Positions 1-64,000 of a stretch of DNA of 64,000 nucleotides are shown piece by piece. The notes under the pieces are model-generated. The model was not told the DNA's origin, did not search any database, and saw only the letters and a program-made list of their open reading frames with translations. The stretch is taken from positions 1 through 64,000 of the forward strand of contig CAIMFV010000027.1 in NCBI GenBank assembly GCA_903840435.1, written 5' to 3'. How positions within the stretch are numbered: position 1 is the first letter of the stretch; each line of letters opens with the position of its first letter. The stretch is from an uncultured Caulobacterales bacterium (GTDB lineage: Bacteria > Pseudomonadota > Alphaproteobacteria > Caulobacterales > Caulobacteraceae). The translations under genes were made by a program, and so were the position numbers.

Positions 1-485
1 CCTGCGTTTCTCTTTCCTATCCACAATGTCAAAGACCAAAGCTCCAGCTAGAAACCAGAACTTCTCAATCAAACCTACCCATATGAGTAAGCCCAAAAAT
101 CGGAGTGCGCCGTGTAGGCAACACACCAAAACATGTCAACCTGAAATCCGAAGATTATCAGGCCCTCCCTCCTCACCGTCGAAACGGCTTTGACCGCAAA
201 CTCCGCGCTGCCCAAATCCGAGATTGCCCGACGGGCAAAACCGATTTAGCGGCATGCGGTGTTTGCAAAACACAAAGCGAACAAGACCCTAAGGACGCGA
301 GGCGCGTCCAGAAAGACCCATGCCCGATTCGGTTGAGAGCGTGGAAGCTACAACTTTTCCCCAAAAAAGCAACCAATTTCTTGCTTGCCATTTCCGAGGT
401 CAGCGTCGCCGCTTCACGGAGGGCGTCTTCTAGCCATCCTCCCCAGGGGACGCAACAAAAATGTGCAGGGTCGGGAGCATTTTGA
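1..485. other. Left-edge region without a supported gene
   Basis: No gene can be supported here. The only open frame of any length (positions 105-485, plus strand) begins and ends without a recognisable domain. It has no clear ribosome-binding site, and its composition (many Arg, Ser and Gln residues, scattered Cys) is typical of a chance frame in GC-rich DNA. The first 100 bases are less GC-rich than the rest. The stretch probably holds the intergenic DNA downstream of the leftward CBS gene. Confidence 0.4.
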
Positions 486-914
486 TCACCCGGCGGCGAT
501 ATAGGCTTTCAGGTGCTGGGCTTCGGCTTCTGCGCTGGCGATCTTGGCCTTGACCAAGTCGCCTATCGACAAGATCCCGACCAGTCGGTCGCCGGACATG
601 ACCGGCAAATGGCGAATCCGACGATCGGTCATCCGCGCCAGCAACTGGTCCACAGTCTCTTGTGGCGTGGCGAAGACAACGTCCTTGCTCATGAACTGAC
701 TAACCGGCGCCGTCATGCAACTCGCGCCGGTTTGGGCAACCAAGCGGACAATGTCGCGCTCGGAGAGAATTCCGACCACGCGCTCCTGGTCGGTCACCAC
801 CATAGCGCCTACCCGGCGGGCGTGGAGCATGGCGGCGGCGCCTTGCAAGGTTTCATGAGGAGATGCCGTAAAGACCGCATCACCCTTTGACTTTAGCAGT
901 TCGGAAATTTTCAT
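486..914 (-). CDS. CBS-domain protein
   Basis: About 142 residues consisting almost entirely of a tandem CBS pair (Bateman module): one CBS repeat near residues 8-65 and a second near 75-130. The second contains the typical VGILSIGDLV ending. Such stand-alone pairs usually bind adenine nucleotides and act as energy-state sensors; the partner is not visible here. The open frame extends upstream to a TTG, but the ATG chosen (MKISELL) directly follows a GGGAGGTCAAG ribosome-binding site and is where homology to small CBS proteins normally begins. It stands alone, downstream of the rhomboid gene on the same strand. Confidence 0.88.
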   Translation of the reverse strand: MKISELLKSKGDAVFTASPHETLQGAAAMLHARRVGAMVVTDQERVVGILSERDIVRLVAQTGASCMTAPVSQFMSKDVVFATPQETVDQLLARMTDRRIRHLPVMSGDRLVGILSIGDLVKAKIASAEAEAQHLKAYIAAG

Positions 915-1077
915 CTTGACCTCCCACGGACTCTGGCGGCTCCAGAGATGATTTCTTGGGAGAAGGCTCTCGCAAAACTCTAAGCCGCGCAACCATTTCA
1001 GAGCCTAGCGCCCAGGACTTCACGCGAATGGGAAGTCAGATGCGTCTGACCTGCGGCGATACCGGCACAGTTGCCCC

Positions 1078-1800
1078 TCACGCCTCGGTTTGCACTGCAA
1101 TGCCAAGCCGGCGCGAAACCGGCGCGATTAGAAAAAGCCCGGCTGCATAGCCCGCCAGATGGGCTTGCCACGCAATCGATCCCCCTTGGCCCAGCGGCGC
1201 GATTCCCGCCACGCCGATCACGAGGTTCCCGACAAGCCAGGCGGCGGCCATGCCAACGACGGTTGGGCTGCTAAACCTTGCCAGCGCCCCCCTTGGGCGC
1301 CCGCCCATCAGCCGAGACGCAGCCCCCATCAAGCCGGAGACACCGCCCGACGCGCCGACGAGGGAGAAGCCGTCAGCATGCGGGGCGAGCGCAAAGCCCA
1401 GATTACCCACCACACCCGTGACAATAAAAAAGGCGAAAAACGCCAAACCGCCCTTGGCGTCGAGGCCAAAGCGTCGCGACACAGGCGCACCGAAGGCCAG
1501 CGCGAAGCCCGAATTGAAGAGAACATGGGCCCACCCGCCGTGGAGAAAGAGGGATGTCAAAAGCCCGAACCAATTTGCCGGCCCAAGCGACAAAACCACG
1601 GGCATGAAGCCGAAGTCCTCAATGGCTGCGTCATTTAAATGAAGGCCCATTAAGAGGCCAAACACGCCGATGAGCAGACCCGCGAGCAAGAGCGGTGGCC
1701 ACGGCGCCGTCAGGATCGGTTCAGACGCTCGCGACACGGGATATGGCTGGCCGCTCCCCTCGCCCATTTCTGGCTCATCTTCCTGCGTCATCAGATACAT
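1078..1800 (-). CDS. Rhomboid family intramembrane serine protease
   Basis: A 240-residue polytopic membrane protein with about six hydrophobic segments between residues 35 and 230. The rhomboid signature is visible: HGGWAHVLFN (residues 87-96, the conserved His/Asn segment), the nucleophile in GASGG (Ser151) and the catalytic His214 in WQAHLAGY near the C-terminus. Rhomboids cut transmembrane substrates within the bilayer; the substrate cannot be inferred. The N-terminal 25 residues are hydrophilic and probably cytoplasmic. Two in-frame ATGs lie three codons apart at the start, so the exact start is uncertain. The gene diverges from the hfaA gene. Confidence 0.92.
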   Translation of the reverse strand: MYLMTQEDEPEMGEGSGQPYPVSRASEPILTAPWPPLLLAGLLIGVFGLLMGLHLNDAAIEDFGFMPVVLSLGPANWFGLLTSLFLHGGWAHVLFNSGFALAFGAPVSRRFGLDAKGGLAFFAFFIVTGVVGNLGFALAPHADGFSLVGASGGVSGLMGAASRLMGGRPRGALARFSSPTVVGMAAAWLVGNLVIGVAGIAPLGQGGSIAWQAHLAGYAAGLFLIAPVSRRLGIAVQTEA

Positions 1801-1965
1801 CTCAAGCGTGGAGCGAGCCCGTGCGTCGTGCGCGTCGCAGACTGGCCGCCAAAGCTCGGTCCGATCTGCTTACAGCTTCGTTAACCCTGAAGTGGTTTCA
1901 ATGCAGGCCTTGCGCAAGCCATGACATGGGGCTTTGGCCAAGTTCAACCTGAGTAGAGATTTGTC

Positions 1966-2448
1966 GTGAGCGTTTCACATTCCCACCGCCGACCTCAGGC
2001 GCTAGGCAAGATTGGGTGGCCTGTGATCGCGGTTGGGCTGGTTTGGACGGTGTCGAGCCCCTGTGGCGCCCAGACCATGAATGCCTCGCCGTCAGCCTAT
2101 GCGACCGGTTACGGCGCCTCGCTCTCGGCGCTATCGGGAGCCGTGAACACCTCTTTGAAGGATTCAAACGGCAACCTCATCATTCTTGACGGCGTCATCA
2201 AATCTGGCAACGGCGCGAAGCTGTTAGGCCTTGATGCGCAAACAGGCGTTCAAAGCCAAGGGTCTGGTGTGGGCGTTTCGGGCACGTCCGGCGCGTCTGC
2301 CTCTGCCCTCGCCATTGGCAACAATGTCACGGTCACAACGACTGGCAGCAACAATACGGTCATTGTCAACGCCGTCCAAACCAATACAGGCCCGGTCCAG
2401 GCAACCATTGTTCTGAACGGCCAACTCAACCTCAGCACTGGCGGATAA
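1966..2448 (+). CDS. hfaA: Holdfast anchor protein HfaA-like (locus 1)
   Basis: A 160-residue exported protein starting at GTG, with a hydrophobic signal segment near residues 17-35 ending in a GAQ-type cleavage site. The C-terminal half carries one copy of the repeat that also builds the large adhesin of the second hfa locus: an AIGN tetrad, then V-rich alternating residues, a G..N pair, and QTNTGP. This recalls curlin-type repeats. In Caulobacter, HfaA is a small surface protein exported through HfaB that helps anchor the adhesive holdfast to the cell pole. Only 3 nt separate it from hfaB, and hfaD follows, which is the canonical gene order. Identification rests mainly on that context plus the repeat. 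Confidence 0.8.
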   Translation: MSVSHSHRRPQALGKIGWPVIAVGLVWTVSSPCGAQTMNASPSAYATGYGASLSALSGAVNTSLKDSNGNLIILDGVIKSGNGAKLLGLDAQTGVQSQGSGVGVSGTSGASASALAIGNNVTVTTTGSNNTVIVNAVQTNTGPVQATIVLNGQLNLSTGG

Positions 2449-2451
2449 AAG

Positions 2452-3447
2452 ATGGCGCGTGCAACATCCGCCCTCTTGATTTCCGCCATTGGGGCTTTGG
2501 CCCTGTCGGGGTGCGCCACGCCGATCGCCAGTCGCCAAGGCGCCTATGCGCGCCCAATTGGTGATGCCCCAGTGATTTCGAACGATACGCCCTATTCCAA
2601 GGCGCTGATTTGTTTGGCCTCCTATGCGCGCATGTATCATGTCAAAGCGCCAAGACTGGCGGTTGGGCGCATTGCTGACTATACGGGCAAGGCCGAAGAC
2701 AATGGTGGTCGCCTGATCACCCAAGGCGCGTCCCTCATGGCCATTTCTGCACTGGCCAAGGCAGGCGTCCCGCTTGTGGAGCGTTATGATACAAGCGTCT
2801 CGGAGCTTGAGCTCAAATACGCCAATAATAAGCTGATCGCCGACGCCCCGCCGCCGGCCCCGGGCGCCGGTGCGCCCTATCGCAAGATCCTCTCAGGCCA
2901 AATTCCCGGTTCAGACTTTTACGTGGTCGGGGGGATCACCGAACTCAATTATAATATCCGCTCAACTGGCCTTGATGTGGCAGGCGGAAAACAGGTCGCG
3001 ACCAAGGGCACAGGCCAAATTACCGGCTCGCTCTATGTAATGAACGTCGCGGTTGACCTTCGACTGGTCGAGACCAAGACCCAAGAAGTGGTCGATGTCG
3101 TCTCCTATCAAAAGCAAATCATCGGTCGCCAGGTCGGATTGGGTCTATTCAAATTCTTTGGGTCTAACGTCATCGACGCCTCAGCCGGAGAAGGCGCATT
3201 AGAACCGATGCAGCTCGCCGTCCGCTCATTGATCGAGCGCGGTATGGTGGAAATGGTGGCAAATTTGTACGGCGCGCCTGGGCCCCGTTCTTGCATGGCG
3301 GAGGATCCCTTGGGCACCACAGGGCCCACCGGGGGGTATGTGCCCGCTTACAACAATCTGGACCAGAACAATGGCCAAACGAGATCCGATCCTTCACGCT
3401 GGGATAGCGCTCGCGATCCTGGCCTCAATCCCCACACCCGGTACTAG
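2452..3447 (+). CDS. hfaB: HfaB, CsgG-family outer-membrane lipoprotein (locus 1)
   Basis: A 331-residue lipoprotein: the signal sequence ends in the lipobox LSGC, giving lipidated Cys21. The body matches the CsgG/HfaB family, with a conserved DTPYSKAL segment, LAVGRIADYTG, QGASLMA, LVERYD, YVVGGITELN and SYQKQIIGRQVG. CsgG relatives form outer-membrane pores for amyloid-like subunits; in Caulobacter HfaB is needed for surface delivery of HfaA and HfaD. It is clearly paralogous to the gene at 45773-46678 along its whole length. It differs by a roughly 40-residue hydrophilic C-terminal extension rich in Asn, Asp and Pro, which coincides with the part overlapping hfaD. Confidence 0.93.
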   Translation: MARATSALLISAIGALALSGCATPIASRQGAYARPIGDAPVISNDTPYSKALICLASYARMYHVKAPRLAVGRIADYTGKAEDNGGRLITQGASLMAISALAKAGVPLVERYDTSVSELELKYANNKLIADAPPPAPGAGAPYRKILSGQIPGSDFYVVGGITELNYNIRSTGLDVAGGKQVATKGTGQITGSLYVMNVAVDLRLVETKTQEVVDVVSYQKQIIGRQVGLGLFKFFGSNVIDASAGEGALEPMQLAVRSLIERGMVEMVANLYGAPGPRSCMAEDPLGTTGPTGGYVPAYNNLDQNNGQTRSDPSRWDSARDPGLNPHTRY

Positions 3448-4570
3448 CCAAGAGGTCAGCGCCCAGGTGCAATTGGGCGACGTCTTTTCCGAGCAAAGCC
3501 TGAACGTCAAGACCTCATCAAGCCGGGTCGAGGTCGACAGCCAAGCGTCTGGAACGGAAACCAAGCTCGTGGAAGCGCCAAAAACGGCGACCTCAGCGAG
3601 CCAAACCGATGCAGGAAATATTTCCGCCCTGACTTCGGTTGCGGTGACGCAGGGCGCTCCAGAGGGATTGTCGACCTCAGCCACGGCGCAAAGCAATGGC
3701 TTAACCGCCGAAATCGCGCCAAGCCCGGCCAAGACCGATATCCGCCAAACCGTGACGGCGTCGGGCGCGGCGAATGCGGATCTTTATGTCGGGACCAGCG
3801 GTGGCCCCACGCGCGACCTGGCAGCCTCTGCGACAGCGACCGGCAACACCCAAACGCTCTCGGGAAGTCCGGCGAGCGCGACCCTGACGCAAAGTAATTC
3901 TGGCGCAACCCACGCCTATCTTCAGGCCAACCTGTGCTGTGTCGCGGGCGCCGCCACCTATAGCGCAAAGGCTGCCGCCAACGAGATCACGCTGGACGGA
4001 AGCGGCATCGGCGGCTCGACCGTGATCAGCCAATCGCGCGACACAGCCCCAACGGACGCCACGGTCACAGGCGGCCAACAATCGGGCTCCACGATAGAGT
4101 TGCAGTCGTCCGCCGACGGCAATTCCGCCACCCTGACACCGTCAAGTGGCCCGGCGCCAACCCAGCTCAACCAGTCCAACAGCGCGAACGCCACGGCGCT
4201 GGCCGACTTCAGCGCCGGGGGCTCTGACTCCCAGTCAAACTTGTCGGCCGATTCCTCCGGCAACACCGCCACGCTCTCGACCTATAGTCCGGCGAGCACC
4301 AGCGACCTCTCTCAGTCCAATTCCGGAACGGTGAGCGCCGACGTCAAGTTCACCAATCCAACCGGAGGGGTCGGCAGCGGCGCGTCAATGGCAACAGGCG
4401 ATAGCGCAAGCGTACAAACCTGTGTTGGGTGCAACACATCGCTCAGCCTCTCCATGACCCAGAGTAATACGGGCGCAGTCCGCGCGAGTTCGGGTGCGAG
4501 CGGTGCGCTTGGGCAAACCTCCATCACCGCCCAGGCGACCGGCAACAGCTTGAGTGTTGTCACGCGCTAA
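3371..4570 (+). CDS. hfaD: Holdfast anchor adhesin HfaD-like (locus 1)
   Basis: A secreted, Ser/Thr/Ala/Gly-rich repeat protein of about 399 residues. An open frame begins at 3338, but the ATG at 3371 gives a clean signal peptide (charged start, then a hydrophobic run ending near TPGTSQE). Either way the gene overlaps the 3' end of hfaB, by 77 nt with the chosen start. Degenerate repeats of about 60-70 residues alternate a GN.ATL-type motif with QSNSG or QSNTG; two Cys pairs are also present. In Caulobacter, HfaD is the large anchor protein exported via HfaB. The assignment rests on position after hfaA-hfaB, signal peptide and repeat style, not on a diagnostic domain. Confidence 0.75.
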   Translation: MAKRDPILHAGIALAILASIPTPGTSQEVSAQVQLGDVFSEQSLNVKTSSSRVEVDSQASGTETKLVEAPKTATSASQTDAGNISALTSVAVTQGAPEGLSTSATAQSNGLTAEIAPSPAKTDIRQTVTASGAANADLYVGTSGGPTRDLAASATATGNTQTLSGSPASATLTQSNSGATHAYLQANLCCVAGAATYSAKAAANEITLDGSGIGGSTVISQSRDTAPTDATVTGGQQSGSTIELQSSADGNSATLTPSSGPAPTQLNQSNSANATALADFSAGGSDSQSNLSADSSGNTATLSTYSPASTSDLSQSNSGTVSADVKFTNPTGGVGSGASMATGDSASVQTCVGCNTSLSLSMTQSNTGAVRASSGASGALGQTSITAQATGNSLSVVTR

Positions 4571-4661
4571 ATCTGCGGGCTGACAAATTTCGCCTCGTTT
4601 TGATCTTGATCGGGCGCTATCGGTCGTCTCGCGCACATCGTCTGCACAGCAAGGATGCTTT

Positions 4662-7487
4662 ATGAGATCGACGCCTCTGGCCCGGGCCACCCTCGCCGCC
4701 CTTGCTGGCCTTTGTCTCTTCGCGCCAAGTCAGGGTTTGGCCGCGCAGCCCACGGCCATCGCAGCTGCCGAGGCGCTCCGACCCGACCCGCGCCTCGTCC
4801 AAGGCGTCCTGCCAAACGGCATGCACTATCTTTTGATGAAAAACGCCACGCCAAAGGGTCAAGCCTCGCTGCGGCTGCGGATTGGCGCGGGCTCGCTGCA
4901 AGAAGCCGATGACCAACAGGGCCTTGCCCATGTCCTGGAACATATGGCGTTCAAGGGATCAACCCATGTTCCCAATGGCGAGATGATCAAACTCTTGGAG
5001 CGTCAAGGGCTAGCCTTTGGACCCGACACCAATGCTTTCACCGCCTGGACCCAGACCGTCTATATGCTCGACGTGCCCGAGACCTCGGGCGCCGGTGTCG
5101 ACACCGCCCTGATGCTGCTGCGCGAGACGGCTGGCGAGCTCACCCTCGCGCCCGAAGCGCTTGAACCCGAACGGGGCGTCGTCTTATCGGAGGAGCGGCT
5201 ACGCGACACGCCGGAATATCGCGCCTCAATCGGCAAGTTGAAGCTGCAATTGGCAGGCCGCTTGGCGGCAGAACGTTTGCCCATCGGCAAGGTAGAGGTG
5301 ATTCGTAACGCGCCCGCCTCCCGCCTCGCCGCCTATTACCACGACAATTACCGTCCAGAGACGGCCGCCCTGATCGCCGTCGGCGACTTCGATCTCAAGG
5401 CCATGGAGGCCAAGATCAAGGACCTGTTCTCAAACTGGACCGACGCCGCGCCCGCCAAACCGGCGCCCGATCTCGGCGTCGTGGCGCCCTCCGGCCTGAA
5501 AACCCAACTGGCGATCATTCCAGGCGCCTCGACCCGGATTGAGATCAGTTGGCTGCGCCCTTTCGACGCGTCACCGGATTCGGTCGCGCGCCGTCGGCGT
5601 GAAACTGTGGAGCAGTTGGCGCTTGCCGTCCTTAATCGCCGGTTCGAGCGCTTGGCCCAATCGCCGACACCGCCTTTCCTCGCGGCCGAATCGGGCGCCT
5701 CGTCGCTATTTCGCTCAGCCCAGATCACCGCTTTGACCGCCGTTTCCGCGCCGGACCATTGGCGCGCTGCACTCTCGACCTTGGAACAGGAAGGGCGCCG
5801 CTTGGCGCAATTTGGCGTGACCGCCGACGAGCTCAGCCGCGAAGAGGTCAATCAGCGGACCCAGCTCGTCAACGCGGTTGCGGGCGAGGCCACAAGGCCG
5901 ACGCCGGAACTCGCCAGCCAGTTAGTCGAGGCACAAGACGACCAAAGCGTTTTCACCTCGCCTGCCGACGACCTTGCCCTGTTCGACGCCACCGTGGCCC
6001 ACCTGACGCCCGACGAGGTCACCGCCGCCGCCCGCCAGCTGTTGAGCGGCTCTGGCCCCTTTATGCAGATCAGTACGCCCGAAGCGATTGAGGGGGGTGA
6101 AACCAAGGTGGCCGAGGTGTTCAAGGCCTCGCTCACCACCGCCGTGACCGGACCCATTCAGCAGGCCCAAAAGGTTTGGCCCTATTCAGACTTCGGCGCT
6201 CCCGGCGCCGTGGTGTCGCGTACCGAGATCGCCGATCTTGGCCTGACGCGCGTCGTCTTTGCCAATGGCGTCAAGCTCCTGGTAAAAAAGACCAATTTCC
6301 AAGCCGACCAGGTCTTGGTTCAGGTGCGGTTTCCCGGCGGGCGCGCCGCCCTAAAGCCAGACACCGCTCCAGCGACTTGGGCGACCAGCGCCTTCGCGCT
6401 TGGCGGACTCACCAAGCTGAGCTTCGATGACCTACAACAGGTGTTGAACGGTCGCACCTATGCCATGCAAGCTGATTTTGGCGACGAGGCCTTGCTGCTG
6501 CGCGGCCAGACCAAGCCCGCCGACCTCGCTGTGCAAATGCAGGTGCTGGCCGCCTATGCCAAGGACCCCGCCTATCGGCCTGACGCCTTTGAGCGCTTAC
6601 GCGTTGCGATGGCGACGGCGCTGCGCCAGATGGATGCAACGGCCATGGGCGTCTTTTCGCGCGACGGCCATAGTCTGATTGCCAATGGCGACCTAAGATT
6701 CGCCTATCCTGACGTGGACGCTTTGAAGCGAGCGACGCCGGAAGATTTGAAGCGCGTTTTGCAACAGGATCTCCGCGCTGGTCCGGCAGAGGTCGTGATC
6801 GTCGGCGATGTCGCGGTCGAAAATGCGATCAAAGCTGTCGCTGATACCTTTGGCGCGGGCAGTTTCACGCTGCAAGCTACACAAAGCGCGCCGTTCACGC
6901 CTGTCGCCTTCCACCCGCCTGGCGAAACGGACGAGGTCCACCATGGGCGGCCAGATCAGGCGGCGGTGCTGGTCGGTTGGCCGATTTGCGATTTCCGCAC
7001 CAACCCGCAGGCCGCTCGCGCCGCGATCATTCTGGGGGAGGTGATGAAAAACCGGGTGATTGACGAGGTGCGGATCAGCCAAGGGGCCACCTATTCGCCC
7101 ATGGGCCGGGCCGAGCCGTCAGAGACCTTTAAAGGTTTCGGCTCGCTGATCACCATGATCGAGACGACGCCAGACAAGGTCGCCCCGTTCCGCCAGACCG
7201 TCGGCGCTATCGCAGACGCCTTGACTAAAGCCCCGCCAACGGCAGACGAACTGTTGCGCGCCGTCAAACCGCATCAAGAACAGATTTTGAAGGCCCAACA
7301 GACCAACGGCTATTGGCTCGCCCGGCTTGATGGCGCGTCGGATGACGCGGGCCGACTGGACCTGATCCGAACCTCGGTTTCGGGTTATGGCGCGGTCACA
7401 CCCGCAGACATCCAAGCCGCCGCGAAGGCCTATTTGGTTCCGGAAAAGGCCTGGACCCTGATCATCAAGCCGCCAGTTGGGCCCTAA
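4662..7487 (+). CDS. Periplasmic M16-family zinc metalloprotease
   Basis: A 941-residue exported protease of the pitrilysin/insulinase (M16) family. After a signal peptide (about 1-28) comes the N-terminal catalytic half with the inverted zinc motif HVLEH (His90, Glu93, His94) and the downstream Glu in the RGVVLSEE segment. A second M16-like half follows from about residue 530, so it is a full-length two-domain form. Such proteins degrade peptides in the periplasm. The ATG is preceded by an AAGGA ribosome-binding site. It lies about 90 nt after hfaD on the same strand with no convincing terminator between, so read-through from the hfa operon is possible. Confidence 0.93.
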   Translation: MRSTPLARATLAALAGLCLFAPSQGLAAQPTAIAAAEALRPDPRLVQGVLPNGMHYLLMKNATPKGQASLRLRIGAGSLQEADDQQGLAHVLEHMAFKGSTHVPNGEMIKLLERQGLAFGPDTNAFTAWTQTVYMLDVPETSGAGVDTALMLLRETAGELTLAPEALEPERGVVLSEERLRDTPEYRASIGKLKLQLAGRLAAERLPIGKVEVIRNAPASRLAAYYHDNYRPETAALIAVGDFDLKAMEAKIKDLFSNWTDAAPAKPAPDLGVVAPSGLKTQLAIIPGASTRIEISWLRPFDASPDSVARRRRETVEQLALAVLNRRFERLAQSPTPPFLAAESGASSLFRSAQITALTAVSAPDHWRAALSTLEQEGRRLAQFGVTADELSREEVNQRTQLVNAVAGEATRPTPELASQLVEAQDDQSVFTSPADDLALFDATVAHLTPDEVTAAARQLLSGSGPFMQISTPEAIEGGETKVAEVFKASLTTAVTGPIQQAQKVWPYSDFGAPGAVVSRTEIADLGLTRVVFANGVKLLVKKTNFQADQVLVQVRFPGGRAALKPDTAPATWATSAFALGGLTKLSFDDLQQVLNGRTYAMQADFGDEALLLRGQTKPADLAVQMQVLAAYAKDPAYRPDAFERLRVAMATALRQMDATAMGVFSRDGHSLIANGDLRFAYPDVDALKRATPEDLKRVLQQDLRAGPAEVVIVGDVAVENAIKAVADTFGAGSFTLQATQSAPFTPVAFHPPGETDEVHHGRPDQAAVLVGWPICDFRTNPQAARAAIILGEVMKNRVIDEVRISQGATYSPMGRAEPSETFKGFGSLITMIETTPDKVAPFRQTVGAIADALTKAPPTADELLRAVKPHQEQILKAQQTNGYWLARLDGASDDAGRLDLIRTSVSGYGAVTPADIQAAAKAYLVPEKAWTLIIKPPVGP

Positions 7488-7503
7488 GCTGGAAGCGCAC
7501 CGG

Positions 7504-7893
7504 CTATCTGCCGAAATAGACCTGTCTCAGCGTCTTGTTGGTATAGACGCAGACGTGAAACGCCGCGAACAAAATGGCGGCGAGGCCGAAAATCGCCTGT
7601 AGGGGCCAGCCGAGTGTGGCGCTGAAGGGTTCAAGCGCCAGATAGGTCGAGGCTCCGAAGATGATCGGATAAAGCGTTGTGCCATAATAGAGCGCATAAT
7701 GGGGAATATTATTCACAAGCCTGCGCCTTAGGGCTGAGTTCCTATCAATTCTCGCCGATTGCCAGACAGTTTTCTTTGGCGGAAATGCCGATGTCACCGT
7801 AACCATGACGATCATGATGACAGTTGTGACGACGAAGTCTCCGATGATCTTCTGCATAACGACGTCAAACACAACCCTGCCCTTTCGGCACAT
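7504..7893 (-). CDS. Small membrane protein of unknown function
   Basis: Up to 129 residues. No family was recognised. Two or three hydrophobic stretches are visible: one near residues 15-37, and two in the C-terminal half (about 70-85 and 98-118), separated by a charged loop rich in Arg and Lys. The start is uncertain: ATG at 7893 gives the longest form, an in-frame ATG at 7857 a shorter one. The gene converges with the M16 protease, 16 nt away, and diverges from the PAS protein. Confidence 0.55.
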   Translation of the reverse strand: MCRKGRVVFDVVMQKIIGDFVVTTVIMIVMVTVTSAFPPKKTVWQSARIDRNSALRRRLVNNIPHYALYYGTTLYPIIFGASTYLALEPFSATLGWPLQAIFGLAAILFAAFHVCVYTNKTLRQVYFGR

Positions 7894-8071
7894 CGCTCAT
7901 TCACTGGCTTGAGCCCATTTTGTCTAATAGGTGGCAAATGTAAAGCCGGTGGCTTTCCAGCCAGGGCCTGAGCCAAGTTGGAACAATGAGGCGCTCAACT
8001 GTGCGGCGCCGATCTTGCTTCTTGGGGTTTCGACGCAATTTGGCCGTCGCAAGCTGCTACAGGTCGATCCC

Positions 8072-8623
8072 ATGTTTCACGCGCATATTGGCAAGCTGAT
8101 CCGTATTTGGCGCGACGAAAAAGGCATGCAAACCGCCCCGACGCGCGGCAGCCTCAGCCCCGTTGCCTTTGGTGCCTTGATGTCGCAACTCTTTATGTTG
8201 GGCGCCGAAACCAAGGGCGACGCGCGCTTTCGCGTGGCCGGGGCCCTGGCCAATGATCTGCACGGCGAAAACCTGACCGGCCGCAGTTTTATCAGCCTGT
8301 TCCGCCCCTATGACCGCCCGCGCATCCTGGCCGCCATGCAAGAGGCCCGTGCCCGCTGCGCTCCCTTGGTGATTAAGGCGAGCGGCGTCGCCGCCTCGGG
8401 TGAGAGCATCGGCCTGGAAATCGGCCTCGTTCCCATTCTTGGCGACGCCGGCGTGGTTGAACGCTTGATGGGCCTCTATCAGCCGGTCTCGGCCACAGCC
8501 CGGCTCTCCGGCGAAACCTTGAGCGAACTGCACTTGCGCGAAATCGTCATTGTTGAAGATGTGGCGCGCGCGCCCCGCCCCATGCTGCGGCTTGTGGTGG
8601 ACAATACCCGCCAAGTTGCCTGA
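8072..8623 (+). CDS. PAS_5-domain protein
   Basis: About 183 residues from the chosen ATG. The protein consists of an alphaproteobacterial PAS_5-type domain: a short helix (IGKLIRIWRDEKG), then an SLSPVAF segment, LMSQLFMLG, the FRVAG strand and a GRSFISLF motif. No output domain follows, so it is a single-domain sensor or regulator whose partner is unknown. The open frame runs back to a GTG at 7931, but the extra 47 residues do not resemble the family and the domain begins right after the chosen ATG. It is not obviously in an operon with its neighbours. Confidence 0.75.
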   Translation: MFHAHIGKLIRIWRDEKGMQTAPTRGSLSPVAFGALMSQLFMLGAETKGDARFRVAGALANDLHGENLTGRSFISLFRPYDRPRILAAMQEARARCAPLVIKASGVAASGESIGLEIGLVPILGDAGVVERLMGLYQPVSATARLSGETLSELHLREIVIVEDVARAPRPMLRLVVDNTRQVA

Positions 8624-8641
8624 GCCCGCTGCCGGTTCAAC

Positions 8642-8953
8642 CTAGAGCTTGCGGACAAATTCGGCGCGCAGGACGAGCCCCTTGATCGCCGCGTGTCGGC
8701 AGTCGATTTCCTGGGAGTCGCCGGTCAGGCGTATCGACTTGATCACGGTTCCGCGCTTTAGCACCTGGTTTGCGCCCTTGACCTTTAAGTCCTTGACCAA
8801 GGCCACGCTGTCACCATCGGCCAAAAGGTTGCCGACCGCATCACGAACCTCGGGTTGATGCGATGCAGCTAAGGTTGCAGCCGCGGTTGTCGGATCAATC
8901 CACTCTCCCGTGGCTTCATCATAAACAAAGTCAGTTGCCTCAGTGTCGGTCAT
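8642..8953 (-). CDS. PhnA/YjdM-family protein lacking the zinc ribbon
   Basis: A 103-residue protein whose last 70 residues match the C-terminal domain of PhnA/YjdM (old name alkylphosphonate utilisation operon protein): VRDAVGNLLADGDSV, a KDLKVKG segment, VLKRGTVIKSIRL and KGLVLRAEFV. Full-length PhnA carries an N-terminal four-Cys zinc ribbon; here that part is replaced by about 30 acidic residues (YDEATGEWID) with no cysteines. The real function of the family is uncertain and the link to phosphonates is historical. The ATG follows an AAGGACG ribosome-binding site. Confidence 0.85.
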   Translation of the reverse strand: MTDTEATDFVYDEATGEWIDPTTAAATLAASHQPEVRDAVGNLLADGDSVALVKDLKVKGANQVLKRGTVIKSIRLTGDSQEIDCRHAAIKGLVLRAEFVRKL

Positions 8954-9077
8954 ATCGTCCTTGTCGTGCGGCGAAGGCGGCTTGGGTATATCGGATACTC
9001 CAAATGCTCCGGAAACTCTAGCGCGTCACTGACGCGGCGGGAATTGATTGAATTTCCTTTCCGCTCAATCCTGGGCA

Positions 9078-9330
9078 GGCCGGGAACCAGTGACAGGCCC
9101 GCAGACGGTTGGGATGATCTCCTGGATACCGGCCTTCGCAGGTCATGAGCGAAAATTATTGAAATCACCCACTTTTTCGCCGCTCACCCCGGCGAAGGCC
9201 GGGGTCTAGGGGGTGGCCTGCAGACGGTTGTGGAGGATCTCCTGGATACCGGCCTTCGCCGGTATGAGCGGATTTAATTGAGAACATACCTTTCAGCCGC
9301 TCCCCCCGGCGTAGGCCGGGGTCCAGGGAC
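9078..9330 (-). repeat. Dispersed double-hairpin intergenic repeats, about two units
   Basis: Inverted copies of the same repeat family that forms the tandem array at 21140-21693. On the plus strand one reads TCCTGGATACCGGCC-TTCG-type arms (about 9119-9148 and 9240-9270) alternating with CCCCGGC...GCCGGGG arms (about 9178-9210 and 9297-9328), linked by CAGACGGTTG. The orientation is opposite to that of the 21 kb array. The stretch 8954-9603 between the PhnA-like gene and the next rightward gene holds nothing else that can be supported. Confidence 0.85.
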
Positions 9331-9603
9331 GGGTCGGCTGAGGCGACCGTGGGCGTGCATCTGCAAGTCCTGCCCGCACATGTCACACGGCCGCCATGTC
9401 TAACGCCGGTCTTGGCTTCACCGATCTTAATCGTGTGAAACCCTCCCGGTTTGTGCGACAAAAACCTTTGCTGGAACGGCAGGGACGCCAAGGTGTCGCA
9501 GCCTCGGCCTCAGTCTTGACAGGTGGCAACCAAAATAGCCGAATGGCCAAGTCGACAGCTGAGCGGGCCTCAGCGTCGACACTTTCTTGTGCGGAAACTC
9601 TCC

Positions 9604-11745
9604 ATGCTTCGGATCGCCCCTCCTCTGATCATGCGTCTGTGCATCGCGCTCGCAGCGACACTGCCAACTGGCGCTCTCGCATGCGCCGAAATTGGCTGCA
9701 CGGCGCACTGGACGCTGAACCAAGTCGAGTATGGCGAGTGTAACAATCTGCCCTTCTTCAGTCCCGGCAACGACACCCGGGTCAATTTGCAGTTTTTGAT
9801 GCAGGACTTAAGCCCCCGGAAAACCAATCCGGAGGGGATGGCGAAACTCAGTCAAACTGCCGACATCACCATGGCCCTGATGTCGCTCGAGGACCTAAAC
9901 AGCGCGCTCAACCCCAAATGGGGGCCGCTGCCCGCAGCAAAGCCCGCAACCGCGGCCCCCTCGGCGGTCGATGACGGAGCGCACGCGTTTGCCGCTGGCG
10001 AAGGCAGCCGGTGCCTTTCCAACACCCAAGGCAAGGCCGCCTTCCTCGCTGCGCTGAAGGCAGCCCCCGGCCTTTCCGCCACCGATCGCGCCCAACTCGC
10101 CAAGCTGCGCGAGGCCTGGACACCGGATTGCACTGGCGCAGGCGCCAAGGCGATTGAGCCAGGGCTCGCCCCTGTGACATCGCGGGCGGCCCAGCCCTTC
10201 GCTACCTATCTCCGCGCCGCGGCGGCATTTTATGATGGCGAATTTGATCGCGCCCTCGGCCTGTTTCAAAGCCTGACCTCGACGACGGATCCTTGGCTCG
10301 GGGAAAGTGCCCGCTACATGATCGGGCGCACGCTGCTGAACAAGGCGCAAGTCGGCGCCTTTGGTGCCGAGGACGGGCAGGCCCTGCCAAAGGTAAAGGA
10401 CACAGCGGCTTTGAAGGACGCCCAAGCGGCTCTCGTTAGCTATCTGAGGACCTATCCCAAGGGTCTTTATAGCGCCTCAGCCCGAGGACTGATCCGGCGG
10501 CTCTTTTGGCTCAGCGGCGATACGGCCAAGTTAACGGCAGAATATGGCTGGCTGCTGCGTCACGGCTCCGATCCGCAGAACAATGTTGACGGTCCAGACC
10601 TCGCCGCCGAAATCGACAGCAAATTTTTCAGCACCAGCGAGCCCAAGACCCACACTGCTGAACTTTTGGCAGTGCTCGACCTTTTGCAAATGCGCACCCT
10701 TGAAGCGAACAAGCCTCCCCTCTTCCCGTCGGAGAAGCTCGACGCCCAAGCCGCGGACTTTAAAGGACGAGAGGACCTCTTTGCCTATCTCAAGGCGGCG
10801 CGCAGCTTTTATGTCGACAAAGACCCCCGGGCGACCCTATCCGCGCTCGGCCCAGAGCGGCCTGGGGCCTTGACCAGCTATCTCGACTTCAGCCGGGAGG
10901 TGCTGCGGGGTGAGGCCCTGAGCCAGATGAAGGATCCGGGCGCCAGCACTTTTTGGATTGGGCTGATCCCGAGGGGAAGCCAACCTTGGCAAAGGGAAAC
11001 GGCGGAGTTGGGCCTTGCAATGACCTACCAACAGGAGGCGACGATCAACAAGGTCTTTGCCCCGCAGTCCCCGGTCCGTTCGCCGCGTATACGCGAGATT
11101 CTGTTGCGGAATCTGGCGGGCCCGATCTTGCTACGACAAGCGGCTGAGGCCTCCGACAACACCCCCCGAGAGCGCGATCTCGCCCGCTTCGTACTCCTCT
11201 ATAAGGAGGCGACGCGGGGCCATTATGCTGGGTTCTTGAAGGATTTCCGACCGGCGACACCGCCAAAACCCGATCAAGGTTTTTACCTGGGCGAGAAGAT
11301 TCAGCTGGGCGTGTTTAGTTGGGCGGGACAGGCAGGGCCATTTGCCTGCGACAGCTTGAAAGCGACCATCGCCGCCCTCGCCACCAATCCGAAAAGCCCA
11401 AGCGCCCTGCTTTGCCTGAGCGATTTCGTCCGAGTGAATGGGTTTGACAGGCCTGAACTCGACATCCCGCCACCGGAGCAGGAATTGGGCGGCGGCAAGT
11501 CAATCTTTCCGGGAGGGGCCTTCTCGCGCGGTGAAATTTACAAGGCGCTGATCGCCGATCCCGCCACACCCGCCAACGAAAAGGCCTATGCACTTTATCG
11601 CGCCATCAACTGCTATGGCCCGAGCGGTTATAATGGTTGCGGTGGCGTTGATGTAGATACGAAGCAGCGCAAGGTCTGGTTCCAGATGCTGAAATCAACT
11701 TACGGCGACAGCGCCTATGCAAAGGCTCTGAAATACTACTGGTGA
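9604..11745 (+). CDS. Secreted helical-repeat (TPR-like) protein of unknown function
   Basis: About 713 residues. The chosen ATG begins a signal peptide (MLRIAPPLIMRL..., cleavage near ALACAE). The open frame itself runs back to 9523. The mature part is rich in Ala and Leu amphipathic helices with TPR-like pairs around the middle (for example TYLRAAAAFYDGEFDRALGL and the following 60 residues), suggesting a solenoid scaffold. The C-terminus has a Cys-containing segment (INCYGPSGYNGCGG). No catalytic motif was found. Its stop codon overlaps the start of the DUF3142 gene (TGATG), so the two are translationally coupled and probably work together, with the product most likely periplasmic. Confidence 0.75.
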   Translation: MLRIAPPLIMRLCIALAATLPTGALACAEIGCTAHWTLNQVEYGECNNLPFFSPGNDTRVNLQFLMQDLSPRKTNPEGMAKLSQTADITMALMSLEDLNSALNPKWGPLPAAKPATAAPSAVDDGAHAFAAGEGSRCLSNTQGKAAFLAALKAAPGLSATDRAQLAKLREAWTPDCTGAGAKAIEPGLAPVTSRAAQPFATYLRAAAAFYDGEFDRALGLFQSLTSTTDPWLGESARYMIGRTLLNKAQVGAFGAEDGQALPKVKDTAALKDAQAALVSYLRTYPKGLYSASARGLIRRLFWLSGDTAKLTAEYGWLLRHGSDPQNNVDGPDLAAEIDSKFFSTSEPKTHTAELLAVLDLLQMRTLEANKPPLFPSEKLDAQAADFKGREDLFAYLKAARSFYVDKDPRATLSALGPERPGALTSYLDFSREVLRGEALSQMKDPGASTFWIGLIPRGSQPWQRETAELGLAMTYQQEATINKVFAPQSPVRSPRIREILLRNLAGPILLRQAAEASDNTPRERDLARFVLLYKEATRGHYAGFLKDFRPATPPKPDQGFYLGEKIQLGVFSWAGQAGPFACDSLKATIAALATNPKSPSALLCLSDFVRVNGFDRPELDIPPPEQELGGGKSIFPGGAFSRGEIYKALIADPATPANEKAYALYRAINCYGPSGYNGCGGVDVDTKQRKVWFQMLKSTYGDSAYAKALKYYW

Positions 11746-12455
11746 TGCGGCGGGTCCTGCTTTGCCTCGTCCTCTGCCTCGCCACAGGCGCCCTGGCGCA
11801 AAGCGCGCCGGTGCGCAGCGGTGATTATGACGCCTTTTGGCTGTGGGCCGGAGTGGCAGGCAGGCCTGAGCTCGACAAGGCGGCCTGCCTCTATCTGTTG
11901 CAAGGCGAAATTTCGCCGCCTCGACCCCAAGGAACGCCGGCGGTGCTCCACGCCATGTCGGGTGCGAGCCCGGGCCCCCACCAAGCGCCGATCTATCTTG
12001 TCTATCGCGTCCGGACGCTCGATTGGTCGCCTGTCATCATGGCGCAGATCAAGGCGCGGCTTGAGCATTGGCACAGCCAGCCTGGAGCCATCATCGGGTT
12101 GCAACTCGACTTCGACGCCGGAACCAAGCACCTCGAGCCCTACAGGTCCTTCCTCGCACGGGTGCGCGGTGACCTTCCAAGCCAATATCGGCTCAGCATC
12201 ACCGGCCTGATGGATTGGGCGTCCCAGGCCAGATTGGAAGATTTGGAGGCCCTTTCCGGCGTCGTGGACGAAATCGTCTTCCAAACCTATCGCGGTCGCG
12301 CCACGGTTGCGGATATCGACGCCTATCTTGCCCGCCTCGACCGTCTGACCATCCCCTTTAAACTCGGCCTTGCAGAAGGCGCCGAGTGGAACCCCTCCCC
12401 AACCTTGGCGGGGAAGCCAAATTTTAAGGGCTATGTCGTGTTCCTGCGAAATTGA
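11745..12455 (+). CDS. DUF3142-like exported protein
   Basis: A 236-residue protein with an N-terminal signal peptide (hydrophobic residues about 4-20, ALAQ-type site). The mature part looks like a DUF3142 domain: YDAFWLWAGV at the start, IYLVYRVRTLDWS, a GLQLDFDAG strand with acidic residues, LSITGLMDW, and EIVFQTYRG near the end. The pattern of strands ending in D, E or Q resembles a TIM-barrel glycosidase-like fold, but no activity is established. An upstream GTG overlaps the previous gene; the ATG at 11745 sits in TGATG. It is co-expressed with the TPR-like gene. Confidence 0.72.
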   Translation: MRRVLLCLVLCLATGALAQSAPVRSGDYDAFWLWAGVAGRPELDKAACLYLLQGEISPPRPQGTPAVLHAMSGASPGPHQAPIYLVYRVRTLDWSPVIMAQIKARLEHWHSQPGAIIGLQLDFDAGTKHLEPYRSFLARVRGDLPSQYRLSITGLMDWASQARLEDLEALSGVVDEIVFQTYRGRATVADIDAYLARLDRLTIPFKLGLAEGAEWNPSPTLAGKPNFKGYVVFLRN

Positions 12456-12475
12456 GCTGTCGGCGGTCGCAACGC

Positions 12476-13204
12476 TCAGGCCAGCCAGTGGTGAACGGCG
12501 GCGGCGGTGAGGATGGCAATGATCAGGCCCCAGCCAAATGAGGCCATGGTGCCGATGATGATATATTCGGTGTTCTCGCGCTTGCTGGCGTCGGTGATGT
12601 CGCCAAAGCGGAAGATCGACTTGGCGGTGAGCAGGAAGCCGACCCCTTCAGGATGGCCATAGAGCACAAAGAGGAAGGTCAGGCCGCGCTCAAGCCAGCC
12701 GATATAGCGCCCGCCCATGTCGAGGCCGCCAATCGGCGCGCGCGGCGCAATTGGGGCGGTGACCAACTTCATCACCCGACCACCGGTATGCACCGCCAAG
12801 CTGGCACCCGAGACCGCCGCCATGCCCGCCCAGATATAGGCTTGGACCGGCGCGGACAGATGCCCCCAAATGCCTTGGGCCGCCGCATCGGGGCGCCAGC
12901 TGACCAAGACTGCTAGGATTGCCAGACGCAGAGCTTGCTCGAGACTAAAGGCGCTAAGCCCGGAAAGGCGGGTCTTTTCGGGCCATCTCGACTTGGCCGT
13001 CTCCACGGTCAGATGGCTGAGCACCAACAGGGTCAGCAGCGGCAGGTCGAGCTCGCCCAAGGCCAGCCCTGCCCAGCTCGCGACATTGGCCATCGATAGG
13101 GCGAGCCCCCAAGGCCTGGTTTTATCGGCCAGCAGCCAATGGGATGCGTTGATCCCATCGGAGAAGAGATGGGCGCACAACAGGGCTATCGCGGTCTCGA
13201 ACAC
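12476..13204 (-). CDS. DUF3307 membrane protein
   Basis: About 242 residues with six or so hydrophobic segments. The N-terminus has the DUF3307 pattern (LLCAHLFSDGIN, then a long helix and LSHLTVETAK). The C-terminal half contains GGRYIGWLERGLTFLFVL and a FGDITDASKRENTEYIIIG segment that is typical of these proteins. The function is unknown. The GTG at 13204 is preferred because AGGGGG lies 7 nt upstream; the open frame extends to a TTG at 13228. It follows the SatD-like gene on the same strand. An ACTTGTAT/ATACAAAT inverted repeat lies in the gap, suggesting its own operator. Confidence 0.8.
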   Translation of the reverse strand: MFETAIALLCAHLFSDGINASHWLLADKTRPWGLALSMANVASWAGLALGELDLPLLTLLVLSHLTVETAKSRWPEKTRLSGLSAFSLEQALRLAILAVLVSWRPDAAAQGIWGHLSAPVQAYIWAGMAAVSGASLAVHTGGRVMKLVTAPIAPRAPIGGLDMGGRYIGWLERGLTFLFVLYGHPEGVGFLLTAKSIFRFGDITDASKRENTEYIIIGTMASFGWGLIIAILTAAAVHHWLA

Positions 13205-13236
13205 GCTGAACCCCCTGTGGCTGCACAATAGACTTC

Positions 13237-13259
13237 ACTTGTATCGGTAAAATACAAAT
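13237..13259. promoter_or_regulatory. Inverted repeat ACTTGTAT-N7-ATACAAAT, putative operator
   Basis: A near-perfect inverted repeat (one mismatch) between the SatD-like gene and the DUF3307 gene, about 32 nt upstream of the proposed DUF3307 start. The same ACTTGTA/TACAAGT core recurs upstream of the first gene of the group at 14354-14400, and the SatD-like protein between them has a helix-turn-helix-like C-terminus. An autoregulatory operator is therefore likely (inference). Confidence 0.55.
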
Positions 13260-13270
13260 GGATTAGGTTG

Positions 13271-13948
13271 TCATTCTGGGCCATCAGGTGAGCCCCCCCC
13301 GCCCCGTTGCCAATCAAAGGCCTCGGCGAAGCGCAGCGTTTGCTCAATCGCGAACCAGCCTGCCGAGGCCAGGGCTGCCGACACGCCTTGCTGGCTAATG
13401 CCAAGGTCGCGGGCGATTTCGCGCTGGGGCGGCGCACTTGGCGCCAAGGCCGCGCAGACGGTGGCTGCCTGTCGGGGCTTTAACCGACCAATGACCTGAT
13501 CACACAGATCAAGCACCGGCTCGACCCAGCCGGTTCTCGGCTTCAGCCAGTCCGGCGCGTCGAAGCGAAAACCCGGCGCGCTGCCCATCTGATCAAGCTT
13601 GTGGCCGGACAGGGTAAAGCCCTCGCCAATCGATAGGGATATCTGACGGTCATCAATCTTTTCAATCTGCCCAAGGCCAATGGCCATACGGGTATCCCAA
13701 AACCGATGCTGACGCAGCGTGGTGCGGAGAAAGAGGGCGACGCGGAAAAATAGCTTCGGGTCGGTAATCAATAACTGCCACGCATCGCCGCGATAGAATT
13801 CCACATCCCCGACCACCAGCCCTTCCCGCCAGGCGCGTATCTTGGCGACTGCCTCGGTCAGGCTTTGGCGCAAGGTGTCGAGCTCATTGGCGGCCAGATC
13901 GCTCGACCCGACCAGATCCCCCGTCAGAACGGCATAGAGGGCGGCCAT
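13271..13948 (-). CDS. SatD-like protein with C-terminal helix-turn-helix
   Basis: A 225-residue protein that opens with YAVLTGDLVGSS, the SatD-like N-terminal signature, followed by a nucleotidyl-cyclase-like alpha/beta region (EFYRGDAWQLL, MAIGLGQI, GEGFTLSG). Residues 150-210 (RQAATVCAAL, IARDLGISQQGVSAAL) read as a helix-turn-helix resembling those of small regulators. It probably senses a ligand and binds DNA; the ACTTGTA palindromes nearby are the obvious candidate sites. Its start overlaps the stop of the lipoprotein gene by one base (TGATG), and the DUF3307 gene follows. SatD-like and DUF3307 genes are, to my memory, often neighbours. Confidence 0.72.
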   Translation of the reverse strand: MAALYAVLTGDLVGSSDLAANELDTLRQSLTEAVAKIRAWREGLVVGDVEFYRGDAWQLLITDPKLFFRVALFLRTTLRQHRFWDTRMAIGLGQIEKIDDRQISLSIGEGFTLSGHKLDQMGSAPGFRFDAPDWLKPRTGWVEPVLDLCDQVIGRLKPRQAATVCAALAPSAPPQREIARDLGISQQGVSAALASAGWFAIEQTLRFAEAFDWQRGGGGSPDGPE

Positions 13949-14340
13949 CAGAATTTCGCCCTATCGACCGCGCTGGCACAGGACCAAGCTTCGGGGCCGG
14001 GCGCCGGGGCTTGCGGCTTCGACGTGCGGATCAAGGATAGCCGCCCATCATAGCGATTGACGACGCCAGACCATCCCTCGGCGACCAGCCTGTAGGTGGT
14101 GGGCGTGCGTTCAAGCCGTCCTCCTGGCGCGCCATCGGCACTGACCAGGGCGAAACGCTGGGTTCCCGTATCGAGCTGAAGCACCATGGCCGCCGCATCC
14201 GGGCGGGTACAGGTCAACAGAAACCGACTGGGCGGTGTGGCGTCATAGGTTTGCGGGCCACAGGCCACCAGCCCAAGCACCAGTGGCACGACACCGAAGG
14301 CGGCAATCCTCTGCGCGGCTCTAAGGAAGGTCCAATCCAT
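13948..14340 (-). CDS. Small lipoprotein, first gene of the SatD-like unit
   Basis: About 130 residues. The signal sequence ends in the lipobox LVAC (Cys27 from the chosen ATG), so a lipid-anchored product is expected. The mature domain of about 100 residues has strands and two further Cys (LLTCTRP and WSCASA) that could form a disulfide. No family was recognised. It is translationally coupled to the SatD-like gene downstream. An upstream in-frame start at 14355 would overlap the palindromic operator, so the ATG at 14340 is preferred. Confidence 0.65.
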   Translation of the reverse strand: MDWTFLRAAQRIAAFGVVPLVLGLVACGPQTYDATPPSRFLLTCTRPDAAAMVLQLDTGTQRFALVSADGAPGGRLERTPTTYRLVAEGWSGVVNRYDGRLSLIRTSKPQAPAPGPEAWSCASAVDRAKF

Positions 14341-14353
14341 AGCCAACCGTATC

Positions 14354-14400
14354 ACAAGTTTTTTAACTTGTATATGGAATTTACAAGCAAAATAACTTGT
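14354..14400. promoter_or_regulatory. Clustered ACAAGTT/AACTTGT palindromes, putative operator
   Basis: Upstream of the lipoprotein gene the sequence contains a perfect palindrome ACAAGTT-TTTT-AACTTGT (14354-14371). A second, looser pair follows: TTACAAG, spacer, ACTTGT, ending at 14400. The block is strikingly AT-rich against its surroundings. The core matches the inverted repeat at 13237-13259, so one regulator probably controls both sites. Confidence 0.6.
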
Positions 14401-14415
14401 GCGGACGCGGTGCCC

Positions 14416-16062
14416 TCAGGCCACGGCCCGCTCATCCCTGGGTAAGGGCGCCCTGCCCCGGATTTGATCGGCGATCTTCTCAGCGATCATGATGGTCGGC
14501 GCATTGGTATTGCCGCCAATGAGGGTGGGCATGACAGAGGCATCGACGACGCGCAGGCCTTCCAGCCCAAAGACCTTCAGGTCCTTATCAACCACGGCGG
14601 TTTCATCGCCAGCCACCCCCATCTTACAGGTGCCGACCGGATGGTAGATGGTCTCGCCCTTGGCGCGGATAAAGGCGTCGATCTCGGCGTCGGTGCGCAC
14701 ACTCTCGCCGGGCGCGATTTCGGCCCCGCGATAAGGCTTGAGCGCGTCTTGCGCCACAATGTCCCTGGCCATTTTGACCCCTTCACGCACGGCGCGGCGG
14801 TCCTCCTCTGTGGAGAGGAAGTTCGACAAGATGGCGGGATCGGCTTCGGGGTCGGCGCTGCGTAAATCAACACGCCCTCGGCTTTCCGGGCGCAATTGGC
14901 AGACGTGCAGGGTAAAGCCGTCTTCTTTGAACTGCACCTTGGCGTGCTCCTGCATCAGGGCGAGCACGAAGTGGTATTGCAGGTCTGGACGGTCCAGATC
15001 GGGACGCGACTTCAAAAACGCCCCCGACTCCAGGCCGTTTTGCCGACCCGGCCCCTTGCCGGTCAGCATGTATTGCAGACCGACCGCCAACTGCTTCAAG
15101 CCCTTGGTTTGCGAATAAAGCGTGATGGGCTGGGTGCATTTCCAGTTCAGCGTCACATCCAGGTGGTCTTGCAAATTGGCACCCACACCCGGCAGAGCGT
15201 GAACAGCCTTGACGCCCGACTGCGCCAGGCGGTCTGGGTCGCCAATCCCGGACAGGTTGAGGATTTGCGGCGATTGGAAGGCACCGGCGCACAACAGAAC
15301 CTCGCGCTCGGCATGGGCCGTCTGCATGTCTGTCGACCCCGCAATGCGGTAATCGACGCCGACCGCCCGGCCCTTTTCAAGGCGGATCTTATGGGTGCGC
15401 GCGCCCAGGGCGACGGTCAAATTGGGGCGACTTTTCAGGATCGGGTTCAAATAGCCCTCCGCCGCGCTCCAGCGACGCCCGTCCTTGATGGTCAATTGGT
15501 AGCGGCCAAAGCCCTCTTGCGCCGCGCCGTTAAAGTCTTGCGTCACCGCATAGCCCGCCTGCCGTCCGGCCTCGATGACGCCGGTATAGAGGGGGTGACT
15601 GGACCGCTCGCCCCAACTGACGCTCAAAGGGCCATCGGCGCCGTGATAATCATTGGCGCCGTCTTGGAAGCTTTCGGCCTTTTTGAAATAGGGCAGCGCA
15701 TCGGCATAGGACCAGCCTTCCAGGCCCATTTGCCGCCATTGATCATAGTCGCTGGCATGGCCGCGAATATAGATCATGCCATTGATGGCCGAGGAGCCGC
15801 CAAGCCCCCGACCTCTGGGGTGCCAGAGCTTGCGCCCCTCCATATGGGGCTCAGGCTCGCTCCAAAAGCCCCAATTAAAATCGCTCTTTTGCTTGATCAG
15901 CGTGCCAACGCCTGCGGGCATACGGACCAGGATCGAGGTGTTCTTGCCACCCGCTTCAAGCAGCAGCACCTTCACATCCGGGTCCTCCGTCAGACGCGCT
16001 GCCAAGACCGACCCGGCGCTGCCGCCCCCAATGATGACATAGTCGTAGCGCGACCCAGCCAT
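14416..16062 (-). CDS. GMC-family FAD oxidoreductase (choline/alcohol dehydrogenase-like)
   Basis: A 548-residue flavoprotein of the glucose-methanol-choline family. The FAD-binding GGGSAGSVLAARL segment is at residues 12-24. GRGLGGSSAINGMIYIRG (the first GMC signature) is near residue 80, and GAFQSPQILNLSGIG (the second) near 258. The C-terminal active-site His and the GGNTNAPTIMIAEKIAD segment are present. Closest in style to BetA and AlkJ-type alcohol dehydrogenases; substrate unknown. No signal peptide is present, so it is cytoplasmic or membrane-peripheral. It is monocistronic, ending about 15 bp from the operator region of the SatD-like unit. Confidence 0.93.
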   Translation of the reverse strand: MAGSRYDYVIIGGGSAGSVLAARLTEDPDVKVLLLEAGGKNTSILVRMPAGVGTLIKQKSDFNWGFWSEPEPHMEGRKLWHPRGRGLGGSSAINGMIYIRGHASDYDQWRQMGLEGWSYADALPYFKKAESFQDGANDYHGADGPLSVSWGERSSHPLYTGVIEAGRQAGYAVTQDFNGAAQEGFGRYQLTIKDGRRWSAAEGYLNPILKSRPNLTVALGARTHKIRLEKGRAVGVDYRIAGSTDMQTAHAEREVLLCAGAFQSPQILNLSGIGDPDRLAQSGVKAVHALPGVGANLQDHLDVTLNWKCTQPITLYSQTKGLKQLAVGLQYMLTGKGPGRQNGLESGAFLKSRPDLDRPDLQYHFVLALMQEHAKVQFKEDGFTLHVCQLRPESRGRVDLRSADPEADPAILSNFLSTEEDRRAVREGVKMARDIVAQDALKPYRGAEIAPGESVRTDAEIDAFIRAKGETIYHPVGTCKMGVAGDETAVVDKDLKVFGLEGLRVVDASVMPTLIGGNTNAPTIMIAEKIADQIRGRAPLPRDERAVA

Positions 16063-16239
16063 GACGCTCTCCGTCCCTTAGACCCGCCTGACTTATCGGC
16101 GTTTAGTCGATCTTGGCCACAGACGCGCCGCAAAGCAAGCTGCAAGGCGGGCGGGTAAAAAATTGGGCAGCGGCGGCAGACCTCCGCCATGCGATCCCCA
16201 TTGGCGAACCCAAAGTGCCTCGCTATAAGGGCCGGATAA

Positions 16240-16551
16240 GCGGGCGTGGCGAAATCGGTAGACGCAACAGACTTAGACAATCTTGAGTGCGCCTTGGGAA
16301 ACCTTGGACGTAGAACTGCTCAAATTCGGGGAAACCTTGACTGGCAATCCCGAGCCAAGCCGTCCGGTGCATACGCGCCCGGCGGAAGGTGTAGAGACTA
16401 GACGGGCAGCACCTAAAAACGCGAAGGCGTCACGGTGAAGGGATAGTCCAGACCCCAAACCGCCCCAAGGGGCAGGCGGCGAAAGCCGTAGCGGGTACGA
16501 AAATCTGTCGGGGGAAACCCCATGCCGGTTCAAGTCCGGCCGCCCGCACCA
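16240..16551 (+). tRNA. tRNA-Leu(UAA) interrupted by a group I intron
   Basis: Exon 1 (16240-16274) starts GCGGGCG and contains the D-arm GGCGAAATCGGTAGACGC and the 5' anticodon strand ACAGA followed by CTT. Exon 2 (16500-16551) starts AAAATCTGT, then the long variable arm CGGGGGAAACCCC, the T-arm GCCGGTTCAAGTCCGGC and CGCCCGC plus encoded CCA. Joined, the exons give 87 nt with a seven-base anticodon loop CUUAAAA, i.e. anticodon UAA, interrupted after the wobble U34. The intervening 225 nt have the conserved core of a group I intron. Acceptor and T stems pair fully. Confidence 0.92.
16275..16499 (+). ncRNA. Self-splicing group I intron (IC3-like) in tRNA-Leu(UAA)
   Basis: A 225-nt intron without an open frame. 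The 5' exon ends in U, and CUU can pair with the internal guide GAG (TCTTGAG at about 16281-16287), giving a U.G pair at the splice site. The conserved core elements are readable in order: P (AAATTCGGGGAAACC, about 16322-16336), Q (GGCAATCCCGAGCCAAGC, about 16343-16360), R (GTGTAGAGACTAGACGGG, about 16390-16407) and S (GGGATAGTCCAGAC, about 16440-16453). GC-rich P9-type hairpins follow, and the intron ends in G (16499). The insertion point is that of the cyanobacterial/plastid tRNA-Leu intron. Confidence 0.9.
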
Positions 16552-16611
16552 ACCTTTCAGAGCCGCTGCGCGACGCGGATGACAACAGACTCCCAAAAAA
16601 CTTGACGGACA

Positions 16612-16627
16612 TTGTCAAATATGACAA
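16612..16627. promoter_or_regulatory. Palindrome TTGTCA-N4-TGACAA at the toxin-antitoxin start
   Basis: A perfect inverted repeat that overlaps the proposed start codon of the HigB-like toxin. Antitoxins of this class usually repress their own operon through such palindromes, so it is a good candidate HigA operator (inference). Confidence 0.55.
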
Positions 16628-16983
16628 CAAAAACTCGTGTCCGTGACACTCGGAAAATCAGCTGGATCGCGGCGGCTCGGAAGGATTTCACTGACTTCCC
16701 ACCCAAAGCACAGCACCGTGCCGCTGAGGCCCTAACGCTCGTTGCGGATGGAGCGACACCTGATATTGCAAAGCCCCTCACAAATCTTGGATCGGGCGTT
16801 TGGGAGCTGGCGATCAAAGACCGTGGCGACGCCTATCGCGTCGTCTATGCGCTCCACATCGGCGATGAGGTTTGGGTGGTTCACGCCTTCCAGAAGAAAT
16901 CAAAGACTGGCATCGCGACACCGAGGACGGAGATCAATTTGGTGCGTGAACGAATCAAGCGTTTGAAGGAAGCACTGGCATGA
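16621..16983 (+). CDS. HigB/Gp49-like toxin of a type II toxin-antitoxin pair
   Basis: About 120 residues of the RelE/HigB superfamily, subgroup phage-derived Gp49-like. Visible hallmarks are the LGSGVWELAIKD segment, the DAYRVVYAL strand and VVHAFQKKSKTG, ending in a basic helix. Members cleave mRNA on the ribosome. The ATG at 16621 lies inside a palindrome; a TTG nine bases upstream is an alternative start. The antitoxin gene overlaps by 4 nt, in the toxin-first order typical of higBA. It sits about 70 nt downstream of the intron-bearing tRNA-Leu, a common landing place for mobile DNA. Confidence 0.88.
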   Translation: MTTKTRVRDTRKISWIAAARKDFTDFPPKAQHRAAEALTLVADGATPDIAKPLTNLGSGVWELAIKDRGDAYRVVYALHIGDEVWVVHAFQKKSKTGIATPRTEINLVRERIKRLKEALA

Positions 16984-17303
16984 GCAAGGAAACGCTAGAA
17001 ATCATCGAAGGTAGCGGCAATGTATTTCGCGACCTCGGTATGGAAGATGCGGATCTGCGCCAGTTGAAGACTTTGCTTGCTGCAGAGATCATCAAAATAC
17101 TTGATGAACACGAACTAACCGTTCGCGAAGCGGCCGTTCGCACCGGCTTTGCAGCTGCTGATTTTTCACGACTTCGCAACGTAAAACTCGACCGCTTTAC
17201 TGTTGATCGGCTCATGACGATGGTGAACAAACTCGGACAGGACGTGAGCGTTCAACTGTCTTTTCGACCCCGCCAAGAGCAGGCTGCGAACGCCCACATT
17301 TGA
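16980..17303 (+). CDS. HigA-like antitoxin, XRE-type DNA-binding protein
   Basis: A 107-residue protein with a helix-turn-helix of the XRE/HTH_37 kind: the segment LTVREAAVRTGFAAADFSRL followed by KLDRFTVDRLMTMVNKLG. The N-terminal 40 residues (GSGNVFRDLGMEDADLR) are characteristic of HigA2-type antitoxins paired with Gp49-like toxins. It neutralises the upstream toxin and probably represses the operon at the palindrome 16612-16627. It overlaps the toxin gene by 4 nt (ATGA). Confidence 0.88.
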   Translation: MSKETLEIIEGSGNVFRDLGMEDADLRQLKTLLAAEIIKILDEHELTVREAAVRTGFAAADFSRLRNVKLDRFTVDRLMTMVNKLGQDVSVQLSFRPRQEQAANAHI

Positions 17304-17409
17304 TTGAACGGAAAGCGGCTCCAACTCTTTGAAAGCTACCGACACGCTACGAAAACGTCTCACAGGATGTTTCATAGTTTGCCAAGCCTCAGCAAGGTTC
17401 CGAGGCCCC

Positions 17410-18654
17410 TCATGAAGTTTCCTCGACTGGTTTGTCGGGAAAGAGGCCCGGCATCCAGCGCGATGCGAGGGCTGCGGGAAAACCTAAGCGAAGCGGGGAA
17501 CGTGCGCTTTCCGAGACAATGACGTCCCGCTCCGCCAGCCTATTGACGATGCGGCGGGCTTGCCGATCAACCACACCCAGCATCGGCGCGATCTCCGCTC
17601 GGCGCACCTCACCTCGATGCAACAGCGCTTCAAGCAGGGTCAGTGCCTGATGCGGCAGTTTGCCGAGTCGCTTTTCTTCTTCGGCCCAAAGCATGACCCG
17701 CACGCGCAGCCGGTCAGGCTGCATCATGGTCTCCATAAAATTCACCTGATCGAGACTGAGGCGCAGATAGAATTCAGTGAATTCGACCAGCGCTGCTTCG
17801 CTTAGCGTTCCTCGACCATCAAGATCATTTCGGCGGAGCTGATCACAATTGGCAAGGTGCATCTTGTAATCGCGCGCATGACGGCCCAGCCCACGGGCGA
17901 TGGACCAGAGCCCGCCTGTGTCGAGCAGATCAAGATAAAGCGCGTGCGACATGAGGCGGGTGACACGGCCATTGCCATCCAAAAAGGGGTGAATCCACGC
18001 CAACCTGTGGTGGGCGGCGGCGGCGGCCACGATCAGTCCAGCCTTGCCTTGCTGGGCAAATGCAGCTTCGAATCGTTGCAGGAAGCGCGGAACCGCGCCT
18101 GGGCTTATGCCGTCATGTTTGCCTATACGCACGTCACGATGGCGCAGCCTGCCAGGAATAATCCGGACGCGTTCGCCACTCACCCGGTTGGTCGCCCAAC
18201 AAAGAGCGTCTGGCAGGTTTTCGTAAAAGCGTCGGTGGATCTCGCAGATCCCGTCCACCGACAGCGACCTTCGTGCGAGCGCGCCGCCATCAATCCAGGT
18301 TTGCACAGCGATATGCGCCTTCGCTTCAATCTGCAGGTCGCGCTTTTTTGGATCGGCGCTGTAGTCGTTCTTAAGCGCCCGCTCGATATCGATGGGATGG
18401 GTGTCATGGCCTTCGATGAGATTACTGTAATAGCAATTCATCGAGCGCACTAAACTCGCAAGCGATGGGACGAGACTTGGCGGCAAGCTACGGCGGAATC
18501 CAGCCGACTTCTGCCCCAGTTCAAAAGCGAGATCATTCAGCAGGCCGCGACTGCGGCAATCCTCAGCCAGCACCACTGGCTCCATCAATCCAAGGGATTC
18601 TCCCCGGTCGACGACCGCCGAAATGTCCGCTTCTATGTCCGGTTCGCTTTCCAT
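17410..18654 (-). CDS. Fic-domain protein (probable AMPylase) with winged helix
   Basis: About 414 residues. The Fic core carries the intact motif HPFLDGNGR (residues 222-230), the active site for transfer of AMP or related groups to target hydroxyls. Upstream, residues 77-82 (SNLIEG) match the inhibitory (S/T)xxxE(G/N) motif of the N-terminal-helix (class II) Fic enzymes, so the protein should be self-inhibited. The C-terminal 100 residues look like a winged helix (LGVVDRQARRIVNRL). The ATG at 18654 is preferred over the upstream start at 18696. It stands alone next to the HigBA pair, in the opposite orientation. Confidence 0.9.
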   Translation of the reverse strand: MESEPDIEADISAVVDRGESLGLMEPVVLAEDCRSRGLLNDLAFELGQKSAGFRRSLPPSLVPSLASLVRSMNCYYSNLIEGHDTHPIDIERALKNDYSADPKKRDLQIEAKAHIAVQTWIDGGALARRSLSVDGICEIHRRFYENLPDALCWATNRVSGERVRIIPGRLRHRDVRIGKHDGISPGAVPRFLQRFEAAFAQQGKAGLIVAAAAAHHRLAWIHPFLDGNGRVTRLMSHALYLDLLDTGGLWSIARGLGRHARDYKMHLANCDQLRRNDLDGRGTLSEAALVEFTEFYLRLSLDQVNFMETMMQPDRLRVRVMLWAEEEKRLGKLPHQALTLLEALLHRGEVRRAEIAPMLGVVDRQARRIVNRLAERDVIVSESARSPLRLGFPAALASRWMPGLFPDKPVEETS

Positions 18655-18958
18655 GGTTTTTTCATTATAACAGAAACTTATTAAACTTACAGCCAAGCTT
18701 TGCGCGACAAAAATGTCCGCATATGATTCCGCTGCTGGCGGTGAATTGCAAGCTGTCTTCCGGCGTTAGGAAAGGAACTCAGCGCAGAGGGACGTGGCGC
18801 GCGGTTTCGATCTCGACCTGCAAACCAGAAACTGCATTTTGGAATTGGTTTTTGATGCTAAATCCTCGGGGCGTCGCACGCTTGGGGATTTTGCCGTCCT
18901 TGCGAATTAAGACGTCCCTGCACCCGGTGCGGAGGTTCGATCCTGAGGGAGACACGCG
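18655..18958. other. Intergenic region between the Fic and S9 peptidase genes
   Basis: About 300 bases with no supported gene. The part next to the Fic start is AT-rich (TTCATTATAACAG, TTATTAAACTTAC) and probably holds its promoter. The right end has a GAGGGAG ribosome-binding site for the peptidase. Short open frames through it lack any family resemblance. Confidence 0.4.
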
Positions 18959-21064
18959 TTGACATCGCACATTTCGTTGGCCCGCATTGGCGCGGTTGTT
19001 TCAGCCTTCGCGCTCACAACATTTGGCGCAGCGTCTGTTACTGCGGCCCAGAGCGCGCCGGGGACTGAGGCTTTTACGGCGCGGGACATGGTGAAGTTGG
19101 AGCGGATTTCCGACGCGCATGTCTCGCCCGACGGCAGCCTGATTGTCTATGACCAGCGCAGCGTCGATTTCGCTGCCAATGCCAGCCATCACGCCCTGTG
19201 GTTGGTGGAGGCCAAGCCCGGCGCGACGCCGCATCGTCTCGCCGCCTCTGACCCCGATGCCACCCACCCGCGCTGGTCGGCGGACGGAAAGGCCCTCTAT
19301 TTCCTCTCCAATCGCTCTGGCTCAGCCCAGGTCTGGCGGACGGACGTCAGCGGCGCGACAGCGGTGCAGGTAACCAAGCTGCCGCTCGATGTGGCGGAAT
19401 TTCGCCTCGCGCCCGACATGAAGACGCTGGTGGTGGCGCTGGCTGTGCGGCCCGACTGCCCTGACCTCGCCTGCACAGTCGCGGCGGCAAAGAAGCCCGC
19501 CGACCAAAAGGCCAGCGGCGTTGTTTATGATCATCTTTTTGTCCGCCATTGGGATAGTTGGGCCGATGGGACGCGCAATCACCTGTTTGCGCTCGCTCTC
19601 ACGACAAGTGGCGAGGTCGACGGTACGCCGCGGGACCTAATGCCTGGCTTTGACGGGGATAGCCCCGGCAAGCCGTTTGGCGGCGACGCCGACTTCGTGA
19701 TTTCTCCCGATGGCGCAACCTTGGTGTTTTCCGCCCGCCTTGCCGGTCGCACCGAGCCGTGGAGTACGAATTTCGACCTTTACAGCACAAGCTTGCGCGC
19801 CCCCGGCCCCTTGACCAATTTAACCGCTGCAAATCTCGCCGAAGACATCGCGCCGAGCTTTTCGCCAGATGGCGGCAAGCTCGCTTGGCTTGCCATGAAA
19901 CGCCCTACCTTCGAGGCTGATCGCCTTGGCATCATGGTCCGCGACTTGAAATCGGGCGACACCCGCGAAGTCGATGCAAACTTTGATCGGTCCGCCGAGA
20001 AGATCGCCTGGGACGCAGATGGCAAGGGCCTGTTGCTGACCACAGAAGATGTCGGGCAGGTGCGGCTCTTCCACCTCGACCTCGCCAGCGGCGCGACGAA
20101 AGCTCTAACCGATCAAGGCCACGTGGCGGACTTTGATCGCGCAGGCAAGACCTTGGTGATCGCCAAGGATGATCTACAACATCCCGACGATCTTTATCTG
20201 CGTGACGCGAAAGGCCTCTGGACGCAATTGACCTTTGTCAATGCCGACACCTTAAAGCCGCTGGCTTTCAGTGCGGCTGAGCAGTTCACCTTCCAGGGCT
20301 GGAACGGTGAAACCGTGCATGGCTATGTGGTCAAGCCCAAGGACTTCCAAGCGGGAAAGCGCTATCCCACCGCCTTTCTCATTCACGGCGGACCGCAAGG
20401 CTCGTTCGGCAATAGCTGGAGCTATCGCTGGAACCCGCAAACCTATGCCAGTCGCGGTTACGCAGTGGTGATGATCGATTTCCACGGCTCCACCGGCTAT
20501 GGTCAGGCTTTTACCGATGCCATCAGTGGCCATTGGGGCGACCGCCCCCTCGAGGACCTGCAAAAGGGCTGGGCAGCGGCGCAAGTCCGCTATCCCTTCA
20601 TCGACGCCGACCGGGCCTGTGCCTTGGGCGCCTCCTATGGCGGGTTCATGATCTATTGGATTGCTGGCAATTGGTCCAAGCCCTGGAAGTGCTTGGTTGA
20701 TCATGATGGCGTGTTCGATAACCGCATGATGGGCTATTCAACTGAAGAGCTCTGGTTTTCCGAATGGGAAAATGGCCATGCCACGCCTTGGGCTGATCCG
20801 GCGGCCTATGAGCGCTTTAACCCGATCACCCATGTGGCCGACTGGGATAAGCCCATGTTGGTCATCCACTCCGCCAAGGATTACCGCATCCCGCTTGAAC
20901 AGGGCTTGGCCGCCTTCACCGCCCTGCAACGTAAGGGAATAGAAAGCCGCTTCCTGACCTTCCCCGATGAAAACCACTGGGTGCTGAAGCCGCAAAATTC
21001 GGTCATCTGGCACGATACGGTCGAGGGCTGGCTGGCCAAATGGATCGGAACCGAGCCGCATTAG
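18959..21064 (+). CDS. S9-family prolyl-oligopeptidase-like peptidase, exported
   Basis: A 701-residue peptidase. The TTG start, 7 nt after GAGGGAG, begins a signal peptide (hydrophobic about residues 9-29, TAAQS site). A beta-propeller with WD/PD40-type repeats (ISPDG, FSPDG, HPRWSADGK) fills residues 50-430. The C-terminal alpha/beta-hydrolase domain has the nucleophile in GASYGGF (Ser559), the Asp in HSAKDYRIP and the His in DENHWV. It belongs to the DPP/acyl-peptide-hydrolase-like S9 group, which releases dipeptides or acylated residues. It is monocistronic, followed by a long tandem-repeat array. Confidence 0.94.
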   Translation: MTSHISLARIGAVVSAFALTTFGAASVTAAQSAPGTEAFTARDMVKLERISDAHVSPDGSLIVYDQRSVDFAANASHHALWLVEAKPGATPHRLAASDPDATHPRWSADGKALYFLSNRSGSAQVWRTDVSGATAVQVTKLPLDVAEFRLAPDMKTLVVALAVRPDCPDLACTVAAAKKPADQKASGVVYDHLFVRHWDSWADGTRNHLFALALTTSGEVDGTPRDLMPGFDGDSPGKPFGGDADFVISPDGATLVFSARLAGRTEPWSTNFDLYSTSLRAPGPLTNLTAANLAEDIAPSFSPDGGKLAWLAMKRPTFEADRLGIMVRDLKSGDTREVDANFDRSAEKIAWDADGKGLLLTTEDVGQVRLFHLDLASGATKALTDQGHVADFDRAGKTLVIAKDDLQHPDDLYLRDAKGLWTQLTFVNADTLKPLAFSAAEQFTFQGWNGETVHGYVVKPKDFQAGKRYPTAFLIHGGPQGSFGNSWSYRWNPQTYASRGYAVVMIDFHGSTGYGQAFTDAISGHWGDRPLEDLQKGWAAAQVRYPFIDADRACALGASYGGFMIYWIAGNWSKPWKCLVDHDGVFDNRMMGYSTEELWFSEWENGHATPWADPAAYERFNPITHVADWDKPMLVIHSAKDYRIPLEQGLAAFTALQRKGIESRFLTFPDENHWVLKPQNSVIWHDTVEGWLAKWIGTEPH

Positions 21065-21139
21065 GCGCAAACTCGCGCCACCCTCTGCCTCCTGACCTGC
21101 GCCGAGGGGAGTGGTTTTTATGTGCGTTTTCAATATCTT

Positions 21140-21693
21140 CCGCTCATACCGGCGAAGGCCGGTATCCAGGGGTCATCCACCAACCTCAGCAGGCCCGTCC
21201 CTGGACCCCGGCCTACGCCGGGGGGAGCGGGGGTTAGGTGGTGCTCAATTTCTTCCGCTCATACCTGCGAAGGCCGGTATCCAGGGGATCATCCCCAACC
21301 CTCGGCGGGCCCTTCCCTGATTCCCGGCCTCGGCCAGGACGAGCGGTTTTTATGTTGAATATCAATTACATCCGCTCATACCGGCGAAGGCCGGTATCCA
21401 GGAGATCATCCCAACCGTCTGCAGGCCCGTCCCTGGACCCCGGCCTCCGCCGGGGGGAGCGGGGGAAAGGTGGTCCTCAACAATATCCGCTCATACCGGC
21501 GAAGGCCGGTATCCAGGGGATCATCCACAAACGTCTGCAGGCCCGTCCCTGGACGCCGGCCTACGCCGGGGGGAGCGGTTTTTATGTGGAATATCAATCA
21601 TATCCGCTCATACCTGCGAAGGCCGGTATCCAGGAGATCATCCACAAACGTCTGCGGGCCCGTCCCTGGACCCCGGCCTACGCCGGGGTGAGC
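21140..21693 (+). repeat. Tandem array of five double-hairpin repeats
   Basis: Five units start at 21140, 21255, 21372, 21487 and 21604, a period of 115-117 bases. Each unit begins CCGCTCATACC and has two perfect or near-perfect hairpins. The first is ATACCGGC-GAAG-GCCGGTAT; the second is CCCCGGC-CTAC-GCCGGGG followed by GGAGCG. They are separated by about 35 bases containing CAGGCCCGTCCCTGGA. Some second arms have drifted (unit 2). Partial copies in the opposite orientation lie at 9078-9330. The units fit a dispersed REP/RUP-like intergenic family. Open frames through them translate into Arg/Pro-rich repeats and are not genes. Confidence 0.92.
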
Positions 21694-21712
21694 GGCGGAA
21701 AATTTTTGGTTT

Positions 21713-22384
21713 TCAATAACCTAAAGAATTTTCCGCATCAGCACCGCCAAATACCCGTTCATACAGCGCCCGGACCATGCCTGCCGTGGCGCCCCAGATC
21801 AACGGGCCGTCATGGGGCATGGCGTAGTAGCGCCGCGCCTCCCCTTCTGCCGTGGTCCAGGTGCGCTGCTCATGATTAGTCGGGTCCATGAGAAAGGAAA
21901 ACGGCGTCTCGAAGACCTCGGCCACCTCAGACGGGTCGGGCTTGGCGATGAAGTCGGGCGGAATGAAACCAACCACCGGTGTAATCAGATAGCCTGTTCC
22001 GGTCGCATAAAGATCACCAAGACCGAGCAACTGGACGCAGGCCGGATCGAGGCCAATTTCCTCCTGCGCCTCGCGAAGCGCCGTCGTCCAGGGCGTTTCC
22101 CCTGGCTCGGCCCGACCGCCCGGAAAGGCCACCTGACCAGAATGGTGGCGTAAAGACTCTGACCGCCGTGTGAGCAGTACGCTTACCCCCGCTTCGCGGA
22201 CAATCAACGGCGTCAAGACCGCCGCAGGCTTTAAGTCACTTAAGCCCCAATCCCGCAGGCGCGGATCGACTTCCTCAGCATTGAGATGCAGATGCATGCG
22301 GGCTGGGTCATAGGTTTCGATAGGGTGCAGGCGTCGGCGCAGATGGGCTTCCAGCTGCAAAACGGGCGCGTCCGGACCGATCAC
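21713..22384 (-). CDS. Nudix hydrolase, NudL/CoA-pyrophosphatase type
   Basis: A 223-residue Nudix protein. The box lies at residues 89-112 with the conserved pattern GG-x5-E-x7-RE-x2-EE-x-G intact (catalytic REAQEEIGL end). The LRHHSGQVAFPGG lead-in is typical of CoA diphosphatases that split CoA into 3',5'-ADP and phosphopantetheine. The C-terminal GATAGMVRALYERV segment also fits. Its start overlaps the DUF1285 gene by 4 nt, a frequent neighbourhood in alphaproteobacteria. Confidence 0.9.
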   Translation of the reverse strand: MIGPDAPVLQLEAHLRRRLHPIETYDPARMHLHLNAEEVDPRLRDWGLSDLKPAAVLTPLIVREAGVSVLLTRRSESLRHHSGQVAFPGGRAEPGETPWTTALREAQEEIGLDPACVQLLGLGDLYATGTGYLITPVVGFIPPDFIAKPDPSEVAEVFETPFSFLMDPTNHEQRTWTTAEGEARRYYAMPHDGPLIWGATAGMVRALYERVFGGADAENSLGY

Positions 22385-22962
22385 GAAGCGACCGCCTGGG
22401 AAAGGCCCAAGGGAAACCAGACCCCGTTCGACATGACGCCAAGGACCTCGCCATCTGGCGTTGGCCGCCAGTGGGCCAACTCGACCAGCTCATAAAAAAC
22501 CGCCCGCGTCAGGCGGGCTTCCAGTCCCCGCCGAACATGCAGATAGGGCCTTGGCTCCTCAGTCTCAGGATCAATCTCAACGCGCAATTGGTGGTCCGGT
22601 CCAGCCTCGACCCGGTCGCCGACATTGGTGTGAAAGACGAGGGTCTCCCCCTCGCGGTCGACGCGCACCGCCAGGAACGGTGCATCCTCCACCTGAATCT
22701 TCATCTTCTCAACCGGCGTGACAAGATAGAAGCCGTCCTCATCTCGCCGCAGGATGGAGGCGAAGAGGCGCACCAAGGCTTCACGCCCGATCGGGGTTTT
22801 TTCGTGCCGCCACTCGCCAGAGCGGGTGATGACAATATCAATCTCGCCGCAAGACGCAGGGTTCCACAAATGTACCGGCGGCAACCCGCGATGGGCGCCA
22901 GCTTCGGCGGCAATCCGATCAAGGCCTCCCTGAGCAGGAGGCGGAGGTGAAGCGCGGCTCAT
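22381..22962 (-). CDS. DUF1285 family protein
   Basis: A 193-residue protein matching DUF1285: LPPVHLWNP, then GEIDIVITRSGEWRHEKTPI, RREALV-like helix, DGFYLVTPVEKMKIQVEDAPF and a C-terminal segment with FYELVELA. The function is unknown, but structures in this family show an acyl-binding-like or beta-sandwich fold. It forms an operon with the Nudix gene (4-nt overlap). A small gap separates it from the cysteine hydrolase gene. Confidence 0.9.
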   Translation of the reverse strand: MSRASPPPPAQGGLDRIAAEAGAHRGLPPVHLWNPASCGEIDIVITRSGEWRHEKTPIGREALVRLFASILRRDEDGFYLVTPVEKMKIQVEDAPFLAVRVDREGETLVFHTNVGDRVEAGPDHQLRVEIDPETEEPRPYLHVRRGLEARLTRAVFYELVELAHWRPTPDGEVLGVMSNGVWFPLGLSQAVAS

Positions 22963-23006
22963 TCTTTTCAGTTAGGCGTCGTCGGGCGAGATGGAAAGAG
23001 CGGCGC

Positions 23007-23564
23007 TCAACTCCGGTCTCCGAACTCGCCAATTACCACAGCGGACGGCGCCAACTGCGCCCCTAGGGTCTCAAACAAAGCGTTCTGGGACGCAATGATT
23101 TCTGGTGCTGTTCGCCCACCGGAATCCCAAGTCGAGTGAGCGTCTGACACCACGACCACTTCCAAGCCTGCCTCTAAAGCGCCAGACAGAGTGGCCGCGA
23201 CGCAGAAGTCGCTTTGGGCGCCACAAAGTATAACCCGGTGGCAACCCCTGTTCCGGACCCAGGCACCAAGTTCAGGGTTCGAAAAGGCGTCACCAAGCGT
23301 TTTAGCGAAGACAGGGTCAGCTTCAGATTGGCTCAAGTCGGGCCAAATTGGCCAGCCGGGAGTGCCAGGGGCCAAGGGGTGACCCGGCGGGTCGCCGTCG
23401 TGGCGGATGAAAGCGATGGGGGCGCCGGCTCTCCTCGCGCCTGCCACAAGATCACGAACCACCCCGGCCAAGCGATCCGCGCCAAAAATGGGAGGAATCT
23501 GGCGACCCGCAAACATGGCCGTTTGCAGATCGATGACCAACAAGGCCGCAGGTTTCTCGCTCAT
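23007..23564 (-). CDS. Isochorismatase-family cysteine hydrolase
   Basis: About 185 residues with the catalytic triad of the family: Asp12 (VIDLQ), Lys88 (FAKTLGD) and Cys121 (GAQSDFCVAATLSGAL). Members hydrolyse amides such as nicotinamide, ureidoacrylate or N-carbamoyl compounds; the specificity is not readable. The ATG at 23564 is preferred to the in-frame GTG at 23597, because the family core (MSEKPAALLVIDLQ) begins there. It diverges from the PhyH-like gene, whose start is about 115 nt away. Confidence 0.9.
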   Translation of the reverse strand: MSEKPAALLVIDLQTAMFAGRQIPPIFGADRLAGVVRDLVAGARRAGAPIAFIRHDGDPPGHPLAPGTPGWPIWPDLSQSEADPVFAKTLGDAFSNPELGAWVRNRGCHRVILCGAQSDFCVAATLSGALEAGLEVVVVSDAHSTWDSGGRTAPEIIASQNALFETLGAQLAPSAVVIGEFGDRS

Positions 23565-23679
23565 TACCCGCTTCAAATCACATTCACCGCCAAACACCCC
23601 GCTTGGATCAAATTCCGTTACACTGGTCGCAGGTAAATTGAGATTCGCAACCCTTCTTTTGACCGCACAAGGAGGCCTG

Positions 23680-24630
23680 ATGAGCGCCGCCGCAGTTGCT
23701 ACACCGCCTCAGCACAGTCCAGAACTCGCCTCTGACCCGGTCGAGAATTTTCGCCTGCGCGGCTATCACCCCTTCGCCCGACCGGTGGATGTGGCGGCGT
23801 CGGCAAAGCTCTTGGCGCGGGCGCGAGCAACCCGGGCCTTCGATGAGAGCCTTTTTCTTTCAGAGGCCGAATTTGACGCCAACCCGACCTATAAGGGCGT
23901 CAATCCCATCCCGGGCCGCAACCTCCTCGATCAGTTCAGCGACGATCTTGGCTTTGTTGAACAGGACCCGATGCTTGTTGAAGGGCTCAGCGCCCTGCTC
24001 GGACCCGACTTCGAAATTCTCAATCGCAAGTTCGTCTGTGGCATGCCGCAAGACCTCATTCCGGCCTGGGTGCGCCAAAGACTACTCGGCAATCCGGTCA
24101 ATAATCTCGGCGCCTATATCCGACCCGAATATCGCGACATCACCTATTTCTATGGCATCGACTTTCATCAAGATGTGATCGACTTCCCCGAGCGACCGGC
24201 GGACATGATTACGCTTTATGTTTATCTGCATGACGTCACGATGCACGATGCCCCCCTCTATCTGCTGGAAAACAGCCATCTGCTCGGCGCGACGGTCTTC
24301 CCCCACACTGTCGTTCGCTCGGTTGAAGGCAGTTGGACCTATTCGGCACCTGGCCGGGGCGAAGTGTCTTGCAGACAAATTATCCTCACAGGTGGCGCAG
24401 GCTATACCGCCATGTGGGGCGGCTGCACCCTGCATGGCACGCAACCGGATCGCGGCGACCGCGAGCGGCTCTCTTTGCGCTACTTGATTGTGCCCAAGCC
24501 CGGGACAAGCTGCCCGCTCGATGCGCTCAATGCCGAATTGGGCTATCCGGTCATCTTGCGCCAAACCCGCGCCGATCTTGACGCCGCGGGCAAGGCGGTG
24601 ATCAAGTCCAACAGCGTCAATCAGGCCTGA
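23680..24630 (+). CDS. Phytanoyl-CoA dioxygenase-like Fe(II)/2-oxoglutarate enzyme
   Basis: A 316-residue protein that starts at an ATG after a strong AAGGAGG site; the longer open frame back to 23407 runs antisense through the cysteine hydrolase gene and is not used. The iron triad is visible: His163 and Asp165 in DFHQD, and His252 in GGCTLHGT. A basic region about ten residues later (RERLSLRY) would hold 2-oxoglutarate. LYVYLHDV and APLYLLENSH match the PhyH family. The substrate is unknown. The MmcQ-like gene follows 20 nt downstream on the same strand. Confidence 0.83.
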   Translation: MSAAAVATPPQHSPELASDPVENFRLRGYHPFARPVDVAASAKLLARARATRAFDESLFLSEAEFDANPTYKGVNPIPGRNLLDQFSDDLGFVEQDPMLVEGLSALLGPDFEILNRKFVCGMPQDLIPAWVRQRLLGNPVNNLGAYIRPEYRDITYFYGIDFHQDVIDFPERPADMITLYVYLHDVTMHDAPLYLLENSHLLGATVFPHTVVRSVEGSWTYSAPGRGEVSCRQIILTGGAGYTAMWGGCTLHGTQPDRGDRERLSLRYLIVPKPGTSCPLDALNAELGYPVILRQTRADLDAAGKAVIKSNSVNQA

Positions 24631-24650
24631 GGTCTTGAGGGGTCTGCCAC

Positions 24651-24998
24651 ATGGGTGTCTCGCCGGAGCGCGCCACGGAACTGGCGCTTGATTTCGAGGG
24701 CGTCAGCTCAGCCCCGCATTTTGACCGGGTCAGTTTTCGCACAACCCGGCGCATCTACGCGACCCTGAAGGCAGAGGCTCAAGACCTCAATCTGATGTTC
24801 ACCCCCGACCTGCGCGACCACTATTGCGAAATGGCCCCGAAGGCCATGGCGCCTGTACCCGGCGGCTGGGGCGTCCGTGGCGCGACCCGGTGTGATCTTG
24901 CCCTGATCGAGGAAGACGTGTTGCGCTCAGCCCTTGCGGCCGCCTATGCGCTGGCCCTCCCGGCCCCGCCGAAGCTGAAGCGCGGACGTTCAGACTAA
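24651..24998 (+). CDS. MmcQ/YjbR family protein
   Basis: A 115-residue protein of the MmcQ/YjbR family: RATELALDFEGVSSAPHFDRVSFRT at the N-terminus, then KRIYATL-like and LNLMF strands, and a C-terminal helix of alanines. Despite the DNA-binding label (a CyaY-like fold resembling double-wing DNA-binding motifs), the role is unproven. It probably shares a transcript with the PhyH-like gene, and its end overlaps the convergent transporter gene by 4 nt. Confidence 0.85.
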   Translation: MGVSPERATELALDFEGVSSAPHFDRVSFRTTRRIYATLKAEAQDLNLMFTPDLRDHYCEMAPKAMAPVPGGWGVRGATRCDLALIEEDVLRSALAAAYALALPAPPKLKRGRSD

Positions 24999-26458
24999 AG
25001 CAACGGCTCTCGGACCTGTTCCGTCGCGGCGGCCAGTCGCGTCAAGGTCTCAGCATGGCCTGCACGCGTGATCTTGTAGCCCAGCGCCAAGAGCACGCCG
25101 ATGCCGAATACGACGGCAAGAACTGGGCAATAGACCTCGCCGAGGCGCGCCAAGGTCTCCGGCGCGACCTCCGATGGCGCCATGCCGGGCTTCAGCTTAA
25201 CGAACTCGATCACCGCCGCGCCGCCCAACAGGCCAAGACCGGAAACCGCCTTTTGCCCAAACGCGGCGGCGGCGAAGAACAGCCCCTCGTCGCGACGACC
25301 CGTTTCCAGCTCCGAGGCCTCAACCACGTCTGCGATCATGGAATTGGTCATGGTCATGCCAATAATGGCGCAGGTGACGCCTGAGATGGAAGTGCCGATC
25401 AAGATGGCGAGGACCTGCGGGCTGTGGTTGGGCGGAAAGAGGCCGGCGAGGCGCAATAAGATGGGTGCAAGGCCAAGTGCGGTCGCAAGCACCGTCGCGC
25501 CGATAAAGGTGGCGCGCTTGCCAAACCGGCGCGAGGCGCGTGGACCGAGCCCGAGCGCCGCAAACGCTGCCGCAAAGACCGACAGGGTCAGAATGGCAAG
25601 GTCGCGGCTCGAAAACCCCCAAAAATAGGTGTTGAAATAGGTGTTCAGCGAGGCGGTCAGACCAAGCCCCAGAGCGATGGCGACATTCGAGGCCATGACG
25701 AACAAAAACGACCGGTTGGACAGGGTCTGTTGCGCCTCCGCGAACGCCCTTTTCCATCCCCCCGCTGCGCGCTTCGGCGGTTTGGCAAGGCTTGGGATGA
25801 GGTTGTGGGTGCCCAACGCCGAAACGACAATAGCGACGAAGATGACGCCTGCGGCGAAGGCGCCGTAACGGGCATAGCCTTCGGGATTCAACTGGCCGAC
25901 CGGGTGACGCACATCGCTAGCCAAAAAGACCGCAAAGGCCAGCGCCTGCACGGTCAACCCACCAACCCAACCAAAAAAGAAACGATAGCTGAGCAGGGTT
26001 GAACGTTCGTCATAATCCTGGCTGAGCTCGGCGGCGAGGGCCGAGCTTGGCACCTCATAGACCGAGATGAAGGTGCGCACGATCAAGGTTAGCACCACCA
26101 GATAGGCGAATTGTCCAACCTGGCCAATGTGCGGTGGGGACCACAGGGCGAAATAGGCGACCGTTACCGGAACTGCAGCGGCATACATAAAGGGGTGGCG
26201 GCGCCCGAGCGGCGAGTGCAAGCGGTCTGATGCCGCGCCGATTAACGGATCAATGATGGCATCAAAGGCCAAGGCCCCGAGGAGTGCCACTCCGACCCAG
26301 GTCGCGGGCAGGCCCACCACCTGATTATAGAAGATCAACAGCAGGTAGCTGTAGCCATTGTCTTTGACGCCGAACGCGACAGACCCGAGGCCGTAAAACA
26401 GCTTGGTCGACATTTTAAGGCGTGGTGACGCCTTTGAATGTGCCGTATCGCTGGCCAC
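24995..26458 (-). CDS. GPH-type MFS sugar transporter
   Basis: A 487-residue, 12-helix permease. The motif after the second helix (DAIIDPLIGAASDRL, then SPLGRRHPFM) identifies the glycoside-pentoside-hexuronide:cation symporter family. The ATTWVGVALLGALAFD and YEVPSSALAAELS segments fit as well. It most likely takes up a sugar or glycoside with a cation. The GTG start at 26458 is chosen; an ATG at 26413 (MSTKLFYGLG) is an equally good alternative. No sugar-catabolic gene adjoins it. Confidence 0.88.
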   Translation of the reverse strand: MASDTAHSKASPRLKMSTKLFYGLGSVAFGVKDNGYSYLLLIFYNQVVGLPATWVGVALLGALAFDAIIDPLIGAASDRLHSPLGRRHPFMYAAAVPVTVAYFALWSPPHIGQVGQFAYLVVLTLIVRTFISVYEVPSSALAAELSQDYDERSTLLSYRFFFGWVGGLTVQALAFAVFLASDVRHPVGQLNPEGYARYGAFAAGVIFVAIVVSALGTHNLIPSLAKPPKRAAGGWKRAFAEAQQTLSNRSFLFVMASNVAIALGLGLTASLNTYFNTYFWGFSSRDLAILTLSVFAAAFAALGLGPRASRRFGKRATFIGATVLATALGLAPILLRLAGLFPPNHSPQVLAILIGTSISGVTCAIIGMTMTNSMIADVVEASELETGRRDEGLFFAAAAFGQKAVSGLGLLGGAAVIEFVKLKPGMAPSEVAPETLARLGEVYCPVLAVVFGIGVLLALGYKITRAGHAETLTRLAAATEQVREPLL

Positions 26459-26630
26459 GCCCCTTCCCCTCCGCCAATGGACGCTGCCGCGCCCGTCGCA
26501 ACGAGGCTTAGCCCATCCCTGAGCGAGAGGCTATCAAAGGCCATCAATTTATGGCGCATCCACACATGCGTCTCGTCGCGCCGACTGGTATGGGTCGGTA
26601 ACTCCCCTGCGGCGCCAAGGCTAAGCTCCC

Positions 26631-27512
26631 GTGTTTTCAACGCAACATTCCAAAGCCGTCATGGTCTGCGCCTTGGGCGTGGCCCTGTACTCGGTGATGG
26701 ATGCGCTGATGAAGGGGCTTTCCATCGCCATTGGCGCCTATGATGCGGCCCTTTGGCGGTCGGTGGCCGGGATTGGCATGACCGGGCTACTCTATGGTCT
26801 GAGAAAACCCAGATGGCCGCCGCGGCCGGTGCTGAAGATCCATCTGATCCGGGGGTCTGTGGCGGCTTTGTTGGTCTATTTGTTTTTCTGGGGCGTGGCC
26901 CGACTGCCGCTCGCCGAGGGCATTGCGCTATCCTTTATCGCCCCGCTTCTCACCCTCTATTTGGCCGCCGTCCTGTTGGGCGAGCGGGTGGGGGTGAAGC
27001 AGATCGGCTATTCGGTCATGGGACTAGCAGGGGTTGCGGTCATTTTGGCCGGTCGCTTGGGCGGCCCCCACAGTCGCGACGCGGTTTGGGGCGCAGGTGC
27101 GGTGCTGTTGTCAGCGCTCGCCTATAGCTACAATCTCATCTTGCAACGCCAACAAGCGCAGCTTGCCAGTCCCGAGGAGAGTGCGTTTTTTGGCGCAAGC
27201 GTCATGGGTGCGGTGCTGGCCCTGGCAGCGCCTTGGCAAGCCCATCTGCCGCCGGTCAATCAGTGGGCGGCCATATTCGGCAGTGCCGTCTTTGCCTCTT
27301 GCGCCTTTTTGCTCTTGTCCTGGGCCTATGCCCGGGCAGAGGCCAAGGTCTTGGTCAATCTAGAATATACGGCCTTCATCTGGGCAGCGATCCTCGGCTT
27401 TTTGATTTTCCATGAACCCTTAAGCCCGACGACCCTGCTCGGCGCGGGTCTGATCGTCTTGGGATGCGGCCTTGCGGCGCGACGCGAAAAGTCCGAGCCC
27501 ATTGCCGCCTAA
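26631..27512 (+). CDS. EamA/DMT-family transporter
   Basis: A 293-residue membrane protein with ten hydrophobic helices arranged as two EamA repeats (residues about 10-140 and 150-285). PLAEGIALSFIAPLL closes the first repeat and YTAFIWAAILGFLIFHEPLSPTTLLGAGLI the second, the standard signature of the drug/metabolite exporter superfamily. Substrates are typically amino acids or other metabolites. It starts with GTG; an ATG ten codons later is possible. It diverges from the GPH transporter and converges on the flagellin gene. Confidence 0.92.
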   Translation: MFSTQHSKAVMVCALGVALYSVMDALMKGLSIAIGAYDAALWRSVAGIGMTGLLYGLRKPRWPPRPVLKIHLIRGSVAALLVYLFFWGVARLPLAEGIALSFIAPLLTLYLAAVLLGERVGVKQIGYSVMGLAGVAVILAGRLGGPHSRDAVWGAGAVLLSALAYSYNLILQRQQAQLASPEESAFFGASVMGAVLALAAPWQAHLPPVNQWAAIFGSAVFASCAFLLLSWAYARAEAKVLVNLEYTAFIWAAILGFLIFHEPLSPTTLLGAGLIVLGCGLAARREKSEPIAA

Positions 27513-27535
27513 GCGCTTTAAGGTCTTGGGCCAAA

Positions 27536-27563
27536 GAAAAAGGGGCGAGACAGGCTCGCCCCT
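27536..27563 (-). terminator. Intrinsic terminator of the flagellin gene
   Basis: A perfect 9-bp stem AGGGGCGAG (27541-27549) / CTCGCCCCT (27555-27563) with a 5-base loop. Read on the minus strand it is followed by a run of five T and then CTTTGG, so it terminates leftward transcription from the flagellin gene. On the plus strand no T-run follows. Confidence 0.85.
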
Positions 27564-27619
27564 GAGTTTGGGGGACTTCAACTTTCTTGGAGACCGCTTG
27601 GAGGGTCCCGTAAACCTAA

Positions 27620-28447
27620 TCAGCGGAACAGCGACAGCAGCCCGTATTTCGAAGAATTAGCGATGGACAGCGCTTGAATGCCAAGTTGTTGCTTGGTTTG
27701 CAGCGCGGTCAACTGAGCGCTCTCCTTGGCCACATCGGCATCGACGAGGTTACCGACGCCAGCGCTCAAGGTGTCTTGCAGGTTTGAAATAAAGGTCAGG
27801 TGGGTCGTCACGGCGTTTGAGGCGGTGCCGAGCTTTGACGTCGCCGAGTTGACATTGGTGATCGATGTATTGACCAAGGAAAGCAGCGTATTCGCTGTCG
27901 TTGCGGAGGTGAATGACGCATTGGCCGTGAAGGTGATATTGGCACCACCCACCTGAAGGCTGACCGCCGCAACGGTAAACTTCGATCCGGTCGTATTGGC
28001 CAGCGCTTGCAAGGTTGTGCCGCCGGTCTTGATCAGATTGATATTGTTGAAGGTCGCATTGGTGACAATACGGTTGATTTGAGCCACCAAGGCCGTGGTC
28101 GTGTTGCTCAAAGCCGTCCGGCTGGTCGTATCGAGTGAGGTATCGGTACCGGCAAGCACGTTGGTCTTGATCTGGTTCAACAGGTCGGAGATGGTTTGTC
28201 CGGCGGTCACAGCCACAGAAACCGTCGATTGAGCCCGTTGCAACGAGGACTTGACCGAGTCCAGCGCATTGACCGTCGCCCGGCTATTTTGGGCGATGTT
28301 CCAGATGGACCCGTTGTCGGTCGCATTGGCCACGGCCAGACCCGTCGAGATTTGACTTTGAGCCTGCTGGAGCTGATTAACAGTTGCCCCCAGATTTTGA
28401 AGCGCAACAAGCGCGCCAACATTTGTATTTATACTGTTGATCGCCAT
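27620..28447 (-). CDS. Flagellin
   Basis: A 275-residue flagellin: the N-terminal D0/D1 region (MAINSINTNVGALVALQNL, then SQISTGLAV) and the C-terminal D1/D0 region (TLSAGVGNLVDADVAKESAQL ending in SIANSSKYGLLSLFR) are intact. The variable middle of about 130 residues is Thr/Ser/Asn-rich and short. The length matches the short flagellins of Caulobacter-like bacteria. It is a solitary gene; no secretion, chaperone or FlaF/FlbT genes are adjacent. The upstream 400 bases are AT-rich. No good sigma-54 (TGGCAC-N5-TTGC) site was found. Confidence 0.95.
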   Translation of the reverse strand: MAINSINTNVGALVALQNLGATVNQLQQAQSQISTGLAVANATDNGSIWNIAQNSRATVNALDSVKSSLQRAQSTVSVAVTAGQTISDLLNQIKTNVLAGTDTSLDTTSRTALSNTTTALVAQINRIVTNATFNNINLIKTGGTTLQALANTTGSKFTVAAVSLQVGGANITFTANASFTSATTANTLLSLVNTSITNVNSATSKLGTASNAVTTHLTFISNLQDTLSAGVGNLVDADVAKESAQLTALQTKQQLGIQALSIANSSKYGLLSLFR

Positions 28448-28863
28448 GACATACTGCCCCTAAAGAGTAAACTGGCCGCGTTCGACGCCCAGGTGTCAAA
28501 CTGAATTATCGATAACATAGTCTAACTATCTAAATATTTCGCAAAATTTTGATTTGCTTATTTTTTACTATATTTTATTCAAATTTGACGCGAATTAACC
28601 ACCTTCACTTACCTTTCACTTTGAAGGCAAGTTTGAAGATTGGGTTAAGGCGGAATTATCGTTATTCATTCTGGGTTGAGGCGCGAAGCCTGGATACACT
28701 TTCCGCTCTACACGAAACGGAACAGCCAATTGAAATGGCAAATATCAGGCCTTAACCGGCCCCTTAGTGTAGATTAAGGTGAACAGCAGGCGGAATTTGA
28801 GATAAAAAAATCCATCTATTTTATGGTATTTTATTTAAAATCAGCTTTTCATTAAAAGTATTC
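28448..28863. other. AT-rich intergenic region upstream of flagellin
   Basis: About 415 bases without a supported gene, clearly richer in A and T than the surroundings (stretches such as TTTTTTACTATATTTTATTC and GATAAAAAAATCC). The left part must contain the leader and promoter of the flagellin gene. The right end lies downstream of the leftward DUF885 gene. A 68-codon frame at 28549-28755 has no ribosome-binding site or family resemblance. Confidence 0.45.
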
Positions 28864-30708
28864 TTAAGCGCGATTTGCGGCAACCAAAATCCAATTGCGC
28901 GTCACCTGATCCAAGAGATCGAGCGGCAGACGTCCTGATCCCAAAACTGCATCATGAAAGGCGCGAATGTCGAAGCCCTTGCCTAAGCGCGCTTGCGCCT
29001 CGGCGCGCAACGCCGTGATGCGGGTATGTCCGAGCTTATAGCTACAGGCCTGGCCGGGCGTGGCACAGTAGCGCTCAATTTCGCGCGCTGCGAAGCCCGG
29101 CGCCTCGCCCTCTTGGTCAACCAGATAGGCGATGGCCTTTTCCCGCGACCAGCGCAGATGGTGCAGGCCCGTATCGACCACGCAGCGATTGGCGCGAAAC
29201 AGCATGAACTTTAGATAGCCGAACCGCCCAAGCGGATCGTCGTCATACATGCCAAGCTCGTCGGCCAATTGTTCGGCATAGAGGGCCCACCCCTCGCCAT
29301 AACCTGAAAAGGCCCCGCTCATCTTGCGGATCAGCGGCAGGTTTGCATTGCCGAGCGCGAGACCGCCTTCGAGCTGGTGCCCGGGCAGGCCTTCGTGAAA
29401 CACTGTGGTGGCGAGACAGAATTTCGGCCATTCGGCGCTGTCATGCAGATTAAAATAGACCAGCCCAGGCCGTGAACCGTCTGGGGCCGGGGCTTGCGAA
29501 AAGGCCGAGGCCGCGCCCGCTTCCGTCGCCACCGGCACGCGCCGCACCTCAAAGCGATAGCTGGGCAGGTGGGAAAAGACGGCGGGCAGCCTGGGGCGGA
29601 TGGCGTCGAGGCGCGCGTTACAATAGGCGATGGCTGCGACCTTGCCCGCATCCGTATTATCGTAAAGAAGGCTTGGGTCCTTATAGAGCCCCGCCATCCG
29701 CGCGCCCACCGTCCCGACGCTCAGGCCATAGGCACGCAAGGCCTGATCGAGGCGGGCTGAGATCTGGGCGGCTTGGTCCAAGCCGATCTGGTGCACCTCT
29801 TCTGGGCTAAGGCGCGTCGTGGTCGTGGTGTGGAGGGCGGCGCGATAAAAGGCCTCGCCATCGCGAAAGCGCCAGACGCCGGCCTCAGGCGTGGCGCGGG
29901 CCCGCAGCGCTTCCGTCGCTGCGATTTGGCGAGCAAGGGCGGGTCCGACTTCCTTGGTATAGATGCGCGTCGCATCCTTGGCATAGCGATCAGAAAAGCC
30001 TTTCGCCGCCGCGCGCCGGGCCAAGCTGCGCACCACCAGAGCGTCTTCGGGCTGGGCCTCACTTTTGCGCATCTGCACCAAGGCCAAGTCTAACAAGAAG
30101 TCGGGCGGAATAACCCCTTGGTCGGCGTCGGCGGCCATCTGTGCCGTATTGTCATCAAGTTGGCGGCCATAGGCGGAAAGCCGCGCCAGATAGGCGGCTG
30201 CGTCATCCTCGGTTTCAATCCGATGGTTGGTGTCCAGAAAATCCGGCGTCGCTTGATAGGCGCCCGTCAACTGGCTGACCACATAGGGCGAGGGTCCATA
30301 GGAGGCGCCACCGAACGAGAAGGCTTGGATCGCCGCCTGGGATTCCTTGGCATAGAGAACGACTTTTAGGTTCAGCAGATCAGCGCTGTTCAGCTTGGTC
30401 GTGTCGATGGCCTTCAGCCGCGAAATTTGGTCGGCTGTTACATCGCGGTCGCGCTGGCGTCCTCCGACAGAAACATCGCTCAACCGTCCAGTCAGGTCGG
30501 CGAAGGCGCCCCGATCCATGCCAAGACGAGTTGCCGATTCCGGGCGAAGCCGCAAATTTTCGCCCACAAGTGCGTCGAAAAGCCTTTGCAGCGCCAGGTC
30601 TTGTGCCGAGCCGGGTCTTGCCGTCTCCACCCCAGCCAAGGCCTTGGGCGCGGTCAAAGCGAGCGCTGCCGCCGCTGACGTGGTCAAAAGCTCACGACGC
30701 GTGGTCAT
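28864..30708 (-). CDS. DUF885 exported metallopeptidase-like protein
   Basis: A 614-residue protein with a twin-arginine-like N-terminus (TTRRELLTTSAAAALAL, cleavage near ALAG), so export via Tat is likely. The body is DUF885: helical, with the zinc-binding segment VFHEGLPGHQLEG in the second half, ALYAEQLADELGMY, and a C-terminal GQACSYKLGHTRI motif. Related proteins are M2/M32-like gluzincin peptidases or carboxypeptidases. The ATG follows GGAGGTTTGCGCC. It is transcribed away from the methyltransferase gene at 30768. Confidence 0.92.
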   Translation of the reverse strand: MTTRRELLTTSAAAALALTAPKALAGVETARPGSAQDLALQRLFDALVGENLRLRPESATRLGMDRGAFADLTGRLSDVSVGGRQRDRDVTADQISRLKAIDTTKLNSADLLNLKVVLYAKESQAAIQAFSFGGASYGPSPYVVSQLTGAYQATPDFLDTNHRIETEDDAAAYLARLSAYGRQLDDNTAQMAADADQGVIPPDFLLDLALVQMRKSEAQPEDALVVRSLARRAAAKGFSDRYAKDATRIYTKEVGPALARQIAATEALRARATPEAGVWRFRDGEAFYRAALHTTTTTRLSPEEVHQIGLDQAAQISARLDQALRAYGLSVGTVGARMAGLYKDPSLLYDNTDAGKVAAIAYCNARLDAIRPRLPAVFSHLPSYRFEVRRVPVATEAGAASAFSQAPAPDGSRPGLVYFNLHDSAEWPKFCLATTVFHEGLPGHQLEGGLALGNANLPLIRKMSGAFSGYGEGWALYAEQLADELGMYDDDPLGRFGYLKFMLFRANRCVVDTGLHHLRWSREKAIAYLVDQEGEAPGFAAREIERYCATPGQACSYKLGHTRITALRAEAQARLGKGFDIRAFHDAVLGSGRLPLDLLDQVTRNWILVAANRA

Positions 30709-30767
30709 GGCGCAAACCTCCAGCTTGAATTCCGCCCGACCCTACCCATCCCTCGCGCGGCTGTCTT

Positions 30768-31757
30768 GTGGAAACGCCGCCGAACTGGACAGGGGCCACT
30801 GGTGAGCGCTATCTCGCCCTTTCGCAGGGACATGGTTTTCGATTGAGCGCGCAACTTCCCACCTATCTCTATGGCGCGCCTTCACCGGACCTGGTTGCGT
30901 GGCCGCACGAGGCGATCCAGGTTTCGCCTTTGGCACCCGGCGCGGTGGACCTAGCCACGCTGGCGCCCAGGAGTGCTGCACGCATCGTCATGCTCGCCCC
31001 CGCAGGCGCTACCGAGCGAAGCTATGCTGTGGCGCTCGCCTTGCGCGCCCTGGCAAGCCAAGGCGAGCTTGTGGTGCTGGCGCCCAAGGATCGCGGGGGG
31101 GCGAGGCTGGCAAAAGAGCTCAGCGGCTTTGGCTGTACCTTTGAAGAGACGAGCCGTCGTCACCATCGCATCTGTCGCCTGATCACCTCCGGCCCGCTTG
31201 ACGGGCTTGACGCGGCCTTAGCGGAAGGCGGGCCGCGCAAGCTTCCAGACTTGCAACTCTGGAGCCAGCCTGGCGTTTTTAGCTGGGATCGCCTGGATCC
31301 GGGGACGGCCTTCCTGATCAGCCATTTGCCAAGTCTGTCAGGCCTGGGCGCCGATTTTGGCTGTGGCATTGGCGTGCTGGCCAAGGCGGTGCTTGCATCT
31401 GCCACAGTGACGGGACTTGAGCTGATCGATATAGACCGGCGCGCCATTGCGGCGGCGGCGCGCAATCTGGACGACCCGCGCGTGCGCTTGCATTGGGCCG
31501 ATGTGCGCACCGGCCCTTCGCTGTCAAACCTCGATTTCGTCGTCTGTAACCCGCCCTTCCATGCTGCGGGCGCAGAAGACCGAGCCCTGGGCCAAGCCTT
31601 TATCCGCCGGGCCCACAGCGTCTTAAAACCCGGCGGGGTGCTTTGGCTGGTGGCCAATCGCCACCTCCCCTATGAACAGGTCTTGCGCGACGCCTTTGCC
31701 CAGACCCACCCGCGCGGCGAGGCCAAGGGCTTTAAGATCTACGAGGCCAGCAAATGA
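30768..31757 (+). CDS. RsmC-like rRNA guanine-N2 methyltransferase
   Basis: A 329-residue protein with the two-domain layout of RsmC/RlmG enzymes. The degenerate N-terminal methyltransferase-like domain spans residues 1-165. The active domain follows, with a SAM-binding GLGADFGCGIGVLA segment at about 194-207 and the catalytic NPPF (residues 261-264). It probably methylates guanine N2 in 16S rRNA. The GTG start is the only reasonable one. The next gene, a pseudouridine synthase, overlaps by 4 nt, giving a two-gene rRNA-modification operon. Confidence 0.88.
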   Translation: METPPNWTGATGERYLALSQGHGFRLSAQLPTYLYGAPSPDLVAWPHEAIQVSPLAPGAVDLATLAPRSAARIVMLAPAGATERSYAVALALRALASQGELVVLAPKDRGGARLAKELSGFGCTFEETSRRHHRICRLITSGPLDGLDAALAEGGPRKLPDLQLWSQPGVFSWDRLDPGTAFLISHLPSLSGLGADFGCGIGVLAKAVLASATVTGLELIDIDRRAIAAAARNLDDPRVRLHWADVRTGPSLSNLDFVVCNPPFHAAGAEDRALGQAFIRRAHSVLKPGGVLWLVANRHLPYEQVLRDAFAQTHPRGEAKGFKIYEASK

Positions 31758-32512
31758 GCGCCAAGCCCCTCCCCGCCCTGCGGCTTGACCGGCTCTTGTC
31801 CAATATGGGCTATGGGTCGCGGCGTGAGGTGCAGGGCCTGATCGATGCCGAGTTGGTCAGCCTCGACGGCACAGTGATCACCCGGGCGGAGGCGAAAATC
31901 TCGATCTCCGCCGATCTTTCGGAACGGATGCGGGTGCGAGGGGCTAAGCTCGACCCGCCGCCGGGCTTTATCGTCCTGCTCCACAAGCCGCTCGGCGTCA
32001 CCTGCTCGCATAAGGATGCAGGGCCCTTGGTCTATTCGCTTTTCCCGCCGCGTTGGGGCCGCCGCGAGCCGCCTTTGTCGACGGTGGGGCGGCTGGATAA
32101 AGACACGTCGGGCCTCCTCCTCCTCACTGATGACGGGGATTTGCTGCACCGGATTATTTCGCCACGTAAGAAAGTGACCAAGCGCTACCGCGCCGGGCTC
32201 GCTCGGCCGCTAACCGGCGAAGAGGCGGCCATTTTCGCCTCCGGCGCTCTGTTGCTCGAGGGGGATGACAAGCCTGTCAGTCCCGCCCTTCTAGAACCGC
32301 TCGGCCCGCGCGAGGCCTGGCTGACCGTAACCGAGGGGCGCTATCATCTGGTGCGCCGGATGTTTGCCGCCGTTGGCAACCATGTGGAAAGCTTGCATCG
32401 CGACCGCATTGGCGGGCTGGAGCTGCCGCACGACCTGGCAGCTGGCCAATATCGGCGGCTGAGCCCGGCCGAGATCGCCTGCATCTTCGAGGCTGAGGCC
32501 TCGCCGGGCTAA
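31754..32512 (+). CDS. RsuA/RluB-family 16S/23S rRNA pseudouridine synthase
   Basis: A 252-residue enzyme. An S4 RNA-binding domain (RLDRLLSNMGYGSRREVQGLI, about residues 10-50) is followed by the synthase domain with the catalytic Asp115 in VGRLDKDTSGLLLL. The LVRRMFAAVGNHVESLHR segment marks the RsuA/RluB/RluE/RluF branch. The first part of the catalytic domain (LHKPLGVTCSHKD) is characteristic of RsuA-type enzymes acting on 16S rRNA. It is translationally coupled to the RsmC-like gene. Confidence 0.92.
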   Translation: MSAKPLPALRLDRLLSNMGYGSRREVQGLIDAELVSLDGTVITRAEAKISISADLSERMRVRGAKLDPPPGFIVLLHKPLGVTCSHKDAGPLVYSLFPPRWGRREPPLSTVGRLDKDTSGLLLLTDDGDLLHRIISPRKKVTKRYRAGLARPLTGEEAAIFASGALLLEGDDKPVSPALLEPLGPREAWLTVTEGRYHLVRRMFAAVGNHVESLHRDRIGGLELPHDLAAGQYRRLSPAEIACIFEAEASPG

Positions 32513-32581
32513 GGCCCCCTTGTCCCGCCTGCCAAATCGCGAAACCTTGGCTTCACCTTTGTTGAGGTTTGGAGCCGTTCC

Positions 32582-33208
32582 ATGACCGACCTGCCCGGCC
32601 CCGCCGCCAACAGCCCCTATGAGCAGCACCGCACCATCTTGCCCCATGTGCTGAACGCGCGCGGCTTGCTGGGTGAAGGGGTTGAGGTTGGCGTGTTGCG
32701 CGCCGATTTTTCCGCCCACATCCTCACCCATTGGCAAGGTCAAAGGCTTTGGCTGGTCGATGCCTGGCGCGACCATGAGGCCTATGAAGAAGGACACCAC
32801 ACCCACGACCAAAACCGCTTTCAGGCCCATATCAAGATGATGGCCTTTCCAGATCGCTACGAGATCTTGGAAATGTTTTCGCTGGAGGCGGCAGCGACCT
32901 TTGCCGATGAGAGCCTCGATTTCATCTATCTGGACGCCGACCACAGCTATGAAGCGGTGCGCGCCGATCTGATGGCCTGGTATCCGAAGCTCAAGCCCGG
33001 CGGTCTGATAGCTGGCGACGACTATGGGGCCCTGCCGGTGCATGCGGTCAATTTCGGCCATGGGGATTTAAGCTTTGGCGTCAAACAGGCGGTGGACGAA
33101 TTTTGTCTCGCCCACAAAAAAAACGTCTCCATCGACTGGCTGGGCGATTGGTGGTTCCCGTCCGAGCTCGGCACGATCCGGTCACGAAACTGGTATTTCA
33201 TTAAATAG
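32582..33208 (+). CDS. Class I SAM-dependent methyltransferase (Methyltransf_24-like)
   Basis: A 208-residue protein. GEGVEVGVLRADFSAHIL forms the SAM-binding motif I region, RLWLVDAWRDH motif II, and DFIYLDADHSYEAVRADLMAWYPKLKPGG the acidic motif and following helix seen in Methyltransf_24 proteins. These are often encoded near glycan or secondary-metabolite genes, but here it stands 70 nt after the pseudouridine synthase gene. The substrate is unknown. Confidence 0.85.
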   Translation: MTDLPGPAANSPYEQHRTILPHVLNARGLLGEGVEVGVLRADFSAHILTHWQGQRLWLVDAWRDHEAYEEGHHTHDQNRFQAHIKMMAFPDRYEILEMFSLEAAATFADESLDFIYLDADHSYEAVRADLMAWYPKLKPGGLIAGDDYGALPVHAVNFGHGDLSFGVKQAVDEFCLAHKKNVSIDWLGDWWFPSELGTIRSRNWYFIK

Positions 33209-33265
33209 AGGTGGCCGCCAAGCGAGGCGGAACGTCAGGGCATGCCAGACCTTGCGCGACGCCAG

Positions 33266-34006
33266 TCAAAATGGCGGCGGCGGCTCCCATGCCAGTGCAA
33301 TGGCAGTCGGCCGCTCAATTTCGCCCTCGATGCGCACCCGCCACACGCGGCCATGGTCAAGCCCGCTGGCGAGTTCCCAGGCGCCCGACCGACCCTCCCG
33401 CGAGATCACGGCCAGATGGTCCAAAGGTACTCGCGCCAAGGCCTTGGCAAAAGGTCCGGCACAGGCCGCCGGATTACCCGGAGCGCGGCAAGAGACGGCG
33501 TTGCCTGTAAGCGCTAGAGATTCAGGCGCGCCTTGCCATTTGGCCATGGCGCGCAAGAGCCGCGCGGCCTCGTCGAATGAGGCCGGAAAATTGATGGCGG
33601 CATAGGGCTGGTCTTTGTCATCGCAACGCTTCGACCAAGCAATTTGCGTGCTCTGCACTCTAGCTTCAACGGCCAGCGAACGCTTCGCCAAAGCCGCCGG
33701 GTCCTGCGGGGCCTGGGGGGCGAAGGACACATAGATCGCCTCCCTTTGACAAATATGCTCCCCGGCAACCCGCCCCTGTAAGAAGAACTGAACCCCTAAA
33801 GGCGCAGACCCCGGCGCGCCGGACGCCGATATGTCATGAAGAACTACACCCGCCGCATCCGTCGGCGATAGAAGCTCAGCCGCAAGTTCCGCCGTCGTGC
33901 GTTTTGACAAATCCTCCACGCGCAAGGGCTGCGGCGCCCCAGCCGCAAAACACCGTCCCGCCAACATAAGCCCGAGGCCGAACACCCACAAGAATGGCTT
34001 CGCCAT
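33266..34006 (-). CDS. Exported protein of unknown function
   Basis: About 246 residues. The ATG at 34006 starts a clear signal peptide (MAKPFLWVFGLGLMLAG, cleavage near CFAAGA); the open frame continues upstream to 34081 without one. The mature protein has four Cys that could form two disulfides (HICQRE, SKRCDD, VSCRAP, AACAGP) and alternating strands. No family was recognised. It converges with the methyltransferase gene and marks the start of a less orderly accessory stretch. Confidence 0.65.
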   Translation of the reverse strand: MAKPFLWVFGLGLMLAGRCFAAGAPQPLRVEDLSKRTTAELAAELLSPTDAAGVVLHDISASGAPGSAPLGVQFFLQGRVAGEHICQREAIYVSFAPQAPQDPAALAKRSLAVEARVQSTQIAWSKRCDDKDQPYAAINFPASFDEAARLLRAMAKWQGAPESLALTGNAVSCRAPGNPAACAGPFAKALARVPLDHLAVISREGRSGAWELASGLDHGRVWRVRIEGEIERPTAIALAWEPPPPF

Positions 34007-34172
34007 GTTCCAGACCTCCGACTCGTGCCATTCGTCAATAAGGCAATCCTGCACAGATTTGATCCCACCAATCGAAAACACGGTTGGGAGACATCCCTGT
34101 AAAACGCTAATGAGATAAAAATTTGGCAGTATAGCACTAAAGCAGCAAAACTTCGTATCAAAGGACCTGATT

Positions 34173-34661
34173 TTGCCAAGCCTTTCGCATCAAGATGCAA
34201 TGCTTATATATCTAATTATTCCATTCGCTGTTGGATTAATTTTTTGCACCTTAAATATAACGCTCGGTGTTATTTTAGGCTTTTTATTCAGAATTAAATG
34301 GATTATTGGGAAAGCGATATTAATATCATTTAATTTTATGTACATTTTAATCGGGCCATTTATAATATTTCTACTATGTCAGACTGTTTTTATTGCTTTT
34401 TCGATGATACTATTTTCAGTGTTTGCGCAAGCACCTGGAGAAATATTCACAAATTCTGGAAGACTCATGTTAGATAACTTGGGTCAGACCGCCCTTACTG
34501 CGTTGGTAATTTGCACAGGATTAGGCCTCGGTGTTTTGAATTATTCTCGGATTTCCCTCAAATTACAAGGCTCAGCCGTAAACCGCGTCGAACTGAGGCG
34601 GCAGAGATCGCAACACAGCACCTCTGACGGTATCGCGAAAAACGAAAGGAAATTTTGGTGA
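34173..34661 (+). CDS. AT-rich gene for a small membrane protein
   Basis: Up to 162 residues from a TTG start; an ATG at 34200 (MLIYLIIPF) is a likely alternative. Three or four long hydrophobic helices occupy residues 10-85 and 100-120, followed by a basic tail. The codons are strikingly A/T-rich (Ile and Phe as ATT, ATA, TTT), unlike every neighbour, which suggests recent acquisition. No family was recognised. The last 40 residues return to GC-rich codons, so the true 3' end could be a fusion onto resident DNA. Confidence 0.5.
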   Translation: MPSLSHQDAMLIYLIIPFAVGLIFCTLNITLGVILGFLFRIKWIIGKAILISFNFMYILIGPFIIFLLCQTVFIAFSMILFSVFAQAPGEIFTNSGRLMLDNLGQTALTALVICTGLGLGVLNYSRISLKLQGSAVNRVELRRQRSQHSTSDGIAKNERKFW

Positions 34662-34786
34662 CAAAGCAGGAGCTTGGCCGTCCCCTGAACGGATTGAACG
34701 GAGTGAGGTCGCGTCTCAGCTGAAGGCTGCACGCGCCTCTGTGCCCATCCACAAAGGCCCGACCGAGAGACACCTTTCAGCCAAAA

Positions 34787-34993
34787 TCACACCGCACGAT
34801 TCCGTCGCCGGGGCGGCGCTTTCAGATCAGGTTCGCTACCCCCTAATCGAGATAGCTGTCGGGCGCCTTCCCGCTCGATTAAAGCTCTGAGAGCTTCATC
34901 CACCAAGCTGGAGGTGTCCGTGGTGCCCGTCAGGCCTTGAGCCTGGGCGAGAAGCGCGTCGTCCAAAGAAAGCGTCGTTCGCGTCTTGTGCAT
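34787..34993 (-). CDS. VapB-like (DUF2191) antitoxin, no toxin adjacent
   Basis: A 68-residue protein: RTTLSLDDALLAQAQ (ribbon-helix-helix start), SSLVDEALRALIEREGARQL and a LGGSEPDLKAPPRRR tail, exactly the layout of VapB-type antitoxins. A PIN-domain VapC toxin would be expected to overlap its 3' end on the minus strand, but the 120 bases downstream encode nothing similar. It lies 18 nt downstream of a Phd-type antitoxin gene. Confidence 0.83.
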   Translation of the reverse strand: MHKTRTTLSLDDALLAQAQGLTGTTDTSSLVDEALRALIEREGARQLSRLGGSEPDLKAPPRRRNRAV

Positions 34994-35011
34994 CGCACAG
35001 CCTCCGATGTC

Positions 35012-35239
35012 CTAGAATCGGGAAATGTCCAACTCGCCGCCGGGGAAGGTGCGCAAATAGGCGGCGAGGCTCGGTCGCCGCGTTTCAAGCGCTTTGCGCG
35101 TTATTTCTGCCGCTTCCACGGAAATAAGCACCGCAGCAGCTTTGCCGTGGCGCGTGATCGTCACAAACTCGCCCTGGCTAGCCTTCTCGACCAGGGCAGA
35201 GAAATCAGCTTTCGCCACACGCAGACTGAATGTCGACAC
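35012..35239 (-). CDS. Phd/YefM-family antitoxin, no toxin adjacent
   Basis: About 75 residues from a GTG preceded by GGAGGCCTATC. The N-terminal fold is Phd/YefM: STFSLRVAKADFSALVEKA, then GEFVTITRHGKAAAVLI. The expected toxin (Doc, YoeB or a PIN protein) does not follow; instead a VapB-like antitoxin gene comes 18 nt later. The combined unit therefore encodes two antitoxins and no toxin. The N-terminal extension of the open frame to 35266 is unlikely to be used. Confidence 0.85.
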   Translation of the reverse strand: MSTFSLRVAKADFSALVEKASQGEFVTITRHGKAAAVLISVEAAEITRKALETRRPSLAAYLRTFPGGELDISRF

Positions 35240-35478
35240 GATAGGCCTCCAGGATTGGGAGCGCATATGACTTTGACATGCGGTTCACATCTTCCGCCCG
35301 ATCCGAAGCGAACCATGCCCCCTAACCGCCGCGCAACCGATTTCGGCGAGCCGCGACAATATTGCGCTGAATTGGGATACGGCCTTCGGGTATAGCGGGT
35401 GCGCTATCGCGTCAAATCTCCCCCCTATTGCAGACACCCTTTGATAGTCCGAGCGTAACCCACTTCGAGGATCGCGTG

Positions 35479-35703
35479 ATGGCACAGGCGAAGGATGGAA
35501 ACTCCACAAAGGTGAAGGTTCAAGAACACCGAGACCGGTTGCGCACCCAGGCCTTGCGGCTAATTGAGGTTTGGGCGCCAGACGTCCGGTCGCCGTCCTT
35601 CAGAGCAGCGGCGCACCGTCAGTCAGCAGCAGTGGCGGCAAGCGACCACGCGACGGAAGATCAGGCCTTCATCGAGGCGGTCGCCGACTGGAACGATGAC
35701 TGA
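35479..35703 (+). CDS. MazE-type (DUF3018) antitoxin, toxin apparently lost
   Basis: About 74 residues from ATG 35479. VKVQEHRDRLRTQALRLIEV, WAPDVRSPSFRAAAHRQS and DQAFIEAVADWNDD match the DUF3018 family of MazE-like antitoxins. Their genes are normally followed directly by a MazF/PemK gene beginning with a K-R-G-D-I peptide. Here the next bases (after 35703) can be read as K-R-G-x-x-D-I-K, but no open toxin frame continues, and the tRNA-Ser gene begins 60 nt on. A decayed toxin start is plausible (inference). Confidence 0.83.
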   Translation: MAQAKDGNSTKVKVQEHRDRLRTQALRLIEVWAPDVRSPSFRAAAHRQSAAVAASDHATEDQAFIEAVADWNDD

Positions 35704-35766
35704 AGAGGGGCGTCGGCGACATCAAGTGTTCAGAGCGGTATCCCGATGCCCTGTTCCCGACTGAAA

Positions 35767-35856
35767 TGGCGGTGAGAGAGGGATTCGAACCCTCGATAGA
35801 GTTTCCCCTATACACGCGTTCCAGGCGTGCGCCTTCAACCACTCGGCCACCTCACC
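35767..35856 (-). tRNA. tRNA-Ser(GGA)
   Basis: Read on the minus strand: acceptor GGTGAGG pairs with TCTCACC (one G.T), D-arm GGCCGAGTGGTTGAAGGC, anticodon stem/loop CACGC-CTGGAAC-GCGTG with anticodon GGA, a long class II variable arm (TATAGGGGAAACTCTAT), T-arm GAGGGTTCGAATCCCTC and an encoded 3' GCCA. Total 90 nt. It borders the antitoxin cluster. Confidence 0.96.
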
Positions 35857-36085
35857 CACAAGAGCCCTGGAATGGGGGATGCGCGTGGTTCATCTCCCGG
35901 GTGGGCTCGTGGCCGCTTGGGCTCTGCCCAGCGGAGGGCGGACTATACTGATGTCGGCGCGGTGGGCAAGGCGCCCGCGCGGGTTTTTTGCTGTCGGTTT
36001 GCGCAGGCGGTGGCTTGTGGGGCTCGCGCAGGGGGGGATGAGCCCCTATCTTATCGGAAAGGCTCAAAGCAATAGGACGCCCGCC

Positions 36086-36736
36086 ATGTTCTTCAAACGC
36101 CCCGCCACCTTGCCGACCGCCACTGAGGCCCTACCGGGGCGGGCCAAGCCGTTTGAGACGCCGCCGGAGCATTTTGTCTTTCATAGGCCCTTGGTTGGAC
36201 CCTGGCCGGAAGGGCTGGAGGTCGCCTATGTGGCCATGGGGTGTTTCTGGGGCGTTGAGCGGATTTTTTGGCGCTTGCCGGGGGTCTATTCGACCTCGGT
36301 CGGCTATATGGCGGGGCTGACGCCGCACCCGACCTATGAGGAGGTGTGTTCGGGCCGGACAGGCCATACCGAGGCGGTTGAGATCGTTTTCGATCCCAAG
36401 GTCCTGCCCTATGGCCAACTGCTCAAGGTGTTTTGGGAAAACCACGACCCGACCCAAGGCATGCGGCAAGGCAATGACCAGGGCACCCAATATCGCTCCG
36501 GTCTCTACACCCAATCAGAAGCGCAAAGTGCTGCGGCAGCGGCATCAAAGGTTGCCTATCAATCGGCCTTGTCGGCCAAGGGCATGGGGGCCATCACCAC
36601 GGAAATCCTACCGGCTGGGCCCTATTATTTGGCCGAAGCCTATCACCAGCAATATCTGGCCAAAAACCCCAATGGCTATTGCGGCATTGGCGGAACGGGC
36701 GTGGTGTGTCCGCTGCCGACCGGCGTTTCGGCATAG
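36086..36736 (+). CDS. msrA: Peptide-methionine (S)-S-oxide reductase MsrA
   Basis: A 216-residue MsrA. The catalytic GCFWG has Cys53, and [25 protein letters not shown] (split here by position, residues about 75-100) plus [13 protein letters not shown] complete the family pattern. It reduces methionine-S-sulfoxide in proteins after oxidative damage. A resolving Cys lies near the C-terminus (GYCGIGG, VVCPLP). The ATG at 36086 begins the family-like region; the frame extends upstream to 35879 without support. The 3' end overlaps the convergent DUF599 gene by 61 nt. Confidence 0.95.
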
Positions 36737-37515
36737 GGCGGGACCGAGGCGTGCTCCATATGATCAAGGAGCCGCCGCGCCTCTTGGATGCCCTTGGCGG
36801 CAGGTGAGGCCAGCTGGCGCCAAATCAACAGCGCCGCCACGCTGAGGCTCGCCACCGCAAAGGCAATTGGTCCCACCAACCAGACCCCGGCGACAGCGGC
36901 GAAATAGTAGCCGCGCACGCCAGAATTAAAGCTGTTCAAGGCGCCTTCAAAGATTTGGCTGGCCGCACCTGCAAAGGCGTCGAGTTGGTCAAGGTCGCCC
37001 TGATAGGGTGCCGCACCCGTCAGGGCCAGGCTGTAGTTCAACTGGCGGATGGACCAGATAAAGTCCATCAACCCGCCCGCCAGACAGACCAGGATTAGTC
37101 CGAGCTTGGCCATGAAGAACAGATGCGGCGCATGGCTCATGATCGGTACGTCTTCAATCGAGCGATAGGCCCGCTCCCCGCCAAACAAGGCGCCGCCCAC
37201 GGCCGCCAACAGGATGAGATTGGTCGAGGCAAAGAAGGAGGCGGTCGACAGGGTGTGACCGATCAGATTGGCGTCGAGCAGCCGGGCTTCCGGGCGCCGC
37301 GACATACCGCGCATCCAGGTGGCGCGAATATGGGCCATGTCGAGATTGATCGACCCGAAGCGGCGGCTAAGCGCGCGCATGGCATAGGGATAGACGCGCC
37401 AGATGATCAAGAAGATCGCTACCGCCACCCCGTCAACCCAGGTTGCGTGGGTCTCGTTGATCACCGTTTCGGCGACGCGGTGAACGGCGGGCAGAGCTTC
37501 TGGGGCCGTGATCAC
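36676..37515 (-). CDS. DUF599 membrane protein
   Basis: A 279-residue protein with four or five transmembrane segments. The DUF599 pattern is visible: [14 protein letters not shown] at the start, [39 protein letters not shown] (residues about 64-103), [14 protein letters not shown] and [18 protein letters not shown]. The function is unknown. The long overlap with msrA (61 nt, convergent) may point to a late start of the stop region, but both frames look genuine. Confidence 0.9.
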
Positions 37516-37620
37516 ACAGGTCTCCTCACCTTGGGAGGCGACAGCCTAGCTGATTTGACCTTCGGCTAATAGTCGCCAAGGCCATCTGATTTTCTTGCGC
37601 TTTTATGTCATTTGCCGCGC

Positions 37621-37923
37621 TTAGCCGCGTCCACGCTCCGACACTCGCGACAGCACCGCCGCCGCCCGCTGCGAGGCGGCAAAGGATTCAGGCTCGACCA
37701 TGGCCATGGCGTGGAAGCGCATATTGCCACAATGGCGACAGATGAGCAGATAGGCGGGCACGACGCTGGCCACATCGCTCACCATGTCCTTTTGGATCGG
37801 CAAGGCGACCGCGAGGCCTGAATCGGGCTGGGCCATGGTCCAGGTGCTGCGACGACAAACCTCACAGACAAATTGGGCGCCGACGGCTTTAAGAAATTTG
37901 GAAAGGGTGCGGGGATCTTGCAC
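37621..37923 (-). CDS. Small zinc-ribbon-like protein
   Basis: About 100 residues from a GTG that follows CTAGAGG; a TTG at 37956 would add 11 residues. Two Cys pairs, CEVC (residues about 20-23) and CRHC (about 63-66), are spaced as in a zinc ribbon, with a hydrophobic stretch SVVPAYLLI before the second. No family was recognised. It may be regulatory or a structural metal-binding protein. It is separated from its neighbours and probably monocistronic. Confidence 0.6.
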   Translation of the reverse strand: MQDPRTLSKFLKAVGAQFVCEVCRRSTWTMAQPDSGLAVALPIQKDMVSDVASVVPAYLLICRHCGNMRFHAMAMVEPESFAASQRAAAVLSRVSERGRG

Positions 37924-38014
37924 GCGAGCCTCTAGCGAAAGTGTTCCTCCCGCCAAGGTGTAACCTGTCGTTGTAAATTGTTTGATAAAATTACGCTAGA
38001 AGTTGCACATTTTC

Positions 38015-39025
38015 CTAGGCGAGGCTTTTCAGCGTTTCGAGCAGGCGATCCACCTGCTCGGCTGTGGTGGCCCAAGAGCACATGAAGCGCACGCTGCCAT
38101 CGGTGAAACGGTAGACAAAGGTCCCCGCCCGGCGCAAGGCGTCGAGCGGCGCGTCCGCCATGTCGACAAAAACGCCATTGGCTTCAACAGGATGCAGGAT
38201 TTTGAATGGCATGCCTGCTGCCAGACGTTTGGCCATGGCATTGGCATGGGCCGCATGACGAACAAAGGCCCCATCGGCCAGCATGCCAATCCAGGGGGCC
38301 GCGAAATAGCGCCCCTTAGACGGCAGTTGTCCCGCCTGCTTCAACCGTGCGTCGAAACGACGCGACAGCTTTGGGTTGAAAATCGCAATGGCTTCGGTGG
38401 GCGTCATGCCGCATTTGGTCCCGCCGAGAATGGCAATGTCGAGGCCAAGCGCTTTCAAGGTTTTGGGCGCAAAACCCGATGCAAACGCATTGGCAATCCG
38501 CGCCCCGTCCAGGTGAATGCCAAGGCCCGCAACCTGGGCAAGCTCGGTCAATCGGGCAAGCTCGTCAGCCCGATAGACGGTTCCATATTCGGTGGCTTGG
38601 GTCAGGCTGAGCGCGGCGGGCGACTGGCGATAACTGGATTCCGGCATGGCGAGGGCGTCTTGCAGGCTTGCTGGCGCGATGCGCCCCGACACTCCTTCCA
38701 GCGGCGGCAGGCCGAGGCCCTGGCCAAAATATCCCGGCGCGCCGGTTTCATCGGTGCGGATATGGGCGTCGCGATGGGCGAGCACCGCCTCGAACGGCCG
38801 ACAGAGCGCTGCAAGGCTCAGGGCATTGGCCGCCGTACCCGAGCCAACAAAGCGCACATCTACATCGGCGTCCAACAGGGCGCGCACCTTATCTGCGGCC
38901 TCAGCCGTCACATGGTCGGTGCCATAGCCCGAGGCATAGCCTTGGTTGCAGGCGATCAGGGCTTCTAAGGCCTCGGGTGCGGCGGGCGCGGTATTGTCAG
39001 AGGCGAAGGCGTAGGAATCGGTCAT
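38015..39025 (-). CDS. ltaE: Low-specificity L-threonine aldolase
   Basis: A 336-residue PLP enzyme of the threonine aldolase family. The Asp of HLDGARIANA (Asp173) contacts the cofactor ring and Lys204 in GGTKCG carries PLP. FVGSGTAANALSL near residue 60 binds the phosphate. It splits L-threonine or allo-threonine into glycine and acetaldehyde. Its start overlaps the epoxide-hydrolase gene by 4 nt, making it the last gene of an SDR - epoxide hydrolase - aldolase operon. Confidence 0.92.
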   Translation of the reverse strand: MTDSYAFASDNTAPAAPEALEALIACNQGYASGYGTDHVTAEAADKVRALLDADVDVRFVGSGTAANALSLAALCRPFEAVLAHRDAHIRTDETGAPGYFGQGLGLPPLEGVSGRIAPASLQDALAMPESSYRQSPAALSLTQATEYGTVYRADELARLTELAQVAGLGIHLDGARIANAFASGFAPKTLKALGLDIAILGGTKCGMTPTEAIAIFNPKLSRRFDARLKQAGQLPSKGRYFAAPWIGMLADGAFVRHAAHANAMAKRLAAGMPFKILHPVEANGVFVDMADAPLDALRRAGTFVYRFTDGSVRFMCSWATTAEQVDRLLETLKSLA

Positions 39026-40194
39026 GGGCGCTTTTCAGGTTGGCCGTCGAGGTCGCGGGCAAAGGCTTGGATATCGGCGATGAAGGCCTTGGGCTCTTCC
39101 ATACAGGCAAAATGCCCACCGGCGGCCATATCTGTCCACCGCACCACATTATAGGCCTTCTCGGCATAGGTTCGCGGCGGGTTGCGATAGATGGCCTCGC
39201 CGGGGAAGTTCGCAAACGCGGTTGGCGCCTCGACGCGCACGCCCTTGGGCAGGACGGCGCCGCCCTCCTCAAACAAGGCGCGATAGTACCAAACGCTGGT
39301 GGCAAAAGCGTTTGGCGCCACATAGAGCATGATGTTGGTCAAGAGCTGGTCAAAGCTATAGACCGCCTCGAAGCTCTTGACCCGCAGGTCCGACCAGTCG
39401 TGGAAGCGCTCCAAGATCCAGGCCGCCTGACCTACAGGCGTGTCGGAGAGGGCAAGCCCCAGGCTTTGGGGTTTGGAGGCTTGCAGCATGAAATACCCGC
39501 CATAGGCCTGCATGGCGAGCCGCCCCTGCTCGGCCCAGGCCTTTTCATCGGCAGTTTCCGGCGGATCGGCCGGACGCAGACCGAGCATATTGATATGGAC
39601 CCCACGGACATGAGCAGCGTGGTCAAAGCCTAACCAGCCCGTGACCAGACCGCCCCAGTCACCGCCTTGCGCCAGATAGGTCTCGTAGCCAAAGCCTTCG
39701 CGCATCAGCCTATCGAACAAGGACGCGGTCGCCCTTTGGCCGATGGGACGCTTGGGTGGGCTGGAATAGCCAAAGCCTGGCAGGCTCGGCAAAACCAGGT
39801 CAAAGGCGTCAGCCGGATCGCCGCCAAAGCGACTCGGATAGGCCAAGGGTTCAATCGCATCCCAAAACTCAAACACCGAACCCGGCCAACCGTGGGTCAG
39901 AAGGAGGGGCCGCTTTCCTTGCGCCTCGCCCACCACGTGGACGACATGCAGGACCTGATCGCCCACCTGCGCCAAATATTGCGGGTAGAGGTTGAGCCGC
40001 GCCTGGGCCGCATCGAAATCATACCCTTCGGCCCAATAGGCAGTGATGCGCTGCAAATAGTCGACGTCGCAGCCATAGGCCCATCCGCCGCCTTCCGGCG
40101 TCGGCGCCGGTTTAAAGGCCAATAGCCTTTGGCGCAGCGCAGCAATTTGCGCGTCGGACCAGTGGACGGTGAAGGGCGTCAGGGCAAGGCTCAT
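39022..40194 (-). CDS. Epoxide hydrolase (EHN-type alpha/beta hydrolase)
   Basis: A 390-residue alpha/beta hydrolase. The N-terminal EHN domain (FTVHWSDAQIAALRQRL, about 1-90) is typical of microsomal-type epoxide hydrolases. The oxyanion HGWPGS is at 101-106 and the nucleophile Asp179 sits in QGGDWGG. The C-terminal GGHFACMEEP segment supplies the catalytic His. It opens epoxides to diols; the substrate is unknown. It lies 2 nt after the SDR gene and overlaps ltaE by 4 nt. Confidence 0.9.
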   Translation of the reverse strand: MSLALTPFTVHWSDAQIAALRQRLLAFKPAPTPEGGGWAYGCDVDYLQRITAYWAEGYDFDAAQARLNLYPQYLAQVGDQVLHVVHVVGEAQGKRPLLLTHGWPGSVFEFWDAIEPLAYPSRFGGDPADAFDLVLPSLPGFGYSSPPKRPIGQRATASLFDRLMREGFGYETYLAQGGDWGGLVTGWLGFDHAAHVRGVHINMLGLRPADPPETADEKAWAEQGRLAMQAYGGYFMLQASKPQSLGLALSDTPVGQAAWILERFHDWSDLRVKSFEAVYSFDQLLTNIMLYVAPNAFATSVWYYRALFEEGGAVLPKGVRVEAPTAFANFPGEAIYRNPPRTYAEKAYNVVRWTDMAAGGHFACMEEPKAFIADIQAFARDLDGQPEKRP

Positions 40195-40196
40195 GG

Positions 40197-41111
40197 CTAG
40201 ACCGGATCATAGGGAAAGACCGAGGTCGTGGCGCCGAGATCCGCATAGGCGGCGCGCATGGACGGGAAGGCCTGCGCAATCAGGCTCTCCGGCGTCCAGC
40301 CTTCCAGCCGGGAAACCGAGCGCACGGGCCTGGGCTGATCGAACAACACGACCTCATTGCCGCGCACCGCAAAGATCTGGCCGCTGGTCTCGGCGCTGGG
40401 CGCCGCCAAGGCCACGGCCACCTGTGCCACCTGATCGGCGCGCATGCCGTTCTTCATCCGCTCGACCCGGGCGGCGGCGGCCTCGTCCTTGATCGGAATA
40501 GAGGCGATCATCCGCGTCCAGGCAAAAGGCGCAATGATGTTTGAGCGCACATTCTTGGCCGCACCTTCCATGGCGATAATACGCGATAGGCCCATGACGC
40601 CTAGCTTCGCTGCGGCATAATTGGCCTGACCGATATTGCCGATCAGTCCGGAGGTCGAGGTAAACAGCACATAGGCCCCCTCCTCCTGCTTGCGGAAATG
40701 CTCGATGGTCGCACGGGTGACATTATAGGCGCCGCGCAAATGCACGGCAATGACCGCATCCCAATCGTCGTCCGGCATCTTGTGGAACATCCCATCGCGC
40801 AGGATGCCGGCAGGATTGATCACGGCATGCAAGCCGCCAAACACATCCATGGCCTGCTCGACCATGCCCTTGACAGCGGCCATGGAGGCGACGCTTTCGG
40901 AATTGGCGACCGCCTCGCCCCCGGCACGCTTGATATCGTTGACGGTTTCTTGCGCCGGATCGCTTGAACCCTCGTCTGCACCTGCAACGCCCGCGCCCAA
41001 ATCATTGGCGATGACCTTCGCGCCTGCCTTGGCGGCAAGGATGGCACATTCGCGCCCAATGCCGCGCCCAGCGCCGGTTACCAACACCACCTTGCCGTCC
41101 AGTACGCCCAT
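40197..41111 (-). CDS. SDR-family dehydrogenase, MFE-2 type 3-hydroxyacyl-CoA dehydrogenase-like
   Basis: A 304-residue short-chain dehydrogenase. The NAD-binding TGAGRGIG lies at 12-19, the active site Ser/Tyr/Lys set in STSGLIGNIGQANYAAAK, and the acidic residue after strand 2 (NDLGAGVAG) indicates NAD use. The inserted segment with GADEGSSDPAQETV and the NPAGILRDGMFHKM motif are typical of the dehydrogenase domain of peroxisomal-type multifunctional beta-oxidation enzymes. It leads the operon with the epoxide hydrolase and the aldolase. The ATG has a CAGGGAG site. Confidence 0.88.
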   Translation of the reverse strand: MGVLDGKVVLVTGAGRGIGRECAILAAKAGAKVIANDLGAGVAGADEGSSDPAQETVNDIKRAGGEAVANSESVASMAAVKGMVEQAMDVFGGLHAVINPAGILRDGMFHKMPDDDWDAVIAVHLRGAYNVTRATIEHFRKQEEGAYVLFTSTSGLIGNIGQANYAAAKLGVMGLSRIIAMEGAAKNVRSNIIAPFAWTRMIASIPIKDEAAAARVERMKNGMRADQVAQVAVALAAPSAETSGQIFAVRGNEVVLFDQPRPVRSVSRLEGWTPESLIAQAFPSMRAAYADLGATTSVFPYDPV

Positions 41112-41176
41112 AGTTTCCGCTCCCTGAGGGTGATTTTTCTGCTTGCTTCAGGCTTAAGGGTTGGACCGCTTCAGCG

Positions 41177-42445
41177 TCAATCCGAAGCGGCGTCATTGCC
41201 GATCAAGCTATCGGCGCGGCGCAATTCTGGAAAGAGTTTGGCCCAGACGCCTGTGACGAGGACCGCGCCCACGCCGCCGAGCAGGGCCGCGAGGACGGGG
41301 CCAAGCAAGCGGGCCGCCACGCCGGACTCAAACTCACCCAATTCGTTCGAGGCGCCGATGAAGACGCCAGAAACAGCCGCAACGCGCCCGCGCATGGCGT
41401 CGGGCGTCGTCGCCTGGACCAAGGTCTGACGGACATAGACGCTGACCATGTCAGCCCCGCCCAGAACTGCCAGGGCGAGAAGCGATACGGCTAAGATGCG
41501 CGACGCCGCAAAAAGGATGGTTGCCAAGCCAAAGACGGCCACGGCTGAAAACATCCAAATGCCAGCCTTTCGGCGCAAGGGTCTGCGTCCCAAAGCAAAG
41601 GCCATGGTAGCCGCGCCGATCGCCGGCGCTGAGCGCAGCAGGCCAAAGCCTTGCGAGCCCACATGCAAGATGTCGCGGGCGAAAACCGGCAAGAGCGCCG
41701 TCGCCCCGCCTAAAAGCACGGCGAACAGGTCAAGCGAAATGGCACCCAGCACCAGCCGGTTCTGAAACACATAGATCAGCCCTTCCTTGACCGCAGCCAA
41801 ATTGGCGCCGCGGCCGGGGGTGCGGACGCGCGGCGGTCCGGTAAAGCTCAAGGCAGTGAGCGAGACGAGGTAGCAGACCCCTGCACCGCCATAAGACGTG
41901 GCCGACGAAAAGCCGCACAGGGCGCCCCCAAGCCAGGGCCCGAAAATCGCGCCGACCTGCCAGGTCAAGGAACTCATGGCAATGGCGCGCGGCAAGACCT
42001 CTGGAGGCACCAAAGATGGCCCGAGCGCGGAAAGGGCTGGACCTTGAAAGGCCCTTACCGCGCCAAATCCCGCCGCCACGGCAAAGATCAAGCCAAGCTC
42101 AGGGTGCGGCGTCTTGGCAATTTGGAACAGCACAAAGACGAGGCCGATTTCGGTAACGGCGCAGATCTGACCAATGCGGCGGCGGTCGAAATGATCCGCC
42201 ACAGCGCCTGCGACCAGGGTCAACAGAAACAGGGGCGCGAATTGCACGAGGCCGACCATGCCAACCAAAAAGGCGCTGCGTTCAACCGTCTCGGTGGCGC
42301 GGGCGACCAGATAGACCTGCCAGCCAAGGGTCACCGCCTCGACCATGACGGCAAGGGTGGCAAAGAGCCGGGCGGTGAGAAAGAAGGCGTAACTCGGATG
42401 GTCGAGCAGCCGAAAGGGCGCGGGGGCGGTCTGGGAAAGACTCAT
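41177..42445 (-). CDS. MFS exporter (EntS-like)
   Basis: About 422 residues, 12 helices, from the ATG at 42445 (MSLSQTAPAPFRLL); the frame extends upstream to 42553 but loses family resemblance. AGAVADHFDRRRIGQ (loop 2-3) and the second-half QATTPDAMRGRVAAVSGVFIGASNELGEFESG segment (residues about 350-382) fit the EntS/DHA3 group of MFS exporters, used for siderophores or drugs. It lies 65 nt upstream of the SDR gene on the same strand and could be co-transcribed. Confidence 0.88.
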   Translation of the reverse strand: MSLSQTAPAPFRLLDHPSYAFFLTARLFATLAVMVEAVTLGWQVYLVARATETVERSAFLVGMVGLVQFAPLFLLTLVAGAVADHFDRRRIGQICAVTEIGLVFVLFQIAKTPHPELGLIFAVAAGFGAVRAFQGPALSALGPSLVPPEVLPRAIAMSSLTWQVGAIFGPWLGGALCGFSSATSYGGAGVCYLVSLTALSFTGPPRVRTPGRGANLAAVKEGLIYVFQNRLVLGAISLDLFAVLLGGATALLPVFARDILHVGSQGFGLLRSAPAIGAATMAFALGRRPLRRKAGIWMFSAVAVFGLATILFAASRILAVSLLALAVLGGADMVSVYVRQTLVQATTPDAMRGRVAAVSGVFIGASNELGEFESGVAARLLGPVLAALLGGVGAVLVTGVWAKLFPELRRADSLIGNDAASD

Positions 42446-42598
42446 GGCCCAAACACGATGCGGCGCCGAGGCCCGGCAATCAATGGCAGAACCGAATTTC
42501 CATTTGGCCCTAATCGTCGACCGACCCGCCCGGCCAAATCCTGACGAAACCAAAAATGCCTTTGACCCTGGAAGAGGAGGCGCCTAAAGCCGACCCGC

Positions 42599-43162
42599 AT
42601 GGACGCAATGCTTAAACCAGATCCAGCCGAAGAGGGGCTCGTCTGTCACATCGACTGTGAGCATCTTGCTGTGCGCGCGCAACGGATAGAGGCCGATGCG
42701 GTCGACCGGTTGATCAATGACGCCTTTGGGCCGGGGCGCTATGCCAAGACGGCTGAGCGGTTGCGCGAGGGGAATCTGGCCGTTCCCGAGCTTTCGCTGG
42801 TGGCGCTTGCGGGTGAGGTGCTGTTGGGCGCGGTCCGTGTCTGGCCAATTCAAATCGGCGCCAGCTTCGGTTATTTTCTCGGCCCCATCGCCGTGGTCCC
42901 GTCGGCCAGGCGCCACGGCGTTGGCCAAGCCCTGGTGCGCGAAGCCTTGACCCGTGCAACCCAGCTCGGCCAGGGCGCAAGCTTTATGTTGCTCGTCGGA
43001 GAAGGGTCATTTTTTGGTCCGCTCGGCTTTAAAGCCGTGCCTGCGGAGATCACCCTGCCGGGCCCTGTGCCGGCGCACCGGGTGTTTTGGACACAGCTTA
43101 CGACGGACGACAGCAACACCCTAAAGGGCCAAGTGCGGGCTAGACCGGGCGAAACGGTATGA
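42599..43162 (+). CDS. GNAT-family N-acetyltransferase
   Basis: A 187-residue GNAT protein. Acetyl-CoA-binding motif A is at FLGPIAVVPSARRHGVGQALV (split: residues about 95-115), followed by REALTRATQLG. GEGSFFGPLGFKAVP near residue 140 is the usual motif B end, as in YhbS-type putative acetyltransferases. The substrate is unknown. The chosen ATG could be replaced by one three codons later. It is divergent from the MFS gene. Confidence 0.9.
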   Translation: MDAMLKPDPAEEGLVCHIDCEHLAVRAQRIEADAVDRLINDAFGPGRYAKTAERLREGNLAVPELSLVALAGEVLLGAVRVWPIQIGASFGYFLGPIAVVPSARRHGVGQALVREALTRATQLGQGASFMLLVGEGSFFGPLGFKAVPAEITLPGPVPAHRVFWTQLTTDDSNTLKGQVRARPGETV

Positions 43163-43429
43163 TCGCCAAACGGACCAGCTACCCTGTCTCAAATTGAGAC
43201 GCGGCTTCTCAGATTGCGACCTCATTTTGGCCGAATTGAAAATGGCCAAAAACTTGCATGCCAAACGCCGATACCGCGCGCCCCGACATAGAAATCGATT
43301 TTCTTAAGCAATTACAGCATATTATAGCGGAGAAATTCTGTGATTGTGCGTTTGGCGCAATTTCCGCCGACTGGCACGAGACTTGAAGTACGCCTCCCGA
43401 CCGGAATCAGCCGGTATTTGGAGAGTACC

Positions 43430-45262
43430 ATGAAAAAGCACCTCATCATGGGCGCCGCGCTGGCCGTCCTTGCTGCCGCTTCCGCCGCGTCTGCGGGCGA
43501 TACCGTGATTGACGCCTCGGGCGATGTGAACAACGTTCAAAACAGTGTCGGCCACGAATATTCCAACGTGACCAACAACATTACCGACATCAATGGCAAG
43601 GTCACCCAGACCTCTGCCGCCATCGGCAACTCCTTCACGGTCTCGGGCACCGGCTCTGACGGCGGGATTGACCCGAACTCAGTTGCTGGCGTCATCACCA
43701 ACACCCAAGAAACCACCAAAGGCATTGGCGCCAATATCGGCACGGCCAGCACCCCCGTCACCATCGACACTGTGACCGGCGATGTAACGCAAACCGCCGC
43801 CGCCATTGGCAACTCAGCGACGATCACGGTCGGCAAGGCTGGGACGGTCGACAATTATCAAGGCACGAACAACCAAGACCCTGCGGCCCTTGTGAATTCG
43901 AACATCGGTTCGCTTGACCACAGCGTCTTTGGCAATGTGAGTGTTACGGCTGCCGCGATTGGTAACAGCTTGTCTGTCACCGCTCCAGATTCGACCGGCA
44001 TCATCAGCACCATCAATAACAATAACGCTGGCCCAGACGGCTCTGGACAGGTGAACTCTGCACCGATCAACGCGACTGTGGAATCGACCATTACCTCGGT
44101 TCAAGGTTCGGTCAGCGAAACAGCAGCAGCGATCGGTAACTCATTCTCTTCTCGCGCTGGCAGCCTTGGCAACGCCACGAGCGTCCAGACCAACACAGGT
44201 CCGATTTCCGCCAATGTCGATAAGGATGTCGGTGAAATTAATTGGTTGGGCGCTACGGGTCAAACCGTCACCCAGACCGCGGCGGCCATCGGCAACTCCA
44301 CGAGCTTCTTCGGCAATACCACCACGACTGGCGGCTTCGACAACACCCAAACCAATTCTGGTGATATTACAGCGTCGGTGACCTCGAACGTCGGTCAAGC
44401 TTCGGAGTCTGTCACAGCCAAGGTCACGCAAACGGCTGCCTCAATCGGTAACTCCTTCTCAGCCTCGAACACCGGTTCTGACGGCGGCACAGACCTTCAA
44501 TCGGTCGCCAATGTCATGACAAACGTGCAGTCGAACTCGGGCGCCATCAACGCAGACGTTGGCACCTGGTCAGCACCTAAAACGGTGACCGAAGTGACAG
44601 GAGATGTCTCGGTGACTGCCGCTGCGATCGGCAACTCCGCGACGGACAATTTCGGCCAAGTCTCCAACGTCAACAATAGCCAAACCAATACGGGTGAACT
44701 CAACTCGTTGGTGAATGAAAACATCAATTATGTCACAGGCTCGGTGACTGCAACTTCGGCAACCATCGGCAACAGCCTATCTGTTACGGGTGCGAACGGC
44801 GCCGGAAACTTCAGCAATGTGACGGGTGGCGGGGCGACCCCTGGCCAGTTGAATACTGCCAAGCTCACCTCAGACGTGAACACCAACCTGCACGATGTGA
44901 CGGGATCGGTGAGCGAAACTGCGGCCACTATCGGCAACTCCGCCTCAGTGACGTCTGAAAATATGGGCACCTTCTCTAACAAGCAAACGAATACCGGCGA
45001 TCTGACGTCTACCGTCAATAGCTATGTTTACAATGTCAACACCGATGCCCAGGCGAGCGTGACGGCTACGTTCACCTCGGCCACCATCGGCAACAGCTTG
45101 AGCTTTACCGGCACCAATGGCGGCGCCGGCGCCCTGGCGAACTCGCAGTACAACAGCGGCTGGTTGACGGCCAATGTGACGAGCAACGTGAGTCAGGTGA
45201 ACGGGGCGGTCACTGCGACCGCCGCCGCCATCGGCAACAGCTACAGCGTCACTGTGAAGTAA
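43430..45262 (+). CDS. Large secreted repeat adhesin of hfa locus 2
   Basis: A 610-residue exported protein: signal peptide about 1-22 (AAASAASAG site), no Cys, very rich in Ser, Thr, Asn, Gly and Ala. It contains 11 repeats ending in TAAAIGNS or close variants, with the Ile at residues 65, 126, 177, 235, 287, 339, 400, 446, 501, 553 and 601 (spacing 46-61). Linkers carry QTNTG or NNSQTNTG and a V..V.G.V strand. Repeats 6-10 mirror repeats 1-5, implying duplication of a five-repeat block of about 270 residues. The fold is probably a curlin-like beta-solenoid. It heads a locus with hfaA- and hfaB-like genes, so it is most likely exported by that HfaB and used in attachment. The ATG at 43430 follows GGAGAG; the frame back to 43340 lacks a signal peptide. 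Confidence 0.8.
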   Translation: MKKHLIMGAALAVLAAASAASAGDTVIDASGDVNNVQNSVGHEYSNVTNNITDINGKVTQTSAAIGNSFTVSGTGSDGGIDPNSVAGVITNTQETTKGIGANIGTASTPVTIDTVTGDVTQTAAAIGNSATITVGKAGTVDNYQGTNNQDPAALVNSNIGSLDHSVFGNVSVTAAAIGNSLSVTAPDSTGIISTINNNNAGPDGSGQVNSAPINATVESTITSVQGSVSETAAAIGNSFSSRAGSLGNATSVQTNTGPISANVDKDVGEINWLGATGQTVTQTAAAIGNSTSFFGNTTTTGGFDNTQTNSGDITASVTSNVGQASESVTAKVTQTAASIGNSFSASNTGSDGGTDLQSVANVMTNVQSNSGAINADVGTWSAPKTVTEVTGDVSVTAAAIGNSATDNFGQVSNVNNSQTNTGELNSLVNENINYVTGSVTATSATIGNSLSVTGANGAGNFSNVTGGGATPGQLNTAKLTSDVNTNLHDVTGSVSETAATIGNSASVTSENMGTFSNKQTNTGDLTSTVNSYVYNVNTDAQASVTATFTSATIGNSLSFTGTNGGAGALANSQYNSGWLTANVTSNVSQVNGAVTATAAAIGNSYSVTVK

Positions 45263-45279
45263 GACAAACCCAAGACCTG

Positions 45280-45315
45280 GGAGGGCTGGCTTTTGTCAGC
45301 CCTCCTATTTCTTTT
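45280..45315 (+). terminator. Intrinsic terminator/attenuator between adhesin and hfaA of locus 2
   Basis: Arms GGAGGGCTG (45280-45288) and CAGCCCTCC (45297-45305) form a perfect 9-bp stem with an 8-base loop, followed by TATTTCTTTTT. It lies 17 nt after the adhesin stop and 22 nt before the hfaA start region. It probably ends most adhesin transcripts and lets a minority read through into hfaA-hfaB. Confidence 0.8.
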
Positions 45316-45336
45316 TCTCGAAAAAGGATCATTCCC

Positions 45337-45744
45337 ATGACCGCTCGCATTGTTCAGCTCAGCTCTTTAGGCCTCGCACTCGCGCTTGTCGGCGGAGCAG
45401 CGGCGGTCGCGCAAACCACCACCTCCGCCCCGTCCTGGACAACTGGCGGATATAATGGCGCCTCCAGCGTCACCAGCAGCCCGTACCAGCCGCAAACCCA
45501 GACCCTGGGATCGGCTGGCGATATCATCGCCCTGAACGGCAACATGCACATGGCCTCCTCAGTCGTCCAAGCCAATGGCTTTTCCGGCGGCGGTGCAGGC
45601 AATGCCAGCACCGGGGCTGGCGGCAACACCGCTTCAGCTATCGGCAACATGATCAACGTTCAAGTAACCGGTTCAGGCGATACTATCGTCATCAACGCGA
45701 ACCAGAACAATTCGGCTGGCGTCAGCGCGAACGTCTCGCGCTAA
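45337..45744 (+). CDS. hfaA: HfaA-like protein (locus 2)
   Basis: A 135-residue exported protein with a signal peptide (about 1-25, AAVAQT site). The C-terminal 45 residues carry one repeat of the locus family: NTASAIGNMINVQVTGSGDT, then IVINANQNNSAGVSANV. This matches both HfaA of locus 1 and the adhesin repeats. In Caulobacter HfaA is a small anchor protein exported through HfaB. It follows the adhesin terminator and precedes hfaB by 28 nt. AAAAAGGATC upstream of the ATG is a plausible ribosome-binding site. Confidence 0.78.
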   Translation: MTARIVQLSSLGLALALVGGAAAVAQTTTSAPSWTTGGYNGASSVTSSPYQPQTQTLGSAGDIIALNGNMHMASSVVQANGFSGGGAGNASTGAGGNTASAIGNMINVQVTGSGDTIVINANQNNSAGVSANVSR

Positions 45745-45772
45745 GCCCCGCAGCAGCTCTCAGGAGACATCC

Positions 45773-46678
45773 ATGTCACAGTTTGGAAAGCGCGCGGCCC
45801 GCCTCGCCAAGGCCATCAGCCTCGCAGCCCTTTGCGGCGCAGCCCTTGCCGGGTGCGCCTCGACCTCGGCCAACCCCCATACAGGCCTCTATGCCAAGCC
45901 GATCGGTAATGCGCCAGCCACCCGTGACGATACGCCCTATTCAAGCTCGCTCACCTGCTTGGCCAACTATGCGAGGTCCTACAACCTCGTCGCCCCTCGC
46001 ATCGCCGTTGGCCGCATCGTCGACATGACCGGCGCAGCCAACCAGGTCACGGGCTCGCAACTGTCGCAAGGCGCGTCCATGTTTGCCATGACCGCGCTCG
46101 GCAAGGCTGGTGCAAGGCTGGTTGAGCGCTATGACACCACGGTTCCGGAAATCGAGCTGAAATACGCTCAATCCAAGCTCATCTCCGATACGCCAGAACG
46201 GGCCGGCCACGACCCGAACAATTTCCGCCGCATCTATATCGGCGAGATCGCCGGTTCTGAATACTATATTGTCGGCGGCATCACCGAGTTGAACAGCAAC
46301 ATTATGTCGACCGGCTTTAGCCACCAGGTCGGCGGCGCCAATGCCCAGGCGGCTTCAGCCTCCTTGCTTGGCCAGACCTATGTGATGAACATCGCCATGG
46401 ATATCCGCTTGGTCAACTCAAAGACCCAAGAAGTGATCGACATGGTCTCCTACCAAAAGCAGGTCGTCGGTCGTCAGATTGGCGCGCAAGCCTTTGACTT
46501 CTTCCACGGCACGGTGCTGAACCTTTCCGCAGGCGGCGCGGCGATGGAACCCGCTCACCTGGCGGTGCGCACCCTTGTCGAACGGGCCATGTTTGAGTTC
46601 ATGTCGAAGTTTTACGGCCTCGGCAATCAAGGCTTTTGCCTGACCCCTGACCGCGATGTCCTGGCTCAGAACTACTAA
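45773..46678 (+). CDS. hfaB: HfaB, CsgG-family outer-membrane lipoprotein (locus 2)
   Basis: A 301-residue lipoprotein, lipobox LAGC with Cys28. Along its whole length it aligns with HfaB of locus 1: shared DDTPYSSSL, IAVGRIVDMTG, QGASMFAMTALGKAG, LVERYDTTVPEIELKYA, YYIVGGITELN, and SYQKQVVGRQIG. It lacks the C-terminal extension of the locus 1 protein. It should form the outer-membrane export channel for the HfaA and adhesin proteins encoded just upstream. The ATG follows AGGAGACATCC. A strong terminator follows. Confidence 0.92.
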   Translation: MSQFGKRAARLAKAISLAALCGAALAGCASTSANPHTGLYAKPIGNAPATRDDTPYSSSLTCLANYARSYNLVAPRIAVGRIVDMTGAANQVTGSQLSQGASMFAMTALGKAGARLVERYDTTVPEIELKYAQSKLISDTPERAGHDPNNFRRIYIGEIAGSEYYIVGGITELNSNIMSTGFSHQVGGANAQAASASLLGQTYVMNIAMDIRLVNSKTQEVIDMVSYQKQVVGRQIGAQAFDFFHGTVLNLSAGGAAMEPAHLAVRTLVERAMFEFMSKFYGLGNQGFCLTPDRDVLAQNY

Positions 46679-46701
46679 ACACCCTATTTAGGCCTTTAGA
46701 T

Positions 46702-46732
46702 CAGCGCCCAGCCCAGGCTGGGCGCTGTTTTT
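46702..46732 (+). terminator. Strong intrinsic terminator after hfaB of locus 2
   Basis: A perfect 12-bp stem CAGCGCCCAGCC (46702-46713) / GGCTGGGCGCTG (46716-46727) with a minimal CA at the tip, followed by TTTTTA. It ends the second hfa locus. Confidence 0.93.
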
Positions 46733-46821
46733 ATGCGCGTTTCACGGATGTGACTGGCGCCACGGGCCGGGCGCCCATAGTCTGCCCTCTGAAATTTTCA
46801 GTTTCGCCTGAAAGGGCCAGA

Positions 46822-48936
46822 ATGCAGCTGAAAGCCTTTTTTCTTGCACTTGGCATTGGCTGTGCAGTCCTTGGCGGGATCAGCGCGGCACAAAGCCCAT
46901 TTCAGCCGCCTCGGGACGGGGCCACTGACCCTTTTGCCTATCTTGAAGATATCCACAGCGAACGGGCGCTCGCCTGGGTCGCCCACCAAAATGCGCGCAC
47001 CGAGGCCCGGCTCGAAAAAGACCCGCGCTTTGAGCCGCTGCGCGCCGCGGCCTTGGCCATTTTGACCTCAAAAGACCGGCTCGCCATGCCCCACTATCTG
47101 GGCCGCAAACTTCAGTCTTTTTGGCAGGATCAATCCCATATCAAGGGCATTTGGCGGGTCACAACGCCGACAAACTTTGCCACCGCCACTCCCCATTGGC
47201 GCCCACTTATCGATTTTGATCGCCTGTCAAAAGTCGAGGGGAAAAACTGGATTTTCAAGGGCGCGACCTGTTTAGCGCCCGATGACCGGTTGTGCTTGGT
47301 CGAGATGTCGGACGGCGGGGGCGATGCTGTCGAGTTGCGAGAGTTTGACACCCGCAAACGGGCCTTCGTCCCAGGCGGCTTTCGCCTGCCAAGCGGCAAA
47401 CAGTCGGTGGCTTGGCTCGACCAGAACACGCTGCTTGTGGCGCGCGATTTTGGCCAAGGCACACTGACCCGCTCCGGCTACGCCATGACGGTTCGGAAAC
47501 TGTCGCGCGGAGCAAGTCTTACCCAAGCCAAGGAGGTCTTCCGAGGCGAGCCCACCGATGTTCAAGTGTCTGCGCGGGTTCTGCGCGACGGTCGGGGGCG
47601 CGTGCTGGATGTTTTGATCGACCGAGGGGTGGCGTTCTTCTCCAGCCAATGGCTGCAGCTTCAACAAGACGGCTCGGCTCAGCCTCTTGATTTACCTCAT
47701 AAAATATCGGTCCATGGTCAAATCGGATCGGAACTGATCATCGGCCTCAATGAAGGCTGGACCCGAAAGCCTGCCCTCAGCGCTTTTGCTGCAGGGGATT
47801 TGATTGCCTATAAGTGGCGAACCGGGGCGGCCACGCTTATCGCCCGGCCGGGCCCAAGCCAAACCTTTGACGATGTGGCGGTCACCAAATCGAGCGTGCT
47901 GGTCAAATACCTCGACAATGTGAATGGCGCGCTCGCCATCTATCACAAGCACGGGCATGGCTGGTCGTCGAAAGCGGTACCTTTGCCAAAGGGTCTGGCG
48001 GTGCAAATCCGCGCTGCGAGCGACGCGTCAGACCTCGCCTATGTGTCAACAGAAGGGTTTTTAGACCCAACCACCCTATTGACCTTAGAGACCACGTCTG
48101 GACGGCTCGCGCGTTTGAGAGCCTTGAAACCGCTGTTCAACAGCGCTCGCGATACGGTTGAGCAACACTTTGCCACCTCCGCCGACGGAACGAAAATTCC
48201 CTATTTCCTCGTTCGACCTAAAAACGCGCCCAATGACGGTACGACGCCCGTACAAATGTTTGGCTATGGCGGCTTTTTGATTTCAGAAACGCCGAGCTAC
48301 CGACCCGAACTTGGCAAGCTGTGGCTTGAACGCGGCGGTGCCTATGTGCTGGCCAATATTCGCGGTGGCGGCGAATTTGGGCCCGGCTGGCATGATGCGG
48401 CGCTGCGCGAACACCGCCAGCGCGCCTTTGACGATTTCGCCGCCGTCGCCCAGGATCTGATCGCCAGCAAGCTGACTTCAGCACGACACTTGGCCATCTA
48501 TGGCCGCTCAAATGGCGGTGTCTTGACCAGCGTCTCGATGACGCAGCACCCAGAGCTGTTCAATGGCGTTGTCATCGAGAGCCCCTTGATCGACATGTTG
48601 CGTTATAGCCATTTGTCGGCAGGCGCATCGTGGGTTGCAGAATATGGCGACCCGGACCAGCCGGAAGATCGGGCCTTTATTAGCGCCTATTCCGCCTATA
48701 CGCGGCTTGATGGCGCGACGACCTATCCCGAACCCTATATAACCACCAACACCGAGGATGATCGGGTTCACCCAGGACATGCGCGCAAATTCGCCGCTGC
48801 ACTGGAAGCGCTTGGCAAGCCTTACCTCTATTATGAAAATACGTTCGGCGGCCACGCGAATGACGCCGATCCGGAATTGAACGCACGACGATGGGCGCGT
48901 CATTACGTCTATCTCACTGAAAAATTGATGGATTAG
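46822..48936 (+). CDS. Prolyl oligopeptidase (S9A), exported
   Basis: About 704 residues from ATG 46822, which begins a signal peptide (MQLKAFFLALGIGCAVLGG, SAAQS site); the frame upstream to 46750 is not signal-like. The N-terminal segment DPFAYLEDIHSERALAWV is the classic S9A opening, followed by a seven-bladed propeller. The catalytic domain has Ser563 in GRSNGGVL, Asp in TNTEDDRVHPGHARK and His in FGGHAND. It cleaves short peptides after proline. The product is likely periplasmic. It leads a group of rightward genes. Confidence 0.93.
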   Translation: MQLKAFFLALGIGCAVLGGISAAQSPFQPPRDGATDPFAYLEDIHSERALAWVAHQNARTEARLEKDPRFEPLRAAALAILTSKDRLAMPHYLGRKLQSFWQDQSHIKGIWRVTTPTNFATATPHWRPLIDFDRLSKVEGKNWIFKGATCLAPDDRLCLVEMSDGGGDAVELREFDTRKRAFVPGGFRLPSGKQSVAWLDQNTLLVARDFGQGTLTRSGYAMTVRKLSRGASLTQAKEVFRGEPTDVQVSARVLRDGRGRVLDVLIDRGVAFFSSQWLQLQQDGSAQPLDLPHKISVHGQIGSELIIGLNEGWTRKPALSAFAAGDLIAYKWRTGAATLIARPGPSQTFDDVAVTKSSVLVKYLDNVNGALAIYHKHGHGWSSKAVPLPKGLAVQIRAASDASDLAYVSTEGFLDPTTLLTLETTSGRLARLRALKPLFNSARDTVEQHFATSADGTKIPYFLVRPKNAPNDGTTPVQMFGYGGFLISETPSYRPELGKLWLERGGAYVLANIRGGGEFGPGWHDAALREHRQRAFDDFAAVAQDLIASKLTSARHLAIYGRSNGGVLTSVSMTQHPELFNGVVIESPLIDMLRYSHLSAGASWVAEYGDPDQPEDRAFISAYSAYTRLDGATTYPEPYITTNTEDDRVHPGHARKFAAALEALGKPYLYYENTFGGHANDADPELNARRWARHYVYLTEKLMD

Positions 48937-48945
48937 GCGGAAGTT

Positions 48946-49593
48946 ATGACTCTTTTTTCGTCAGGCGGCGGCCATTCCCTCCGGTGGGGGGCGGCCCTGA
49001 TCGCGCTGAGCGCCTGGGCGGGAACCTTCCTGCACCTACAACTGATGATCGACCGCACCCATGGGGATGTGATGGCGGCGATCTGGCATCAAGCTGACTT
49101 TTTTAGTGAAACCACCAATCTCTATGCGGCGATTGTATTTTCACTTGCGGCCCTGCGCGTCATTCACATTGTCGACCGACGATTGCTCGGCGGGATTGCG
49201 CTGGCGGAATTTCTGGTCATGTCGCTCTACTGGACCTTGCTTTATGCCCGCAGTCCGCCGCCGCCCGAAGGCGTCCTTTCCAACCTCATGGTTCACCTCA
49301 TCACGCCTTTGAGCGTCTGCATCTACATTGTCGCCGCCGCGCGACCGGGCCGCACCCTATGGACCGATCCGTTTAGCTGGGCGATTTATCCGCTTTGCTA
49401 CTTGATCTATGCCGAGGTGCGCGGCGCGCTCGACGGTCACTATCCGTATTATTTCATCGATGCAGGCAAGCTTGGCATTGCTGGCGTTGTGGCCGTGACC
49501 CTTGCTATCAGCATAGGCTTTTTGGCCGCAGGTCTTGCTGTGACGGCTTTTGACCGGCGCGGTCGGTCGCGGGCCTCGGCTCTGGCGCGATAA
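48946..49593 (+). CDS. Pr6Pr family membrane protein
   Basis: A 215-residue protein with six transmembrane helices. FFSETTNLYAAIVFSLAALRV, LLYARSPPPPEG, MVHLITPLSVCIYIVAA and the paired Tyr/Arg residues YLIYAEVRGALDGHYPYYFID (split at residues about 160-181) match the Pr6Pr/FAR-17a-like family of unknown function. It starts 9 nt after the prolyl oligopeptidase stop, so it shares that transcript. Confidence 0.85.
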   Translation: MTLFSSGGGHSLRWGAALIALSAWAGTFLHLQLMIDRTHGDVMAAIWHQADFFSETTNLYAAIVFSLAALRVIHIVDRRLLGGIALAEFLVMSLYWTLLYARSPPPPEGVLSNLMVHLITPLSVCIYIVAAARPGRTLWTDPFSWAIYPLCYLIYAEVRGALDGHYPYYFIDAGKLGIAGVVAVTLAISIGFLAAGLAVTAFDRRGRSRASALAR

Positions 49594-49644
49594 GCGTCTC
49601 ACCTCTTGCATCTGGCCAGATTTGGCGCCACCTCCCACAAGGTC

Positions 49645-50331
49645 ATGACCGAACCCGCCCCCCTCCCGATCCGGGCCATTGTCGCGCCCGTCACGCCCTT
49701 GCAGCAGAATTGCACCTTGGTTTGGTGCGTCGCCACGCGCAAAGCCGCTATCATCGATCCCGGCGGCGACCTTGACCGTGTGCTGAAGCCCGTCCTCGAC
49801 CATGGTCTGACAGTGGAAAAGATCTGGATCACCCACGGCCATATGGACCATGCAGGCGGCACGGCAGAATTAAAGCGTCGCACCGGCGCGATGATTGAGG
49901 GGCCGCACCCCGATGACCAGTTTCTGATCGACCAAATTGAAGCCGATGGCCGCAAATACGGGGTGGCTGGCGCCGAAAGCTTTACCCCTGATCGTTGGCT
50001 GCATAATGGCGACGAGGTGACGCTAGGCGAAACGCGTTTCGTGGTTCGCCATTGCCCCGGTCACACCCCTGGCCATGTGGTGTTCGTCCATCCTGAGGCC
50101 AATTTCGCCCAGGTGGGTGATGTGCTGTTTCAAGGCTCCATCGGCCGCACCGATTTTCCGCGTGGCAACCACGCAGACCTGATCGCCTCCATTACCGAGC
50201 GGTTATGGCCCTTTGGCGACGATATCGCCTTTGTCCCCGGTCACGGGCCCATGTCGACCTTTGGTCGCGAGCGCAAGACCAATCCTTTCGTAGCTGACGT
50301 GGTGCTTGGTTCGGGAGCTTCGCCACAGTGA
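49645..50331 (+). CDS. MBL-fold hydrolase, glyoxalase II-like (YcbL type)
   Basis: A 228-residue metallo-beta-lactamase-fold enzyme. The metal motif is THGHMDHAGG (His64, His66, Asp68, His69). Further ligands are in CPGHTPGH, in FAQVGDVLFQGSIGRTD (the Asp) and in FVPGHGP. The form resembles YcbL/GloB-like thioesterases. The start ATG 49645 (MTEPAPLPIR) is preferred to the in-frame ATG at 49606. Its end overlaps the homocysteine methyltransferase gene by 4 nt. Confidence 0.9.
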   Translation: MTEPAPLPIRAIVAPVTPLQQNCTLVWCVATRKAAIIDPGGDLDRVLKPVLDHGLTVEKIWITHGHMDHAGGTAELKRRTGAMIEGPHPDDQFLIDQIEADGRKYGVAGAESFTPDRWLHNGDEVTLGETRFVVRHCPGHTPGHVVFVHPEANFAQVGDVLFQGSIGRTDFPRGNHADLIASITERLWPFGDDIAFVPGHGPMSTFGRERKTNPFVADVVLGSGASPQ

Positions 50332-51230
50332 GCGCGGTGCCACAGCTTCTCCTTTTGGATGGCGGGGCGGGTCGGGAATTGGCCCGCATGGGTGCGCCGT
50401 TTCGCCAGCCAGAATGGTCAGCCCTGGCGCTGCTCGAGGGTCCGGATTTTGTCCAGGACATGCACGCCCGCTTCATCGCCTCGGGCGCGGACATTGTTAC
50501 GACTAACAGCTATGCCGTCGTTCCGTTTCACCTCGGCGAAGACCGCTTTGCCGCGCGCGGCCTGGAGCTGGCGGCGCTGGCGGGTCGTTTGGCGCGACAG
50601 GCTGCAGCCAACGCCGCGCGACCGGTGGCGGTTGCGGGGTCCTTGCCGCCCATTGGCGGATCCTATCGCGCTGATCTTTTTGACGCTGCCAAGGCCCGCG
50701 AAGTTTTGAAGGTTCTGGTGCAGGGCTTGTCGCCCCATGTCGACCAATGGCAGGCAGAAACCTTAAGCCTGATTGCCGAGGCCGAGGTGGTGAGGTCGGT
50801 GCTGGGCGATGATCCCCGTCCGCTCTTCTTGTCCTTCACCTTGAAAGACGATCAGCCAGACCTTGCTCATCCTGCCCTGCGGGGCGGCGAGAGCGTCGCT
50901 GCAGCAACCCAGGCGGCGGTTCGCCTCGGCGCCACGGCGATCCTGTTCAATTGCAGCCGGCCTGAAGTGATGGAAGGCGCGGTTCAGGCCGCATCCGACA
51001 CTTTGAAAGACGTGAACGCACCCTTGGCCATTGGCGTTTATGCCAATGCCTTTCCGCCGCAATCGGAAGCGGCTGAGGCCAATGCGACGCTCTGCGACAT
51101 TCGCCAAGACTTGACGCCGCAGGGCTACCTTGCCTTCGCCAAATCCTGGCGGGCGCGGGGCGCGACCATCATCGGTGGGTGCTGCGGCATCGGTCCAGAA
51201 CACATCGCCGCCTTACGGGCAGCGCTTTAA
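50328..51230 (+). CDS. Homocysteine S-methyltransferase-family protein
   Basis: A 300-residue (beta/alpha)8 enzyme. LLLDGGAGRELARMG at the start, IVTTNSYAVVPFHLG, the zinc Cys in ILFNCSRPEVM and the Cys pair in GGCCGIGPEHIAAL are the family hallmarks. Members methylate homocysteine (from S-methylmethionine, betaine or similar) or demethylate related donors. The GTG start overlaps the MBL gene. It converges with the acyltransferase gene, 4 nt of overlap. Confidence 0.9.
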   Translation: MSAVPQLLLLDGGAGRELARMGAPFRQPEWSALALLEGPDFVQDMHARFIASGADIVTTNSYAVVPFHLGEDRFAARGLELAALAGRLARQAAANAARPVAVAGSLPPIGGSYRADLFDAAKAREVLKVLVQGLSPHVDQWQAETLSLIAEAEVVRSVLGDDPRPLFLSFTLKDDQPDLAHPALRGGESVAAATQAAVRLGATAILFNCSRPEVMEGAVQAASDTLKDVNAPLAIGVYANAFPPQSEAAEANATLCDIRQDLTPQGYLAFAKSWRARGATIIGGCCGIGPEHIAALRAAL

Positions 51231-52270
51231 GGCGATGCCGAGATGGCGAGGTCGCGCTGATCTGGACGCCCGAGGCTGACAAGCCCCGGCGCTTGCGCCT
51301 GCATAGCCTCAAAGTCCTGACGGGAAGTGAGCCCACGCCAGCCGCTCAAGATCAAAGACTGGGCTGTCGCTCCGCCGAGCGTGGTGCCGGGGCCGGTGAC
51401 GATGAAGATATCCGGCGCAAATTCCCGCGCGGCAACCCGGATGGCGTGGGTAAAATCATAAGGCTCAACCACCTGATGGCCGAGCGTATAGCCATAGAGG
51501 GCGTCGATATTGGTGGCGTGAGGACTCCAGATGACCCCTCGGCCGTCAATCAGCGGCAAGCCCGGTGACGTGAAGAGCGAGGCTGGCAATTCCGCCCTGC
51601 CCGCCTGCGCCACCGGCGCCTGCAAATCCGTGTGAAAGGCGGCGTGATTGGCGAGCCGCATCGGAAACCGGCCTTGAAGCGACTCGGCCCGCTGTTCAAA
51701 GGCCGCCAGACCCGGCGCATCGCCCGCCAAGACCAACATGCCGCCCAGATCGATAGAAAGGCGTAGCACGCAATTCGGCTGGGCGTCGATTTCCGCGACC
51801 CAGCCCAGAATTTCCGCCTTTCGGGCAGGGTTTGGTCGCCATGTCTCATCCATGACCGGGTAGATGATCTGCCCGCCGATCAGGTGATGCTGCATCAGCG
51901 TACCCATTCGATTGGCGAGGTGAAATCCGTTCTCCGGGCTCAAGGCGCCAGCACAGGCCAGGGCGGAATACCAGCCCATCGAATTACCCGTGACCGCCAC
52001 AACTTGGATGCGCGCTCTATCTATGGCCTGAAAATCCGCCAGCGAGGCAGCAAAGATCAGCGCTGAGGCATTGTCACCGCGCGTATGGCGGGCTGGCGCG
52101 AAGGTCGCTGCGCCGTCAAGTGCTTGCAGCGTCTCCTGGCCTGCGGTGCTGCGTTGGGCATCAAAGCGGTCAAACATCTCGCGACCTGTGCCATGGTGCG
52201 CGGCGAGATAGCCCAACTCGGTGCGGTTATAGACCCCGCGTCCTGGGCAAACGACGACTGCGGTCTTCAT
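51227..52270 (-). CDS. FabD-like acyltransferase
   Basis: A 347-residue protein of the ACP S-malonyltransferase fold. The nucleophile elbow is GNSMGW (Ser97, in place of the usual GHSLG) and the catalytic His sits in ANHAAFHTDL. The usual Arg region between them has drifted, so the acyl group may not be malonyl. No ketosynthase or ACP gene is nearby. It is translated from the same mRNA as the 2-oxoacid dehydrogenase E1 gene (4-nt overlap), an unusual pairing. Confidence 0.82.
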   Translation of the reverse strand: MKTAVVVCPGRGVYNRTELGYLAAHHGTGREMFDRFDAQRSTAGQETLQALDGAATFAPARHTRGDNASALIFAASLADFQAIDRARIQVVAVTGNSMGWYSALACAGALSPENGFHLANRMGTLMQHHLIGGQIIYPVMDETWRPNPARKAEILGWVAEIDAQPNCVLRLSIDLGGMLVLAGDAPGLAAFEQRAESLQGRFPMRLANHAAFHTDLQAPVAQAGRAELPASLFTSPGLPLIDGRGVIWSPHATNIDALYGYTLGHQVVEPYDFTHAIRVAAREFAPDIFIVTGPGTTLGGATAQSLILSGWRGLTSRQDFEAMQAQAPGLVSLGRPDQRDLAISASP

Positions 52271-54456
52271 GGTTTCACACTGACAAGGGCGAGCGCGGCC
52301 GCGACAATCTGGTCCGTCGACGGCAGGGTCGCGGCATAGGCTGGGCCCGTGGCGATAAAGCTATCTTCGGCGGCGATACGCGCCAGCCTGCGATGACGCT
52401 GGCCTTGGAGTAACGTCATCAGACCTTCAGACGGACCGCCAGTCCGGCGGCACTCGTCCACCACCAGCACCGCACCGCTCGCTGCGGTCTCCCGCAGGAT
52501 CGCAGCTTCCGGCAAGGGGCTTAGCCAGCGTAGATCGATGATCTTGACCTTGACCCCCTGGGCGAGCAGCTGAGGCAAGGCTTGTCGCGCGAGGTAATGG
52601 CCATTGCCATAGGTGAGGATGGCAAGATCCTCGCCCTCGCCGAAGACACCCACCTCGCCTAAGCTGATCGTCTCTCCCACCGCAGGATAGACGCCAAGCC
52701 AGCCGCCATCCTTGTCGTCGAAGAGGTCGCGCATGGGATAGAGGGCAATGGGTTCGAGAAAGACCACAACCCGCTGCTCTTCGCGCGCCAGACGGACGCA
52801 CTCGCGTAACATCTTAACCGCGTCTGGCCCATTCGATGGACAGGCGAGGATCAGGCCCGGAATGTCTCTCAGCACCGCCACCGAATTGTCATTGTGGAAA
52901 TGGCCGCCAAAACCCTTTTGATAGCCAAGCCCGGCAATGCGGATGACCATCGGATTGGTGAACTGGCCATTGGAGAAAAACGGCAAGGTGGCAGCTTCGC
53001 CCCGTACCTGATCTTCGGCATTATGTAAATAGGCGAGGAATTGAATCTCGGGGATCGGAATAAAGCCGTTGTGCGCTAGGCCAATGGCCAGCCCAAGTAT
53101 GGACTGCTCGTCAAGCAAGGTATCGATTACCCGATCCGGGCCAAAGCGCGCCTGGAGCTTTTGGGTTACGCCATAGACACCGCCCTTGCGGCCAATATCC
53201 TCGCCCATCATCACAAGTTCGCCATGGGCAAGCATGAGGTCGGTCAAAGCCCAATTGATCAAGCGCGAGAGGGGTTGAGGCTCATTGAAATTGCGCCAAT
53301 CGGCGCCAAACACCTCGGCGCGCGTCTCGAGGCTGGGTTCGACCGTCGCCGCGCAAGACCGTTTGGGGGTTATAAGGCTCGCCATGACGTCGGAAGCGGT
53401 CTTCAGCCTTGGCCGACGCACCGCCTCATCGGCAATCCGGCTGACCCGGTCGAGCGTCTCGCGGTAGATGTCGAGCGCGGCCTTCGGCGACAGCGCATTG
53501 GCCTCTCGCAACAGGCGCACCGTGTTGATCAGCGGGTCGCGCGCCTCTTCCGCCTCGACATCTTCTTTGGGGAGATAGGTAGTAGGCATATCCGCCCCAG
53601 CATGGCCGTAGAGCCGCACCATATTTAGGTGCAGAAAAGCAGGCTTGCGCGCGGTGCGGACAAAGGCCTGCGCCTCCGAAGTCACCCGATAGGTTTCGTA
53701 AATGTCGAGCCCGTCGGCGCTGAAATAGGCAAGCCCTGGGCGATGCTGAAAGCTGGCGGCGATCCAGCCTTTCGGCGTCTTGGTCGAGATGCCGATGCCA
53801 TTGTCTTCACAGACACATAATAGCGGCAAAGGCGAGCCTTGATAAGCGGTCCAGCCTGCGGTGTTAAACGCGCCTTGCGCCGTGGAATGGTTGGCCGAGG
53901 CGTCGCCAAAGGTTGCCACCACAAGGCCATCTGCTGCGAGGACACGGTGCTCGGGCGCATGACGCCGCGCCAGCCCGATCGAAAAGGCCGCTCCAACCGC
54001 CTTGGGCAGGTGGCTTGCAATGGTCGAGGTTTGCGGCGGGATGAACAGCGCCTTGGAGCCCAAAACCTTGTGGCGGCCGCCCGAAATCGGATCGTCTGAG
54101 GAAGCCGCGAACGATAACAGCATGTCATAGGCGATGGTCTGGCCTTCGACCTGTCCCGCGCGCGCAATCTGAAAGGCAGCGTCCCGATAATGCAAAAACG
54201 CCATGTCGGTGGGACGAAGGGCATGGGCGACGGCGGCCATGCCCTCATGGCCTGAGGAGCCGATGGTGTAGAAGCCTTGACCGCGCTTTTGCATGGCGCG
54301 GCTGGTCAAGTCGAGCGCGCGGCTAAGGCAAGCGGCGGAAAACAGCGATACGGCCTCTGTCGCCGGCAAGGGGCCTGACGGCGGCGAGCCGTGGCCCAAA
54401 TCCTCGACGGCGACGCGGCGCAAAAAATTATGGTGCACGATCTCGGCGCGATCCAT
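52267..54456 (-). CDS. Fused 2-oxoacid dehydrogenase E1 (alpha + beta)
   Basis: A 729-residue thiamine-diphosphate enzyme. The N-terminal half is an E1-alpha domain with a GDASANHSTAQGAFNTA...CEDNGIGIS ThDP-binding stretch. The C-terminal half (from about residue 395) is E1-beta: MMGEDIGRKGGVYGVT, DTLLDEQSILGLAIG, EIQFLAYLHNAEDQ. Such fused forms decarboxylate pyruvate or branched-chain 2-oxoacids as part of multienzyme complexes. No E2 or E3 gene is adjacent, so the partners must be encoded elsewhere. It is coupled to the FabD-like gene. The TonB receptor gene diverges from it. Confidence 0.9.
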   Translation of the reverse strand: MDRAEIVHHNFLRRVAVEDLGHGSPPSGPLPATEAVSLFSAACLSRALDLTSRAMQKRGQGFYTIGSSGHEGMAAVAHALRPTDMAFLHYRDAAFQIARAGQVEGQTIAYDMLLSFAASSDDPISGGRHKVLGSKALFIPPQTSTIASHLPKAVGAAFSIGLARRHAPEHRVLAADGLVVATFGDASANHSTAQGAFNTAGWTAYQGSPLPLLCVCEDNGIGISTKTPKGWIAASFQHRPGLAYFSADGLDIYETYRVTSEAQAFVRTARKPAFLHLNMVRLYGHAGADMPTTYLPKEDVEAEEARDPLINTVRLLREANALSPKAALDIYRETLDRVSRIADEAVRRPRLKTASDVMASLITPKRSCAATVEPSLETRAEVFGADWRNFNEPQPLSRLINWALTDLMLAHGELVMMGEDIGRKGGVYGVTQKLQARFGPDRVIDTLLDEQSILGLAIGLAHNGFIPIPEIQFLAYLHNAEDQVRGEAATLPFFSNGQFTNPMVIRIAGLGYQKGFGGHFHNDNSVAVLRDIPGLILACPSNGPDAVKMLRECVRLAREEQRVVVFLEPIALYPMRDLFDDKDGGWLGVYPAVGETISLGEVGVFGEGEDLAILTYGNGHYLARQALPQLLAQGVKVKIIDLRWLSPLPEAAILRETAASGAVLVVDECRRTGGPSEGLMTLLQGQRHRRLARIAAEDSFIATGPAYAATLPSTDQIVAAALALVSVKP

Positions 54457-54701
54457 CAGAGCCCGTCCTTCCGCAATCCTGCGCCGGCAATTCCGCGCGG
54501 CGGAGGCGTGTTCGCCTTGGCGCAGTCCCGCGCCTTATTTTTGCGACGGGTTTAACGAGAAGTCCGCCGGATATCCAGCCTCGCCCGCGACGTCAAAGCG
54601 ACACAAAGAGTTCACCTCACTGCAACGCCAACGTCGCCCAAGGTTCAAAATCTCACCCTATCAGTCCCGCCTCACGCTGACCTGTCGTTTTGGGGGATTC
54701 T

Positions 54702-57164
54702 ATGGCCAGAAGTTTTCGGGCGTCGCGGACCGCGGCGCTACTGACCTCGTGCGCGATTGCGGCGCTTTGTTCCTTACGTCCTGCCTTGGCTGACGAGACC
54801 TCCTCCCCCGTCCAAGCGGCAGCGACGGCAGCGGACGACACAGTTTCGGCGGTTGTCGTCACCATCGCCAAGACCACCCGCTCGGCGGTGCAGTTGGACA
54901 CGGTGGAGACCCAAAAACTTCTCCCCGGCATGAACCCTTTGAAGGCCATTCAAACCCTGCCGGGCGTGCTGTTTGAAACCGCCGACCCCTGGGGGAATAA
55001 CGAACAGAACGAAGAGCTGTTCGTGCACGGCTTTTCCACCCAACAGTTGGGCTACACCTTGGACGGCGTGCCTTTGGGCGACCAACAATATGGCAACTAC
55101 AATGGATTGAGCATTTCCCGGGCCGTGACCAGCGAAAATGTCGGCCGGGTCAGCCTGTCCTCGGGCGCGGGCGCGCTCGGTGTCGCTTCGACCAGCAATC
55201 TTGGCGGCGCCATCGAAACCGTCTCCTCCGACCCGACCAAAACACGCGGCCTCGATGTCCGCGAAACGCTGGGGAGCTATGGCACGAACCGCACCTTCGT
55301 ACGGCTTGACACCGGCGCCCTGGGCCAGGACGGCCAAGCCTATATTTCCTACCTGCATCAAGATGCCCGGGCCTGGGATTTCGACGGCCATCAGAAGGGC
55401 GATCAGGTCAATGTCAAATATGTGCACAATGACACGAAGGGGAAGCTGACCCTCTATGGCGACTGGCAAGCCAAGGTCGAACCGAACGAAGACGCCATCC
55501 AACAAGGAACCGGCGTCGGGGCCAGCTACTATCCCTATACTCGCCCCTTTCTCTATCCAGATTATGGCAGGGGCCTTGCCTATCTAACCTCAGGCCTGGC
55601 TGGATCACCACCAGCGCAATACGGCACCAATTTTTCCAACTATTTCAGCGCCGCCCAGCGCGCTGACATCTTGTCCTATGCCAAATACGAAGCCAATTTG
55701 ACCCCAGACATCACCTGGTCCAACCAAGCCTATTACCACTATGATTATGGTCGCGGCATTGTCGCGGGGCCGATTAATCAGGCAGGCCTGCCGGGACTGT
55801 TCGGATCCTATTTTCCAAATTTGGTGGTCGGGTCAACCACATCAGCGACGAGCCTCGCCAATCTCGCCCAATTGTTTGGCGGGACCGGCTATGAGGTGCG
55901 GACAACCGAATACCGAATCAACCGCGATGGCCTTATCTCGACGCTCCTCTGGAACCTCGGCCCGCACGCCATCGAAGCTGGCCTTTGGTACGAGCATAAT
56001 GAATCGGCCACCCACCGGGTCTGGTATCCATTCTCGGCGGCCAATAACGACCTGACGCCCTACGACATCCCGTCGGGCAAGTCGGTGCTGACCCAGTACT
56101 ATATCCAAATGACCACGGATGATGTGCAGTTGCACCTACAGGACCAGTGGCGCGTGACACCGACCCTCCTGCTGCAGGCGGGCATCAAATCCAGTCTCCA
56201 GACCGCGTCCAGCCAAGTGCCGATCGAGCAGGTCAATCTTCCGACCGCCAATCCGCCAACCGTCTATCCCGTGGGGTCGATCACCTCGAATGAATGGTTC
56301 TTGCCGCAGTTCGGCGGCGTATGGGACATCAATGAACAGGACCAAGCCTTCTTCAACATCCAGAAGAATTTGCGCCAGTTCATCCCCTATGGCGCTGGAT
56401 CGAACTTCTTCGGCGCCTCACCTTGGAGCCTTGGTAGCCAGGCTGCCTTTGAACAGTTCAAGGCCACAGCCCATCCTGAATCGGCTTGGACCTATGAAGG
56501 CGGGGTTCGCGGTAAGCTCAACGTCAATATCGGCCCGCTGACCTCAGTCGAGGGCCAGGTCAGCGCCTACCATGTCGATTTTTCAAACCGGCTGTTGAAC
56601 ATCGCCGCCTATAACTTCATCAATCCAGGTGCCTCGATCCTGGTCAATGTCGGTGGCGTGACCACAAATGGCGCCGACCTCGCGACGACCTTCAATTTCG
56701 GCTCGCATTTCCACCTCTACAATGCGCTCTCCTACAATTCGTCCAAATATAATAGCAACTACTCTACAGCAGCGAAGGTCAGCGGGGTTCTGACCAATGT
56801 CACGGTTCCCATTTCCGGAAAACAAGTGCCCGCCACGCCCGATTGGCTCGACAAGACCATTCTTAGCGCCAATTTCGGGCCCTTTGACGGTCAGGTAACC
56901 GGCGACTTTATTGGTCGGCGCTACACCACCTATCTCAACGACCTCAAGGTTGCCTCTCCCTACATCATTGGTCTTGAGGCAGGCTATAGGTTGCCGATTT
57001 CGGACAATCAGTTTGTCCGCAGCGCGCGGCTCAGCCTGAACGTGACCAATATCGCTGACCGCAAGGGCGTCTCAACAATCAGCATTACGGCGGCCTCAGG
57101 CACCTACCAAGAATACCCTGTTGAGCCACGGATGGTGTTTGTGACTCTCCAAGCGAAGTTCTAG
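54702..57164 (+). CDS. TonB-dependent outer-membrane receptor
   Basis: About 820 residues. A signal peptide (1-31, RPALADE) precedes a TonB-box-like stretch (VSAVVVTIAK) and a plug domain (GMNPLKAIQTLPGVLFETADP, ELFVHGF, GAGALGVASTSNLGGAIET). The remaining 600 residues are alternating strands of a 22-stranded barrel, ending in the aromatic/Phe terminus MVFVTLQAKF. It imports an iron complex, vitamin or oligomer. Its substrate is not readable, though long aromatic-rich loops (WYEHNESATH) suggest a bulky ligand. ATG 54702 is preferred to the one four codons upstream. Confidence 0.93.
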   Translation: MARSFRASRTAALLTSCAIAALCSLRPALADETSSPVQAAATAADDTVSAVVVTIAKTTRSAVQLDTVETQKLLPGMNPLKAIQTLPGVLFETADPWGNNEQNEELFVHGFSTQQLGYTLDGVPLGDQQYGNYNGLSISRAVTSENVGRVSLSSGAGALGVASTSNLGGAIETVSSDPTKTRGLDVRETLGSYGTNRTFVRLDTGALGQDGQAYISYLHQDARAWDFDGHQKGDQVNVKYVHNDTKGKLTLYGDWQAKVEPNEDAIQQGTGVGASYYPYTRPFLYPDYGRGLAYLTSGLAGSPPAQYGTNFSNYFSAAQRADILSYAKYEANLTPDITWSNQAYYHYDYGRGIVAGPINQAGLPGLFGSYFPNLVVGSTTSATSLANLAQLFGGTGYEVRTTEYRINRDGLISTLLWNLGPHAIEAGLWYEHNESATHRVWYPFSAANNDLTPYDIPSGKSVLTQYYIQMTTDDVQLHLQDQWRVTPTLLLQAGIKSSLQTASSQVPIEQVNLPTANPPTVYPVGSITSNEWFLPQFGGVWDINEQDQAFFNIQKNLRQFIPYGAGSNFFGASPWSLGSQAAFEQFKATAHPESAWTYEGGVRGKLNVNIGPLTSVEGQVSAYHVDFSNRLLNIAAYNFINPGASILVNVGGVTTNGADLATTFNFGSHFHLYNALSYNSSKYNSNYSTAAKVSGVLTNVTVPISGKQVPATPDWLDKTILSANFGPFDGQVTGDFIGRRYTTYLNDLKVASPYIIGLEAGYRLPISDNQFVRSARLSLNVTNIADRKGVSTISITAASGTYQEYPVEPRMVFVTLQAKF

Positions 57165-57282
57165 GCCCCGCCCCGTCCGATACTGGTCGACTCTCACGCT
57201 ATAAAGTCCAGAAAACATAAACACTTTTTCTGCACAGGAATCGCGCGATAGTGCCTCCAGTATCGGGTGGAAGGCGAGTGTC

Positions 57283-59523
57283 TTGAACCTCAAATTAGCC
57301 TACTCAAACGTGCGGCGGCGGGACACCTTGTCGTCGGGATCGACCTATTTGCCAGTCGATCGACCGAGAGGCGATCATCTGGCCGGAACCAGCCGGCGGA
57401 TCTCGCGGCGTAAGCTTGATCCAAGTCTGGAAGTGGCGGCCATGCTTGTACGCGATGTCGCCCATCCAAGGCTGGCGGTCGCGTTGCTGACGGCGGCAAT
57501 CGCGCTTTCCTATGTTGCGCCGTTGCACATCCTCGCCTGGGTTGGCTTGGTCTGTCTTTGCGAGATTTGGAGCTATTATGGCAGCCGCCCTTTGGGTCCC
57601 GAAGGCTTTCTCACCCAGGCCCAGAGAGTAAATTTCATTGCGAGTACGATTGCGATTAACGCCTATTGGCTCGCGATTTCAGCAATATTGATCAGCCTGC
57701 ATTCCATGGCTGGCGATGTCTGTGGTCTCGTGATCGTCGCCTTTATCACTACCCATCTGGTGCTGTTGTTTCACGCCTCGCCGGTTGTCTATGTGGCGAC
57801 GGGGGCCGCGCCGTGTGCTGTCGCGCTGGGCGTTGTTTTCACCTGGCTGCATACCCCGTTCATTGATGCGGCCTTGATCTGGGTGACGCTCATCCTGGGA
57901 ACCTTTTATATTGTTGGCCGCTCGTTTGGCATCCCCTCCGCCCAACAACAAAAGGATTGGCTCGAGGGGACATTGGGCGATTACGCCGTCATTCTCGAAA
58001 ACATTCAGGACATCATTATTCATTCAGACGCCCAGGGACGCTGCCTCTATGCCTCCCCCTCCGTCGTCACCATGATGAATATTCGTCCTGAAGAGATGAT
58101 TGGCCGCAAACTCGATAGTTTGACCGATGCGGAGGGTCACGCTGCGATGAAGGCGGCGTTTGGGCGCGTGATTTCTGGCCAGTCAGTAACCGAAGATCTG
58201 ACTATCAGGGCGCCTGCAACGGCGGACGGCGCGCCACGCTGGTGTGAGGTCAATCTTCGCCGCCTGATGGTCGAGGCGGATCAACCGAGTGTCCTGTTCG
58301 TTTGCCGGGAGGTGACGGCCCGCGTGGCGGCTGACCAGGCCCTGCGCGACGCCAAGCGGGAAGCCGAAGCTGCGAACCTCGCCAAGGCGACCGTGATGGC
58401 CAATGTCAGCCATGAAATCCGCACCCCGATGAATGCCGTCTTGGGCGCGCTGCGCCTTATCGAAGGCGAACCCCTCTCTCCTGAAGGGGCCCAGCTGGTC
58501 CGACGGGCCATTGAATCGGGTAAGATGTTGTCGCAACTGCTAAACGATGTGCTCGACTTTTCGCGCATTGAGGCAGGCCAGCTGGAATTGGCGCCTGAGG
58601 CGATCAACCTTGCCGACATGGTGTCGACGGTTACGGGCCTGCTCGCCCCCTCGGCCAAGGCCAAAGCATTGGCCTTTGATGAGCCGGCCCTGCCCGCTGA
58701 CCTGTGGATCGAGGCGGATCCGTTTCGCTTGCAACAGGTGCTGTTTAATCTGGTTGGCAATGCGGTAAAGTTCACGGAACGGGGCGGGATCGCGGTTCAG
58801 GTGGTGATCGAGGATCGCGCCGCAGATCGGCTTCTCATCCAGATCTCCATCACTGACACCGGCCCCGGCATGTCGGAAGAGACCCAGGGCCAGGTGTTTG
58901 AGCGCTTTCGCCAGGCTGAAGATGGACCGGCCCGTCGCTATGGCGGCGCAGGTCTTGGCCTCGCCATTTCTCGCGCCTTGATGGAGCGCATGGGCGGTGA
59001 GCTTGGCTTTGACAGCCTGCTCGGGAAGGGCTCGACCTTTTGGTTTCGGTTCGAGGCGCCCAGAGCCGCATCGGGGACGCAAACTGACAGCGATACCGGC
59101 GCGCTGACCGGATTGAAAATCCTGCTGGCCGACGACAATCCGACCAATCGCTTGGTGGCGAGCACCATTCTGCGACGCTTGGGTGCCGACGTGATCGAGG
59201 CGGAGGACGGCTTGGAAGCCCTCAATGCCGCCCGGGCGTGCGAGCCTGATCTGATCTTAATGGATATCCAAATGCCACACATGGATGGCCTGGAAGCCGC
59301 CCGGGCTATCCGCGCCCTGGCTCAGCCCATTTCGACGGTGCCGATCATTGCCCTAACCGCCAATGCGATGGCCCATCAACGTCAGACCTATGAGGCGGCA
59401 GGCATGTCCGGTCTGGTGGCCAAACCGATTTCACCTGAAGGTCTCGTCTTAGAAATCTATAGGGTCTTCGCCCAGGATCAGGCCGCGTCTGAAATGCCTA
59501 AGGAGATTTCGGCCCAGACTTGA
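57283..59523 (+). CDS. Hybrid sensor histidine kinase
   Basis: Up to 746 residues. Order: a membrane-spanning region with about five helices (about 64-210), a PAS domain (225-345, QDIIIHSDAQGRCLYASPSV), HisKA with His377 in VSHEIRTPMNAVLGAL, HATPase (NLVGNAVKFTERGG, DTGPGM, GGAGLGLAIS), and a receiver domain (612-735) with Asp661 in LILMDIQMPHMDG. The receiver and kinase domains are in one chain, so a phosphotransferase partner is expected elsewhere. The TTG start at 57283 is uncertain; an ATG at residue 54 begins closer to the first helix. It follows the receptor by about 120 nt. Confidence 0.93.
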   Translation: MNLKLAYSNVRRRDTLSSGSTYLPVDRPRGDHLAGTSRRISRRKLDPSLEVAAMLVRDVAHPRLAVALLTAAIALSYVAPLHILAWVGLVCLCEIWSYYGSRPLGPEGFLTQAQRVNFIASTIAINAYWLAISAILISLHSMAGDVCGLVIVAFITTHLVLLFHASPVVYVATGAAPCAVALGVVFTWLHTPFIDAALIWVTLILGTFYIVGRSFGIPSAQQQKDWLEGTLGDYAVILENIQDIIIHSDAQGRCLYASPSVVTMMNIRPEEMIGRKLDSLTDAEGHAAMKAAFGRVISGQSVTEDLTIRAPATADGAPRWCEVNLRRLMVEADQPSVLFVCREVTARVAADQALRDAKREAEAANLAKATVMANVSHEIRTPMNAVLGALRLIEGEPLSPEGAQLVRRAIESGKMLSQLLNDVLDFSRIEAGQLELAPEAINLADMVSTVTGLLAPSAKAKALAFDEPALPADLWIEADPFRLQQVLFNLVGNAVKFTERGGIAVQVVIEDRAADRLLIQISITDTGPGMSEETQGQVFERFRQAEDGPARRYGGAGLGLAISRALMERMGGELGFDSLLGKGSTFWFRFEAPRAASGTQTDSDTGALTGLKILLADDNPTNRLVASTILRRLGADVIEAEDGLEALNAARACEPDLILMDIQMPHMDGLEAARAIRALAQPISTVPIIALTANAMAHQRQTYEAAGMSGLVAKPISPEGLVLEIYRVFAQDQAASEMPKEISAQT

Positions 59524-60595
59524 GGCCTGCAATATAGGCGCGGACAAGCTCAAGCCCCTCGCGATGCACCAGGCTACGGCCCAGTTGCGGCATCATGACG
59601 CCCGGCTCGGTCGAGGCCACGCGATAGGCGAGGATGGAATGGTCAGGGTCGCCCGGCGCAATCGCGACCTCAAGCCCGCCCGACCCCCGGCCTGCAGCGA
59701 TGGGGCGTTTGCCGACCCCTAAGGCGGCGAGATTGTCCTCTTCATAGGTGAGAAAAAGCCCACTATTCGACGCAAAGCCCAGACGATTATGGCAGTGGGC
59801 ACAGTTGACATCGAGATAGGCGCGCGCCCGAGGACCGATGGCTTCGCGTGGGTCATCCCATTTGGGCAGGCGAGGGACGTCGCGGCGTGCTGGCGTCCCG
59901 GTGAGCCAGCCGCTTTGCGACCAGAGGCTGAGTTGGTTTTCTGCCTCCCTGCCACCAAGCGAGGGCCCACCCACCGCTGGGCCATTGAGATTGCGCGCCT
60001 TTGGGCCGATCGGGGTCACCTCCCCGTCGCGGGCGTGGCATTGCTTGCACTGATTGACGTTCGGCACGCGATAGGCAATGGCGACCGACCTTCCCCCATC
60101 GGACCCAACCGAAAGCTCAAGACCAAGACCGGCGCGCTTCAAATCGGCGTCAGTCCCGTCCGCATTCCACACATAGGTATTGGCGACCCAGCCGTCAGCG
60201 TGACGAATGAGAAGGCGGGTTTCAATGCGGCGAAGCGCCTGACCCGGGCGAGTAAAGCTGGCCGGATAGGCGAAGGTTTTGATCAGGGCCGCCCCCACCG
60301 GAAACTCAAGCACACCAGTGGCGCGATAGGCCATGGCGGTTCCGGGCGGCAGATAGATGTAGCGCTGTTTCTCGGCATAGTCGGTGAACAGCGGCGTATT
60401 CAGCTGGTAGGGGATAAGGTCTGGACTGGGGCTGGCATTTGCTCCAGCTGTGTAGATCCCATAGTCCGAAAGGTGGGCGGGCGGCGTGGCCGCAAGGAGC
60501 GCCTGAAGCGAGATGGGGGCAGGCTTGGGTGCAGCGCCGAGGGCCGTCAATCCCGCGAGCGCAAGACCCAAAGCCCTGAGCCTACCCGAACTCAC
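59498..60595 (-). CDS. SO2930-type diheme c-type cytochrome
   Basis: A 365-residue exported protein with two haem-binding motifs, CKQCH (183-187) and CAHCH (265-269), after a signal peptide (about 1-22). The body matches the SO2930/HNE_0200-type family (NTPLFTDYAEKQRYIYLPPG, LIKTFAYP, LPKWDDP). It probably passes electrons in the periplasm. Its start overlaps the beta-helix gene by 4 nt. To my memory these two families are paired in many marine and freshwater proteobacteria. Its end overlaps the convergent kinase gene by 26 nt. Confidence 0.88.
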   Translation of the reverse strand: MSSGRLRALGLALAGLTALGAAPKPAPISLQALLAATPPAHLSDYGIYTAGANASPSPDLIPYQLNTPLFTDYAEKQRYIYLPPGTAMAYRATGVLEFPVGAALIKTFAYPASFTRPGQALRRIETRLLIRHADGWVANTYVWNADGTDADLKRAGLGLELSVGSDGGRSVAIAYRVPNVNQCKQCHARDGEVTPIGPKARNLNGPAVGGPSLGGREAENQLSLWSQSGWLTGTPARRDVPRLPKWDDPREAIGPRARAYLDVNCAHCHNRLGFASNSGLFLTYEEDNLAALGVGKRPIAAGRGSGGLEVAIAPGDPDHSILAYRVASTEPGVMMPQLGRSLVHREGLELVRAYIAGLKSGPKSP

Positions 60596-61848
60596 GGCGC
60601 CTTGCTCGCCTGCCCGTCAAGCGTGACCGGCGCAGGCTCTGGCAAGGCCGCCCCCTCAAGATGTGCGATCAGCTTGGGATTGGCCTTGGTCAAGGGTGTG
60701 CCTTGCTCGCCGAGGTCGAGGCTGAGGATCGGGCCATCCTGCACAACGAGATGCAGCGCCATTGACACCCGTGTCCCGCCCGGCGGCACATAGGAAGTCA
60801 CTCCGTCCCATAGCACCGGCGGCACAGCGCCGCCAAAGGCCTTTGCCAAAAGGCTGCCGCCTTCAAAAGCGGGCGCAAAACCGTTCTTGCCGATGTGGTT
60901 GTCATGCACAAAAACGTCACGCGGCAAGGGATTATAGCTCGCATCGGTGAAGGCGTTTAAATAGGCGGCGAGCAGCACAGCGGCGCTACCATTGCCATCG
61001 ATTTGGTTGTCGAACACATGCACATCGCGATTGGCCATGACCATCACGCCCGTGCCTGTCGGAACATTGGCGACAATATTGCCACGCGGGGCAAAATTGG
61101 GCGTGTCATTGTTCAAGACGGCATTGTGATAGACGCGCACGCTGTGGCCGCCCATCTGCGGCAGTCCCGGCAGGTCAAACACCAAAATGCCGCCAGCATT
61201 ATGGGTGGCAAGGTTGTCATGGACATCGGCATTGTAGCAGTTCTCGATCTCGATCCCCGCCACATTGAAAGCCGCCTTACTGTTCTCGATGATGACGAAG
61301 CGCGACTGTCCAACATAGATGCCTGCGTCCGAGGCCCCCTTGACCTCAACGCCGTCGATCAGGACGTGGCTTGAGGCGACCGGATAAACGCCATAGGCGC
61401 CGTTGGTTTCTTTCGGCCCCCCGGTCCATTCGACGCGCACCCGGCGAAAGGTGATGTCGTCGACACCCTTCGACTTAATCCCGTTGCCGCGCGCATTCTC
61501 CACCGCCAGGTCTTCGATCACTACATGGTTAGAGGTAATAAGGAGGCCATCGGACCCGGCCTTTTGCCCATCAAAAGCCAAGATGGTACGTCCAGGTCCC
61601 TCCCCGCGCACCACCACATTGGCGACGTCCAATGAAAGACTATCCGGCGCCTCAAAGCGTCCGGCGGCCAGATGGATGATATCGCCGGGCTGCGCCTCTA
61701 TCAGCGCCGATTGCAACCGCTCGCCCGAACCGGGACCCGCGGCGACTTCAATGACGCCAGGCGCAACCTCAAGGGTTTTGGCGAGGCCTGAGGTTGAGAG
61801 CGTCAGACCCGCAGTCAGGCTCACAATCGCGAGCAACAGTTTGGCCAT
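60592..61848 (-). CDS. Parallel beta-helix protein, partner of the diheme cytochrome
   Basis: A 418-residue secreted protein with a signal peptide (about 1-23, GLAKT site) and a right-handed parallel beta-helix. The repeats read VVVRGEGPGRT, VVIEDLAVENARGNGIKSKG, VLIDGVEVKGASDAGIYV, and so on to DVHVFDNQIDGNG. Beta-helix domains bind or cut polysaccharides, but no clear catalytic set is visible. It is the upstream gene of the pair, 4-nt overlap with the diheme cytochrome, so both should act on one process, possibly in the periplasm. Confidence 0.88.
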   Translation of the reverse strand: MAKLLLAIVSLTAGLTLSTSGLAKTLEVAPGVIEVAAGPGSGERLQSALIEAQPGDIIHLAAGRFEAPDSLSLDVANVVVRGEGPGRTILAFDGQKAGSDGLLITSNHVVIEDLAVENARGNGIKSKGVDDITFRRVRVEWTGGPKETNGAYGVYPVASSHVLIDGVEVKGASDAGIYVGQSRFVIIENSKAAFNVAGIEIENCYNADVHDNLATHNAGGILVFDLPGLPQMGGHSVRVYHNAVLNNDTPNFAPRGNIVANVPTGTGVMVMANRDVHVFDNQIDGNGSAAVLLAAYLNAFTDASYNPLPRDVFVHDNHIGKNGFAPAFEGGSLLAKAFGGAVPPVLWDGVTSYVPPGGTRVSMALHLVVQDGPILSLDLGEQGTPLTKANPKLIAHLEGAALPEPAPVTLDGQASKAP

Positions 61849-61880
61849 GACGATCTCCCCAAGGTTTTCTTATCGCCAAC

Positions 61881-63290
61881 CTAGCCCCTGTTCGCGGCCT
61901 CCGCCAAGGCCTCACCGGTGCTGCGCGGTCCAAATACCCCAACAGCTCCCGCAGCCACCGCCATGGCGAGCGCGATAAAGCCAAAGACACCCAACGCGCC
62001 GGAGCTCAACAGCAGGGCGCCGATGACATAGCTCGACGCCACGGTCGACAAACGGCTGAAAGCATAGACAAAGCCCACGGCCGAGGCGCGCATCGCTGTT
62101 GGATAAAGTTCAGCCTGATAGGCGTGATAGCCATAGGACAACAGATTATTGGAAAAGGTCAGGGCGACGCCTAAGGCAATAATCGCCCAAGGCGTCACCT
62201 GTTGTGACAGCGCAAGGCCCAAGGTCGCCGTACCAAAGGCCGCCAGGATAATCTGATGCTTACGCTCCAAGCGATCTGCGACCAGCGCGCACAGGACCGG
62301 GCCAACCGGATAGGCGAGCGCGATGGCAAACGCATAGCCAAGACCTTGGGTGACCGAATGCCCCTGACCCGCGATCAGTGACGGCGCCCAATTGCCAAAA
62401 CCATAAAACCCAATGGCTTGCGCAATGTTGAACACCACCAACATGAGCGTGACGCGCAGATAAGGGGGCCGAAACGCAGCCGCGAGGCCCGTTGGCGGGC
62501 AAGCCTGTGGCACAAAAGCGCGCGCCTCGTCTCCCTGGCGCGGTGGCGCAGCTTCCCTGCCCTCCAGAGCTCGTACAATTGCGTCCGCTTCCCGCCACCG
62601 CCCTTGGGCCGCGAGCCAGCGCGGACTTTCTGGCAAGCGGGCGCGGATCAGCCAAACCCCCACCGCACCGCTGGCGCCGATCAACATCACCCAACGCCAC
62701 CCTGCGACACCAAACGGACTGAGCGGCGTCAAGGTCCAGGCGATCAAGGCCACCAAGGGCACGGCAACAAATTGGATCGCCTGGTTGACAGCAAACGCGC
62801 GGCCTCTCAGCCGGGCCGGAGCAATCTCGGCGACATAGGCGTCAATGGTGACGAGTTCGACCCCAATGCCAATTCCTGAAATCAACCGCAGGAGATCAAG
62901 CTGCCAAGCTTCCGCGCAAAAGGCCATGGCAAGGGTTGCCAGGGCGTACCAAATCAAGGCGGCGGTGAAGATGGCGCGGCGACCAAACCGGTCCGCCAAG
63001 CGCGAAAACGCGATGGCGCCGATGAACAGCCCTAAAAAAGTCGCCGCAGCGAAACTTGCCTGATCACTTTGCCCAAACAATCCCTTGGGGCCTTGGTGAA
63101 ACACGCCCGCCTTGACCAGGCCCGGCGCCACATAGGCGGTCATCATCAGATCATAAAATTCAAATACGCCACCCAGCGACACGAGGCCAATCAACCGCCA
63201 GGCTGGCGCTGCGTCTGCCAAGCGATCAATGCGCCCGCCAATGTCCATGCTCTCATCCATGGGCAGGAAGGTGACCGAAATCTGCGCCAC
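61881..63290 (-). CDS. MFS transporter (sugar/aromatic acid symporter-like)
   Basis: Up to 469 residues, 12 helices. The motif RLADRFGRRAIFTAALIWYALATLA (split: residues about 100-125) between helices 2 and 3, the GIGIGVELVTIDAYVAEIAPARLRGRA stretch (about 145-172) in the first half, and ARLPESPRWL are typical of the AAHS/sugar-porter group. A start at 63290 is given; ATGs at residues 11 and 15 are alternatives. It lies 32 nt upstream of the beta-helix gene on the same strand and may belong to the same operon. Confidence 0.87.
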   Translation of the reverse strand: MAQISVTFLPMDESMDIGGRIDRLADAAPAWRLIGLVSLGGVFEFYDLMMTAYVAPGLVKAGVFHQGPKGLFGQSDQASFAAATFLGLFIGAIAFSRLADRFGRRAIFTAALIWYALATLAMAFCAEAWQLDLLRLISGIGIGVELVTIDAYVAEIAPARLRGRAFAVNQAIQFVAVPLVALIAWTLTPLSPFGVAGWRWVMLIGASGAVGVWLIRARLPESPRWLAAQGRWREADAIVRALEGREAAPPRQGDEARAFVPQACPPTGLAAAFRPPYLRVTLMLVVFNIAQAIGFYGFGNWAPSLIAGQGHSVTQGLGYAFAIALAYPVGPVLCALVADRLERKHQIILAAFGTATLGLALSQQVTPWAIIALGVALTFSNNLLSYGYHAYQAELYPTAMRASAVGFVYAFSRLSTVASSYVIGALLLSSGALGVFGFIALAMAVAAGAVGVFGPRSTGEALAEAANRG

Positions 63291-63356
63291 ACGAAAGGCC
63301 TCACCCGCTCCCCATGCACCAGGGTGTCGGGTAAAGCGAGGTGGAAAGGGTTCGGT

Positions 63357-63797
63357 CTATGGGCAGGCGTTCAGGAGGTCCAAATGCTCGACCTCGCGAA
63401 GGTAGATCGGCTCGATTCGCCACGTTTCTGTTGGGCTAGATTTCCACCTCACTTTTCCCCGGAGGTTATTGCCCAGGATTTTGCCCGTAAACACGACACT
63501 CTGACCGTTAGCGTCAGCTACAAACCGCAACTCACCAGACCGCGGATCTAAAGTGACTGCGGACGCAGGAACCGGCCCCATCAATGGCCCCTCCCCGCCC
63601 CAACTAAAGCTGACGGAGGGGCGGGGCGTAGACCGTCTGATGACGATTTGATAGCCGGCCACGTCGCCACTTTCGACTTCGCCACAAAGGCTTGAAAATA
63701 TTGCAATTTTTGGCTCAGCCTGCGCACACGCTGTCGCCGCGTGTGCCGTTACCGAGACGAGCGCCAAAACGAACGGGCGAGAGAAATTGCACTTCAT
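63357..63797 (-). CDS. Small exported protein of unknown function
   Basis: A 146-residue protein with a signal peptide (about 1-26, TACAQA site). The mature part is strand-rich (SVSFSWGGEGPL, SGELRFVADANGQSVVFTGKI, LRGKVRW) and has two Cys. No family was recognised. It is upstream of the MFS gene by about 70 nt on the same strand and downstream of the truncated permease gene. Confidence 0.6.
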   Translation of the reverse strand: MKCNFSRPFVLALVSVTAHAATACAQAEPKIAIFSSLCGEVESGDVAGYQIVIRRSTPRPSVSFSWGGEGPLMGPVPASAVTLDPRSGELRFVADANGQSVVFTGKILGNNLRGKVRWKSSPTETWRIEPIYLREVEHLDLLNACP

Positions 63798-63829
63798 TTT
63801 CCCAGACGGAACGATCCGCCTCCCCTTCC

Positions 63830-64000
63830 TCAGTGGCCGAGCATCTTCCCCAACATCGTCGCCAGGGGGGGGACTGCTGCGGCCTTGGCCAGCAGGCCTA
63901 GACCCGAAATGCCGAGCAACAGAAACGTTACCTTACGGAAGTTGATGTCAGAAATGCGCCGGTAAAGGTTCACGCCCATTAGGGTTCCCGGCAAGACCAC
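63830..64000 (-). CDS. TSUP (TauE/SafE) permease, C-terminal end only
   Basis: The minus-strand reading from the window edge stays open for 56 codons to a TGA at 63830: GTLMGVNLYRRISDINFRKV, then the hydrophobic helix TFLLLGISGLGLLAKAAA and a short tail. The GxxxGxxLxxRxSxxxFR pattern before a last helix is the usual C-terminus of TauE/SafE sulfite/organosulfur transporters. The 5' part lies outside the window. Too short to fix the substrate. Confidence 0.75.
   Translation of the reverse strand: MVLPGTLMGVNLYRRISDINFRKVTFLLLGISGLGLLAKAAAVPPLATMLGKMLGH

Follow-up and report, generated by a model that had tools for sequence, protein, structure and literature searches.

In the window, the 64,000-nucleotide stretch of Caulobacterales DNA analysed here, a 225-nt group I intron splits the tRNA-Leu(UAA) gene, and relatives of the gene are found on integrase elements that lie within broken intronless tRNA-Leu(UAA) genes of their hosts. 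Taken as a whole, the reading that we consider probable is that the window gene is the sole, self-spliced tRNA-Leu(UAA) gene of its cell, that its family spreads as a rescue gene, that the intron shields the spare copy on the element, and that the window copy is a domesticated leftover. A broader idea, for which we see about even chances, is that a group I intron can serve as an integration shield: the core of the replacement tRNA would be cut in the DNA and the intron would be gone in the RNA, uncoupling target and immunity from tRNA function. This would be a route by which endonuclease-free tRNA introns spread, in elements and in at least one phage.

The intron-split tRNA-Leu(UAA) gene

When the two exons are joined, ARAGORN folds them as an 87-nt tRNA-Leu(taa), and the exons place the insertion after U34; both points had been made in the initial annotation, and both hold. 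Run on the unspliced window, ARAGORN reported a tRNA-Ser only and missed the split tRNA-Leu(UAA). The initial annotation had also made its case depend on a covariance-model hit, and a relaxed-threshold scan gave one, a full-model match to RF00028 (Intron_gpI) at 16265-16472 with 40.9 bits and an E value of 4.1e-9. Together with the sequence and the covariation described below, this match bears out the 225-nt group I intron with its U.G pair at the splice site and its terminal G. The score lies below the gathering score of 50, which is a cut-off and not a biological feature, and a default Rfam scan of the window therefore makes no intron call and, like ARAGORN, reports the tRNA-Ser only. Relatives of the intron in tRNA-Leu score above 50 bits with the same model, for example 74.4 bits at locus L108. 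Twister-sister and Plastid-ycf2 matches at the locus (22 and 20 bits) were below the Rfam cut-off and were rejected. The features of the gene and its neighbours are listed in Table 1.

Table 1. Features of the intron-split gene and of its surroundings, in window coordinates
Feature	Position	Strand	Remarks
GMC oxidoreductase	14416..16062	-	native left neighbour of tRNA-Leu(UAA) in three congeners
5' exon, tRNA-Leu(UAA)	16240..16274	+	35 nt; ACUU end at U34
Attachment core GACTT/AAAA position, intron-split here	16270..16503	+	core present at attL/attR in seven related elements and in all 16 broken genes
P1	16271..16288	+	exon ACUU 16271-16274 with GAGU 16285-16288; U.G at splice site
Group I intron	16275..16499	+	225 nt; terminal G; RF00028 E 4.1e-9; covariation; order-wide homologs
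P3	16316..16409	+	16316-16321 with 16404-16409; covarying; also in Daredevil intron
24-mer GGAAGGTGTAGAGACTAGACGGGC	16384..16407	+	invariant in 37 of 37 introns
P7	16396..16448	+	16396-16400 with 16444-16448; pseudoknot with P3
3' exon, tRNA-Leu(UAA)	16500..16551	+	52 nt; CCA encoded
Gp49/HigB-like toxin-family protein	16612..16983	+	PF05973; possible element cargo
HTH_37 antitoxin-like protein	16980..17303	+	PF13744; possible element cargo
Fic-domain protein	17410..18696	-	PF02661; PADLOC SoFic 5.7e-24; possible element cargo
S9 peptidase	18959..21064	+	native right neighbour in three congeners

Covariation was assessed in an alignment of 19 intron tRNAs. Across 43 pairs from P1 to P9, 97.7% of the cells pair, compared with 90.0% in shuffled alignments, and both sides have changed at 16 of the 43 pairs, compared with a shuffled mean of 7.4; for either measure, none of 500 shuffles was as high. 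Sliding the partner columns by one to three positions lowered the pairing to 27-40%. The splice-site U.G pair is present in all 19 aligned relatives, and the catalytic core of group I introns, P3-P8 and P7, is present in the window intron with covariation; P4 and P6 hardly vary in the alignment and are therefore uninformative. The whole 312-nt gene has a folding z of -2.6. No homing endonuclease gene is contained in the 225-nt intron, and no plus-strand open reading frame of at least 80 amino acids overlaps it. A 107-amino-acid open reading frame runs antisense across the tRNA (window 16273-16596, minus strand); it resembles what we take to be the spurious antisense-tRNA proteins of annotations and should not be counted as a gene.

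The genome to which the window belongs (3.5 Mb, 61 contigs, 99.9% complete) yielded 38 matches to RF00005. Its tRNA-Leu anticodons among these include CAA, CAG, UAG and GAG, and a second tRNA-Leu(UAA) is not found among the 38, though a copy might lie in a gap between the 61 contigs. An intronless UAA pattern had no match in the genome, and a DNA search at an E value of 0.001 returned the window gene as the only copy. The initial annotation had named an intact second tRNA-Leu(UAA), together with a failure of this copy to splice, as evidence against its reading, and these searches found no further copy in this genome. UUA accounts for 58 of 17,015 codons and occurs in 28 of the 41 called window genes of at least 200 amino acids. 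With a sole copy of the gene and with UUA in use, splicing would be needed for the usual reading of UUA. From the sole-copy status and the covariation, we infer that the window gene, whose intron structure is seen directly, is the cell's only known tRNA-Leu(UAA) gene and works via self-splicing.

Distribution of the intron and its carrier elements

As one of two origins, the initial annotation had offered an alphaproteobacterial line of tRNA-Leu(UAA) introns that had drawn little notice, and this alternative proved right and even understated. Of 398 genomes of the order, 36 contain a full-length homolog of the gene, the window's own genome included, and one genome from a separate draw, G032, brings the intron loci of the order to 37. 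Close homologs in the order have 70-80% identity. In the class, RF00028 gave 30 matches in 27 of 289 genomes, and at least 13 of the 30 lie in tRNA-Leu(UAA) as judged by their 3' exons, which were read by eye. In named genomes, the 24-mer GGAAGGTGTAGAGACTAGACGGGC marks at least 119 loci, which a motif count divided into 89 in tRNA-Leu(UAA), 18 in tRNA-Arg(CCU) and 12 unassigned; eight of these loci coincide with loci of the genome surveys. Among the 80 matches listed, the hosts include Caulobacter, Phenylobacterium, Brevundimonas, Bradyrhizobium, Sphingomonas, Rhodobacteraceae, Methylobacterium, Acidobacteriota and a few Gammaproteobacteria. Brute-force intron removal followed by ARAGORN was tried as an automatic classifier and was dropped, since it produced many false anticodons. 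ARAGORN reported no tRNA in six of the intron loci (L032-L037), and the intron may account for genomes that seem to miss tRNA-Leu(UAA). The earlier interpretation is thus supported in part: its lineage alternative stands, and it had overlooked the integrase element as a vehicle.

This vehicle is seen in G032, where a 7.3-kb insert splits an intronless tRNA-Leu(UAA) gene located next to the same GMC gene as the window locus. The order is the 5' half of the tRNA gene, a tyrosine integrase, a complete intron tRNA, HipBA and other cargo, and the 3' half. Two more stretches of G032 (C14:18833-18960 and C217:40192-40265) match the 3' portion of the intron tRNA and are apparently degraded copies. Across the 37 intron loci of the order, the 5' half of a broken intronless tRNA-Leu(UAA) gene lies upstream in 16; an integrase is located between the two in 13 of these and has been lost from the other three. 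An integrase without the half is found at two more loci (G507, at a contig end, and G698, a remnant), and neither integrase nor broken half is found at 19, the window included. Both halves were found in seven elements, 3.7-49 kb apart, with a common core of 9-15 nt around the anticodon, and in every one of the seven, rejoining the empty site gave an intact intronless tRNA-Leu(taa). Since the halves share a core and restore an intronless tRNA when joined, the host gene is destroyed by the elements, which bring along a complete spare with the intron. Half genes are present at both junctions in all seven elements, which is not the target restoration of Islander-type elements. In G032 and G051, no further intact UAA gene was found, which would fit a spare that the integrant needs to survive.

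The G032 integrase, used as a query, was present in 17 of 200 genomes of the order, at 24 places by our count. Nine of these integrases belong to eight intron tRNA-Leu(UAA) modules and seven to six CAA modules; four are located beside tRNA-Met, and no tRNA was found at four. A search of the class gave matches in 10 of 289 genomes and three additional intron tRNA-Leu(UAA) modules, and the other class matches adjoin tRNA-Met, tRNA-Arg, tRNA-Leu(UAG) or a degraded half. By Pfam and PHROG matches, the protein is a tyrosine integrase, encoded beside the att site; its family had no match in phage records. Relaxases are present in at least two elements (G363 and G417) and a coupling protein in one, and the cargo includes AbiE and HipA family proteins, ThiF/DUF6791, iron uptake functions and glycoside hydrolases. 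No phage structural families were found among the scanned proteins of the partly scanned elements. As far as this partial scan goes, they look like integrative and mobilizable elements.

The same intron family occurs in tRNA-Arg(CCU), where a group I intron has been described in Alphaproteobacteria, the Bartonella intron being self-splicing in vitro and spliced in vivo (PMC7717549). It resembles the window intron in being a tRNA intron of the same class, with the 18 named 24-mer loci given above, yet it resides in another tRNA, and an integrase was found at 0 of the 18 loci and a duplicated 5' half at 0 of the 15 with enough upstream sequence. The corresponding counts for tRNA-Leu(UAA), from the 70 of 89 named loci with at least 1.7 kb of upstream sequence, are 17 of 70 for the integrase and 15 of 70 for the duplicated half, compared with 1 of 58 for the half in a downstream control. 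Two arrangements were seen in passing. At L426 (G068), a tRNA-Met is followed by an integrase and a second tRNA-Met, and a group I intron match lies approximately 340 bp beyond; this is perhaps a Met version of the module. At L330 (Bryobacterales) and L357, a copy resembling the 5' half lies just 83 bp before the intron tRNA, and these are perhaps compact remnants.

Comparison of the relatives shows how such an element acts. The tyrosine integrase recombines at the 9-15 nt anticodon-loop core of the host's intronless tRNA-Leu(UAA) and splits that gene permanently, and downstream of the integrase the element provides a complete tRNA-Leu(UAA) gene with the intron. The intron gene family would then spread largely as the rescue gene of integrative elements. 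For small tRNA introns that have no endonuclease, a vehicle is now visible, namely, an integrase element that replaces the destroyed resident gene with an intron-bearing one.

The attachment core and the spare tRNAs

The intron interrupts the core at its middle (GACTT/AAAA). Among the modules reached through the integrase, all nine whose broken gene can be read as UAA have an intron spare, and there are two more intron spares with no readable target (G507, at a contig end, and G173, degraded). All 16 modules with a UAA half, whichever way they were found, have a UAA spare whose 9-mer core, once spliced, is identical to that of the broken gene, an identity that may be expected anyway because the listed intronless UAA genes all have one core. 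The core is likewise identical at 14 further named loci, a count that leaves out L300, for which the host core was not read, and L354, which is the G032 locus.

The six CAA modules, five of which are independent (G426 and G368 are near copies), all have intronless spares with a 9-mer core unlike that of the broken gene. This difference in core between intronless spares and their targets is only suggestive. The CAA spare is not a rebuilt host gene, since in six of six the broken half and the spare have different acceptor strands. The stretches examined for the CAA modules, one of which for each of G426 and G489 lies on the wrong side of the element, contained no 3' half. Native CAA cores vary, with GAC and GAT forms in many genomes, whereas the listed intronless UAA genes share one core, which the search pattern favoured; the dichotomy between UAA and CAA modules is therefore suggestive and not a clean test. 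P1 usually needs a U before the splice site, and C34 of the CAA anticodon offers none. A C before the splice site occurs in rare cases in tmRNA introns (PMC11915505). The integrase tree mixes UAA with CAA targets, and its well-supported branches force at least four changes, so target and spare have changed together. The tree includes one long branch, G173b, whose placement is unsure, and its UAA rows from named loci and from G568, G586, G588, G596 and G646 were found via the intron and are uninformative on how frequent the intron is in modules.

Because the intron sits inside the core, the spare would not be a target of the integrase. We infer from this arrangement that the spare is shielded from the integrase of its own element; it would escape recombination while the mature tRNA stays normal. 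If this is true, a bacterial self-splicing intron would have a clear function, and the older proposal that interruption protects tRNA genes from integration would become testable.

The window intron query also matched the Gordonia phage Daredevil. In the gap before the integrase of this phage lies an unannotated tRNA-Lys(UUU) gene (NC_048021.1, complement(41821..42131)) that is split after U34 by a 238-nt intron, and its exons fold as tRNA-Lys(ttt). P3 of this intron is kept through compensating changes, and one P1 pair is lost. In cmscan, RF00028 gave no report on the Daredevil intron at an E value of 0.1, so the assignment rests on the alignment and the tRNA. Within 6 kb of Daredevil, the 13-mer GGACTTTTAATCC occurs once uninterrupted near the integrase, presumably as attP, and once split by the intron in the spare. 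Daredevil has been reported to lack such a tRNA and makes clear plaques (PMC10865867), and in view of the plaques the spare may not work. On our reading, the split tRNA-Lys(UUU) revises the reported absence of a spare tRNA, and by its sequence Daredevil would show this design independently, in a different tRNA and a different phylum. Phage Yasnaya_Polyana, assigned to subcluster K4 in an abstract, has an intronless spare, and the arm of this spare, CCGGCTTTTAACCGG, is unlike the phage's attP-like site, GAACTTTTAATCAG. Three phages with Daredevil-related integrases (L438-L440) had no tRNA in the stretch examined, which has no bearing on shielding.

Origin of the window gene and related systems

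An intact intronless tRNA-Leu(UAA) is present in all five congeners searched, and the same GMC and S9 genes flank it in the three congeners with a locus that was read. The window exons have 78-82% identity to the genes of three congeners, and their identity to intron genes from another family reaches 89.7%; the congeners' intronless genes themselves reach 94% identity to intron genes elsewhere, and the exon identity therefore supports whole-gene replacement weakly. Within the window, no integrase match and no att half-genes were found. In vestige tests, all of them weak, 27 to 188 of 300 shuffles were as high for the 3' half (four queries), and for the 5' half 7-8 of 300 near the S9 gene and 6-12 of 300 upstream. 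The DNA downstream of the gene varies also in two intronless congeners (L084 and L086), so the toxin-antitoxin and Fic cargo proves little. With the integrase and half-genes gone and the gene at its native locus, the window gene is most likely a domesticated leftover of an element event, a reading that we hold with lower confidence than the facts on its relatives. Farther downstream, an open reading frame with repeated YPLIPAKAGIQ-type peptides (window 21238-21879) is probably not a gene but a series of dispersed palindromic repeats.

The elements may simply have needed a spare and taken an intron-bearing tRNA-Leu(UAA) that was already common, with no protection by the intron. Element-free intron genes are indeed common (19 of the 37 loci), and intronless spares serve the CAA elements and Yasnaya_Polyana. 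However, those intronless spares have a differing core, the intron is present in nine of nine readable UAA modules found via the integrase compared with 36 of 398 genomes of the order with the intron gene, and Daredevil repeats the design in another tRNA and another phylum; we regard such a passive passenger as possible but doubtful. The intron could instead have entered the resident gene alone, by homing, reverse splicing or gene conversion, its link with elements being secondary. The native locus and native neighbours of the window gene fit this course, and horizontal transmission and transposition have been proposed for the related tRNA-Arg(CCU) intron (Paquin 1999). It is nevertheless unlikely in our view: at only 225 nt, the intron has no space for a homing endonuclease, the whole gene was replaced in the seven elements with both halves, and the window exons also differ from those of the congeners, the last being a weak point.

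The insertion point after U34 is, as we take it, the position of the cyanobacterial and plastid tRNA-Leu(UAA) intron, which is likewise a small, ORF-less intron in the same gene. That intron is described as ancestral there, and we know of no element vehicle for it. The shared gene (PMC4033280) would fit direct descent of the window gene from a cyanobacterium, yet close homologs with 70-80% identity occur in the same order and leave such a donor unneeded for the window gene, and this origin is very improbable. We give just as little credence to a spare tRNA that resists anticodon nucleases or phage-triggered tRNA cleavage. Such a role has been described for phage tRNAs, but the spliced spare has the host's 9-mer in 16 of 16 modules, and the mature tRNA would therefore gain no protection from the intron.

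An intron-shielded rescue gene on an integrative element, our preferred reading, has close counterparts. Spare tRNAs that rescue a destroyed host tRNA have been known since 2024 (PMC10865867, PMC11476347). In the tRNA-dependent lysogeny of actinobacteriophages (PMC10865867), a spare tRNA does so as it would here, and the related elements share the tyrosine integrase, the short core without rebuilding of the tRNA and the spare of the same isotype; at least two of the elements here differ from those phages in having relaxases. The word "intron" occurs once in the main text of that paper, in a reference title, and no shielding idea was seen there. In Sinorhizobium meliloti, phage-related sequences, also alphaproteobacterial elements, substitute their own isoacceptor for an inactivated tRNA gene (PMC11476347), and "intron" is absent from the main text. 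The hypothesis of Randau and Soll (in PMC4390854) likewise holds that interrupted tRNA genes guard against integrating elements, but it concerns disrupted tRNAs of the archaeal type that belong to the host, whereas here the interrupted gene is the element's. Alpha- and betaproteobacterial tRNA introns are known, chiefly in tRNA-Arg and tRNA-Ile (PMC4033280, PMC7717549, PMC8450103). In the accessible part of the open-access literature, no paper was found in which a group I intron is linked with a spare tRNA carried by an element.

Intron tRNAs of this kind were also seen in plasmid and viral records. Plasmid pCTX-M3 contains a complete, unannotated intron-bearing tRNA-Leu(UAA) (NC_004464.2, approximately 61823-62121; L414 4824-5122) that adjoins the aac(3)-IId region, and it may hint at the source of that region. 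Matches to at least 80% of the query were found in 1,263 plasmid records; among the matches listed, those other than pCTX-M3 have approximately 74% identity to the 5' exon and intron. The cyanobacterial-type motif had no match in the viral contigs. In 21 of 28 viral contigs, an intron with the 24-mer apparently interrupts one protein-coding gene (L387-L393, L395, L397-L401, L404-L408, L410, L411 and L413). Three viral contigs (L402, L403 and L412) have the 24-mer in a tRNA-Leu and show no match to the integrases of the modules. Two large viral contigs, L409 (543 kb) and L394 (157 kb), contain apparent introns of the same family in other tRNA genes.
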